From positions 1 to 44,220 of the forward strand of contig QBML01000042.1 in NCBI GenBank assembly GCA_003242085.1: DNA of 44,220 nt. The letters are read 5' to 3'. Both the position numbers and the translations under genes were made by a program. The stretch's first letter is position 1. Each line of letters begins with the position of its first letter. The notes beneath the pieces were generated by a model that saw nothing but the letters and a program-made list of their open reading frames with translations, searched no databases and was not told the origin of the DNA. The DNA is from Pseudanabaena frigida (GTDB taxonomy: Bacteria > Cyanobacteriota > Cyanobacteriia > Pseudanabaenales > Pseudanabaenaceae). This document shows, in pieces, positions 1 to 44,220 of the stretch.

Positions 1-74
1 TAAAAAGTTCGATAATCACATTGCTATGATTTGGCTTTTTGTCCATCACTACAATACTCTCATCCAATCTATGA

Positions 75-1081
75 TTCTTATCATTCCCTCTTGATCACTA
101 CCATATTTTGTTGTCTTGTACGCGACATTTGTTGGAAGAACTTAAGAATGCTGACCCTGCACCAATTTTGGGATGGTTGCGCGATCGCTGGCAGGATTTG
201 AAAGGTTTGGCTCTGACAAAGATTAGTTTTGAGAAATTAGGCGTTGAAGCACAAATATCTGAATTTGCAAAATTGACTGCAAGTATTCGAGCCATTCCCA
301 GCGAAAGACAAAAAATTCGAGAATTAGTGAATCCCCATACGATTACCTTGCTAAAGGCGCTGAATGAGTTTATTGATGATGCGAAACGAAAACTTCCTAA
401 AGGGAAAACGCATCTAGTGGCGATCGCTGATAATCTCGACCGTATTGTGCCAATCCCACAGGAGCAAGGGCGCACTAATCATGAAGAGATTTTCTTGGAT
501 CGAGCGCAGCAGTTGCAGGGTTTGAATTGTCACATCATTTATACGATTCCGATTTCGATGGTTTATTCTAGTCGGGCGGCGGATTTGCGCGATATTTATG
601 GCAATCCGCAGATTTTGCCGATGGTGATGGTGCAGACTCCTGATGGTAAAACGGATGCGGCGGGGCTTGCCAAAATCACAGAAATCATCAAGAAACGGAT
701 TGAACCTTTTGCGCCTAATACGAATTTAGAGACAGAAATCTTTAGTAGTGCGGAAGGTTTGCTAAGGCTCTGTTTGATGAGTGGCGGTCATGTGCGAAAT
801 TTGATGTTGTTGGTGCGATCGGCGATTGATTATATTGACGCTTTGCCAATTACAGACAAGGCGATCCAGCGCAGTATCACTCAAGCAAGGGATACCGCCG
901 TACTGTGGAACAGGAGGAATGGGAACTACTGGCTAAGGTAGTTCATCACAAACAAATCGATAATGCGGAGGATTACCGTAAATTGTTGTTCAATCGATGT
1001 GTGTTGCAGTATGTCTATTTTGATGCTGATGGAGAGCTTCAGCCTTGGTATGATGTCCATCCCTTGATTAAAAGTATTTAA
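75..1081 (+). pseudogene. Decayed P-loop (AAA-type) ATPase, 5'-truncated and frameshifted
   Basis: The frame is open from an in-frame stop at 72-74 to 941 and reads like the middle of a cyanobacterial P-loop ATPase usually encoded next to a TPR protein. A Walker B-like stretch (HLVAIADNLDRI) lies near codon 102 counted from the TTG at 108. A late GGHVRNLM motif is also present. The N-terminal part with Walker A, roughly 100 residues, is absent. At about 893-900 the frame shifts: the family-like continuation (YRRTVEQEEWELLAKVVHHK) is in another frame and runs to TAA at 1079-1081. The family-like order RDTYRR suggests that four bases were lost from a tandem ATAC repeat; this is inference. Both defects argue for a non-functional gene. 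The intact TPR partner starts 60 bases downstream. Confidence 0.8.
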
Positions 1082-1141
1082 CAGTTTAAGGATGCGACGG
1101 CAAAGTTAAGCTAAGTCATGAAAGAACAGAAGTAAAAAACG

Positions 1142-2845
1142 ATGAAGTTAGAAGCGATCGATTGGGAGCAAGATATACCGCTAGATGCTGATGAGGCATA
1201 TCGCTCTCTTGTGCGATCTCTTAAACGTACTCAAGGGTTTGCATTGTTGTTTGTACGTTGTTCTCCTGTACAAAGTGATCGAATTATTACTGATATTCGG
1301 GCTGATTTACCTAGTAAAACAATTGAAGTCTTGGAATTAGAGGAGTCGATTGATAATCTTTACGATCACGTTGCTGCTTTGCCAAATCAAGATCAGATTA
1401 ATGTTCTCTTTATCAAGGGTATAGAATATTCGATTTTTGCCTATGAAGATCGGGAAATGAATGATGTTAACCTTAGGAGTCGGAGTTCAGTATATGGCGG
1501 TACATGGCAAGGTATACCCCGTATTTTAGGACATCTCAATCTCAGTCGTGAACGTTTTCGCGATAATTTTAAATTCTGTTTTGTTTTTCTCTTGCCAGAA
1601 TTTGCCCTACGCTATTTTATTCGTCGCGCACCCGACTTTTTTGATTGGCGTTCCAATATTTATGAATTCCCCACAGACAAAGGAACAGTATCTCAAGAAA
1701 TACATCGCTTAACTTATTTGGATAGTAACTATGATGAATATTCTATCCAAACTCCTAAACAACATATTTCTAAATTATCAGCAATCTTGAGTTATCTTGA
1801 TGAAAATCCAGAACTAGATAATGAAGCAGCATTATGGCTCGAAAAAGGACTAATTCATCAGGCGAGTAATGAGTATAAAGAAGCTATTGCCTCTTTTAAC
1901 AAAGCAGTAAAAATTAAAGCTAGCTGCTACCAAGCATGGTATGGACTAGGTAGGGCACTACAAAAATTAGGTAGAAATAAAGAAGCAATTGACTCTTATG
2001 ACAAGGTTTTACGACTCAAACCCAACATTCATGAAACATTGTTAGTTCGAGGCAATGCGCTAGTTAATTTAGGCAAGCATAAAAAAGCAATTATCTCCTA
2101 TGACAAGGCTTTGAAAATCAACCCAGAATACTACGAAGCGTGGGTAACTAGAGGCAATGCACTAGTTCATTTAGGTAGAACAGAAGAAGCATTAATTTCC
2201 TATGACAGAGCTTTACAAATCAACCCTGAATACCACTATGCATTGCACAATCGAGGTAATGTGTTAACTAGTTTAGGTAGAAATGAAGAAGCATTGACTT
2301 CCTATGATCGAGCATTACAAACTAAACCTGACTTCTACGAATCATGGTATAGCCGAAGTGTTTCGTTAGCCAATTTAGGCAGATATAAAGAAGCGATTGC
2401 CTCTTTGGATAAAGCTTTACAGTTAAAACCTGATTACCAAAATGCACTGTATAACCGAGGTGCTTTGCTTGCGAATTTAAATAAAAGAAATGAATTAAAA
2501 GAAGCAATTGCTTCTTATGACAAAGCATTGCAAATCAAACCAGACTTCTACGAAGCATGGCTTGGTCGAGGCATTGCGCTAGCTAAGTTATCCAGACAGA
2601 AAGAAGCGATTGCCTCTTTTGACAAATCTTTACAATTTAAATCAGACTACTCCGAAGCATGGTACTTACGAGGAAAGTCACTGGCTATATTATTAAGATA
2701 TAAAGAAGCGATTGCCTCTTTTGACAAAGCTTTACAAATTGAACCTAACAATAAATCCGCAATTAGAGATCGAGACACATTGAAGACTATAGATAACATT
2801 GGTCAAACTGTTAAAAGTTTTTGGGAGAAACTATTCCCTCGTTAG
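1142..2845 (+). CDS. TPR protein with degenerate P-loop-like N-terminal domain
   Basis: This 567-residue protein has two parts. Residues 1-200 form a domain typical of the TPR partner of the adjacent ATPase. Where a Walker A loop would be expected (residues 40-49) it reads CSPVQSDRII, without the GxGKT glycines and lysine, so nucleotide binding is doubtful. It also carries the family-like runs GTWQGIPRILGHLNLSRERF and RRAPDFFDW. Residues 237-545 are nine tandem 34-residue TPR units with consensus AW..RG.AL..LGR..EAI.SYDKAL.I.P. The seventh has a three-residue insert. A basic C-terminal tail follows. TPRs bind peptides or proteins, so this is probably a scaffold or sensor subunit for the upstream ATPase, which is broken here. 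The ATG at 1142 has only a weak ribosome binding site. Function in the cell is unknown. Confidence 0.85.
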   Translation: MKLEAIDWEQDIPLDADEAYRSLVRSLKRTQGFALLFVRCSPVQSDRIITDIRADLPSKTIEVLELEESIDNLYDHVAALPNQDQINVLFIKGIEYSIFAYEDREMNDVNLRSRSSVYGGTWQGIPRILGHLNLSRERFRDNFKFCFVFLLPEFALRYFIRRAPDFFDWRSNIYEFPTDKGTVSQEIHRLTYLDSNYDEYSIQTPKQHISKLSAILSYLDENPELDNEAALWLEKGLIHQASNEYKEAIASFNKAVKIKASCYQAWYGLGRALQKLGRNKEAIDSYDKVLRLKPNIHETLLVRGNALVNLGKHKKAIISYDKALKINPEYYEAWVTRGNALVHLGRTEEALISYDRALQINPEYHYALHNRGNVLTSLGRNEEALTSYDRALQTKPDFYESWYSRSVSLANLGRYKEAIASLDKALQLKPDYQNALYNRGALLANLNKRNELKEAIASYDKALQIKPDFYEAWLGRGIALAKLSRQKEAIASFDKSLQFKSDYSEAWYLRGKSLAILLRYKEAIASFDKALQIEPNNKSAIRDRDTLKTIDNIGQTVKSFWEKLFPR

Positions 2846-2958
2846 TATTATGAGAGTCATCAGTAAAAAAAACTTATATTTTGACAACATAGCCTTGCTT
2901 CAAATTTTCGACCCATGATTCAGTAAAATAGAAGCTTAGAGAGTTAAAAACTAAACCC

Positions 2959-3249
2959 ATGAGTATAGTTTTGGAACGCGAAGCCCCACCCTTTAGAGAA
3001 GACGAAACAGGAGCAATCCGCATCGGCAAAACTAGAGTAATTCTAGAACTAGTAATCAGAGCGTTCCTAGACGGAGCATCGCCCGAAACCATCGTGAAGC
3101 AATACTTCACCCTGTCTCTATCCGACACTTACAGCGCGATCACCTACTACCTTCGTCATCAAGAAACTATAGAAACCTATCTCCAGCAAAGAGAACAAAT
3201 AGCCACAAAAGTTCAGCAACGTTTCCAAGCACTGCGAACTGCAACCTGA
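2959..3249 (+). CDS. DUF433 antitoxin-like protein
   Basis: This 96-residue protein matches the DUF433 family, small winged-helix-type proteins usually acting as antitoxins next to a PIN-like DUF5615 toxin. The pattern IRIGKTRVILELVIRAFLDG followed by SPETIVKQYFTLSLSDTYSAITYYL is the normal DUF433 core (residues 21-66). The C-terminal 30 residues are a charged helix. No toxin gene follows: after the stop there is only a 14-codon ORF at 3251-3295. The antitoxin therefore appears orphaned, as expected after loss of the partner in this decayed region. Regulation of its own promoter is possible but not visible. The family call is fairly sure; activity is not. Confidence 0.75.
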   Translation: MSIVLEREAPPFREDETGAIRIGKTRVILELVIRAFLDGASPETIVKQYFTLSLSDTYSAITYYLRHQETIETYLQQREQIATKVQQRFQALRTAT

Positions 3250-3410
3250 TATGAGCATAGTGCGATCGCGCCTGTTAGCTAGACGCAATAATTGAAGTTA
3301 CAGAACAATCAGAATGAGATACGAAAGTTTTGTATCTTCCATTGGATTAGAATAGTTAGGATATTAGCGATCGCAAAAAAAGACGATTTTGAGAACATTC
3401 ACCGCGATCG

Positions 3411-3433
3411 CCCCTTTCAAGCCTTGATACAAT
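3411..3433. repeat. Left copy of 23-bp direct repeat flanking the RAYT gene
   Basis: This 23-bp stretch ending in CCTTGATACAAT matches 4382-4404 at 20 of 23 positions. The two copies bracket the RAYT gene and its REP palindromes. They could be duplicated target, the outer edge of the REP unit, or a shared promoter-like sequence. Confidence 0.6.
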
Positions 3434-3453
3434 AAATGTGTTGTAGGGTTATT

Positions 3454-3519
3454 GTAGGGGCGGGTTTAGTTGATAATTCTATGCCAGAAGCAGGATATAT
3501 CTGCGAAACCCGCCCCTAC
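3454..3519. repeat. REP palindrome upstream of the RAYT gene
   Basis: GTAGGGGCGGGTTT at 3454-3467 and its exact reverse complement at 3506-3519 form 14-bp inverted arms around a 38-bp centre. Degenerate half copies (CCCCTAC, CTCCTACGCAATCTCAAT) continue to about 3590. This is the classic layout of a REP pair beside a REP-associated tyrosine transposase. The same arms recur inside the transposase coding sequence. Confidence 0.85.
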
Positions 3520-3594
3520 ACAATTTCAATTCTCTACACCCCTACGCAATCTCAATTTCTACAAAATCTGCTCCTACGCAATCTCAATAATGTC

Positions 3595-4359
3595 ATGAAA
3601 TACGATCGCGAAAAACACCATCGTCGCTCTATTCGGCTCAAAGGATACGACTACACATCTGTAGGCAGTTATTTCATCACCATTTGTACTTTTCAACGAG
3701 AATGCCTATTTGGAACAATTAGCAATGGAGAGATACAGTTAAATCAATATGGAAAAATCGCGTATTCTCATTGGCAAAACCTACCTAAATACCATCCCAG
3801 ATTGGAATTAGATGAATTTGTCATAATGCCCAACCACATCCACGGCATTCTATTTTTGATAGATAGCAATGATATTTCTCTGGATCACGACAATTCTGTA
3901 GGGGCGGTTTTAGCAGACAATTTTATCCTTGAGAACCAAAATTCATTTCCAAAACCCGCCCCTACAGACGGTTTAGCAGATAATTTTGTCCTTGAGAACA
4001 AAGATTTATCCGATGCCGTAGGGGCGGGTTTAGCAGACAATTTTGCGCTGAATGCAGGATCTATCTGCAAAACCCGCCCCTACACAATCTCAATTTCTAC
4101 AAAAACCGCTCCTACAAACAATTTAGCAACAGGGAACAATCATGGAATCCCAGAAATTATTCGAGGATTTAAAACATTCTCTGCTCGTCGCGTTAACCAA
4201 ATCCGTCATACATCAGGAATTCCCGTATGGCAGCGCAATTATTACGACCATATCATTCGTGATGAAACATCATTGCAAAAGATTCGCCAGTATATCCAAA
4301 CAAACCCAAATTTATGGCAGGTTGACCAGCTACATCCTAACAATCCCTCTAAATGGTAA
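3595..4359 (+). CDS. REP-associated tyrosine transposase (RAYT) with REP-derived in-frame insert
   Basis: RAYTs are IS200/IS605-like HUH single-strand transposases thought to move REP palindromes. The N-terminus has the family signature HHRRSIRLKGYDYTSVGSYF, then FVIMPNHIHGIL with the HUH metal-binding pair (His-x-His) at about residues 81-83. The C-terminal part contains GIPEIIRGFKTFSARRVNQ, VWQRNYYDHIIRDE with the candidate catalytic tyrosines, and IRQYIQTNPNLW. Between HUH and the tyrosine region sits an insert of roughly 75 residues (about 3892-4125), made of REP sequence read in frame. Without it the protein would have the usual length of about 180 residues. I chose the ATG at 3595 because homology begins there. 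The frame is open upstream through another REP to 3436, so a longer product is formally possible. Activity with this insert is uncertain. Confidence 0.85.
   Translation: MKYDREKHHRRSIRLKGYDYTSVGSYFITICTFQRECLFGTISNGEIQLNQYGKIAYSHWQNLPKYHPRLELDEFVIMPNHIHGILFLIDSNDISLDHDNSVGAVLADNFILENQNSFPKPAPTDGLADNFVLENKDLSDAVGAGLADNFALNAGSICKTRPYTISISTKTAPTNNLATGNNHGIPEIIRGFKTFSARRVNQIRHTSGIPVWQRNYYDHIIRDETSLQKIRQYIQTNPNLWQVDQLHPNNPSKW
3898..3965. repeat. REP palindrome 1 inside the RAYT coding sequence
   Basis: GTAGGGGCGGTTTT at 3898-3911 faces AAAACCCGCCCCTAC at 3951-3965. The element lies wholly within the reading frame and is translated as VGAVLADNF...FPKPAPT. Its centre shares TTAGCAGACAATTTTATCC with the next unit. 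Confidence 0.85.
4018..4083. repeat. REP palindrome 2 inside the RAYT coding sequence
   Basis: GTAGGGGCGGGTTT at 4018-4031 faces AAAACCCGCCCCTAC at 4069-4083. It is in the same reading frame as the upstream REP: both encode VGAGL.DN..........ICKTRPYTISI-like peptides. A further half copy, AAAAACCGCTCCTAC, is at 4101-4115. Confidence 0.85.
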
Positions 4360-4381
4360 CTATTACAAATCAGTCTGACAG

Positions 4382-4404
4382 ACCTTTTCAAACCTTGATA
4401 CAAT
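4382..4404. repeat. Right copy of 23-bp direct repeat flanking the RAYT gene
   Basis: This copy matches 3411-3433 at 20 of 23 positions, with CCTTGATACAAT exact. It lies 22 bases after the RAYT stop codon. Confidence 0.6.
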
Positions 4405-4430
4405 TAGGAAAAAATCCCAAAGAATACTAA

Positions 4431-4728
4431 TGCGGAATTATTAAAGCTATAGTTCAACTTCTCCGAATTTCTGAAAAGACAAGCCTTGAAAAACTAGAAG
4501 ACTTCCGCTTAGAAAGGAACGACCATCGCAACTTCTTTTTAGAATGGCAGCAAGATTTACTAAATCTGACAGATAACGATCGCGAAAGCTTGCAACGGAT
4601 TGCAAGAAATGTGGGCAAACTGCTTTACTTCAGCTAAACGGGAAGCGGAAGGTGAAATGAACAAAAAATCTAATTTGCAAACACTATCTTGGCAAGAAGT
4701 TTTTGGAGAACATTACGAGCTGGGATAG
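4431..4728 (+). pseudogene. Remnants of a restriction-enzyme-like gene
   Basis: The frame from 4431 to TAA at 4635-4637 encodes LEDFRLERNDHRNFFLEWQQ and DLLNLTDNDRESLQRI with no usable start codon. This resembles the N-terminal part of cyanobacterial type I restriction-subunit-like proteins, where a radical change of sequence sets in here after LQRI. A second short frame, from ATG 4609 to TAG 4726-4728, encodes MWANCFTSAKREAEGEMNKK and ends ...SWQEVFGEHYELG. It overlaps the first frame and is probably another scrap. The whole 4360-4796 interval otherwise holds only the 23-bp repeat at 4382-4404. The family assignment comes from memory of the motif and is moderate; the lack of a complete gene is plain. 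Confidence 0.5.
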
Positions 4729-4796
4729 TTAGTGCAGCGATCGCAATAGTTTAAAATGCAGACACCCTTAAAATTCCTTTAAAAGTTTTGTTTCGC

Positions 4797-5720
4797 ATGA
4801 TCGAGTCGCCCCAGCCAATAGTTGAATCACCCTTTCATAAATTTCGCAAGGCGATCGCTAGCAAGGAATTTCTAATCACGGCTGAGGTTTCACCACCCAA
4901 GGGCAGCGCCCCAGCCCATATGCTCGAACAAACGCGATCGCTCAAAGGGCGCGTCCATGCCGTAAATATTACCGATTCTAGTCGGGCTGTGATGAGCATG
5001 AGTCCCGTTGCTGCGTCAGTTTTGATCCAGCAACAAATTGGCATTGAAACTATTTGTCAGATTGCCTGTCGCGATCGCAATCGGATTGCATTGCAAGGTG
5101 ACTTATTTGGGGCGGCGGCGCTGGGAATTACCAATATTCTTGCCCTTACGGGCGATCCAGTCAAAGCTGGCGACTATCCCGATGCGCGATCGGTTTTTGA
5201 TTACGAGTCAGTAAGGCTATTGCAGTTAATTCAAAAACTCAATCAAGGACTAGATGCGAATGGGAAAGCCTTACCCAATCAAGGTACTGACTTCTTGGCT
5301 GGGGCAGCAGTCGATCCGCAGTCGCCAAGTTGGTCGGGGTTACAGAAGCGTTTTGAGCGCAAGATTAATGCTGGGGCGCAATTTTTTCAAAGTCAATTAA
5401 TTACCGATTTCGATCGCCTTGATAAATTTGTGAACCAAATCGCCAATCAATCGGATAAGCCAATTCTGGCAGGAATATTTTTAATTAAATCCGCTAAAAA
5501 TGCGCTGTTTCTGAATAAATTTGTGCCTGGGGTGCAAATCCCTGAACATATCATCGATCGCCTAGCCAAAGCTAAATCACCACTACAGGAAGGCATGGCG
5601 ATCGCGGCGGAACAAATTCAAACTGCGCGACAAATTTGCCAAGGTGTACATATCATGGCAATCAAAGCCGAACATCTGATCCCAGAAATTTTGGATCGCG
5701 CTGGTGTGGCAATGATCTAA
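4797..5720 (+). CDS. metF: Methylenetetrahydrofolate reductase, cyanobacterial type
   Basis: MetF reduces 5,10-methylene-THF to 5-methyl-THF, the methyl donor for methionine synthesis. From the ATG at 4797 the protein has 307 residues in one TIM-barrel domain. Landmarks in order are ITAEVSPPKG with the conserved Glu at residue 30, AVNITDSSRAVMSMS (56-70), CQIACRDRNRIALQGDLFGA (87-106), NILALTGDP (113-121) and INAGAQFFQSQLITDFDRL. These match flavin- and folate-binding elements of the family. A TTG nine bases upstream keeps the frame open, but the ATG is the likelier start. The electron donor may be ferredoxin or NAD(P)H; the sequence does not decide. It is separated from the next gene by 80 bases and is probably monocistronic. 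No riboswitch was recognised upstream. Confidence 0.9.
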   Translation: MIESPQPIVESPFHKFRKAIASKEFLITAEVSPPKGSAPAHMLEQTRSLKGRVHAVNITDSSRAVMSMSPVAASVLIQQQIGIETICQIACRDRNRIALQGDLFGAAALGITNILALTGDPVKAGDYPDARSVFDYESVRLLQLIQKLNQGLDANGKALPNQGTDFLAGAAVDPQSPSWSGLQKRFERKINAGAQFFQSQLITDFDRLDKFVNQIANQSDKPILAGIFLIKSAKNALFLNKFVPGVQIPEHIIDRLAKAKSPLQEGMAIAAEQIQTARQICQGVHIMAIKAEHLIPEILDRAGVAMI

Positions 5721-5800
5721 CTTTTGAGCGATTTGCTATGCAAATCGTTCAAAAGTTAAAAACTTTCAGTTAACCTAGTAAATAATCTTAATTCACATCT

Positions 5801-6319
5801 ATGGCACGACGTAGATATTCTTCAACTCTGAATACACCGCCTACTGAGCCAAGAGACAATGGCACAACAACCAAACTGGCGATCGCAGGTGCGATTTTTG
5901 CAGTTGGTATTGGTGTTGGCATCGCGCTTTCTACGCTCAATCCTACGCCGCGTACCGTTGATGCTATTCGTTTGGATAATCTTGCGCCTAGCCGCGATTT
6001 TTGCAACAACTATGGTGCATCGGCGATGGTCATGAGCAGCCGTGTTTATGTGACGCTCAACCCTTTTAATGTATTTATTAGTCAAGCCGAACCTATCCCT
6101 GGTTGTGTGGTTCTGCCCAATAACTGGAATTTACTCTTGCAAAAGAATGTGATCAAAGAAGCTGACATTCGCCAGTGCAAAGACAGAATGAATACTTTTG
6201 GCTTTACAGGCGATCTGGATAAAGCCCCTAGTGTTGACTGTATATACGAGAGCAAAAACGCTACCGAAAAGTTTACAAATGCTTTGCCTCCTAAGGTTAG
6301 CCCCAGTCCTCAGCCATAA
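5801..6319 (+). CDS. DUF3172 membrane-anchored protein
   Basis: This 172-residue protein resembles the cyanobacterial DUF3172 family. A basic N-terminus (MARRR) and a polar, proline-rich stretch precede one membrane segment at residues 25-44. The remaining 125 residues should lie outside the cytoplasm or in the lumen. They carry the conserved-looking runs RDFCNNYGASAMVMSSRVYV, LNPFNVFISQAEPIPGCVVL and NNWNLLLQKNVI, with several cysteines that could form disulfides. The tail is rich in proline and serine. The stop codon lies inside the left arm of a perfect terminator palindrome. Function is not known; a role in the thylakoid or periplasm is only a guess from the topology. Confidence 0.85.
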   Translation: MARRRYSSTLNTPPTEPRDNGTTTKLAIAGAIFAVGIGVGIALSTLNPTPRTVDAIRLDNLAPSRDFCNNYGASAMVMSSRVYVTLNPFNVFISQAEPIPGCVVLPNNWNLLLQKNVIKEADIRQCKDRMNTFGFTGDLDKAPSVDCIYESKNATEKFTNALPPKVSPSPQP

Positions 6320-6358
6320 AAAGAAAGGCGACGCTAAGCGTCGCCTTTCTTTTTATGG
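6314..6358 (+). terminator. Perfect 45-bp palindrome, rho-independent terminator
   Basis: Two 22-base arms (CCATAAAAAGAAAGGCGACG onward) surround a single central A. The G+C core AGGCGACGC/GCGTCGCCT is followed by TTTCTTTTTA. The palindrome starts one codon before the stop of the DUF3172 gene, so the stop codon TAA sits within the stem. Confidence 0.85.
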
Positions 6359-6399
6359 CTATATCTACATAAGTAGCTGGGCGCAATTAAATATAAACC

Positions 6400-6443
6400 C
6401 CAAAAACCTGTGGCAAACACGCAGTGTGCGCCACAGGTTTTGG
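6400..6443. repeat. Intergenic inverted repeat
   Basis: CAAAAACCTGTGGC and GCCACAGGTTTTG form arms of about 14 bases around a 15-base centre that itself contains GCAGTGTGC. No clear T-tract follows. It may be a second terminator or a small palindromic repeat. The rest of 6359-6626 shows no gene that I can support. Confidence 0.55.
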
Positions 6444-6626
6444 TTCAGTTTTTTAATTATGCCCCGCCAATTACTGACTGAGAAGGGAGTAAACCAAAAA
6501 TGGTTAAGTTTATAAATGTGTAGGTAGAGAGTAGAAAATCAAGGGAGTGAGATAATAGGAGTGTTGAGATTAAAATCCAAAATTAATTTTGGATCTCAAT
6601 GAACTAATAGTGCAAGGTGAATTTGT

Positions 6627-7616
6627 ATGAAGCACCAGCCATTAGATTTAATGATTACGCTGGGTGAGTACAGTTATCAAATCATTCAACAAAACTTTCA
6701 GAGGATTGTCGAACAAGAAGAAGCAATTTTTGAAGACAATGATCCCGAACCGTTGCATCAGATGCGAGTCGGGATGCGCCGTTTGAGAACAGCTATTCAA
6801 GTATTTGACTCTGCGATCGTCTTACCAAAAGCCGTAAGCAATCCATCCATCGGGAAAATTGCTAAAAGTTTAGGAGAAACCCGCGATTTAGATGTGCTTC
6901 AACAAGAACTGATAAGCCGCTATCAGCCTCTGTTGGAAAATACAGAACTACTGAAGTTTGATAAGGTTTTGAAGCGGTTGCAAAAAAAACGCGATCGTAG
7001 CTTTCTCGATTTACAGAAGACTCTGAATGGCGATCTCTATCACGACTTAAAGCAGGGTATTCAATCTTGGCTAGATCGACCCAGATATACAACGATCGGA
7101 GCTTTGTTAGTTCGAGAAGTTTTGCCTGACTTGCTACTACCATTAATCTGTCAACTTTTTCTCCATCGAGGGTGGCTGGTAGGAACAACTATTCAGTCAG
7201 GAATAGTTACACTAATTTCTATTGAAAATCCTGAAGAGTTGCATCAACACTTAGAGCAATTCGTTAATGATCTCCATGACCTACGGAAACAAATGAAAGG
7301 TATTCGCTACCAAGCGGAGTTCTTTTCAGGTTTCTACGGGGCTTCATACCTTGAGAGAATTGATGAGTTTAAGGCGATTCAAGAAATCTTGGGACAACTT
7401 CACGATCGCGAAGTCTTGCGTCAGTTTTTAGAATCGACATTGAATGCAAATTTGGCAAAGGTGCTACCCACTGTAAACCAGACAATGCAGCAGGAACAAA
7501 CCACATTTTGGCAAAGTTGGCAGCCAATCCAGCAACGTTATCTCTCGTTAGACTTTCGCCAGTCACTGCGATCTCTGCTCTCAGCACCGATAGATATTTC
7601 ATTCAATGTATTATAA
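6627..7616 (+). CDS. CHAD domain protein
   Basis: CHAD is an all-helical domain rich in conserved histidines and basic residues that binds inorganic polyphosphate. This 329-residue protein is CHAD over almost its full length. The first motif HQMRVGMRRLR begins at His44. ETRDLDVL follows near residue 88, and the second-half motif HDLRKQMKGIRYQ begins at about His217, giving the usual internal duplication. There is no N-terminal CYTH domain, so this is a stand-alone CHAD. A hydrophobic stretch near residues 172-187 (PDLLLPLICQLFLHRG) is an insert between the halves. It is followed after 70 bases by the pyruvate kinase-like gene on the same strand, suggesting co-transcription. Polyphosphate binding is inferred from the family. 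Confidence 0.88.
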   Translation: MKHQPLDLMITLGEYSYQIIQQNFQRIVEQEEAIFEDNDPEPLHQMRVGMRRLRTAIQVFDSAIVLPKAVSNPSIGKIAKSLGETRDLDVLQQELISRYQPLLENTELLKFDKVLKRLQKKRDRSFLDLQKTLNGDLYHDLKQGIQSWLDRPRYTTIGALLVREVLPDLLLPLICQLFLHRGWLVGTTIQSGIVTLISIENPEELHQHLEQFVNDLHDLRKQMKGIRYQAEFFSGFYGASYLERIDEFKAIQEILGQLHDREVLRQFLESTLNANLAKVLPTVNQTMQQEQTTFWQSWQPIQQRYLSLDFRQSLRSLLSAPIDISFNVL

Positions 7617-7686
7617 CTAGAGCATCAGAGACATTAAATCATTTGGAACTATCCTGCGAATATATAGATTTAGGAACCTTTGATAT

Positions 7687-9252
7687 ATGATTAGCCAAGC
7701 TTCACCAGTTAGTATCGATCCGCAGTTTTTATCAAGTCCCCATGTCATACTATCGACGCTTCAATCACTCCGTCAGAAGGTTGAAAGCGAAGGGGCAACT
7801 ACCTTTAACAAATGGCAATCGGGCATTCATCGGGCTGAATTTCTTCCAAGTGCCCTGAATCTAGCTCAATACCTTGCATTACGCCAGTACGATCTCCGCG
7901 AACTCCAATCCGCATTAATGCCTTGGGGGTTATCCTCATTGGGAAGGATTGAAGCAAGGGTCATGCCTAATCTTGATGCTGTGATTGCGGCGCTAGAAGT
8001 AATGTGTGGCAACTATTCCACAGAAAATTTTCACCGTCAACCACTAGAATCCTTTTTTGAGGGCAACCGTTTACTCCATCAGCATACCAAGGAATTATTT
8101 GGAACAGCCAGTCCCCATCGGCGGGTCAGAATTATGGTTACATTGCCCACAGAAGCTGCTACTGACTATGAGTTAGTTCGCGAAATTATCCGACGGGGTG
8201 CAAACTCTGTGCGAATTAACTGCGCCCATGACAATCCAGAAATATGGGAGAGCATGATCGCGCATGTTCGTCGATCAGAACAAGAAAATGGAACCTCTTG
8301 CAAAGTAATGATGGACTTAGCGGGTCCCAAGATCCGCACGGGAGAAGTCCTGAAGCCACCCGATAAAAAACGGGTATTTCGAGGGGATCGCATCTTGCTC
8401 TCGCGATGTTTACCTAAATCCGAAAGTAAATTAGAAATAGCCGAAGCGATCGCCTCAACTGTAGACGATTTTCAAATTTGCTGTACGATTCCCGAAATCC
8501 TCGATTTATTAGTAGTTGACGCACCCGTCTATATTGATGATGGCAAGCTTCGGACTCGCGTGGTTGACACCCAATATCGATTGCCAGATGGGCAATTAGG
8601 GCTGTTGCTTCAAGTGACCCATGCTAGTCCTAAAGGGGTCAAACTTCGCCCTGAAAAAGGATTAAACTTTCCCAAAACCATTTTATCGCTCAGTCCTCTT
8701 ACGGCAAAAGATTTAAGCGATCTAGATTTTGTCGCCACTCACGCGGATATTATCGGTTACTCTTATGTGCAGCAACCTGCTGATATTGACTTACTTCAAC
8801 AAGAGTTAAGTCTTCGCTTAGATGGAAGATCTCCTAGCCCCGCGATCGTGGCAAAGATTGAAACGGCGATCGCGGTTTCAAATCTTCCAGAATTAATCAT
8901 CCATGCAGCAAGCAAACAATCATTTGGTGTGATGATCGCTAGAGGAGACTTAGCCGTTGAAATTGGATATCAAAGATTAACAGAGATTCAAGAGGAAATT
9001 CTCTGGATTTGCGAAGCAGCTCATGTGCCCGTGATCTGGGCTACGCAAGTTCTAGAAAGTTTGGTCAAAGATGGAGCGCCTTCACGCGGAGAGATGACCG
9101 ATGCAGCTATGGCTGAACGCGCTGAATGCGTGATGTTAAACAAAGGTCCTTTTATTGCTGAAGCTATCACTATTCTCGATGATGTCCTAACTCGGATGGA
9201 AGCCCACCAGTCGAAAAAAACGCCCCAGTTAAGGGCATTGCATTCTTGGTAA
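7687..9252 (+). CDS. Divergent pyruvate kinase-like protein with N-terminal extension
   Basis: This 521-residue protein contains a pyruvate kinase barrel (about 140-510) preceded by about 135 residues of unfamiliar helical sequence. Pyruvate kinase landmarks are present but altered. VRINCAHDN replaces the usual LNFSHG near residue 177. MDLAGPKIRTG lies near 210. The catalytic-lysine motif VAKIE is near 389. ARGDLAVEI is near 418, followed by VIWATQVLESL and SRGEMTDAAMAE. MVTLP replaces the initial CTIGP motif. The C-terminal allosteric domain of ordinary pyruvate kinases is missing. Phosphoenolpyruvate-to-pyruvate conversion is therefore plausible but unproven, and a different phosphotransfer or a regulatory role is possible. 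It directly follows the CHAD gene, hinting at a link with phosphate or polyphosphate metabolism. Confidence 0.8.
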   Translation: MISQASPVSIDPQFLSSPHVILSTLQSLRQKVESEGATTFNKWQSGIHRAEFLPSALNLAQYLALRQYDLRELQSALMPWGLSSLGRIEARVMPNLDAVIAALEVMCGNYSTENFHRQPLESFFEGNRLLHQHTKELFGTASPHRRVRIMVTLPTEAATDYELVREIIRRGANSVRINCAHDNPEIWESMIAHVRRSEQENGTSCKVMMDLAGPKIRTGEVLKPPDKKRVFRGDRILLSRCLPKSESKLEIAEAIASTVDDFQICCTIPEILDLLVVDAPVYIDDGKLRTRVVDTQYRLPDGQLGLLLQVTHASPKGVKLRPEKGLNFPKTILSLSPLTAKDLSDLDFVATHADIIGYSYVQQPADIDLLQQELSLRLDGRSPSPAIVAKIETAIAVSNLPELIIHAASKQSFGVMIARGDLAVEIGYQRLTEIQEEILWICEAAHVPVIWATQVLESLVKDGAPSRGEMTDAAMAERAECVMLNKGPFIAEAITILDDVLTRMEAHQSKKTPQLRALHSW

Positions 9253-9307
9253 ATGAACCGCAATTGCATCGATTTCAGTAATTCACCGAGTTTTTGAGTA
9301 ATTTAAT

Positions 9308-9496
9308 ATGACTACGAAATTGATCAATATCGAAGTCGATCTTTAAAATCACTACACAGTATCATTCCTAAATAAAGCGATTCAGGATGAATTGATTAAG
9401 TATGGAAAACCACTTAATTGGATTGTGGTTGGTGCTGACAAAGAACGCCAGATAGTTCATGTTAAGGCGATTTACTCCACCCATTCAACTAAGTAA
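9308..9496 (+). pseudogene. Small conserved-looking gene interrupted by an in-frame TAA
   Basis: The ATG at 9308 opens MTTKLINIEVDL, then TAA at 9344-9346. The same frame continues without another stop for 49 codons as NHYTVSFLNKAIQDELIKYG...DKERQIVHVKAIYS to TAA at 9494-9496. One base change (TAA from AAA) would restore a 62-residue protein. The continuation has the amphipathic pattern and codon use of a real gene, and no good start lies after the stop. I do not recognise the family. The remainder of 9253-9666 holds two terminator-like palindromes. Confidence 0.5.
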
Positions 9497-9538
9497 ATTT
9501 TGCAGTAATTGGCTTTTGTTTTGAAACTATAGCTACAT

Positions 9539-9591
9539 AAAACCCAACAGAGAGTTGCGGCGCTTTGCGCCGCAACTCTCTGTTGGGTTTT
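9539..9591. terminator. Long perfect hairpin (25-bp stem, TTT loop)
   Basis: The arms AAAACCCAACAGAGAGTTGC... at 9539-9563 and their exact complement at 9567-9591 flank a TTT loop. A T-rich stretch (TTTTGCTTTTG) follows on the plus strand. The stem is unusually long for a terminator, so it may also belong to a palindromic repeat family. Confidence 0.65.
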
Positions 9592-9628
9592 GCTTTTGTC
9601 CTAGCTCGAAAATAAAATTTGTGAAAAA

Positions 9629-9665
9629 CAATAAAAAAGGTGCATTTAACGCACCTTTTTTATTG
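9629..9665. terminator. Bidirectional terminator
   Basis: CAATAAAAAAGGTGC and GCACCTTTTTTATTG are exact 15-base arms around a 7-base loop, with T-runs on both strands. It ends one base before the stop codon of the minus-strand gene at 9667-9900. Confidence 0.8.
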
Positions 9666-9666
9666 T

Positions 9667-9900
9667 TTAGCATTCGTCAAATGCTTCTAAGTCTAGTAAA
9701 TGGCGATATGGTTCCGCCAATTCCGAACCCTTAAAAGCAAGCGATCGCAATATATGCCAATCGTTCAATCCCTCAAAAGCATTAGCATAGTCGTCACGTT
9801 CTAGCCGATCCGCAATTGCAGCTACATCTGAGGCAGTGAATTTACTAGGATCGACTTCGGGCGCTTCGCCTGTCGCATTATCTGAGACTTTAGTACCCAT
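9667..9900 (-). CDS. Small conserved-looking cyanobacterial hypothetical protein
   Basis: This 77-residue acidic soluble protein has a polar N-terminus (GTKVSDNATGEAPEVDPSKF) followed by a helical core: FTASDVAAIADRLERDDYAN, AFEGLNDWHILRSLAFKGSE and EPYRHLLDLEAFDEC. The compact helical pattern and clean coding character support a real gene. I recall similar short cyanobacterial proteins but cannot name the family. It lies 24 bases downstream of tRNA-Ser on the same strand and could share its transcript. It ends at a strong bidirectional terminator. No catalytic motif is visible. Confidence 0.7.
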   Translation of the reverse strand: MGTKVSDNATGEAPEVDPSKFTASDVAAIADRLERDDYANAFEGLNDWHILRSLAFKGSELAEPYRHLLDLEAFDEC

Positions 9901-9924
9901 ATCGCTCTATAACAGGCTTGTGAA

Positions 9925-10016
9925 CGGAGAGAGAGGGATTTGAACCCTCGGTACGGAGTTACCTGCCGTACAACAGATTAGCAATCTGCCGCTTTCGTCC
10001 ACTCAGCCATCTCTCC
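9925..10016 (-). tRNA. tRNA-Ser (GCU)
   Basis: On the minus strand the 5' arm GGAGAGA (10016-10010) pairs with TCTCTCC (9932-9926), with discriminator G at 9925. The anticodon loop reads TTGCTAA within CAGATTGCTAATCTG, giving anticodon GCU for AGC/AGU serine codons. A long variable arm (TACGGCAGGTAACTCCGTA) and the T-loop GGTTCGAATCC fit a class II serine tRNA. The terminal CCA is not encoded. Confidence 0.95.
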
Positions 10017-10063
10017 AAATTTATTAGGAATTATATCTTATCAGACTGTGAGAATAATGCAAC

Positions 10064-10351
10064 CTAATTATTAAATTTAATAAATTTCACCTTGGGCTTG
10101 TCCAGTTGAGCAAACTCCGCTGCCTTAGCCTCAATCTCTTGTATCTGTCCCAGAGCCAATCCACAGGGAAATCCATATTTTGCTTTTATCCGATCGCTAG
10201 CAATATTTAAAGCCTTGCGCGATCGCTCGACAAAATCAACTAGGTCATACTCAGTGTCGGGAGCAAAATATTCTTTGACAATCAAAGATGGTGAGTAACA
10301 AGAAGCCTGAGAGTTATCTGGCCAAGTGATTTGAAAGCGGACTTCAGGCAT
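10064..10351 (-). CDS. MSMEG_0570-family nitrogen-starvation-response protein
   Basis: This 95-residue protein matches the small MSMEG_0570 family. The signature run is MPEVRFQITWPDNSQASCYS followed by PSLIVKEYFAPDTEYDLVDF, RSRKALNIASDRI and KAKYGFPCGLALGQ with a conserved cysteine. In many bacteria this gene belongs to the nitrilase cluster Nit1C, linked to nitrogen limitation and cyanide or nitrile use. Its own function is unknown. The start is supported by AGGAG seven bases before the ATG. Upstream on the same strand, 123 bases away, lies a glycosyltransferase of another family from the same cluster. The remaining Nit1C members (nitrilase, radical SAM, AIR synthase-like and flavin oxidoreductase) are not in this window. 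Confidence 0.82.
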   Translation of the reverse strand: MPEVRFQITWPDNSQASCYSPSLIVKEYFAPDTEYDLVDFVERSRKALNIASDRIKAKYGFPCGLALGQIQEIEAKAAEFAQLDKPKVKFIKFNN

Positions 10352-10474
10352 AAAATCTCCTTAAGAATTGCAGTATTTTCGATCGATCTAGACCATGATA
10401 TTTCTGTTATAAATGCTGCAAAGCAACACTTGTAACAAAAGATATTTAGTTTTCACGTCAGGGTAAAGCGTCAC

Positions 10475-11626
10475 TTAAACCAATTTCGCCATTTTTTTAT
10501 ACTGCACCATATGCATCTGAGCAGAGTTTGTCCATGTGTATATTGACAAAACTGATTGGCTAGCTTGTACCAGAGAATGACTGAGATCGGGTTTAATAAC
10601 TAAGCGCATAGCTTTAGAGATCGCCTGAGTATCATCAGGATTAACGAGCAAAGCTTGTTGTTCGGATAGAAACTCTGTAAAAGGAAGACTGTTAGAGATG
10701 ATTACTGGTAACCCTGAAGCGATCGCTTCCATGATCGCTAAACCCCAACCCTCTTTGGCAGATGGAAATACAAAGGCATCTGCACAGCGATAAAGTGCTG
10801 GTAATTCGGCATCAGTGAGAACACCTGTAATCACAAGCGATTTTGCAATATTTAGTTCCTTTACGGTGTCGAAAAATTCATCGCGATAGGCTTGATAGTC
10901 AAATAACGTTGCCCCGCCTGCGATGACCAACTGAGCATTAGGGAAATCGACTAAGACTTGAGCAAAAGCTTGAATCAACTTAATCGAATTTTTGCGTGGT
11001 TCAATGCCCCCGACCGTTAAATAAATTGGCGAACCCGTTAAATTAAATTTTTGTTTGATTTGTAGTTCCATCCCATTGCGATCGCGAGAAAATCTTTGCA
11101 GATTGACACCATTAATTACTCTCGGTGCATGGATTTGATACTGCTCGTAAAGCTGCTTTTGCCAACTATCGCTAACACAAAGACAAAGCTCTGCTTCGCG
11201 AATCGAGCGATCCTGACAAGTCTGTAAATAAGGGCTATTGTAATCTTCGATATGGTGAACGGTGCGGATAAAATGGGGGATAAGTCCTCGCGATCGCAAG
11301 ATTGCTAGAGCATTGGCACTGATGCAGTCTTGGGCATGGTAAATATCATAATTAAGCTGTGAGCTACTCAGATAATCAACAAATTCCTGAATTCGTTGCT
11401 GAATTAAAAGATCGATATTACTGGGAGCAGCTTGAGCAATAACTGGCTGAAAGTCACAGGATAAATGGCGATCGAATCCTAATCCATCCTTATCCAATGC
11501 AAAAATGCAAACTTCATGATCTAGCGACTGCAATGCCTCTGCCAACTCCAAAGTATGGATGACGCTTCCTCTCGGCTTAGTGGAATAAGTTAGTAAGGCA
11601 ATACGTAATTTTGATAACTGTGGCAT
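10475..11626 (-). CDS. GT4-type glycosyltransferase, MSMEG_0565-like
   Basis: This 383-residue protein is a GT-B fold glycosyltransferase of GT4 type. The N-terminal domain opens with RIALLTYSTKPRGSVIHTLE, which together with YHAQDCISANAL and IRTVHHIEDY is characteristic of the MSMEG_0565 family. The nucleotide-sugar half has LTVGGIEPRKN and, at residues 292-309, EGWGLAIMEAIASGLPVI with the GT4 E-x7-E-like motif. Donor and acceptor sugars are unknown. The start lies 12 bases after the methyltransferase stop, so the two are probably one transcript. It precedes the MSMEG_0570 gene on the same strand. Together with that gene it forms part of a Nit1C-type cluster. Confidence 0.85.
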   Translation of the reverse strand: MPQLSKLRIALLTYSTKPRGSVIHTLELAEALQSLDHEVCIFALDKDGLGFDRHLSCDFQPVIAQAAPSNIDLLIQQRIQEFVDYLSSSQLNYDIYHAQDCISANALAILRSRGLIPHFIRTVHHIEDYNSPYLQTCQDRSIREAELCLCVSDSWQKQLYEQYQIHAPRVINGVNLQRFSRDRNGMELQIKQKFNLTGSPIYLTVGGIEPRKNSIKLIQAFAQVLVDFPNAQLVIAGGATLFDYQAYRDEFFDTVKELNIAKSLVITGVLTDAELPALYRCADAFVFPSAKEGWGLAIMEAIASGLPVIISNSLPFTEFLSEQQALLVNPDDTQAISKAMRLVIKPDLSHSLVQASQSVLSIYTWTNSAQMHMVQYKKMAKLV

Positions 11627-11638
11627 GGATTGTTCGGA

Positions 11639-12532
11639 CTATATTTTGCGGGCAACATGAAAAGCGGAAATGTAAGAGAGCGTTAGGCGATCGCCTCGAT
11701 TTTGATGTAGTAATTCTCTTAACTTCGCAAATAGCTTAATTCGCTGCTCTTCAGCTAAAGCAATGTAGGGTGAAAGAGTGCTCAGAAGCAATAGATAATC
11801 GTCAAGGTGATAAATAACTTTATGAATAGAGCGTTCGTACTTGACATTATCAAAATATCCAGAAGCCATGATGCTTTTGCTAAACTTGAGAAAATCTGCT
11901 TGATGCGTTTCTATACCTTCATGTCTAGCATATAGGGGTATAGAGGGTGCTAATATTTGATAGACTTCATCAACTATTTGATAAGTTTCGCCATCTACTT
12001 GTGGTGGCGTGTTCCACAGTAAAATCAAGTGTCCATCTTCTTTTAATGCTGCCCAAGATTTTGCATAGGAAATCGCAGGATCGAGCCAATGCCAGGATGT
12101 TGCCGCTAAAACTGCCTCAAATTGATTTTCTTTCAGTTCCCATTCTTCAAATGCTAGATTTTGAACTTCTACATTAGGATATGAAGCGCAGTTTTGTTTA
12201 GCTAATTCTGAAGCTTCTCGATTAGGTTCTAAACTCAGCATTGAAAAGCCAAGTTGTGCAAATGGAACGGTGGCAATGCCAGGCCCGCAACCTAATTCGA
12301 GGATTTTTGATTGTTTGGGTAGCTGTGTAATCTCAATTGAGCGAGTAATAATTTCTTGAGGATATCTCGGTCTGACTCGATTATACGCCTCTGCTACTGA
12401 GCTATACCAGTTCTTCTTAGCTTCTAAGTTTTTACCGCCATAATCCCTGAGTACTTCCACCCAACTTTTGCGATCGGAACTATCGTCTATTCCATCCGTT
12501 CCAATAGTTGGTAAATCTGGTAAATCACTCAT
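11639..12532 (-). CDS. Class I SAM-dependent methyltransferase
   Basis: This 297-residue cytoplasmic protein has SAM-binding motif I, KILELGCGPGIA, at residues 76-87. The acidic strand-2 end is LSLEPN (about 98-103), motif II-like FEAVLAATSWHWLD follows, and a motif III-like strand is HLILLWNTPP. The pattern HWLDP after motif II is common in the methyltransf_11 group acting on small molecules. The first 40 residues are polar and poorly conserved-looking, so the true start could be later. The gene heads a probable operon with the glycosyltransferase 12 bases downstream, and modification of the same product is a reasonable inference. The substrate is unknown. Confidence 0.82.
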   Translation of the reverse strand: MSDLPDLPTIGTDGIDDSSDRKSWVEVLRDYGGKNLEAKKNWYSSVAEAYNRVRPRYPQEIITRSIEITQLPKQSKILELGCGPGIATVPFAQLGFSMLSLEPNREASELAKQNCASYPNVEVQNLAFEEWELKENQFEAVLAATSWHWLDPAISYAKSWAALKEDGHLILLWNTPPQVDGETYQIVDEVYQILAPSIPLYARHEGIETHQADFLKFSKSIMASGYFDNVKYERSIHKVIYHLDDYLLLLSTLSPYIALAEEQRIKLFAKLRELLHQNRGDRLTLSYISAFHVARKI

Positions 12533-12762
12533 AAATGATCCAAGTAATTAGAAAATAATACAAATATAATTAATTAATACTGGCGAAAAAATATATGAAA
12601 TTTTATAAGTCTGCTTGAGAATTAGTTGACTTAGCTCTAGCCAATTAAGCTGAGTGTATTTATCTTAAGTGTTATGTCAATATACAGCAATGTATGAAAA
12701 TCTGAATCGCAATGGCTATTTCACCTTATATGTAGATAAAAACAGAGGTGGTTATCAAAAAA

Positions 12763-13428
12763 CTAGTTCTCATTCATAATTTCTACTTTATCAATATCAG
12801 AAGTGATTTCAGGAACGGGAAGTACTAAGCGATCGCTGCACATTGCTCTCAGCTTATCTACAAACATTGATGATTCTGAGAATAAAGTCATATTTTCATA
12901 AGCCGATCTATAGACTTCGGAATACTCAGCTTTTGAAATATTTGGATATACTTTTGTCGATACGGTCATTCCCGATGGTGTAGTATCACGACTGGGATAT
13001 CTTTGAGTTTTGGGTTTAGAAGATTGTGTAACCTTAGCCGTTCCTAACATTGGTCGGCGAGGAAATGGGGGTGGAGATGGCTGGGTTTGTGATGGAGCGA
13101 ATGGAGCAATTTCCGTTAAAGCAGATTGGCTGGTCGAATATCGTGGTGGGGTGTAAAAAATTCGATCTTCATAAATAACGGCTACATCACCGCATACTAA
13201 GCGCTCAAATTCATGGTTATAGCGGCAAGTTGGTTCGCCTTTGCGTTCCCACAAGTGCAGTATTTGATTAACTGAAACAGCTTTATATCTCCCTTGAAAT
13301 AAAGATTCAATTACCGCTTGTCGAACCCATTCAGGTTTAAAATCGCTCCATGCCCGAGTCAGATCATTGATGGTATAACCACCAAGATCGAAACTGTAGT
13401 GTTGCAGTAGGGCAATCGCAATTTCCAT
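12763..13428 (-). CDS. Conserved cyanobacterial hypothetical protein
   Basis: This 221-residue protein has a compact N-terminal domain (about 1-85) reading WVRQAVIESLFQGRYKAVSV followed by NQILHLWERKGEP and YNHEFERLVCG. I recall this pattern from many cyanobacterial proteins of unknown role; the helices resemble a winged-helix or DnaD-like fold. A proline/serine/threonine-rich linker (about 103-165) and a helical tail ending in a charged stretch follow. No catalytic residues, membrane segment or signal peptide are visible. A DNA- or protein-binding function is inference from the helical N-terminus only. Neighbours do not form an evident operon with it. Confidence 0.75.
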   Translation of the reverse strand: MEIAIALLQHYSFDLGGYTINDLTRAWSDFKPEWVRQAVIESLFQGRYKAVSVNQILHLWERKGEPTCRYNHEFERLVCGDVAVIYEDRIFYTPPRYSTSQSALTEIAPFAPSQTQPSPPPFPRRPMLGTAKVTQSSKPKTQRYPSRDTTPSGMTVSTKVYPNISKAEYSEVYRSAYENMTLFSESSMFVDKLRAMCSDRLVLPVPEITSDIDKVEIMNEN

Positions 13429-13517
13429 TAGGGCGACATTGTTTTAAAATATGTATAAATATTTTACATTTAAATTCGGTAAATGTGAAGATAGGATGCT
13501 CAAAACCTATAACTGTT

Positions 13518-14390
13518 TTAATATTTGTTGTTGTAGATAGTTATATATTTATTCTCAAGTGGCTTGTCAGACAAGAATTTATGTAGCTCTTTAGAATGAA
13601 TATGCAAATTAATGATTGGAATTAATTTGCTATCTACGGATATAAATGGTTTATATAAGTTATTTTCTTTAATCCAATAAAATGGAAATTGATTATACTT
13701 AACGTCGCAGGTCTCATTGACAAATCCACGAGTATCTCCACCTTGATTTCTTGGGTCAACCCCACCTAAGTATTGCCCGATCGCTGCGGCATCGAATATA
13801 CAATTAATATTGTTGTGATTATAGTTTTTATTAAGTTTAAATACTAAATTATTAACAATCGGAAATATTGGTAATGGTTCAATAATTGATTCGTCAAAAC
13901 TACCTAAGTTGTCCATATCATGGACATTGTAATTGTAATTCTCAACTATAGGTTTAAATGATTCTGAACTTGGTATGTAAATAAAACTAGGAATAATCCG
14001 ATGAGAGCTGTCGAATGGGGCGTAAACCTTGTTTTTGAAAAGTGGTTTTAATTTGTCTGAGTTTTCATATAACAATGTGTCATTTTCAAGATGAATTGAG
14101 TCTTTGATATTGTATTTTTGAATATACGAATATAAATAGAAAAACCTTAAAGAACAGTAATGCCAAAACCCATCTCTAAATTGTCTGTCAAACCTAGAAT
14201 TTTTATTGAAATTAAAATCATCTAACTCATTACAGTCAATTAATTCAATATCTGTAAACTCTTTTAGACGATCGAAATATTGCCTTTCAGTAATAACAGT
14301 AATATCTAAATTGCCATGCAAAATCAAGTTTTTTATGTTGTGTACTAAATAATCTTGAAAGTTTCCAGCACTAATTAATATGATTTTCAT
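13518..14390 (-). CDS. Probable glycosyltransferase-like protein, A+T-rich
   Basis: This 290-residue protein begins with a hydrophobic beta strand (MKIILISAGNF) and has HLENDTLLYE at residues 100-109, an acidic motif in the position of a metal-binding DxD in GT-A enzymes. A second distinctive run is FDAAAIGQYLGGVDPRN (199-215), resembling the acceptor/donor-site helix of some glycan-synthesis transferases. The asparagine-, tyrosine- and lysine-rich composition and visibly lower G+C than its neighbours suggest horizontal acquisition. There is no membrane segment. It stands alone, with 313 bases to the next gene upstream on this strand. The glycosyltransferase call is moderate and the substrate unknown. 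Confidence 0.55.
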   Translation of the reverse strand: MKIILISAGNFQDYLVHNIKNLILHGNLDITVITERQYFDRLKEFTDIELIDCNELDDFNFNKNSRFDRQFRDGFWHYCSLRFFYLYSYIQKYNIKDSIHLENDTLLYENSDKLKPLFKNKVYAPFDSSHRIIPSFIYIPSSESFKPIVENYNYNVHDMDNLGSFDESIIEPLPIFPIVNNLVFKLNKNYNHNNINCIFDAAAIGQYLGGVDPRNQGGDTRGFVNETCDVKYNQFPFYWIKENNLYKPFISVDSKLIPIINLHIHSKELHKFLSDKPLENKYITIYNNKY

Positions 14391-14703
14391 TTTACTGTGG
14401 TAGCTTAGCCTTAATTAAAGTATTGTAAAACATTTTGCTGTTAAACAAACCTTGGGTATCTGCCCTCATGTAGTAATCCAAAAATCCAAATTATTTATAA
14501 AAGCGCATTCTTTCAGGATGTGCTTTTATAAACCCAAAACTCTACAAATGACTTAGAACTGCTATAGGTAAAAACTTTTACTGGGGTGAACCCAAAATTA
14601 AGCAATTCAGCCTAAAATTTTAACTATCTAAGACATGAAAAAACAGGCTAGTCAAGGATACTAGCCTGTTAATTTGCATAGTTAACTCGCAAGATTATGC
14701 CTC
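14391..14703. other. Gene-free interval with two hairpins
   Basis: I see no coding sequence. At 14494-14532 TTTATAAAAGCGCAT faces ATGTGCTTTTATAAA (14 of 15 paired, 9-base loop), a REP-like intergenic palindrome. The terminator at 14637-14670 is listed separately. Confidence 0.6.
14637..14670 (-). terminator. Rho-independent terminator after the DUF1257 gene
   Basis: The 11-bp arms AACAGGCTAGT / ACTAGCCTGTT enclose a 7-base loop and, read on the minus strand, are followed directly by TTTTTT. It lies 33 bases past the stop of the DUF1257 gene. Confidence 0.9.
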
Positions 14704-15054
14704 TTACTGCAAGACAAGTTTAACGTTGGCATTGCTTAGCCCAGGACGCTTGACTTCGGTTAGGGCTTTATTCACGGCATACTTTTGATTGATCGAATTG
14801 ATGAGCTCAGTCTGATTGTGCTTTTTGGCAACACCCCAGAGATCGGCAATTAGATCGAACGATCCATCGGCATTACGAGACCAACCTAGATCGTAGTCAC
14901 CCTCAAGAGTTGCTACGATGTCGGCACGAATGCGTTGGCTATTATAGCCGCGAACATCAGACTCAGTCTTGACACTAATACCTAGATCGCGCAAGGAAGA
15001 CTTGAGGACTTCGGCATCAGTAATTTTTGTGCGAAGTGTGCTGAAATGAGACAT
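14704..15054 (-). CDS. DUF1257 (Ycf35-like) protein
   Basis: This 116-residue protein matches DUF1257, the family of plastid Ycf35. The signature start is MSHFSTLRTKITDAEVLKSS followed by LRDLGI, then DIVATLEGDYDLGWSRNADG and SFDLIADLWGVAKKHNQTEL, and a tail with YAVNKALTEVKRPG. The family is cyanobacterial/plastid and its biochemical role is unknown. A good ribosome binding site (AGGAG, 11 bases before the ATG) supports the start. It is last in a minus-strand set after the AAA ATPase (174-base gap with a 7-bp hairpin at 15197-15219), and a strong terminator follows. The order RHH / AAA ATPase / this gene recalls the stress-responsive slr0373-slr0374-slr0376 operon of Synechocystis, from memory. 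Confidence 0.88.
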   Translation of the reverse strand: MSHFSTLRTKITDAEVLKSSLRDLGISVKTESDVRGYNSQRIRADIVATLEGDYDLGWSRNADGSFDLIADLWGVAKKHNQTELINSINQKYAVNKALTEVKRPGLSNANVKLVLQ

Positions 15055-15228
15055 AATAGTTTTGCTCCTGTAAATAAATGTGAACTCGACTGTTAACTCG
15101 AACGGGAGACATAAGAGTGTTGGTGGCTATTCCTCCTATGTTAGCTGCTAGATCGACTGTCTTTTGATAAGACATTCTTTAGAATCTAGCCTTAAACCTG
15201 CTGACTACGAAACAGCAGGATAAGCTTT

Positions 15229-16785
15229 TCAAAACTCCATACGCTGATATTCAGCGACTGAAGTAGCGGCGGGTCTAGCCCGCATTCTTGCCCAGTCACG
15301 CAAAGCAGCAACCTGCTCAGTCATCGTGCGTGAGAGAGGAGTTGTTGATTTCACAGCCGAAATGATATCTAGCTGTGTAAACTCCCGCTCTTGAGCAAAA
15401 GCTTCATACATGGCGGCAACTACCGCCTGCTCGATTTCTGCCCCCGAAAAACCATCGCTTACTTTCGATAGTTGTTCAAAATCGAACCTGTCTAATTTTT
15501 CAACATCTGGACGACGCTTGCACAGATGGATTTTAAAAATGTCTCTACGCTCTTCACCGTTAGGTAAGTCAACGAAGAATAGCTCATCAAAACGCCCCTT
15601 ACGAAGAAATTCTCCTGGTAACTTCTCGATACGGTTAGCAGTAGCCATTACGAACACAGGTGATTTTTTCTCCTGCATCCATGTAAGGAATGTGCCAAAG
15701 ATACGCGATGATGTACCCCCATCAGAATCTGCCGAACCAGCTCCACCAGCAAAGGCTTTATCCAGTTCATCGATAAATAAAATCATCGGTGAAATCGACT
15801 CAGCAACTTTTAGGGCGTTGCGTAAATTTGCCTCCGACTTGCCGACAGTTGAGCCATCATAGACCCGCCCCATATCAAGGCGAATCAAAGGCAATGACCA
15901 AAGTCTTGCAGTAGTCTTGGCAATTAGAGATTTCCCACAACCAGGTACACCAAGAATTAGCATTCCTTTAGGCTGCGGCAATCCATAATTTCTTGCTCTT
16001 TGACTAAAAGCATTTGAGCGCTGTTGCAACCAGTGCTTTAGTTCTTCGAGTCCCCCAACAGCATCTAAATCCTCTTCATCTTCAATGTATTCAAGGATCC
16101 CGTTACGACGAATGAGCTGTTGCTTCTCTGAAAGCACAATATCAACTTCTTCTTCGGTCAACTTACCATTAGTAACTTGAGCTTTGCGATAAACCTTTTC
16201 AGCCTCATCTTGGGTTAATCCTAAAGTTGCTCTGACCAGCTTTTCGCGCGTTTCAGCCGATACTTTTCTAGTGCGGACTTGTCCGAGTTGCTGATCGAGA
16301 ACTTCCTCGATCGCTTTCATGTCTGGCAGAGGAAAATCAAGTACGACAATTTCTTTCTCTAATTCGACAGGGATAACTTGAATCGGCGACATCAAAATGA
16401 TTGTTTTCTGAGTGCCTTTGAAGTTAGCAACTGCATCTCGCAAGCAACGAACAATTACAGGATGATCGAAGAAAGGGTGTGCATCTTTAAATATGTAGAT
16501 TGCAGGATCTTTCTGATCGGCACGTGTAATCCATTTTAGAGCGGCTTCCGCAGATTCCGTATTATGTTGCGCGGCTCCTGCCGTTTGACCGTACTCAACG
16601 ATTCCGTGCGTCACAGTCCATGTAAACATGCGACGCACTGGTTTGAGTTGAGAGATAGTAGAAATTGCTCGCTCTGCCCTCTCTTCCTCTGGTGTATTGA
16701 GATAGATCAAGGGATATTGGGCTTGAATTAAAATGCTAAGTTGCTCTTGCATATACTCTAAAGAGGTTTTATCCTCTATCCTCAC
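15229..16785 (-). CDS. Ycf46/Slr0374-type AAA+ ATPase
   Basis: This 518-residue protein has an N-terminal domain (1-230) beginning LSILIQAQYPLIYLNTPEEE, which resembles an inactive RecA-like domain of the Ycf46 group. A full AAA+ module follows. Walker A GVPGCGKS is at 279-286, Walker B ILFIDE at 335-340, a sensor-1-like MATANR at about 380-385 and the arginine-finger element RKGRFD at 395-400, followed by the usual SGAEIEQAV lid. AAA+ proteins of this type remodel proteins using ATP; in cyanobacteria the group has been connected with stress and inorganic-carbon responses. It follows the RHH gene by 41 bases and precedes DUF1257. Two near relatives are often present per cyanobacterial genome, so orthology to one of them is not settled here. 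Confidence 0.88.
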   Translation of the reverse strand: MRIEDKTSLEYMQEQLSILIQAQYPLIYLNTPEEERAERAISTISQLKPVRRMFTWTVTHGIVEYGQTAGAAQHNTESAEAALKWITRADQKDPAIYIFKDAHPFFDHPVIVRCLRDAVANFKGTQKTIILMSPIQVIPVELEKEIVVLDFPLPDMKAIEEVLDQQLGQVRTRKVSAETREKLVRATLGLTQDEAEKVYRKAQVTNGKLTEEEVDIVLSEKQQLIRRNGILEYIEDEEDLDAVGGLEELKHWLQQRSNAFSQRARNYGLPQPKGMLILGVPGCGKSLIAKTTARLWSLPLIRLDMGRVYDGSTVGKSEANLRNALKVAESISPMILFIDELDKAFAGGAGSADSDGGTSSRIFGTFLTWMQEKKSPVFVMATANRIEKLPGEFLRKGRFDELFFVDLPNGEERRDIFKIHLCKRRPDVEKLDRFDFEQLSKVSDGFSGAEIEQAVVAAMYEAFAQEREFTQLDIISAVKSTTPLSRTMTEQVAALRDWARMRARPAATSVAEYQRMEF

Positions 16786-16826
16786 CTTGTCTACATGAAA
16801 AAAGATTTAAGAAATTGATTGATGAT

Positions 16827-17144
16827 TTAACTAATCGTAACTAACTCTTCATCTGAACTATCAGCTTTACTAACGGTAACAGGTAGGGTTTGCGTACGAT
16901 TGCCCCCGATTGCTAGCAACTCACCTTTTCTAATCACAACTGTTTGAGAACAGCTTGGACAATTGTAGGTTTGGTGAGTGTGTCCGATGCCAGAAGACTC
17001 GACAATTTCAGCATGAGCAAGATAAAAGCCGATCGCTTTTTCCGCTAGGTCTGACATCGAGTCACCATCAATAGCAGAACGAATCTTAAGCTGTTGATGG
17101 AGTCGCTCGGGGAGATAGAAAGTTACCTTTTGCTTGTCTTGCAT
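16827..17144 (-). CDS. Ribbon-helix-helix protein with zinc-knuckle-like motif
   Basis: This 105-residue protein starts with an RHH-like segment (VTFYLPERLHQQLKIRSAID, then SMSDLAEKAIGFYL; residues 7-42): a short strand and two helices as in CopG-type repressors. Residues 55-65 read HTHQTYNCPSC and could bind zinc through H55, H57, C62 and C65. The C-terminal tail is acidic and disordered-looking. It is the first gene of the RHH / AAA ATPase / DUF1257 set and may autoregulate the operon; that is inference. A promoter with TTGACA and TAGCTT separated by 17 bases lies just upstream. Confidence 0.75.
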   Translation of the reverse strand: MQDKQKVTFYLPERLHQQLKIRSAIDGDSMSDLAEKAIGFYLAHAEIVESSGIGHTHQTYNCPSCSQTVVIRKGELLAIGGNRTQTLPVTVSKADSSDEELVTIS

Positions 17145-17180
17145 AGTGGTTAAGAACAGTGAATACCCAGGTATCTAATA

Positions 17181-17209
17181 AAGCTACAGGTTGAATCTCT
17201 TGCTGTCAA
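17181..17209 (-). promoter_or_regulatory. Promoter of the RHH-AAA-DUF1257 operon
   Basis: On the minus strand TTGACA (17209-17204) is followed after exactly 17 bases by TAGCTT (17186-17181), 36 bases before the ATG. TTGCTG/CAGCAA inverted elements (17200-17205 and 17228-17233) overlap the -35 side. The rest of the divergent interval 17145-17537 shows nothing else that I can support. Confidence 0.6.
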
Positions 17210-17537
17210 GGTGTTATGCCGCTATGCCAGCAATAACTTAATATTTCGTTACATTGGGTTTAGAGAAATTCAAAATGATAGTTTGCGGTATCTTGGATTT
17301 TTGGGCTTAGCTCAAAGCGATTGCTGGTATATCTAAACCTCTCTCAGAGCAAGTTGTAAAACTTCAAACTGGCATTTTTTAGGAACAAAACTGGAGTCGC
17401 TCTAGTCTTTAATGTTTAACAAGATTCGAGTAATATCTTTGATTCTGCTTTATTTATTTTCTAAATGATGTAATTGCTGAATTTATGTAAATGAAGCGAA
17501 TCTAAAACAATGCATCCAATCCTAAATGGAGTCAGGT

Positions 17538-18062
17538 ATGGACATTCAAAAAATTAATTGTCTATCTAAGTCGCCAAAATTCCTTAGTTCGTTATCTATA
17601 GTTAAATCGGGCTGGGGAGCCTTTGCTAGTATTGCTGTTTCTTTAGCGATCGCCGCACCAAGCTTTGCTCAAAGCGCTATTTCTTTGGGGAGAAATTTTC
17701 GACCAGATCCCGCTACCCTCTCTGGTAACGGTGGCGGTCGAGTAAGTATTGCTACTATTGCTGGAATTGCCGATAATTGTCGAGGTTTTGCTAACGCCGA
17801 ACCAAATCATACGATTACTTTGACCGAAACTTTTCCCGTGATGGATCTTTTGGTTTACTCCAATAATATTAACGACGATCCGACCATGTTGATTAAGGGT
17901 CCTAATGGGATCGTTATTTGCGCTGATGATGAGTCGGGTGGTAGAAATCCACAGGCTAATCGTCGCTTACCTAAAGGTAATTACCAAGTTTGGGTCGGCT
18001 CTAAAACGATAAATCAATCTTTCCAATATACGCTGTCATTGAGTGAAATACGTCAAAAATGA
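17538..18062 (+). CDS. Secreted PPC-like beta-sandwich protein, copy 1
   Basis: From ATG 17538 the protein has 174 residues. GGAG at 17528-17531 with a six-base spacer favours this start over ATG 17526, four codons upstream. A long N-terminus leads into a hydrophobic signal core (AFASIAVSLAIAAPSFA) with likely cleavage before QS. The mature part, about 130 residues, contains FRPDPATLSGNGGGR, NCRGFANAEPNHTITLTETF and LIKGPNGIVICADDESGG. It ends in GNYQVWVGS, resembling bacterial pre-peptidase C-terminal (PPC)-like beta sandwiches. It overlaps the next gene by ATGA, and that gene encodes a related protein, so this is a tandem duplicate expressed by translational coupling. Role unknown; probably periplasmic or outer surface. 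Confidence 0.8.
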   Translation: MDIQKINCLSKSPKFLSSLSIVKSGWGAFASIAVSLAIAAPSFAQSAISLGRNFRPDPATLSGNGGGRVSIATIAGIADNCRGFANAEPNHTITLTETFPVMDLLVYSNNINDDPTMLIKGPNGIVICADDESGGRNPQANRRLPKGNYQVWVGSKTINQSFQYTLSLSEIRQK

Positions 18063-18511
18063 AATTCTTGAAACTGCCGATCTCTTTATTAGGATTTTCT
18101 CTAGTACCGATAATGCTACTTGTGGCACCATCCATGAGTCAGGAAGTATTAAAACCTCTGTCGCCAAGATTTACGCCCGATCCTCAAGTTTATTCTGGCA
18201 AAGCAGGTGGAGATATGCCATTGCAGTCTATTGCTACTAGTAGTGCTAATGGGCAATGTCAGGGATTGGCCGAACAAACTCCAAATCATTCTTTAACGAT
18301 ACAGAAAAATTTTGGTTTTTTGAGCTTGAAGGTGTCAGGCGATCGCAACTTGTCGCTATTAGTTAAAGGACCTGATGGAATTTATTGTCGTAATGGTAAA
18401 AATGCCGAGCTATCAGGGGCTTGGGTGTCAGGGAAATATGATATTTGGATTGGTACTGCCAATGGCGATCCCTCAACTTATCAGCTATCCATTAGTGAAA
18501 CTAGTCAGTAG
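18059..18511 (+). CDS. Secreted PPC-like beta-sandwich protein, copy 2
   Basis: This 150-residue paralogue of the preceding gene starts within its stop codon (ATGA at 18059-18062). A signal peptide (about 1-27, ending APSMSQ) is followed by the same sequence of landmarks: PRFTPDPQVYSGKAGGD, GQCQGLAEQTPNHSLTIQKN, SLLVKGPDGIYCRNG and GKYDIWIGT. The pattern C...PNH...LLVKGPDG..C suggests one disulfide shared by both copies. Identity between the copies is modest, so the duplication is old. The reader should treat the two as a unit. Function unknown. Confidence 0.8.
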   Translation: MKFLKLPISLLGFSLVPIMLLVAPSMSQEVLKPLSPRFTPDPQVYSGKAGGDMPLQSIATSSANGQCQGLAEQTPNHSLTIQKNFGFLSLKVSGDRNLSLLVKGPDGIYCRNGKNAELSGAWVSGKYDIWIGTANGDPSTYQLSISETSQ

Positions 18512-18566
18512 CTGCGACTTTGCTCGGCTAACAAGTAACGATGCTTGATTGAATTCGAAAGCATAG

Positions 18567-20219
18567 CTATTTGGTAATATTCCAATAGGGCAGTTGTTGA
18601 TTTGGTTCGATCTTTACTCCATCTATGCCTTTCTGGGCAAATGCATATTCTTTGTTTTGCCAAAGAGGTATAAATGGTACATCTTGAGCCAAGATCTCTT
18701 GAATTTGTTGAATTTGTTGCGATCGCTTGTTTACATCACGTTCTTTGCGCTGGTTGGCGATCAATTCATTCATTTTAGGGTTGTTGTAAAATGAGCCTTG
18801 AAACTGACTACCACCTTTTTTACAGCGATCGCCTTCTGCTTCTTCGCAATCTAAAAATGGTTTGATGTAATTGTCAGGATCGAGAATATCGGGAGTCCAG
18901 TCTAATAAATAGCTGGAATACACCCCTTTATCGAGAAAAGCATAACCGACAGTATTTTCAACTCGTTCTGTCTTGATTTGCAAAATTTTGCCAATATTTT
19001 TCTGAATCGATGCCCTTAGAGTACTAGCGATTAAATCTCCATTACCGCCATATTTAGGGGAATACCAGATCGTAACTTGAGCTGGTTTATCGTCTGAATA
19101 TCCTGCCTCTTGGAGTAACTGTCGAGATAATTTGCTATTAACTTCTCCGTATTTTTTCTCGAAGACAGGCTTGGATTCAGTAAAGGTACTAGGGATTAAG
19201 CTGTAAAGTGGGGTGCGCTGATTGAAAAATATGCGTGATTCTAGAAGGGGACGGTCAATTGCTGCGGCTAAAGCTTGGCGAACACGTATATCATTAAGTG
19301 GCGATTGCTGAGTATTTAGCACCATATATAAGATAGTTGCACCCTGTCCTGAAGCGATCGTCCAACCGTTCTGTTGAGCATTAGCTTCAATATTCTTGAC
19401 TTGAGTTGGGGTGAGGGTCTGAAAAGCAATATCAACAGCACCAGTTTTAAATGCATTAAGTAGATTGGAATTGGAGGAGAAAAACTGAATATCAACACCT
19501 TTATTAGCTGGTTTTTTACCCCAGTAATCGGGAAAAGCATCGAGGCGTAAATAACTACCTTCAACAAATTGCGTAACTTGGTAGGGTCCTGTTCCAATCA
19601 ATTTATCGGGTAAAAACTGGAGATTGCCAGTTTTTTCATCCTTAATATGTTTGTAAACTTGAGGAGAGATTGCCGCCGCACCTGTAAACGCTAAAAATTT
19701 CGGAAAAAATTGTAATGGTTGCTTGAGCTTGAAAATTAGCTCGGTGTCGTTAGGTGCAGAGATAGATTCGATCACATCGCCCAATATGTAGGCTGGAGTG
19801 CCTTTGGAATTAATGAAGCGTTCCAAAGCAAATTTCATCGTGTAGGCATTAAAGTTGGTGCGGTCGTGAAATTTGATGCCTGTGCGTACTGGCACTGTAT
19901 AAATTAAGCCATCATCACTAACTTTGGGCATATCCAGTGCGAGTTGAGGCACGATTTCATTAGAGCCTTCTTTGTATGTGTAGAGTCGTTCGAGAGTGTT
20001 GTAAAAAACATTGCTAATGAAAAATTCATTGGCATCGGCAGGATCGAGAGTACGAATTTTGCTAGTTGTGCCTAAAAGAATACGCTCGTCAGTGCGATCG
20101 CTAATTCCTAGTTTGTTAACGTTATTGTTGATTTTGCCGTTAGTGCAAGCAAATAAAGCAGTAACTATAATCAGAGCGATCGCAAACCAAGCCAAAAAGC
20201 GACGCAGCAAATATTTCAT
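18567..20219 (-). CDS. ABC transporter substrate-binding lipoprotein (SBP family 5)
   Basis: This 550-residue extracytoplasmic protein belongs to the oligopeptide/nickel-type binding proteins. A basic start and hydrophobic core lead to a lipobox LFAC with the lipidated Cys at residue 25. The mature part carries the family signatures LDPADANEFFISNVFYNTLE, VRTGIKFHDRTNFNA and IGTGPYQVTQFVEGSYLRLD, plus LNDIRVRQALAAAIDR. The C-terminus has LLDWTPDILDPDNYIKPF and DVPFIPLWQNKEYAF. It would capture peptides or similar ligands for an ABC importer, but no permease or ATPase gene is adjacent, so it probably serves a transporter encoded elsewhere. Ligand unknown. Confidence 0.9.
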   Translation of the reverse strand: MKYLLRRFLAWFAIALIIVTALFACTNGKINNNVNKLGISDRTDERILLGTTSKIRTLDPADANEFFISNVFYNTLERLYTYKEGSNEIVPQLALDMPKVSDDGLIYTVPVRTGIKFHDRTNFNAYTMKFALERFINSKGTPAYILGDVIESISAPNDTELIFKLKQPLQFFPKFLAFTGAAAISPQVYKHIKDEKTGNLQFLPDKLIGTGPYQVTQFVEGSYLRLDAFPDYWGKKPANKGVDIQFFSSNSNLLNAFKTGAVDIAFQTLTPTQVKNIEANAQQNGWTIASGQGATILYMVLNTQQSPLNDIRVRQALAAAIDRPLLESRIFFNQRTPLYSLIPSTFTESKPVFEKKYGEVNSKLSRQLLQEAGYSDDKPAQVTIWYSPKYGGNGDLIASTLRASIQKNIGKILQIKTERVENTVGYAFLDKGVYSSYLLDWTPDILDPDNYIKPFLDCEEAEGDRCKKGGSQFQGSFYNNPKMNELIANQRKERDVNKRSQQIQQIQEILAQDVPFIPLWQNKEYAFAQKGIDGVKIEPNQQLPYWNITK

Positions 20220-20282
20220 GGATCGATTTAGCCGACAACTTAACTGTAATTCTTCCTGCTAAATCTTCTCACAATGTCGGAG

Positions 20283-21707
20283 CTATGTAACGTCATAAGC
20301 GATCGCCTGATTGCGCCCCTGATGTTTTGCTGCATACATCGCTCGATCTGCTTGGGAAATTAGATCCTCGGGACTTAGTTCCGATGTCGGAATCAAGCTA
20401 GCGACGCCCATACTCAGGGTGACAAGATCGCTTACATCAGAATTACCGTGAGGAATTGCGAGATTGGCGAGCGATGTTTGGATAGCTGTTGTGACCTTTA
20501 GCGCTCCTTCCATATTTGTATTGCTCAAGATCGCGGCGAACTCTTCGCCGCCATAGCGAGCAACCAGATCGGTTGGACGCTGTGTGACTTTAGCAATTTC
20601 CCGTGCAACTCTAATCAAACAATCATCACCGCCTTGATGTCCATTGCTATCGTTGTAGCGTTTGAAATAGTCAATATCGATTAGGATGAGCGAGAGAGGG
20701 TTTTGTTCTCTTTGGTGGCGTTGCCATTCTGTTGCTAGGTAATCATCAAAGCAGCGACGATTGGCAATCTGGGTTAAACCATCTGAATTGGCAAGTAATT
20801 GCAACTTATGATTTGCTTCCTGCAATTTATAATTTGACTTCTGTAAAGCAAGTTCGGTTTGCTTGCGCGCAGTAATATCTCGGATCGCGATCGCAAAACC
20901 GTCACTTAACTTCACGGCAACATAGTGATACCAACACGAATCGCCAGTTGGATAGTAAAAATCTTTGTCTAAAGATTCTCCAGTTTCGACAACTATCACA
21001 AAGCGATCGAATAATTCTGGGTCAAGATTTTCAAGAAGCTCTCTTAGAACCAACTCGCCAATTAAATCTTCTCGATCTCGTTTGAGAACTTTAGAAATAA
21101 TTGGATTAACTGCCAAACAACGAAAATCCTGAATATCTCCCGTGAGTGGATTTCGGACTGCTTGCATTGCGGCAATTCCATCCAATGAAGTATTTAAAAT
21201 ACCAGAAAGGATTGCTCTGGATTGATACAATATTTCTTCAATTTCCTTGCGTTTGACAATTTCATTTTGTAAGATTTTATGTTGCTTCCGAATTGTCAAA
21301 TGAGCTTCTAAACGAGCCACGACTTCTTCGATTTGAAAGGGTTTAGTGATGTAGTCCACACCACCCACTTTAAATGCTTTTAATTTATCAAAGGCTTCGT
21401 CTAAAGCGCTGATGAACAGCACAGGAATATCACAAAGATCGGGATCGTTTTTAAAAGCTTCACAAACTTGATATCCATCCATCTCTGGCATTTTCACGTC
21501 CAGTAGAATGATATCGGGTAGTTTCGCTTTTACAGTTTTGAGCGCTCTACTTCCACTGATGACACTACGAACTATGTAACCAAGTTTAGAGAGTGACTCA
21601 GTCAACAATTTTAAGTTTTCTGGTAAATCGTCTACCAATAGGATGCTACCTTTTGACTCAGGCAGAGAATCAAAATTCACTAAGTCTCCATTAATTGATT
21701 GGTGCAT
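20283..21707 (-). CDS. Response regulator with diguanylate cyclase (REC-PAS-like-GGDEF)
   Basis: The 474 residues hold three parts. The receiver domain (about 21-140) has the acidic pair DD at 26-27, phospho-acceptor Asp70 in LLDVKMPEMDG and Lys122 in TKPF. A PAS-like sensor follows (about 160-285, ending FAIAIRDITARKQTEL), then a coiled coil and a GGDEF domain. The active-site motif is GGEEF at 386-390, a functional variant, and RPTD at 377-380 is the canonical inhibitory I-site. It should make cyclic di-GMP when phosphorylated and be feedback-inhibited by product. The start is 11 bases after the stop of the hybrid kinase gene, so the kinase is its likely partner. Confidence 0.93.
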   Translation of the reverse strand: MHQSINGDLVNFDSLPESKGSILLVDDLPENLKLLTESLSKLGYIVRSVISGSRALKTVKAKLPDIILLDVKMPEMDGYQVCEAFKNDPDLCDIPVLFISALDEAFDKLKAFKVGGVDYITKPFQIEEVVARLEAHLTIRKQHKILQNEIVKRKEIEEILYQSRAILSGILNTSLDGIAAMQAVRNPLTGDIQDFRCLAVNPIISKVLKRDREDLIGELVLRELLENLDPELFDRFVIVVETGESLDKDFYYPTGDSCWYHYVAVKLSDGFAIAIRDITARKQTELALQKSNYKLQEANHKLQLLANSDGLTQIANRRCFDDYLATEWQRHQREQNPLSLILIDIDYFKRYNDSNGHQGGDDCLIRVAREIAKVTQRPTDLVARYGGEEFAAILSNTNMEGALKVTTAIQTSLANLAIPHGNSDVSDLVTLSMGVASLIPTSELSPEDLISQADRAMYAAKHQGRNQAIAYDVT

Positions 21708-21718
21708 GGTGCGATCGC

Positions 21719-24514
21719 CTAGGACAATAGCTCTACAATTTCATCAAATTTATACTGACGATTAAGTTTTTCGAGGACTTTTACTAAATGCGATTCTTGG
21801 TTGGGAATCTCTTGAATTAGTTTCGTAACGCGATTACTATCAGCTTCTAGTGCGGATTTGCACAACTGCGATCGCCATTCATCAGACATTATAGCTAAAT
21901 CTACAGATGTCAATACGGGCTCTTGGCGATCGCCAATTGTATCTTCCAATCCTAGATCCTCATAAATATATTGCACCCCTAAATGCTTTTTGATTGTCTC
22001 AAAAATCGTATATTCTTTAAAGGGTTTACGGACAAAATCATCACAGCCTGCCGACATCACGATCGCTTTTTCTTCTTCTAACACGTTTGCCGTTAAAGCA
22101 ATTACTGCTGTTGCGCTACCTTTGACATGAGCTTTGATAAATTTTGTGGCTTCATAGCCATCCATCACGGGCATTCGCATATCCATCCAGATTAAATGAG
22201 GTTCCCACTCATCCCAGATCGCGATCGCCTCTTGCCCGTTGCTCGCTTCTTTTAGCTCAAATCCCAAAGGAGCTAGGAGTCTCATCAATAATTGACGGTT
22301 AATCGCTTTATCATCTACTATCAAAAGTTTGTAAGTCGGTTGATTTGGGGCGATCGCAATTGCTCGTCTGGAATCGGCAGATTCCTTACTAGTTTCTTTA
22401 CCCAATTTAGCCTGAATTGAGAAGTTAAAAGTCGTACCTTTACCCAATTGACTCTCGACCGTAATATCTCCTCCCATTAACTGGACAAACTGACGACTGA
22501 TTGCCAAGCCTAAACCCGTTCCTTCTTGAGCTTCTCGTCCTGATTCTGTTTGACTAAAAGCCTCAAATAATTTGGCTAATTCGGTAGAGGAAATCCCCAC
22601 GCCAGTATCACTAACGCTGAAGTTTAAAGTATATTCTTTTCGCTCTTGATTCTCTATGGAGTTGACACTTAAAATCACTTCGCCTTGATGCGTAAATTTG
22701 AGCGCGTTACCTAATAAATTCAGCAAAACTTGACGCAATTTCACGCCATCTGTGTAGATATAATGAGGCAAATTATCCCCGCGATCGAAGATTAACTCTA
22801 ATCCAGCATTTACCGCTTGCAGATACAGCATATCGTCCAAATCATCAAGCAGTTGATAGAGGTCGATATCATTTTGATTGAGAGTCGTTTTCCCTGCTTC
22901 AATTTTAGAAAAATCCAATACATTATTGATTAAAGTTAGTAAATATTCTCCACTATGCTGAATAATCCCCGCGTTTTCATACTGTTCGGATGGTAAATGT
23001 TTCGTGCGTAACGTGAGCTGCGAAAAACCAATAATTGCATTAAGCGGCGATCGCAGCTCATGGCTCATATTGGCAATAAATATGCTTTTAGCTTGATTTG
23101 CAACTTCTGCATTATCTTTAGCAATAACTAGCTCTACAGTGCGTTCCTCTACCCGATTTTCTAATGTTTCAAATGACGTTTGTAACTCTGTCGCCATTTG
23201 ATTGAAAGAGTCCGATAATGTTGCTAATTCTGTAATATCTTCAAACTCTAAAAAGCCTTGTTCGATTGTAGACTTTTGCCATTCTTGCTGTGCTAATGTT
23301 TGGCTTGCTTGACTTAATTTCTGGATCGGCTTGGTAATTCGCCGCGCAGTCAAAATACCAATTCCAATAGCGATCAGTAAGGTAAAACTACATAGAGCAA
23401 TTGTCCATTGAGTATTTGCCTGAATTTCTGCCATAAAATCAGATTCAGGAACGATCACAACCGTCAACCAATCCAAATCTACTTGATCTTGAAAGGGAGC
23501 AATTTGAATAAAATATTTCCTATTATCAATAACTATGCTGAGATTTTGGCTGTTTTTGATTTGATGAAAATCAGTAAAATAATTTTTTAGATAAATAGCC
23601 GTTTTTTGAAATACTAAATTATTACTATTAAGAATATTTAAACGCTCTAGTTTGGAGAGCTTATTATTAACTAAGTTCGGTTTAGTCTTAATTGCAGGTG
23701 ATTCGGGTATCAATGGAGCTTCGCTAGTAGAACTATCGATTAGCAATCCTTCTCGATCTATAATAAAAGCTTGACCGGTTTTGCCAATTTTTAGGCTTTT
23801 TAAGAACTCACCTAGTTGTGTTAAAGATACTGACGAACCAACAATCCCTTGAAAGACATTGTTGCGATCGTAGAAAGGCATAAAATTTAAAGCAACAAAA
23901 GTAGATTTATCAGTCTTAATACGTTCGACATTAATTATCCAAATTAAACGATTCGCTTTTTTTGCTTTTTCATACCAAGGGTCGTTAGGGGGATATTTAT
24001 GGGTGTCAAATTTGTTGGAACTTCTAACTAGTTTAAGTCGGTTTCCTAGATTGTCAGCTATATAACTATTGAAAAAGTAATTAGTCGATCGATCTCTGAT
24101 ACTAATTGTCTGAGAATTATCGTCATTTTTTTGTAAAATCAAAAGCTCTTTTTGTTCATTAATAATGCCTAAAGAACCGATGCCATCAAAAGCTTGCAGT
24201 TGTTGTCTAAAATATTGCTCTAAACTCGCAAAATCTTGCCAAGGAATCACGTCGAGTTTAATGGCATTAGCATTGTTTTGGAGAACTTCTGTAGGTTTGC
24301 GAAAGTAGTTTTTTAGGTTTTCATGAATGCGATCGCCTACCTCACTCATTAAAGACTTAGAAATGTTTTCTACTGCTTTTTGCCCACTATTGTAGGAAAG
24401 ATAACCAACTAAGCCGACTGCACCGATAATTTGTAAGACAAAGGGAACGATTAATAATAATTTTAGGGAGATTTGTCTAGATGTTTTAGATCTTATAGTG
24501 CGATCGCTATTCAT
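21719..24514 (-). CDS. Hybrid sensor histidine kinase (dCache-HAMP-HisKA-HATPase-REC)
   Basis: This 931-residue membrane kinase has an N-terminal membrane segment (about 18-38) and a large extracytoplasmic region (40-370) with dCache features such as [20 protein letters not shown] and [20 protein letters not shown] second membrane segment (about 371-391) and a HAMP domain follow. The HisKA box is [15 protein letters not shown] with phospho-His485. The ATPase boxes are [20 protein letters not shown] and [14 protein letters not shown]-terminal receiver has Asp778 in [11 protein letters not shown], and its tail is short and helical without a clear HPt signature. It senses an unknown small ligand outside the membrane and probably phosphorylates the adjacent GGDEF regulator. 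Confidence 0.93.
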
Positions 24515-24712
24515 GTATTTTTAATTCTTCTATTAGATTAATAATATACTTAAATAGTGATAAAACTTTATTTCATTATCTTCCCAAAATCTTGGTTGTT
24601 GAATAATATGATAGGTTGTTTTTTATCTTCGTATTGGTGTAGCTAATTTCTGGATTTTAACTTTATAGTAAGCTAAACTTTATCAATATAAGCAACAAAC
24701 AACTTAAATCTA

Positions 24713-25234
24713 ATGAACAAATTCAAGTTGAAACTTCTTAGCTTCTCTAGCTTGCTATTGTTAGTGTGTATGAGTTTATCTTCATATACAGCGATCGCGC
24801 TTGCCGAAAAAAGTCAAGATTTCCCTACACCGATAGCTGTTCCTGTAAAATTAAAAAAGCAACTAGCTCGAGAAGTCCTAGTTGAATTAGGTGTCGGCAA
24901 ACAATACGACTTGTATTTCTGGAACAGTGTTGACCTTGCTTATGGAGCAGGAACTAGGACTAAGGTTGGTGAATGGCTGCAAAAGACTCTTGCACAAGTA
25001 GCTGGCTGGAAATATGTGGAATCTCAGTATGTTTCACGTTTAGAAGCTAACTTTTCGGCGATAGAACTACAGGAACTATTAGAATTAGCAAAGCGACCAT
25101 TGATGAAGAAGTTATTGCTGACTGAGATCCAAGCTTTTGAAGAAACTGGTGAAAAGAGAGCGCTACTACTTTTTAGGGCATGGGAAGACTATAACGCAGG
25201 GAAAATAAATGTACCGCAAGGCTTACTCAAGTAA
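24713..25234 (+). CDS. Secreted DUF2059-like protein
   Basis: This 173-residue protein has a signal peptide of about 30 residues (hydrophobic LLSFSSLLLLVCMSL, cleavage near ALA-EK). The mature part is helical. LARQVLVELG-like and FSAIELQELLELAKRPLMKK recall the DUF2059 pattern, in which a helix-turn precedes a conserved short-chain segment near the end. The similarity is weak and based on memory of that family. It is probably periplasmic. A hairpin (25281-25329) 46 bases downstream probably ends the transcript. The upstream region is A+T-rich with no recognised operator. Confidence 0.65.
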   Translation: MNKFKLKLLSFSSLLLLVCMSLSSYTAIALAEKSQDFPTPIAVPVKLKKQLAREVLVELGVGKQYDLYFWNSVDLAYGAGTRTKVGEWLQKTLAQVAGWKYVESQYVSRLEANFSAIELQELLELAKRPLMKKLLLTEIQAFEETGEKRALLLFRAWEDYNAGKINVPQGLLK

Positions 25235-25280
25235 TTCACCTTACAAAGATATTACAGCAATTACCGATCAGATAAACCAT

Positions 25281-25329
25281 AAGAAAAATCTTGAAAGCGT
25301 TGTAAAGCAATGCTTTTAAGATTTTTCTT
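25281..25329 (+). terminator. Hairpin after the DUF2059-like gene, part of a dispersed repeat
   Basis: AAGAAAAATCTT and AAGATTTTTCTT form exact 12-bp outer arms, with further pairing of AAAGC and GCTTT inside. The right arm is T-rich. The segment overlaps the repeat at 25290-25360, so it may be a repeat element serving as terminator. Confidence 0.6.
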
Positions 25330-25360
25330 GTTTTGGGTTCGAGAGCAAAGCGCTGTAAGA
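25290..25360. repeat. Dispersed repeat, copy A
   Basis: This roughly 71-bp stretch (CTTGAAAGCGTTGTAAAGCA ... TTTTGGGTTCGAGAGCAAAGC ...) aligns with 39092-39165, sharing most positions by eye including TTTGGG.TCGAG..CAA.GCG.TGTA. It contains its own hairpin. Confidence 0.6.
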
Positions 25361-25411
25361 TGTGTCTTTATCGCTGTCCTGTAAATCTATAGTTACCATC
25401 AATCTGAAATT

Positions 25412-25810
25412 ATGTCTCTAACAACCAATCAAGAAGCAAGTACAGATATATTTGGAGGTTGTCATTGCGGAGCAGTCCGATTTCGAGTTAAGGTGCAAAA
25501 ATATGAGGCGATTGCCTGTAACTGCTCGATGTGTCAAAAGAAAGGAATTTTGCATTTGATCGTTCCACCTGAAGACTTTGAGCTATTGCAAGGTGAAGAG
25601 AATCTATCGACTTATACGTTTAATACTGGGATTGCTAAACATTATTTTTGTAAAACCTGTGGCATTCATCCATTTTATCGTCCGCGATCGCATCCTAATG
25701 ATTACGATGTCAACGTTCGCTGTCTAGATGATGACGCAATGGAGAAGTTTACGATTGTTCCTTTTGACGGTAAACATTGGGAAGAAAACATTCAGCAAAT
25801 TACCTCATAA
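25412..25810 (+). CDS. GFA (CENP-V/GFA) family zinc protein
   Basis: This 132-residue cytoplasmic protein has the full zinc-ligand pattern of the GFA family: GGCHCGAVRF (C17, C19), ACNCSMCQKKG (C36, C38, C41) and YFCKTCGIHPFYRPR (C80, C83). The family includes glutathione-dependent formaldehyde-activating enzyme, but most members are uncharacterised, and no formaldehyde or glutathione genes lie nearby, so the substrate is open. The protein has normal length. Its stop codon abuts a strong bidirectional terminator shared with the convergent IscA-type gene. Expression appears independent of neighbours. Confidence 0.88.
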   Translation: MSLTTNQEASTDIFGGCHCGAVRFRVKVQKYEAIACNCSMCQKKGILHLIVPPEDFELLQGEENLSTYTFNTGIAKHYFCKTCGIHPFYRPRSHPNDYDVNVRCLDDDAMEKFTIVPFDGKHWEENIQQITS

Positions 25811-25843
25811 AAAAGAAGCCGCGCATCGCGCGGCTTCTTTTTT
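25809..25843. terminator. Bidirectional terminator between GFA and IscA-type genes
   Basis: AAAAAAGAAGCCGCGC and GCGCGGCTTCTTTTTT form perfect 16-base arms with a 3-base loop and T-runs on both strands, between convergent stop codons. Confidence 0.92.
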
Positions 25844-25852
25844 GTTTGAGAG

Positions 25853-26206
25853 TTAACTACAAGCTACAGGTGCGCCAAGTTCTTTAGGAGTAGCAAAGGA
25901 AGTACCACAACTGCAAGATTTGCTAGCGTTAGGATTACGGAAACGAAATCCACCGCCCAATAGGTCTTCAGTATAGTCAAGTTCTAAGCCTTGTAACTGA
26001 GGTAAGTTGCTGTTATTGATGACAATCTTTACGCCGTTGTATTCGTATTGGTTGTCATCAGCTTCGAGTTGGTCAACGAAGTCCATTAAATAAGACAAAC
26101 CCGAGCAACCACCTTGCTTGATGCCTAATCGCAAAGGTGCAGAAGTCGCACGCTGGTTTTGGAGATTTTTCACGCGAGCGATCGCTGCGTCAGTCAATGT
26201 AATCAT
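25853..26206 (-). CDS. IscA/SufA-type Fe-S cluster carrier
   Basis: This 117-residue A-type carrier receives and delivers iron-sulfur clusters. The three cluster-binding cysteines are conserved: C34 in KQGGCSGLSY and C98/C100 in KSCSCGTSF, with the usual DLLGGGFRFRNPNA before them. Length and spacing are standard for IscA/SufA/ErpA, and sequence alone does not decide which. The C-terminus ends with an additional cysteine (PVACS), not part of the usual motif. It lies 40 bases downstream of a small hypothetical gene on the same strand and may be co-transcribed with it. Confidence 0.93.
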   Translation of the reverse strand: MITLTDAAIARVKNLQNQRATSAPLRLGIKQGGCSGLSYLMDFVDQLEADDNQYEYNGVKIVINNSNLPQLQGLELDYTEDLLGGGFRFRNPNASKSCSCGTSFATPKELGAPVACS

Positions 26207-26246
26207 ATGAAATTTTCCTGTGTTACGAATCGTGCTAAGGGCAATA

Positions 26247-26459
26247 TTAGTCTTCTAGTAAGACAAGCGCAATACTAGCTAGAGAAACATTAGTGTAGCC
26301 AGCTACTTTAACTGCTTTGTAAAGAGGCTTGGTGAGAGGACATTTATGTACGCCGAACAGACGGACACCCTGATCGAGTAGCAATCCAGTTTTGAAATGA
26401 AAATTGCGATGCAGTTTGACTGCTTTAGCTAGTTTGGCTTTGGCTTTACAGCAAACCAT
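26247..26459 (-). CDS. Small basic hypothetical protein
   Basis: This 70-residue basic protein begins MVCCKAKAKLAKAVKLHRNF and ends with the hydrophobic stretch NVSLASIALVLLED. A GGAGA sequence six bases before the ATG is a convincing ribosome binding site, the main reason to accept the gene. It contains a CC pair near the N-terminus. I do not recognise the family. It sits upstream of the Fe-S carrier gene on the same strand, with a 40-base gap, so a shared transcript is likely. Confidence 0.55.
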   Translation of the reverse strand: MVCCKAKAKLAKAVKLHRNFHFKTGLLLDQGVRLFGVHKCPLTKPLYKAVKVAGYTNVSLASIALVLLED

Positions 26460-26514
26460 GAGGTTTCTCCAGATAATTCAACAACTTATTCTATGTTAAC
26501 GCTAGTTCAGGTAA

Positions 26515-26553
26515 AAATAGGATAGATGGCGCTATGTGCCACTCATCCTATTT
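26515..26553. promoter_or_regulatory. Hairpin in the divergent intergenic region
   Basis: AAATAGGAT (26515-26523) faces ATCCTATTT (26545-26553), with a minor inner GGC/GCC pairing. It lies 18 bases upstream of the aminotransferase ATG and would be in its leader. Whether it regulates translation is unknown. Confidence 0.4.
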
Positions 26554-26571
26554 ACACATATTTGCTAAACT

Positions 26572-27741
26572 ATGCAATTCGCCGATCGCCTTCAGCCGTT
26601 ACAGTCCAATGTGTTTGCCGATATGGATATTGCCAAAAGTCGTGTCAAAGCTAATGGGATGCAAGTAATTGACTTATCGCTAGGTTCATCCGATTTGCCT
26701 ACCGATGCATTCATTTTAGAGGCGATCGCCGAAGCCTTAAAAGATGCGACTACTCATGGCTATTCGCTATTTGGGAGTACGCTGGATTTTCGGGAGGCAG
26801 TGGTAGCGTGGATGCTCCAAAAATTTGGCGTAAAGGTCGATCCCGAAACAGAGGTTTTACCTCTAATTGGATCGCAAGAAGGGACTGCTCATTTACCACT
26901 TGCTTTACTTAATCCCAATGATTTTGCACTTTTGCAAGACCCAGGATATCCATCCCATTATGGTGGTATTCACATGGCAAGCGGTCAGGTATATGGGATG
27001 CCTTTATTCGCAGAAAACAACTTTTTGCCAGTCTTTGCCGATATCCCTAAAGCAGTTTTAGCTCAATCAAAAATGATGGTGTTGAGCTATCCTCACAATC
27101 CGACAACTGCTACAGCATCTTTAGAGTTTTTCCAGTCTGCAGTCAAATTTTGTCAGCAACATGACTTGACTCTAGTTCATGATTTTCCTTACGTTGATTT
27201 GGTGTTTGATGGTTCGACACCACCTTCAATATTACAAGCCGATCGCGATCTCAGTGTCAGCATCGAATTTTTCACGATGTCTAAGTCCTTCAACATGGGA
27301 GGCTTTCGCGTTGGTTTTGCGGTTGGCAATCGCCAATTAATAAAAGCATTGCGCCAAGTTAAAGCAGTAGTGGATTTCAATCAATACCAAGGCATTATGC
27401 GTGGTGCAATCAAAGCTCTAGCAGGCGATCGCGCACCGATCGATCGTGTCGTTGCGACATTTCAAGAGCGCCGAGACGTAATGATAGAATCACTAAAAGC
27501 GATCGGCTGGCAGATACCTAATCCTGCTGCCACTATGTATCTTTGGGGAAAATTGCCCGATCGTTATGCCCATAATTCAGTTAAGTTTTGTCTGGATTTG
27601 ATTGATTCTACTGGTGTTGCATTAGCTCCCGGCGCAGGGTTTGGAAAACATGGTGAAGGGTATGTACGTTTTGCTCTAGTGTATCCGACCAATATTTTGC
27701 AAGAGGCTGCTAAAAAAATTGGCGAATTTCTTCATCAATGA
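26572..27741 (+). CDS. Class I/II PLP aminotransferase, DapL/AspAT-like
   Basis: This 389-residue fold-type I PLP enzyme has the expected landmarks: DLSLGSSDLP near the N-terminus, GSQEGTAHL in the cofactor-binding loop, LSYPHNPTTATAS, VHDFPYVDLVFD, and the Schiff-base Lys238 in TMSKSFNMGGFRVGF. RFALVYP near the C-terminus holds the conserved carboxylate-binding Arg. Cyanobacterial proteins of this kind are annotated either as aspartate aminotransferase or as LL-diaminopimelate aminotransferase-like. It is slightly shorter than classical DapL (about 410), so lysine/peptidoglycan precursor synthesis is possible but not certain. A 13-bp hairpin follows at 27755-27799. Confidence 0.88.
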   Translation: MQFADRLQPLQSNVFADMDIAKSRVKANGMQVIDLSLGSSDLPTDAFILEAIAEALKDATTHGYSLFGSTLDFREAVVAWMLQKFGVKVDPETEVLPLIGSQEGTAHLPLALLNPNDFALLQDPGYPSHYGGIHMASGQVYGMPLFAENNFLPVFADIPKAVLAQSKMMVLSYPHNPTTATASLEFFQSAVKFCQQHDLTLVHDFPYVDLVFDGSTPPSILQADRDLSVSIEFFTMSKSFNMGGFRVGFAVGNRQLIKALRQVKAVVDFNQYQGIMRGAIKALAGDRAPIDRVVATFQERRDVMIESLKAIGWQIPNPAATMYLWGKLPDRYAHNSVKFCLDLIDSTGVALAPGAGFGKHGEGYVRFALVYPTNILQEAAKKIGEFLHQ

Positions 27742-27754
27742 TTGCGATTTTAAG

Positions 27755-27799
27755 CCTAGAAAGAAGATGTGGTAATTTGTTGTGTTTCTTCTTTCTAGG
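27755..27799 (+). terminator. Weak terminator hairpin after the aminotransferase gene
   Basis: CCTAGAAAGAAGA and TCTTCTTTCTAGG are exact 13-base arms with a 19-base loop, followed by TTTAAAA. The stem is A+T-rich and the T-run short. The remaining gene-free interval to 28205 is A+T-rich and shows nothing else that I can support. Confidence 0.55.
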
Positions 27800-28205
27800 T
27801 TTAAAAAGTTAATACTTTTTGCGGTTACTTAAGATTCAAAGAGAGCTCTCTATATGTTGTAAAGGTATAGATAAAAACCTCTGCACCAAGGATAAGTCGT
27901 CAAATTTTCACTTTAGCGCCTTTTGGAAATTATTAAAATTATGTTGATTCTCGTTATAGAAATCGATTCTGATGAAAGTATGCTATTAATTGATCCTTAT
28001 TAAAATCAACTTTAAAATTTTTATTGCCTAGGTAACTAAAACTCTAAAGTTAAGTTCATAATTTTAGATTAGATTCTAAATTTGCTAAAATCGTATTGGT
28101 GTTGTTGCTAAGCTGTCGTTTGGATCAATTGAGCGTAGCTAAAAGATTGTGACCTAAAAAAGCACCTAGCGGTACAAGCCCGAAAATAATGCTGAGGATT
28201 GATTT

Positions 28206-31200
28206 ATGGCTTCTAACAGAAATAGCCCCCAAAAAGGTCAAGGCGCTAATGAACCAGATAGAAAGAAATCAGTAGAGTCTGATGCTGCTGATGTCGATTG
28301 GATGATTATATCTGATATTAGTACGCGAATTGGCGTATCCTCGCAACCCAGCCAACAATCAAATCAAGATGCCAATAAGTCATCGTCCCCAAAATCTTCA
28401 CAAGCATCCGATCGCCAATCAGTTGATGACGATCTTGAGGATATAGAGTGGCTGCGATCGCTAGGTTTAGATGAAGAAATTGAGAGATCTCCTTCGCAAA
28501 AAGATACTTCTAGCAATCAAGATAGTAATGTTGGAAATATTGATTGGTTAATTGTTACCGATCTAAAGACGAGAATGGACGATCCGGAGGCTAAAGCTAA
28601 TACTCCCGTGCAGTCTATAAGTTCCCAACCATCAGAGCAGTCTGATGCATTAGCAGAAAATATTTTTGATGACGATCTAGGGTTAGATGGTTTAGATTTT
28701 CTTGAAAGTTCGGATTTTGCTGAGCTAAATTCCTTAAACTTTGACTCTGTTGTCGATCTTAGCGGCAATGAATTGCAAGGTGAGATTGATATTACTGAAG
28801 GTAAGATCCGAGAACTATCTGATTTCTTTGGCGATCGGGTTGAATCAAGTGATGTTCAATCAGATGAGGATGCTCAAAATGATGACTGGGAAAATATTTT
28901 AGGTATCTCTGAAAATATCAACGAACAGCCAAGTCTAGGAACGAGCGATGATTCGTTTGAAATGTCAGAGCAAACTATTCAAGATCTAGATCTGATTGGT
29001 GCTAGCGAAGATTATTTTGAATATGTAGATCCGATTTCTGAGCAGCTACCATCCGATCCCATATATCAAGAAGATTTTTTACTAGCCGATGATCTGGGAG
29101 TGACTTCTGGGCAGATATCATCTGATGCTGTATATCAAGAAAATTTACTAACTGATGATTTGGGTGTATCGTCTGATGCCTTATATCAGGAAGATTTGCT
29201 AACTGATGATTTGGGTGCGTTATCCGATCCTATATATCAAGAAGATTTACTAGTTGACGATTTGGGAATTGCCGATGAATTGCATGATGACGAATTGATT
29301 GAGGGATTTGCAGTTAATGAATATGCAGAAACACTTCAAGATTCTCAAGATGTATTTTCTAGTGAAGAAATTAGTGACCTAGCCGCAGAAATTGGCAATG
29401 AACTGGACGACGGATTTGGAGAGGTTCAAGTTCTAGAATCATCTGTTTCCAGCGAGATTGGTGATGAGGTATGGGAGAGCAGTTCGCCTAATCTTAATTT
29501 GGAAGCTGTTAATGCATCAAATGAAGATAGTGTATTTGCTAATGACTGGGGACAAATTAGTGGAGATATTGGAAGTGCTATTGGTGATGCTGTCTGGGAT
29601 AGTCCTGCTGGCAATGATTTTGAGGCAGTATCTTCGACCTCAATCGATAATGCGTTTGGCTCCCTAGCTGATTGGGAGATAGAGCCTCAAGCTGAGCAAT
29701 TTAGTGAAGACAGCATGGATTCTAATTTTCCTGCTCAAGCTAGCATCGAGCAATCTTTTCATATGGGAGTAAATGCAGATGATGCCAATCAAACATTTGA
29801 ACAGATAGGAAACGAACTTGAATCAGAAAGTACTAATGATGTAAATTGGAGTGCCGATCTAGAGGCAGAGATTGGTACAGGAAGTACTGATGATGCATAT
29901 TGGAATGCAGACTCGGATCTGGAAGTGTCAATAGGTGTTGATGCTGAAGTTAGTGATGATGAAAATTGGAGTGCTGATCTAGAGGCAGAGATTAGTGCAG
30001 GAAGTACTGATGATGCGTATTGGAATGCAGACTCAGAAGTAGGAATTGAAAGTAATGCTGACGCAGATTGGAGCGTAGAGCTAGCGGAGGAAATCGGTGC
30101 TGATGCCGAAATTAGTGACGATGTAAACTGGAGCGCTAATCTGGAAGCGGAAATTGGTAATAATATTGATTCGGAATGGCATCAAGAGTTAACTGACACA
30201 GAAGACTATTTAGAGGTTCCAGAAGTTACCGATCGAGATTTATCAGGTTTAGCTGAAAGCAATTTTCAGGATGAGTATCTAAGTGAAAATGTCAACTTTA
30301 GTGATGATATTGCCAATAGTGATTGGGCGATCGCTGACAGCTTAGTTGATGGAATAGGCAACTCGGATGTCAATTTCGATGATGTTCAAACCTATGACGA
30401 CTTTGCTGATATGCCTGAAAATCTAAGTGGTTTTCAGGCTATAGAGCAGGATCGATTTGATGAGCTGGACGAACGAGTTGATTTGGATGAACGAGTAGAG
30501 CTGACTGATAGTTATATAGCTTCTTCTCATCTTGAGGAAGATAGCTTCTATTCATCTGAAAGTTCTTCTGAAATTTCTAGCGATCGATCTTCTGGATGGG
30601 ATGACTTCAATGATTCCGTTGACGAAGAAATGAGTGACGATGAGTTTGACCAAGCTTTTGCTAAGTATGGTGTAGCACCAGTAACCACTACTCTAGAGAG
30701 TCAAACTGCTCCAAATTGGAGCGAAAATGCTTCTGAATCGCCTGCTGTCGATACATTCAGTGGCCTTGATAGTATTATTGATGAAGGATTTGATTTAGCA
30801 TCTTTTGATAAAGATAACTTTTCAGAAGAAATTCCATTTGTTGACTCAAATAGCACGAGCATTGCAACAGCTCTCACCCCAAATCGTCCGATCTCAGTTC
30901 CAGTCCCAGAAGCGTCCCTGATTTCGGATTCACTTCCACCTCCTTTGATCCCTCCTACGGGCGATCGATTTGAGGAAGCTTTAGCAAATGATTTACTCAA
31001 TGATATTTATCCTCTAGAGGAAGATTTTATTGAAGAGGCTTTAGCTAATGATTTGCTAAACGGTAATGCTTCTGAATCCTACGGGTTAGACAACCAGATT
31101 CCCGAACAAAAGGTAAATCCTCCTACTCCCCAAAATTTAGCGTCTTCTTCAAGTTTTGATATGGATACAAGCGATCGCGATTTTTTAGATGATTTCGATT

Positions 31201-32930
31201 TAGATGTTTTAGACAGTCAAATAACTGGTGATGAATTTGACTCTGGCTTTGCACCATCTGCGATCTCGACTGGATTGACTCCGCCATCTCCACCGATCGC
31301 TCCATTAGTTACAAATCCAGAAATCACCTCTCCCACTATTAATAGTCCACCACCACCACCTTTCTTGCCACCACTACCTCCTAAGCGAAATCCTAATCAA
31401 CCCAAAGCTGCACCCTCTCCAACTGTTCCAAATATGACTCCGCAATCTAAAAATAGAATGGCAGAGGATGATTTCGATAGTTTTCATATCCATCAAGAGC
31501 AAAATAGACAGCGTAAGTCTATAAATTCGATTGATGAGGGATGGTCGGAGTTATTAGATGCTGATACTGTTCTTTCAGGTGTTCTGAAACCACAGACTAG
31601 CTCTCCATATTCGGATACTAGTAGTGCAAGGTCTCAAAATTTAGCAGCGAATATGGGTGGCACAAGTGCAGGAAAAAGCTCTGGTAGAGAGCGACCTCCT
31701 TCTGTGAATTCTGCTAAGCGAAAAGAGCCTGCTTTGCACGACTTTAATGAGCTTGGATTAGAGATTCATGATGACAATACTGACTGGTCTGGCTTACTTG
31801 ATAGTGGCGATTTGTCTGACAGTATTACGTCTATCAGTACCCAAATGCCCTCTCGTGTGAGAAGCCAACCCCTTGCATCTCGCTCAGATTCGACAAGTGT
31901 CAGTGAGACTAAAGAAATACCACGCGATCGCCGTAAACAGATGGCAAGTTTTGGCGATGCGACTCAAGCACGGATGTCTGGTACTCCTAACCAGATTGAT
32001 TTTAATCGGTTTACGGAAGATAGCTACAACTCCTCCTATGGCTATGAGCCAGCATCTCCAGAAGTAGCGCCAACACCACCTAGTAAGCCCAAAAGAACAA
32101 TGCCTAGTGTTAGCTTGGAGACACTATGGCAAGATTACCTAAAAATTCCTGCGATCGGTTTAGGGGCGATCGGTGGACTTTTTCTGCTTTACAGTCTTCT
32201 CAATAGACCAATTTTTGACTTGGGTCTAAGATGGGGAGTGTTTAAAGATGCTAGTGGTAAAGACTTCACAAATGCTGATTTTAGAGGAGCTAAGCTTGAT
32301 AATGTTGATTTTAGCAAGGCTACTCTCACAGGTGCAAAGATGCAGGATGCCAGCCTTGTTGGAGCTAATTTTCAGAGTGCAAATCTTGATGGCGTAAACT
32401 TCACTAAAGCCAATTTGAATAGAGCAAGATTAATCCAAGCCAGCGTTATCTGGGCAGAGTTTAATAATGCTCAAATGAATCTTGTAGATTTTGCGGGAGC
32501 CGATTTGACACGCTCTAACTTTGTTAGCGCCAAAATGGAAGGAGCTAATTTAAAAGACGCTAAAATTGGTGCTCAAGGTACAGAAAAAGCGACTAGGTTC
32601 AGCTCAACGACTTTGTTGGCATGGCAGATTGTCAACGAGTCCCGTGAAGGTCGGAACCTAGCTGAGCAAGATCTGTCAGGGTTGAATCTCAGCTTTACGA
32701 GTCTAAAACGGGCTAACCTGTCAAATGCTAAGCTCAACTATACCGATTTGACGGGTACAGACCTTAGTGGAGCAAACTTAACTGGTGGTCAGATCAATGG
32801 GGCTAATTTAAGTGGAGCGAAACTAAATGGTATTAACTTCTCAGGCGTTGTTTTTGATAAGACTAAGCTTCCAAAAACTGATGAAGAAACAGTTTGTCCT
32901 AATGGTAAAAAAGGTCCTTGTAAGTTCTAG
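28206..32930 (+). CDS. Giant acidic protein with membrane segment and pentapeptide repeats
   Basis: This 1574-residue protein has a very acidic, low-complexity region (about 1-1300) rich in Asp, Glu and Ser. It contains internal repeats: DWMIISDISTRI and DWLIVTDLKTRM near the start; four units like SDPIYQEDLL.DDLG (about 280-355); alternating NWSADLEAEI and STDDAYWNADS units (about 540-655); and EEALANDLLN twice. A proline-rich stretch lies near 1040-1070. One membrane segment (IPAIGLGAIGGLFLLYSLL) follows at about 1314-1334. Residues 1353-1543 are pentapeptide repeats A(D/N)LXX forming a right-handed beta-helix, interrupted near 1465-1490 by a non-repeat loop (TLLAWQIVNES). The tail has two cysteines. 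The start has GAGG eight bases before the ATG. Function is unknown; a surface or thylakoid scaffold is a guess. Confidence 0.88.
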   Translation: MASNRNSPQKGQGANEPDRKKSVESDAADVDWMIISDISTRIGVSSQPSQQSNQDANKSSSPKSSQASDRQSVDDDLEDIEWLRSLGLDEEIERSPSQKDTSSNQDSNVGNIDWLIVTDLKTRMDDPEAKANTPVQSISSQPSEQSDALAENIFDDDLGLDGLDFLESSDFAELNSLNFDSVVDLSGNELQGEIDITEGKIRELSDFFGDRVESSDVQSDEDAQNDDWENILGISENINEQPSLGTSDDSFEMSEQTIQDLDLIGASEDYFEYVDPISEQLPSDPIYQEDFLLADDLGVTSGQISSDAVYQENLLTDDLGVSSDALYQEDLLTDDLGALSDPIYQEDLLVDDLGIADELHDDELIEGFAVNEYAETLQDSQDVFSSEEISDLAAEIGNELDDGFGEVQVLESSVSSEIGDEVWESSSPNLNLEAVNASNEDSVFANDWGQISGDIGSAIGDAVWDSPAGNDFEAVSSTSIDNAFGSLADWEIEPQAEQFSEDSMDSNFPAQASIEQSFHMGVNADDANQTFEQIGNELESESTNDVNWSADLEAEIGTGSTDDAYWNADSDLEVSIGVDAEVSDDENWSADLEAEISAGSTDDAYWNADSEVGIESNADADWSVELAEEIGADAEISDDVNWSANLEAEIGNNIDSEWHQELTDTEDYLEVPEVTDRDLSGLAESNFQDEYLSENVNFSDDIANSDWAIADSLVDGIGNSDVNFDDVQTYDDFADMPENLSGFQAIEQDRFDELDERVDLDERVELTDSYIASSHLEEDSFYSSESSSEISSDRSSGWDDFNDSVDEEMSDDEFDQAFAKYGVAPVTTTLESQTAPNWSENASESPAVDTFSGLDSIIDEGFDLASFDKDNFSEEIPFVDSNSTSIATALTPNRPISVPVPEASLISDSLPPPLIPPTGDRFEEALANDLLNDIYPLEEDFIEEALANDLLNGNASESYGLDNQIPEQKVNPPTPQNLASSSSFDMDTSDRDFLDDFDLDVLDSQITGDEFDSGFAPSAISTGLTPPSPPIAPLVTNPEITSPTINSPPPPPFLPPLPPKRNPNQPKAAPSPTVPNMTPQSKNRMAEDDFDSFHIHQEQNRQRKSINSIDEGWSELLDADTVLSGVLKPQTSSPYSDTSSARSQNLAANMGGTSAGKSSGRERPPSVNSAKRKEPALHDFNELGLEIHDDNTDWSGLLDSGDLSDSITSISTQMPSRVRSQPLASRSDSTSVSETKEIPRDRRKQMASFGDATQARMSGTPNQIDFNRFTEDSYNSSYGYEPASPEVAPTPPSKPKRTMPSVSLETLWQDYLKIPAIGLGAIGGLFLLYSLLNRPIFDLGLRWGVFKDASGKDFTNADFRGAKLDNVDFSKATLTGAKMQDASLVGANFQSANLDGVNFTKANLNRARLIQASVIWAEFNNAQMNLVDFAGADLTRSNFVSAKMEGANLKDAKIGAQGTEKATRFSSTTLLAWQIVNESREGRNLAEQDLSGLNLSFTSLKRANLSNAKLNYTDLTGTDLSGANLTGGQINGANLSGAKLNGINFSGVVFDKTKLPKTDEETVCPNGKKGPCKF

Positions 32931-32992
32931 ACTTAGAAGTTGATTAACGTAGTGCAACGCCCAGTAAATTTTCGGACTTTATCAAGCCAACG

Positions 32993-33397
32993 ATGTCCTA
33001 CGCTGTAATCTATGACGGTAACTGCAATCTCTGTGCTAACTTTGTCAGCATGTTAGAGAGGTTCGATCGCGGTCGCCAGTTTTGTTACGTTCCCATGCAA
33101 GATGAAGAGACATTACAGCAATTTAATGTCACGACTGTTGACTGTGAAATGGGGATGATTTTAATTAATCGCAATGACTCCACTCAAAGATGGCAGGGCA
33201 GCGAAGCGGCTGAAGAGATTGCGAGATTATTGCCTATGGGTGATACTTTGATAGCTGCTTATCGTGCAGTTTCTCCGCTTAAAGCTCTTGGAGACTCAGC
33301 CTATATCCATATTCGAGACAATCGCTATAAATTATTTGGAAAACGCGATCGCACCTATCACACTGCTTATCCATTTGGTTGTGCGGTGAGAAAGTAG
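32993..33397 (+). CDS. DCC-family thiol-disulfide oxidoreductase (DUF393)
   Basis: This 134-residue protein has the defining motif YDGNCNLC with Cys11 and Cys14, followed by a thioredoxin-like pattern: FDRGRQFCYVPMQ, the cis-Pro-equivalent region replaced by MGMILINR, and the typical RWQGSEAAEEIARLLP segment. It ends with a further Cys (FGCAVRK). DCC proteins are predicted thiol oxidoreductases; substrates are unknown. There is no signal peptide, so it is cytoplasmic. It lies 62 bases after the giant protein and 67 bases before the epimerase start, all on the plus strand. Confidence 0.88.
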   Translation: MSYAVIYDGNCNLCANFVSMLERFDRGRQFCYVPMQDEETLQQFNVTTVDCEMGMILINRNDSTQRWQGSEAAEEIARLLPMGDTLIAAYRAVSPLKALGDSAYIHIRDNRYKLFGKRDRTYHTAYPFGCAVRK

Positions 33398-33464
33398 CGA
33401 GAATACTAAGCTCTCCCTCTACTTTGCTATATAATCATTTTTGCAATGTTACAAGGCAAAATTT

Positions 33465-34334
33465 GTGTATAAAGTTTCTTCTCAGCAAAAGCAATACCAT
33501 ACCTATATCTTGTCTGATGAGAGCGCTAATTCTCAAATAGAAGTTGTGCCAGAGCGCGGCGGCATTATTACAAGCTGGCGGATCGATAATCAAGAGGTTT
33601 TCTACCTTGATGCAGAACGCTTTACCCATCCTGATTTGAGCGTTAGAGGTGGAAATCCGATCTTATTTCCGCTTTGTGGTAACTTGCCTAATGATACTTA
33701 CAATGTCGATGGAACTGACTACAAAATCAAACAGCATGGGTTTGCCCGTGAGTTGCCTTGGACTGTGACATCACAAAGTAATGATGGTGGAGCAAGTGTG
33801 ACTATTGAGTTAGGTAGCAATGAACAAACTAAGGCTGTATATCCATTTGATTTCCATTTAGCCTTTACCTATACTTTGCGTGGAAATACCTTAGAGATTC
33901 ACCAAGAATATACAAATCTCTCTTCTACACCGATGCCGTTCTCTTCAGGCTTCCATCCCTATTTTCTCTGCGGCGACAAAAATCAGATCGAAGCGAACAT
34001 TCCTTCTGTACGCTATGAAGATAATCGAACTAAAGAGAGTTTTGATTTTGATGGTAAGTTTAACTTCGATCAAGATGAGATTGACTCAGTATTTGGTAAG
34101 CTCTCCAGTCGCTCGACTTCAGTAACTGACAACGATCGCAAACTTAAAATTGCGATCGATTACGATGATTTTTATACCTATCTAGTATTTTGGACAGTTA
34201 AGGGCAAAGACTTCTATTGTCTAGAGCCTTGGAGTGCAACTCGCAATTCTTTGAATACTAAGGAGTATTTAACCGTACTAGAACCCAATGCTAGCTGTAC
34301 TGCCACAGTAAGTATTACTGCAAGCTTTTCCTAA
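33465..34334 (+). CDS. Aldose 1-epimerase (galactose mutarotase-like)
   Basis: The protein has 289 residues from GTG 33465. I prefer this start because AAGG lies eight bases before it and family similarity (YKVSSQQKQYHTYIL) begins there, whereas the frame upstream has only a TTG at 33441. The fold is a galactose-mutarotase beta sandwich. Landmarks are IEVVPERGGIITSW, VRGGNPILFPLCGNLP with the conserved Arg, KQHGFARELPW with a catalytic-type His, and SGFHPYFLCGD with the second His. It probably acts on sugar 1-phosphates or hexose-6-phosphates, like the YeaD branch, but this is not resolved. A weak hairpin follows the stop. Confidence 0.87.
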   Translation: MYKVSSQQKQYHTYILSDESANSQIEVVPERGGIITSWRIDNQEVFYLDAERFTHPDLSVRGGNPILFPLCGNLPNDTYNVDGTDYKIKQHGFARELPWTVTSQSNDGGASVTIELGSNEQTKAVYPFDFHLAFTYTLRGNTLEIHQEYTNLSSTPMPFSSGFHPYFLCGDKNQIEANIPSVRYEDNRTKESFDFDGKFNFDQDEIDSVFGKLSSRSTSVTDNDRKLKIAIDYDDFYTYLVFWTVKGKDFYCLEPWSATRNSLNTKEYLTVLEPNASCTATVSITASFS

Positions 34335-34362
34335 ATAATTGTAGTTCTAATAAAATCAATAG

Positions 34363-34392
34363 AAGGTGCGTTATCCTTAATTAACGCACCTT
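34363..34392. terminator. Hairpin between convergent genes
   Basis: AAGGTGCGTTA and TAACGCACCTT are exact 11-base arms with an 8-base loop between the epimerase and hydrolase genes. T-runs are poor on both strands, so termination is likely but weak. Confidence 0.6.
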
Positions 34393-34418
34393 AACGGACA
34401 ATGGAATGTTGATAGTTA

Positions 34419-35408
34419 CTAATGAGAAGAGTTCATTTTGGAGATTACAGTTCTTACGCTACTGATGATTAAATCTGGTTGATCTATCCATATAAAATGG
34501 CTACTTTTATGAGCCTCAACTTGAAGAAAATTTGTTGATAAACTGCTTAATTCAAGATGCATTTGATCCCGTAATTGGTTGATACTACGCAGAGGGATTA
34601 AAGCAGTCCAGAAAGATGGCTTAAAGAAAGAGTGGGATTTGATACTGACTATCGGCAAGTGACTAAAATGTTTAGCAATACTTACCTGAGTTGCACTTTT
34701 GTCTAGATTAACGATCTCTTGACTCATTGTTATCCAGTGTTTAGGAAGGCAGAAAGAGCGCTTTACGCGATCGCGTGCATCCTCAGAAAAATTTTTTAAT
34801 TCGGGCTTGATGAATTCAAATATTCTGCATACTCTCAATAGTCGAATAATTCCGAAAGCCGAACCGAGAATAGATATCAGAAAGCCTGAGAGAAAAAACA
34901 GCTTTAATGCTTTTAACTGAATAGGCATATTGAGCATTCCTGTTTCATGCAATCCATCGGTCAGGATCAGCCCTGCGACCTTTTGGGGAAACAAATGGGC
35001 ATATAGGCGCATGTTGTAGCTGCCAAAGGAATCGCCTATCAAAATGTAGGGTGGCTCGATTTGGGATTGGGTTAATAATATGTCTAGTTCCTGCACAATA
35101 CGATCGCTTGTTCGTGGATAGGGACTGCGATCGCTCCATCCATATCCTGCGCGATCGTAGATACATACGCGCCCTAGTTTAGCTAATTCCTCAATCAGCA
35201 GATAGCCTTCTACGCCACCTAAGCTATGGTCAAGCACAATTGTTGGTGTGTTTTCTCCTAAAGTATTGCCTAATGTATAAAGATGCAGTCGATATCCGCC
35301 AACATCAATCAGTTGACCAATAGGCGGTTTTCGATCTTCTAAAAAGCTTGCGATCGCTTGATAAAGTGTCGTAAAAATGAGCAGAATAACTTGGATTGCG
35401 ATCAGCAT
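34419..35408 (-). CDS. Membrane-anchored alpha/beta hydrolase
   Basis: This 329-residue alpha/beta hydrolase starts with a membrane anchor or uncleaved signal (IAIQVILLIFTTLYQAIAS, residues 3-21). Oxyanion-hole element LDHSLGG is at 59-65. The nucleophile elbow is GDSFGS with Ser127. A candidate catalytic His is in SSHFIWIDQPDLI near the C-terminus. VCIYDRAGYGWSDRSPYPR is typical of small-ester or haloalkane-type family members. A second hydrophobic stretch (LKLFFLSGFLISILGSAFGI, about 168-187) sits in the cap and may contact the membrane. The substrate is unknown. It is separated from the accessory operon upstream by 39 bases and reads in the same direction. Confidence 0.85.
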   Translation of the reverse strand: MLIAIQVILLIFTTLYQAIASFLEDRKPPIGQLIDVGGYRLHLYTLGNTLGENTPTIVLDHSLGGVEGYLLIEELAKLGRVCIYDRAGYGWSDRSPYPRTSDRIVQELDILLTQSQIEPPYILIGDSFGSYNMRLYAHLFPQKVAGLILTDGLHETGMLNMPIQLKALKLFFLSGFLISILGSAFGIIRLLRVCRIFEFIKPELKNFSEDARDRVKRSFCLPKHWITMSQEIVNLDKSATQVSIAKHFSHLPIVSIKSHSFFKPSFWTALIPLRSINQLRDQMHLELSSLSTNFLQVEAHKSSHFIWIDQPDLIISSVRTVISKMNSSH

Positions 35409-35447
35409 TATTAGACCTTTTTGTCAGCTAATTAGGGATTAATCTTA

Positions 35448-36128
35448 TTATCCTTTCATCGTTGGTTTTCCTAATGATTTTAGTTTTTCATTTAAAATTT
35501 TCTTTCTCTCCGCAAGTCGATTGGGTTGAATAAATGCAAAATCAAATAAAGACTCAAGTACATCAAGAAGCCACTCAGCCTCTCCAGACTCAACTTCTAC
35601 AACCTCACCTGTATTAGTATCTTTTAAAGGATGCGCCGCAAAATTACCAATATTCCTTATTGCATCTACTGCTTGAGATAAATAAGATGGAACATCCTTT
35701 AAAGCAATAAATTTCTCAATCTCAGTTGCAAGGCTACTATCCTTTATTTTGAAATGTTCTCGAAGGATATCTTGTAATATGCGTCGGCTTAATGCAGCAC
35801 TTGCCTTGGCACTAATTGGTAAAACAGCGCAAGCTTCCAAAAAATCTTTTCGATATCTTTCAGGTACTTCAGTCTCTACCTTTCTATTTACAGATTTAGG
35901 ATAAATAATTTCTTCAAGAGTAATATCTTCAAGGTAATTGTTCTCATAACGGGTTGTATATTCCACCTTATAATATCCCCTCTTGAATAACACAACTAAA
36001 CCAGCGCATTCTGGGCAATGATCATAAAACAATCCATATCCCATGCCAGTTTCCTTAACGTCTTTCTCCGCCCACACAGTTTTTCCAAATTCCAAACTTA
36101 CACCAACACTACAATGTGGACATTTCAT
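35448..36128 (-). CDS. DUF4145 protein with zinc ribbon
   Basis: This 226-residue protein has an N-terminal zinc ribbon formed by CPHC (C3, C6) and CPEC (C38, C41), followed by the DUF4145 domain (about 95-205). The typical core is LPISAKASAALSRRILQDIL then AVDAIRNIGNFAAHP with the conserved RN.GN.AAHP motif. DUF4145 resembles HEPN-like helical domains and often accompanies restriction or defence genes; a role as effector is inference. GTGAAG precedes the ATG. It is third in a minus-strand operon after the HTH protein (36-base gap). No transposase is nearby, but the set looks accessory. Confidence 0.85.
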   Translation of the reverse strand: MKCPHCSVGVSLEFGKTVWAEKDVKETGMGYGLFYDHCPECAGLVVLFKRGYYKVEYTTRYENNYLEDITLEEIIYPKSVNRKVETEVPERYRKDFLEACAVLPISAKASAALSRRILQDILREHFKIKDSSLATEIEKFIALKDVPSYLSQAVDAIRNIGNFAAHPLKDTNTGEVVEVESGEAEWLLDVLESLFDFAFIQPNRLAERKKILNEKLKSLGKPTMKG

Positions 36129-36164
36129 AAGTTCACTTCACATTTCAAAAAGAAATAATATTAC

Positions 36165-36692
36165 CTATACAACCAAATCTTTGATATTTGCTTGAAGCTC
36201 TGGTGCTATTTTTTGCCAACTGCTAGCAACATTAAAATTCATATTGATCTTAGCAACTTCTAATAAAGAATCATCAATTGAATAAGTCTTTTCTTCGCGC
36301 AACCAAATGAGGATATCTGCTAAGTGCCAAATCGAAGGTGTACCCTCATAAACTGGTAAAGGGGATTTGGATTTATCTTTGACAATGAGATTTCTAATAT
36401 TTTGTCGAGAACATCCAAGTATCTTTGCAGCATCTGTCAAGCCAACAAAATCTGGTGTTGCTTCAATTAACTTTGCTTGGGGAATCACTGTCTTTACATC
36501 AGTGATAGCGCTAGAAATAGCCTCATAAGCTGATGAAGCATCACGTATAAAATTTAGCGCAATATAACCTTTCGCTCCAACTCCAATTAAGGCATCATCA
36601 CAACCATTTTCATAGAGTTGCTCAATATAATCATTAGGTTCAAATTGTGAATTTGGGAGGTTAAACTTTAAAGTAAATTCATACTCGCTCAT
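36165..36692 (-). CDS. HTH protein, candidate antitoxin/repressor
   Basis: This 175-residue protein has two parts. Residues 1-78 form an alpha/beta domain starting EYEFTLKFNLPNSQFEPNDY, with ENGCDDALIGVGAKGYIALN. This is reminiscent of HicB-like or ferredoxin-like antitoxin domains, though the similarity is weak. Residues 82-135 contain a helix-turn-helix of MerR/AlpA type (VGLTDAAKILGCSRQNIRNL) followed by the wing-like PLPVYEGTPSIWHLADI. The start lies three bases after the stop of the HicA-like gene, with GAGGA as ribosome binding site, so translation is coupled. It may bind the palindrome at 37008-37023. Function is inferred from layout. Confidence 0.75.
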   Translation of the reverse strand: MSEYEFTLKFNLPNSQFEPNDYIEQLYENGCDDALIGVGAKGYIALNFIRDASSAYEAISSAITDVKTVIPQAKLIEATPDFVGLTDAAKILGCSRQNIRNLIVKDKSKSPLPVYEGTPSIWHLADILIWLREEKTYSIDDSLLEVAKINMNFNVASSWQKIAPELQANIKDLVV

Positions 36693-36695
36693 TAC

Positions 36696-36968
36696 TCATT
36701 CCTCTTCTACGCAAAAATCATCTGCGTTGTTATGCTTTGTACAGTTATCGACGACTTGACGAATTTGCTTCGCGTGATTACCAGCATTTTTAGGTGTGCT
36801 CCAAATACTCGATATGCAAAAAATTCCACACCTACATTCCTTGTCATTGTAAGGACAATAGATTTTGCCCCAAGCATGAGCTCCACCAACATCAACGCGC
36901 CATCCATTTTGTTCAGCGTATCTCAAGGCTGCCTCAATTTCTGGCTTTGAGTGAGATCGTCTTGTCAT
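36696..36968 (-). CDS. HicA-like small protein with Cys cluster
   Basis: This 90-residue basic protein has a layout like the HicA mRNA interferase fold: helix 1 (KPEIEAALRYAEQNGW, 8-23), then a strand pair with GGAHAWGKIYCP where His31 occupies the position of the catalytic HicA histidine (usually in G.SH). A final helix follows (GNHAKQIRQVVDN, 63-75). Unlike standard HicA it inserts a cysteine group, C38, C45, C47 and C51, which could bind metal. It is the first gene of the three-gene operon and lies directly before an HTH/antitoxin-like gene. A toxin role is therefore plausible but not shown. Confidence 0.7.
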   Translation of the reverse strand: MTRRSHSKPEIEAALRYAEQNGWRVDVGGAHAWGKIYCPYNDKECRCGIFCISSIWSTPKNAGNHAKQIRQVVDNCTKHNNADDFCVEEE

Positions 36969-36986
36969 AAAAACTTTTATTTGTAC

Positions 36987-37015
36987 AGGTTAACCCCAAA
37001 TTAATTGGTTGTCAA
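36987..37015 (-). promoter_or_regulatory. Promoter of the HicA-like / HTH / DUF4145 operon
   Basis: On the minus strand TTGACA (37015-37010) is separated by exactly 17 bases from TAACCT (36992-36987). The ATG follows 18 bases later, so the leader is very short. The -35 box lies inside a palindrome. Confidence 0.65.
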
Positions 37016-37023
37016 GTGACAAC
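37008..37023. promoter_or_regulatory. Operator-like palindrome over the -35 box
   Basis: GTTGTCAAGTGACAAC is a perfect inverted repeat (7-base arms, 2-base centre) covering the -35 element of the accessory operon. This is the place and size expected for a binding site of the operon's own HTH protein; binding is inferred. Confidence 0.6.
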
Positions 37024-37091
37024 TAGTCTTAGACAATATTATTGTTGATAAATAAAATTGCTTACAATCTGGAATTGGATGTCGAAAAGCA

Positions 37092-37119
37092 GAAAGAGAG
37101 GGCGATCACCCTCTCTTTC
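37092..37119 (-). terminator. Terminator after the M48 protease gene
   Basis: GAAAGAGAGGG and CCCTCTCTTTC are exact 11-base arms around CGATCA. Read on the minus strand, TTTCTGCTTTT ends it, 22 bases beyond the protease stop. Confidence 0.75.
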
Positions 37120-37140
37120 TCTTTGTATGTGGATTAGAAA

Positions 37141-38877
37141 CTATTTAGCAAAAAATAGTAACGCACCGATAACCAAGAAGATAATTGACCATAGCAGCCC
37201 CCAAAAAGCAGGATGACTGGAAACTTTATTACCACTGGTAGTAGATAGAAGTTCTAAATCCATCCAAGATGCAATACCGCGACGGAACCAACCTTTTGCA
37301 GTAGTTTCCATTCCGATTAAACCCTGTACGCGCTTCATGCCAAACAAGAAGTTACCCAAAGGCCCCCAACGTGAAGCATAGAGTAGATACATCATGCCAG
37401 TTTTGTCCTGTAACTTCAGATCGGAACCAAACACATAACCTGCATCCCCACGACCAATCAGAGTTCCATCCAATTGTACGGGTTGTCCACGCAGAGGGCT
37501 AGCATAGGCATCGGACATGAGAGTAATTACATCGATTGCAGGTGCATTCTTAGAACTGGGATACATGACCGATCGCTTAAAGATCATCACACCACCAAGT
37601 AATAAGAGAGGGATCGAGACAAATGCTTGGACTCCACCCAATCCGCGACCGAATAGAATTGCACCGATCGCTAAACCGACCACAATCGCGATAAATTCTG
37701 CACCATAGAGCAGGACATCTTGATAAAAAGTGCCATAGAGACGCTTCTTGTCGAGTTGCTTACCTTCGGCAACCACCCGACCCATATCAAACTCCATATC
37801 TAGACCTAACTGCTCAGCATAGTTACTGAGAGCGCGAACTCGCTTACCTGTGAGTGGATGGGTCGAATTTAACTCCATCCACCAGCCCCAAGGATTGAAC
37901 AAATCCCAAAGGAATAGGCGACCAACTTTTTCGGGAAAAGAGGAAATTTGATAGGCAGTACCAGTGGAAGCTGCTGCTTTTGCATCGTAAATACCAAGAG
38001 CGCGAGTCCCTTGCATCAAACGACTTGGCTCTTTTGATTTTTCAGTCTCTTGCACAATGCCGTAAGCGATTTTGACTAAAGCGCGGGATAAAGCATTAGG
38101 ATTACCCGTTTGTTCCGCAGCAAAATGATCGGCAAAATATTCTCTGGTGCGCGATAGATACAACAGCAAATACGTACCAACTATATAGAAACCATAGGCA
38201 ATAAAGGCAGTAATCATTGCTGCATTTTCAGCACGCTCATCATTAACTTTTTTACCGATTTCGCGAATGGTGACATAGAGCAAGTAGGTGATTTGTACCA
38301 ATGTCGAAGCAACGGTCATCACCGCAAAATCCCAATGCACGATATGCCCTAATTCATGGGCATAGACGGTAGCAGCTTCGTCATCATCGAGATATTTGAA
38401 CAAGCCTGCGCTAACTACCAAACGGGCGCTATCTGGCAAAGCGCCATAGGTGAAGGCAGTGGGGTTGTTATCGTCAATAATGCCAAGACGCGGTTGCTTC
38501 AGCTTTTTGAGACTGCAAATACGCTGAATTGCATGGGCAGATTCAGGGCTGAGGCGTTCGATCTCCTCAATCTTTACCCAGCGAGTGTGATAGAGCCAAC
38601 CTTGGGTTAAGTCCATGATCCAAGGCGACACAAAGAAAATAATCGCATTCACCAAAACTGTAACTACTACCGCAACACCAAATCCAAGGATCGGATTGGG
38701 GCTATTGACGATAAAGATTGTGGCAGTAACTAGTGAAAATACGATTCCTACAAGTAAGGCGATCGTAATACTAGAGGCAAGGGCTAGATTTCCTGCAATT
38801 TTGGCTGTGGCTAGACTTGCGCCAGCTTGAGCGGCTCGCCCTGCTTTTTGGGGAAGTTCTGAGTCTGGTGCGGACAT
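37141..38877 (-). CDS. M48-family membrane zinc protease (HtpX-like)
   Basis: This 578-residue membrane peptidase has the zinc motif HELGH at 174-178 in YAHELGHIVHWDF. The third ligand is in the downstream REYFADHFA segment. Hydrophobic pairs at about 25-90 precede the catalytic domain, and more follow near 215-245 and 380-430. The C-terminal third (about 435-550), with GDAGYVFGSDLKLQDKTGMM and RWGPLGNFLFGMKRVQGL, is an extension seen in cyanobacterial members and absent from E. coli HtpX. The active site should face the cytoplasm and degrade damaged membrane proteins, by analogy. Proline-free acidic stretches are absent. It ends at a terminator and is monocistronic. Confidence 0.9.
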   Translation of the reverse strand: MSAPDSELPQKAGRAAQAGASLATAKIAGNLALASSITIALLVGIVFSLVTATIFIVNSPNPILGFGVAVVVTVLVNAIIFFVSPWIMDLTQGWLYHTRWVKIEEIERLSPESAHAIQRICSLKKLKQPRLGIIDDNNPTAFTYGALPDSARLVVSAGLFKYLDDDEAATVYAHELGHIVHWDFAVMTVASTLVQITYLLYVTIREIGKKVNDERAENAAMITAFIAYGFYIVGTYLLLYLSRTREYFADHFAAEQTGNPNALSRALVKIAYGIVQETEKSKEPSRLMQGTRALGIYDAKAAASTGTAYQISSFPEKVGRLFLWDLFNPWGWWMELNSTHPLTGKRVRALSNYAEQLGLDMEFDMGRVVAEGKQLDKKRLYGTFYQDVLLYGAEFIAIVVGLAIGAILFGRGLGGVQAFVSIPLLLLGGVMIFKRSVMYPSSKNAPAIDVITLMSDAYASPLRGQPVQLDGTLIGRGDAGYVFGSDLKLQDKTGMMYLLYASRWGPLGNFLFGMKRVQGLIGMETTAKGWFRRGIASWMDLELLSTTSGNKVSSHPAFWGLLWSIIFLVIGALLFFAK

Positions 38878-39091
38878 AAAATCCTCTCTAAGTTATTGAG
38901 TATTAGCCCCGTATCGTGATGCTTTTGTTGCGAAATGCTCTAAAAACATACCCATAATTCAATACAAATATGATATAGCGATCGCCTTAATCATGATGTT
39001 GCATAAAGATTAAAACCAGCAATATGACCTACATGGCATTGCGTCATGCCGACACTTACGGCAATTACCAATCAAACGAACCGCAATAAAA

Positions 39092-39165
39092 ACTTTGAAG
39101 GCGCTGCCAAGCAACACTTTCAAAATTTCTATTAGTTTGGGATCGAGCACAATGCGTTGTAGTAG
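39092..39165. repeat. Dispersed repeat, copy B
   Basis: CTTTGAAGGCGCTGCCAAGC ... TTTGGGATCGAGCACAATGC ... aligns with 25290-25360. TTTGAA and the later TTTCAAA form a hairpin in the left half, as in copy A. A shorter relative, GCTGCAAAGCAACACTTGTA, is near 10413. Confidence 0.6.
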
Positions 39166-39236
39166 CGCAAATATAGAATTTAGGGATTTGACTGCAAATT
39201 TTTCAGTATTTGATAGCGATCGCAATTCTTACCAAC

Positions 39237-39267
39237 AAAAGAGGCAGTGCTTTGCACTGCCTCTTTT
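39237..39267 (-). terminator. Terminator after the MFS gene
   Basis: AAAAGAGGCAGTGC and GCACTGCCTCTTTT are exact 14-base arms with a TTT loop, 23 bases past the MFS stop on the minus strand. Confidence 0.88.
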
Positions 39268-39289
39268 GTATTGAGTTTGTAATTTTATA

Positions 39290-40591
39290 CTAGGCTCGAA
39301 CTGCTACAGACTTAACTGCATAGCGATCGCTTGATTTACCAATCGCAAATTTAAAGGACTCAGAAACAGTTTTATTAGACTGCGTAGCAAAAACAATCAT
39401 TCCTACGATACAAAGTCCTGTGGCGATCGCAAAGATATTTGTAATTCCCACAAAACCAATCATTTTGCCCATCAAGGGGCCAGCTAACGCAATCCCCACA
39501 TCAAAGCCGATCCATGTCATCCCAAATACATAGCCGCGCTCTTGTGGAACTGTGCGATCAGCGAGCAAAGCCACAATTGCAGGAATCACGATTCCCGAAC
39601 CTAGACCCTCTGCAACTCCTGACAGCAAAAACGCATAGTCGTGACTCGCAAAATAGATAATCCCCATCGACAATGCGTAAAAGGAAATTCCAATTGAAAT
39701 GAAGATACCGCGTCCCCATTCATCGCTTAAACGAGCTACAGGAAAACGAATTATAAATCCAGATAGTGCTGCTGCCATATAGAACAGCCCTGCATTCAGA
39801 GCAATATTTTTCTGCTGCATCAAAATTGGCATAAAAGAACTGAGTGTTCCAAAAGCAAGTCCAACCAGTAATAGAATCGTTGAAGGGACTCTAACTCTAG
39901 GATTAAGGAAGGTTTTCCAAAATCCAATTTTTACTAAAGTTTTTGCTTCTATTTGGCGATCGCCTATATTACCTTCGGTTTCAATTTGAGTTGTTAATAA
40001 CAATCCTGCAAATGCTAATAGTGATGCGGTGATAAATAGAGATTGATATCCCCAAGACTCATACATCAACCCCCCAATTGCGGGGCCAAAAGCTAATCCT
40101 AAAGGATTGACTAAGCTCATATAGCCAATTACTTCGCCACGCTTTTCAATTGGCGCAAGGTCTGCGATTAGAGCACTATAGCTTGATGCAAAAGCCGCAA
40201 TACTGATGCCATGAATTGCTCGAAATATCATTAATAAAGGGATGGATGGTAATGCTGTATAGCACAATGGAACTATGGCAGCAACAATCAACCCAATTCT
40301 CATGGTGTAACGCCGACCTTTGCGATCTGAAAGTCTCCCAAGATAAGAACGACAGATAAGTAATCCGATCGCAAAGGAACCCATAATGATTCCAATTTGG
40401 TCAAAGGACTGCGTTAAAGTGCGGATATATAGAGGCAAAGTAGGCAACTGGGATGCCATGCTTGACCAGAAAAATAGACCAGCCCAAAAAACCGCAGTCA
40501 GATTTTTGCGAAGGTGAGTATCAAGATTAGAAAAGGTAGTTAAGGACTGCACGATCTGGATATGACCATTAAAATATATAGCCCAAGACAT
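39290..40591 (-). CDS. Major facilitator superfamily transporter
   Basis: This 433-residue protein has about twelve hydrophobic segments and the MFS motif A GRLSDRKGRR between segments 2 and 3, with the related RLSDEWGRG between segments 8 and 9. The first segment is FWAGLFFWSSMASQLPTLPL (about 35-54). The preceding 28 residues are polar, so a downstream start is possible. LADLAPIEKRGEVIGYMSLV in segment 5 is typical of drug/proton antiporters of the DHA1 group. The substrate cannot be told from sequence. Short soluble ends lie in the cytoplasm. A strong terminator follows. Confidence 0.88.
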   Translation of the reverse strand: MSWAIYFNGHIQIVQSLTTFSNLDTHLRKNLTAVFWAGLFFWSSMASQLPTLPLYIRTLTQSFDQIGIIMGSFAIGLLICRSYLGRLSDRKGRRYTMRIGLIVAAIVPLCYTALPSIPLLMIFRAIHGISIAAFASSYSALIADLAPIEKRGEVIGYMSLVNPLGLAFGPAIGGLMYESWGYQSLFITASLLAFAGLLLTTQIETEGNIGDRQIEAKTLVKIGFWKTFLNPRVRVPSTILLLVGLAFGTLSSFMPILMQQKNIALNAGLFYMAAALSGFIIRFPVARLSDEWGRGIFISIGISFYALSMGIIYFASHDYAFLLSGVAEGLGSGIVIPAIVALLADRTVPQERGYVFGMTWIGFDVGIALAGPLMGKMIGFVGITNIFAIATGLCIVGMIVFATQSNKTVSESFKFAIGKSSDRYAVKSVAVRA

Positions 40592-40747
40592 TTAAGAGAA
40601 CTCCACCTTATGGAACTTCCTGCAAATGACTTGGGCTGCGATTACTTATTTAGGATTATCTCTTAAGCTCTAGAGGAGAGACATCAAGCGATCGGGTGAA
40701 TCAGTTCGTAATTGAAAGAGTTACAACGTAACTCTTTCAATTTAGTT

Positions 40748-42283
40748 CTAGTATTTAACTGGAGCTGAGGAACGATCGCGATCTCCAGAACGAGTAGGAC
40801 GACGAGAATCGTACCCACCTTCACGACCGCCGCCGCCAGAACGACTGCCGCCATCACCGCGATGACCGCTTTGACCGCGCTTGATCGGTCTACCACTATT
40901 GTAAGAACCACCATCACGATCGCGATCGCGTCCACCAGAGGGACTATGAGGTTGCTTCGCTAAAACTTGCAATGCCGCTTGCTCAGCCTTATCCGATTGG
41001 AGTTGGGTATAGGCTAGCTGTAAAGCTGCCGCAGCGATCGCTTGAGGATCGTAGTCCTCAACCAATTGCGACACTAAAGGTAAGAATGAAGCTAGACGCT
41101 CGCCAGCTAATGCTTCGAGAATTTGCTCGGTGAAGCGACCAATGCGACGCTCTTGAATCTGAGCGACATTAGGCAACGGCTGAGGAGGAAGAGGCATACC
41201 AACTTGCTGTTCCAATTGACGCAACTTATAACGCTCTTTTCCAGAAATTAAAGTGATCGCAATTCCCTTTTTACCAGCACGACCAGTCCGACCGATACGG
41301 TGAACATAACGCTCAGGATCATCAGGAATATCGAGGTTAAATACGTGGGTCAAACCATCAATATCCAAACCACGCGCTGCAATGTCAGTAGCTACAACCC
41401 AACGCACTTGTTGATTGCGGAAGCGCCGCAACAAATTTTCACGCTGAGACTGAGAGAGATTTCCATGATACTCATCAACGCTATGACCAGAAGATTGAAG
41501 GATCTCAGTTAGACGACTTGCCGAATCCTTAGTGCGCACAAAAATAATTGCGGAAGTTGGTGCTTCATATTCCAGAACGGGCAACAAAGCTTCTTCTTTG
41601 GTGAGGTGATAGGGAACTAGATAAATCTGTTGGTCAATGCGGGTAGGAGTAGAGTCTTGAGTCTCAACCTTGACAGTTACAGGAGACTTCAAGAAATTCT
41701 TAACCAAGCGCTTTACCGCAGGTGGCATAGTTGCTGAGAAGAAAGTACTCTGCTTAGTAGAAGGAGTAGTTACCAAGATTCGCTCTACATCTTGAATAAA
41801 GCCCATATTAAGCATTTCGTCAGCTTCATCTAAAACAAACCAAGCGAGGTTCTCTAGCTTTAGCTTGCCGCGCTCCATTAAGTCGATTACCCGACCAGGA
41901 GTACCGACGACAACATGGACACCGCGCTCCAATTGGATCATTTGGCGGTCAATCGCCGATCCACCATACACAGTAAGAATTTTTGCGCCTGGCTTTGTAT
42001 TAAAGCTACGGAGTGCTTGTCCGACTTGAATGGCTAACTCACGAGTTGGAGTTAAAATTAAAGCTTGCAGAGAGTCACTGTTTAAATCCAAACGCTCTAA
42101 AATTGGTAGAGCGAATGCAGCCGTTTTACCAGTACCAGTCTGGGCTTGACCGAGTACATCTGCACCAGCTAGCAGTTGTGGAATAGCTTGTTCCTGAATA
42201 GCTGTAGGCTCTGTAAAGCCAATAGATTCAAGCTTAGCAACTCGTGCTTCAGAAATACCGAGAGAAAGAAAAGATGAGGGCAT
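40748..42283 (-). CDS. DEAD-box ATP-dependent RNA helicase
   Basis: I place the start at the ATG with its first base at 42283 (511 residues, MPSSFLSLGISEARVAKLES); the frame upstream, to 42358, lacks family similarity. All helicase motifs are visible in order: Q motif FTEPTAIQEQAIP, motif I AQTGTGKT, PTRELA, TPGR, DEAD, SAT, then ATDIAARGLDI and HRIGRTGR. A linker (about 370-430) leads to an RGG-rich, arginine/glycine/serine tail (about 440-511) that binds RNA. Cyanobacterial relatives act in cold and redox stress and rRNA or mRNA unwinding. The 5' leader (42284 onward) is A+T-rich with no recognised regulator. Confidence 0.92.
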   Translation of the reverse strand: MPSSFLSLGISEARVAKLESIGFTEPTAIQEQAIPQLLAGADVLGQAQTGTGKTAAFALPILERLDLNSDSLQALILTPTRELAIQVGQALRSFNTKPGAKILTVYGGSAIDRQMIQLERGVHVVVGTPGRVIDLMERGKLKLENLAWFVLDEADEMLNMGFIQDVERILVTTPSTKQSTFFSATMPPAVKRLVKNFLKSPVTVKVETQDSTPTRIDQQIYLVPYHLTKEEALLPVLEYEAPTSAIIFVRTKDSASRLTEILQSSGHSVDEYHGNLSQSQRENLLRRFRNQQVRWVVATDIAARGLDIDGLTHVFNLDIPDDPERYVHRIGRTGRAGKKGIAITLISGKERYKLRQLEQQVGMPLPPQPLPNVAQIQERRIGRFTEQILEALAGERLASFLPLVSQLVEDYDPQAIAAAALQLAYTQLQSDKAEQAALQVLAKQPHSPSGGRDRDRDGGSYNSGRPIKRGQSGHRGDGGSRSGGGGREGGYDSRRPTRSGDRDRSSAPVKY

Positions 42284-42624
42284 TGATGATCCTAAGATTT
42301 GCAGCAAATTTGTTCTAAGAACAGTTCGCCTATTCTGCCAATCGCACGCGATAAACAATCACTAACAAAGCCGAAGGACATCTCTGCCCTAGATTTTAAG
42401 CAATTTAAAAAAAGCTTTTTTATGAAAACCTCAGCTTCCAAAGATTAAGATTGCTTTGGATAGTCATGCAATGGGAGAAATCAGCAAAATGAAGTTATTT
42501 CTTTATAGTATAAACCTATGTTAAAGATTGTAAACAATCTTTTCGTGGATTTATGTCTATGGTAATGGTGTAAAAAACTAATGTTCTACTCTGAGATAGT
42601 CTCTACCAGATAAATTAGTCGTCA
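42284..42624. other. Gene-free upstream region of the helicase
   Basis: About 340 bases of A+T-rich DNA upstream of the minus-strand helicase start. I see no gene, clear promoter or riboswitch; a long leader for cold-shock-type control is possible but unproven. Confidence 0.5.
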
Positions 42625-42857
42625 TTATTCGTCGCCCAAAAGATGTTTTCTGGATTTATCCAACTTGTTCCAGAATTCTTTGATCTGTTGATAAGCTTCG
42701 TATGGCGAAATCTTACCACCAGTTTCTAAGGCACAGATGATCGAGATGCGATTCGTAAACTCTTGAAGATTAGCATAAAAGCTAAATTTTGCGGCGAAAA
42801 CTCGCCTTTAAAATTAGATATAGGGTTCAAGAACCTATCCTTATCAAGGTTAGACAT
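42625..42857 (-). pseudogene. DUF7219-like small protein gene with one-base frameshift
   Basis: On the minus strand ATG 42857 opens MSNLDKDRFLNPISNFKGEF then SPQNLAF. After GCTTTTATGC (42782-42773) the similarity continues in another frame as YANLQEFTNRISIICALETG, GKISPYEAYQQIKEFWNKLD and KSRKHLLGDE to TAA at 42627-42625. The whole span is 233 bases, one short of 78 codons. The cyanobacterial family reads LAFNANLQEF at this point, so one A appears to be missing. It is either a real frameshift, a sequencing error, or less likely programmed frameshifting. The family name is from memory. Confidence 0.7.
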
Positions 42858-43137
42858 CTAGATTTAGCTCACAGAATATAAGCTGGACAGGTTGAGAAGA
42901 CCTCATGATCGCAGAAGTAGAAAACTGTAGGGAAAAGCGATTATTCTGCAACCTGCCCGATTATTTCGGGTCGTCAACAAAATGTTGTCTGACCGCAAAC
43001 CCAAAGCAACTAATCTTGAATCGTTACCCGAACTAAATTATAGCGAATATTATTTAAGTCCTCAGTGTTATGAGCTACCTAACTAATTTTAGTTGCTACT
43101 GCTCGGAAAACGCTAATTTATCAATAGTTGAGTACTG

Positions 43138-43434
<297 letters not shown>

Positions 43435-43590
43435 TTATTCCTTTAGCGAAATGACATGGTTTAAAGCATTTATCATCGTAACATTTTGATTGGATTTTGC
43501 AACTATAAAACCAATTTACTTTTTAATTTGCCTTGGGATTGCTTTTTGGATTTGTATCTCTATGTTGACTAATCTCACCCTCAAACGCCC

Positions 43591-44181
43591 ATGACCTACC
43601 TGAATTTTGTTTCTTTCTTTGGCATTTTTGGACTGTGCTTTGTGGCTTGGATCTTTTCGGAAGATCGCCGAGTTATCCCTTGGAGAGTCATTGTTTGGGG
43701 CATTGGCTTGCAATTAATTCTGGGATTTTTTGTTTTTCAACTGCCTATAACTAGAGAGTGGTTGCAGAAATTTAGCGATTTGTTGAATGGTTTGTTTGAT
43801 TCGGCAGATACTGGCGCTAGATTTGTGTTTGGACGATTGCTCGTGCCGCCCACAGGTCAGGAGCCTTATGCTTTATTACCCCTAAGACCAGATGGTACTT
43901 GCGCCCCAGGTCAAGTGCTGCTTGACGATCTCACTACTGCTGCAAATGCCGCCGCAAAATACTGCACGACAAACCGTTTAGCCTATGTGTTTGCCTTTCG
44001 AGCTTTACCTGCGGTCATTTTCTTTTCAGGATTTATGGCACTGTGTAATTTAATAATCATTTCTAGATCTGATGAGACTGGATGGGATGAATTGAGATCG
44101 GGCGGGATGATTGATTGTGAAAAGGTTTCGGGCGAGTTGATGAATAAGATCCCAGTTTACAGATTTGTGTTTCATTTTTAG
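43591..44181 (+). pseudogene. Truncated concentrative nucleoside transporter (NupC/CNT)
   Basis: The reading frame has 196 residues, whereas CNT proteins have 400 or more. The first 155 residues follow the family: FGIFGLCFVAWIFSEDRRVI, the segment VWGIGLQLILGFFVFQL, FSDLLNGLFDSADTGARFVF with the family's GA.FVFG, then FAFRALPAVIFFSGFMALCN. After about 44055 the sequence no longer resembles a transporter; it ends polar (ISRSDETGWDELRSGGMIDC ... VFHF) and stops at 44179-44181. The essential ion- and nucleoside-binding half is missing from the window. An insertion or deletion breakpoint near 44055 is likely. The missing part could lie beyond the window's end. Confidence 0.7.
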
Positions 44182-44220
44182 AACGCAAAATTAAAAACGC
44201 AAAAACTGGTGATTGAGATT

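Follow-up and report, generated by a model that had tools for sequence, protein, structure and literature searches.

In-Frame REP Palindromes in a Cyanobacterial RAYT Gene and Signs of Conserved Pairing in the RAYT Loop

A RAYT gene of Pseudanabaena frigida carries two REP doublets and a half copy in frame within its own coding sequence, and across the RAYT family the loop palindrome tends, as far as sequence comparison indicates, to stay at one site, in the same frame and with its arms paired, even as its sequence shifts. The explanation that we tentatively prefer, at a probability just short of even, is that the RAYT gene maintains in-frame REP doublets of its own kind and that the hairpin itself is selected, as a self-target or as an autoregulatory site. 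The window, that is, the whole stretch of DNA analyzed (44,220 nucleotides), is one whole contig of a 5.39-Mb genome.

The RAYT Gene of the Window and Its REPs

The gene lies in an open reading frame at 3436-4359 with a conserved start codon at 3595, and its predicted product is a RAYT-type HUH-Y1 transposase. The features of the locus are as follows:

3412..3433, + strand: first of two 22-nt direct repeats framing the RAYT gene, on its left, belonging to a 50-nt repeat at 3385-3434
3454..3519, + strand: leader REP doublet (inverted-repeat and doublet search)
3595..4359, + strand: RAYT / TnpA_REP gene, 254 aa (Pfam Y1_Tnp; NCBIfam REP_Tyr_transpos, partial; AlphaFold/Foldseek match to 4er8)
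3835..3843, + strand: HUH motif H81-I82-H83 (H81 and H83 are invariant columns in alignments A1 and A3)
3865..4143, + strand: in-frame insert, residues 91-183, from the HUH strand to the next helix (missing in the other aligned RAYTs of the genus; model disorder; omega)
3898..3965, + strand: REP doublet 1, GTAG..CTAC, with one broken arm pair (inverted-repeat and doublet search)
3966..4017, + strand: degenerate half copy, a 63-nt tandem duplicate of the REP 1 interior (33/38 bases)
4018..4083, + strand: REP doublet 2, with its double foot intact, predicted to form a strong hairpin (RNA fold, -41.5 kcal/mol)
4077..4115, + strand: end of REP 2 and 3' tail common to the leader at 3539-3577 (36/39 bases)
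4228..4233, + strand: W212-Q213, invariant in A1 and A3, tied to GTAG recognition in the literature (PMC6006769)
4291..4293, + strand: predicted catalytic tyrosine Y233 in the motif YIQTNP (invariant column in A1 and A3)
4383..4404, + strand: second of the two 22-nt direct repeats, on the right of the RAYT gene (repeat comparison within the window)

The RAYT protein scored 25.7 bits against Pfam Y1_Tnp (PF01797), above the gathering cut-off of 23. Against the NCBIfam equivalog REP_Tyr_transpos (NF047646) it reached 63 bits over two stretches, under the 80-bit cut-off, and it is therefore not assigned to that family. A PDB sequence search with the protein gave no match at E up to 0.1. An AlphaFold model built with 39 sequences (mean pLDDT 74.5) had a confident core and a disordered segment, residues 98-170 (pLDDT below 50), between the HUH strand 81-88 and the helix 185-204. 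When this model was compared to the PDB with Foldseek, the top matches were IS200/IS605 transposases, and the RAYT 4er8 ranked seventh (E 1.6e-4). The model thus matches the E. coli TnpA_REP 4er8, an HUH-Y1 fold on a REP hairpin.

The motifs agree in part with those described for TnpA_REP subclass 2.4, for which PMC6006769 gives RAYT group 4 (Bertels et al. 2017) as the counterpart. The NH[IFV]H motif of the subclass was found as PNHIHG, with H81 and H83, and the WQ motif ahead of the tyrosine as the invariant W212-Q213. The tyrosine motif YIQTNP fits the class 2 pattern Y---NP, the first N of the subclass 2.4 consensus YIxNNP being replaced by T. In-frame REPs between the HuH and Y motifs, another trait of the subclass, are present, and GTAG..CTAC feet on the leader REP and on both in-gene doublets provide its double-foot and flanking-REP traits. 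The repeats themselves show the GTAG foot, paired arms, inverted doublet and several genomic copies that define GTAG REPs and REPINs. On these motifs and on its in-frame and flanking REPs, the gene is placed as a RAYT, putatively of the subclass 2.4 kind.

A first-pass annotation had described two REP pairs and a half copy lying in frame after the HUH motif and ahead of the tyrosine region, and this was confirmed by the open reading frame, by the inverted repeats in the gene (3895-3924/3939-3968 and 4018-4037/4064-4083) and upstream of it (3453-3475/3498-3520), and by the phase, which is 0 relative to 3595 for the leader REP, REP 1 and REP 2. The leader REP and REP 2 are spaced by exactly 188 codons and share 54/66 bases. 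As also annotated, they translate into nearly the same peptide (VGAGL..CETRPYTISI and VGAGL..CKTRPYTISI). Since the tail of REP 2 at 4077-4115 matches the leader at 3539-3577 at 36/39 bases, the shared tract exceeds the REP alone. The half copy lies 63 nt from the REP 1 interior, which it equals at 33/38 bases, and looks like a 21-codon tandem duplication.

The Insert among Relatives of the Gene

An insert-bearing RAYT was found in three of the 26 genomes of the genus: the window genome (G000), G011 (90% amino acid identity) and G014 (86%). The other aligned RAYTs of the genus have a short loop from which the insert is missing. In the pairwise comparisons of the three carriers, dN/dS was 0.13-0.21 in the core, and 0.84, 1.47 and 2.27 in the insert, each of the latter values resting on 3-6 silent changes and 17-25 replacements. 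The insert had roughly three to four times the core's density of replacement changes (p 0.0002-0.004), and its silent changes were sparser (odds ratios 0.47, 0.50 and 0.15; p 0.17, 0.23 and 0.001). As silent changes are also fewer there than in the core, the omega values above 1 were not read as positive selection. Purifying selection acts on the catalytic core and not on the loop peptide.

These values near or above 1, together with the pLDDT below 50 of residues 98-170, support the tolerant loop proposed by the first-pass annotation, and the model leaves most of the insert disordered. The same annotation had held that REPs were inserted into their own gene at this loop; the RAYT and the loop stand, but a private event does not, because the insert is common to the G000, G011 and G014 copies. 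Both other carriers have these REPs and the insert peptide shows no purifying selection, the reverse of what had been named as evidence against an insertion.

Of the two in-gene doublets, each of the three species has one whose feet and 14-nt arms are intact, namely REP 2 in the window and REP 1 in G011 and G014. The other doublet is damaged, with an arm mismatch in REP 1 of the window, a GTGG foot in G011 and a lost foot in G014.

The gene with its REPs has very probably moved between congeners. Its core dS was 0.17 between G000 and G014, whereas four other genes of the same pair gave 1.4-2.0 (a neighbor gene that we take to be MTHFR-like, and three more); between G000 and G011 it was 0.21, against 0.28-1.13 for five other genes. 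Horizontal transfer is indicated since the RAYT core dS lies below that of the other genes, and the comparison points to a signal that is strong for G014 and weak for G011. The G000 and G011 RAYTs occupy the same neighborhood, upstream of the same MTHFR-like gene. The G014 copy sits elsewhere, its 3' end being short by a few codons and fused to a DUF433 remnant.

In G015, 49 bp that match the 3' half of the RAYT gene (L259, 531-579), also upstream of the MTHFR-like gene, are probably the trace of a RAYT lost at the locus of the window. We had considered that RAYT and REPs move as a unit, as the flanks of the three copies seemed unrelated, and dropped this idea in view of the common G000/G011 neighborhood and the G015 fragment. 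In G019, the stretch that corresponds to about 1 kb of the window is 199 bp long; it was rejected as a clean empty site, and its blurred borders mean that no insertion mechanism is inferred there. The 50-nt repeat at 3385-3434 occurs several times in congeners, in regions with DUF433 or TPR-like matches, and its end recurs at 4383-4404.

REPs across the Genomes of the Genus

REPs were counted with up to one mismatch in arms and up to two mismatches per arm in doublets. The window genome has eight REP places, three of them at the RAYT locus. Exact REP arms numbered eight in this genome (five at the RAYT locus), 11 in G011, 44 in G014 and eight each in G015 and G019; five genomes had one to three, and 16 of the 26 had none. 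The spread of REPs in the window genome, assumed in the first-pass annotation, is therefore weak, with eight places in 5.4 Mb and three of these at this locus.

Most of the dispersed doublets read in the genus occupy the core of a larger repeat whose ends, TTACGTGGAA..TTCCACGTAA, appear to be inverted (L264-L282 in G014, with the exception of L274; L084 at 12743; L086 at 2788), which resembles a MITE that would have captured a REPIN. The three insert carriers differed from the 23 other genomes in REP counts (Mann-Whitney, p 0.004), a value that is only suggestive because most of the G014 REPs read lie inside the larger repeat and the counts partly tally another element. For the same reason, dispersed REPs were rejected as a sign that the RAYT is active. 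G014 has 25 REP places outside the RAYT gene, and none of the 20 read lay within an open frame of at least 100 codons reaching 20 codons past both sides.

Two other repeats were seen in the window. One of about 94-107 bp at 6370-6463 has many copies in G014, G022 and G023, and one of about 67 bp at 9535-9603 is dispersed in several copies in G019, G022 and G023.

Loop Palindromes across the RAYT Family

A survey of the class covered 388 genomes, 213 of which had a match to the core model, with loci chosen by match rank. The 154 distinct ORFs were reduced to 136 by excluding those with less than 120 bits, no HUH match or no helix pattern match. A second sample consisted of the best 80 of 575 confirmed loci, drawn from named records across many phyla and partly overlapping the class sample; the alignment used for its search contained insert-bearing rows, and 79 of the 80 loci were usable (L304 was without an intact ORF). 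Pooling the 215 gave 208 distinct genes. Because loci were picked by rank or as best matches, the percentages are not unbiased prevalences.

At an arm score of 11 or more, an inverted repeat was found in the loop of 58 of the 136 class RAYTs, in no N part and in three C parts, with codon-shuffling expectations per 136 genes of 0.2, 0.6 and 0.4, respectively. By this control, the loop inverted repeats are not due to chance. The loop makes up 20% of the bases, yet holds 58 of the 61 repeats (p about 2e-37). Among the 79 usable loci of the best 80 of 575, inverted repeats were present in 46 loops, one N part and no C part.

In the 208 pooled genes, a search that ignored the foot gave 98 loops with an inverted repeat and 110 without one by that test. 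GTAG or GTGG lay no more than 8 nt from the outer end in 78 of the 98, and GTAGGGGC was present in 66 of them. A double-foot palindrome was detected in 74 genes and was absent from 134, and the inner bases of the loop palindromes were highly variable. The foot of the 74 double-foot palindromes was read in one frame 50 times, in a second 24 times and never in the third, which is the frame reading TAG. Most members thus have no double-foot palindrome, and its presence comes and goes.

Three RAYT copies within 5 kb were seen in G030 (L078, 1668-6286), one of them 5'-broken, each with a compact in-frame palindrome, one mismatched. In G036 (L080, 1040-1085), a second REP-like imperfect palindrome codes for part of the RAYT C-terminal tail, the loop having one too. 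The loops of L217, L131, L124 and L141 also contain in-frame repeated peptides, e.g., CPHMV, NSVGSHGPT and HELPL, so the RAYT loop accepts other repeats as well.

Conservation of Frame, Place and Pairing

The frame of the palindrome agreed in 50 of 50 gene pairs with a core identity of at least 70% (the pairs overlap), while the arm sequences mostly differed. On the core tree, the frame changed eight times, compared to at least 16 in 200 shuffles, and the presence of the palindrome 32 times, compared to at least 52.

Pairing was analyzed in 70 genes, each compared to its nearest neighbor, with a palindrome needed in one partner only. The test gave 732 paired positions unchanged, 88 with a single change, 37 with complementary double changes, 10 with non-complementary double changes and 149 gapped. 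Complementary changes accounted for 37 of the 47 double changes (p about 2e-10 against one third), a p value that is optimistic given the reciprocal pairs and the majority of single changes. In 18 same-frame sister pairs with a palindrome in both partners, 12 compensated and 11 single changes were counted, with compensation in seven pairs. Compensated changes are seen in place in the alignments, e.g., in those of L120/L140, L123/L140 and L113/L118.

The in-gene palindrome was the sole exact copy of its type in five of nine genomes checked. The compact double-foot pattern was also searched in 14 genomes. In G107 and G102 (one place each) and in G079 (two), all places were inside RAYT genes; the other 11 genomes had two to 80 places among the matches listed. 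Dispersed palindromes of G322 and G303 are one compensated pair away from the in-gene one, two of the eight in G322 having an additional single change, and other dispersed copies of G100 are identical to its in-gene palindrome. The in-gene arm recurred in the flanks of 32 of 74 genes (control, 0.8), two of the 32 being the neighboring RAYT copies in L078, so conversion is possible. In G168 (L146), a compact flank palindrome is one compensated pair off the in-gene one.

Explanations for the In-Gene Palindromes

A site and frame that are kept, arms that change together and in-gene palindromes that are sole exact copies favor selection of the hairpin over passive absorption. In the mechanism that we propose, the RAYT would recognize the hairpin in its own gene, and this recognition would keep the hairpin. 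By a DNA route, the hairpin may serve as a self-target that accompanies the gene and from which a newly entered genome is seeded with REPs; by an mRNA or DNA route, it may serve as an autoregulatory site. The cost to the protein would be small because the REPs sit in a floppy loop. On the opposite side, single changes (88) exceed compensated ones (37) in a one-sided comparison with 149 gapped positions and partly reciprocal pairs, compensated and single changes are about equal in the 18 sister pairs, and the doublets of the three insert carriers show single damage. The palindrome is also absent from most members and its presence changes 32 times, and it is therefore not essential.

A serious rival is insertion with conversion from other REPs. 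What looks like compensation could also result if REPs were re-inserted or converted at a fixed site. In this passive-tolerance view, REPs would jump or be copied widely, survive within the RAYT gene mainly in this loop, decay, and be replaced or converted by flanking or dispersed copies. Quentin et al. (PMC6006769) have published a similar view, and we regard it as quite possible, though we would not bet on it. The unconstrained and disordered loop peptide, the recurrence of the arm in the flanks of 32 of 74 genes, the match of REP 2 plus its tail to the leader, the 32 presence changes, the identity of the dispersed G100 copies to the in-gene palindrome and the excess of single changes are all in agreement with passive tolerance. 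However, none of the 20 dispersed G014 REPs read (of 25 outside the RAYT) lay in open frames of at least 100 codons, whereas the RAYT gene there has two doublets; in-gene palindromes that are sometimes the sole exact genomic copy are still perfect, and compensated when compared to relatives; and the frame is conserved clade by clade.

It is also conceivable, if improbable, that the hairpin slows translation or alters the stability of the transposase mRNA with no need for RAYT binding. Strong predicted hairpins (-41.5 kcal/mol at REP 2) and pairing kept by compensation fit such a role, but an RNA hairpin needs no GTAG foot, yet GTAG or GTGG stands at the outer end of 78 of the 98 loop repeats found by the foot-free search. 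A functional peptide domain encoded by the repeats by chance, which the retention of the insert in three species might suggest, is very improbable and was rejected on the insert omega (0.84-2.27) and the use of two reading frames in the family (50 and 24), the model being disordered there as well.

Relation to Known Systems

The first-pass annotation took REPs to be known beside RAYT genes and not within them. In-gene REPs had in fact already been published for subclass 2.4: Quentin et al. 2018 (PMC6006769) describe in-frame REP insertions in tnpA_REP genes, generally between the HuH and Y motifs, as characteristic of this subclass, and suggest that they have little impact on activity. The gene of the window resembles the published members in these in-frame REPs, in the GTAG/CTAC double feet, the long variable beta3-alphaC region and the flanking REPs, and in belonging to the Cyanobacteria, where the subclass is common; it differs by having two doublets plus a tandem half copy, and YIQTNP instead of YIxNNP. 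It is thus an ordinary instance of a published feature, whereas the site, frame and pairing kept family-wide are not reported in the relevant passages of PMC6006769. Those passages yielded no test of whether in-gene REP pairing is conserved, PMC8266576 makes no mention of in-gene REPs in its relevant passages, and no published test of this kind was found by title and opening of the abstract. The E. coli TnpA_REP belongs to subclass 2.2 and is set apart by the published description, in which in-gene REPs are reported for subclass 2.4 (PMC6006769).

Intragenic GTAG and CGTC REPs, with GTAG palindromes in ORFs of several species, were reported by Di Nocera et al. 2013 (PMC3733652). Those REPs are scattered over unrelated genes, unlike the single recurrent site in the enzyme's own gene seen here. 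Rickettsia palindromic elements (cited in PMC3733652) are likewise palindromic repeats inserted in frame of proteins, but they are CGTC-tagged and occupy many host genes, and CGTC repeats apparently have no dedicated transposase (PMC3733652).

Significance

In a broader form of the preferred explanation, which we consider possible but less than evenly probable, the in-gene palindrome would be a cis-element under selection throughout the RAYT subclass, a hairpin for recognition, private and co-evolving, that lies within the coding sequence. The gene would travel with its own substrate, controlled by it or seeding REPs from it, even where the genome has no other copies. An old puzzle is how a low-copy, apparently non-mobile RAYT stays matched to its palindromes. 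If the gene does carry its own recognition hairpin, the match between enzyme and palindrome would be built in, and a transferred gene would bring its substrate along. The specificity of each RAYT would then be legible in its own coding sequence, and cognate enzyme-hairpin pairs could be predicted for binding and cleavage tests. Beyond the individual case, what deserves to be followed is the evidence for conserved pairing.
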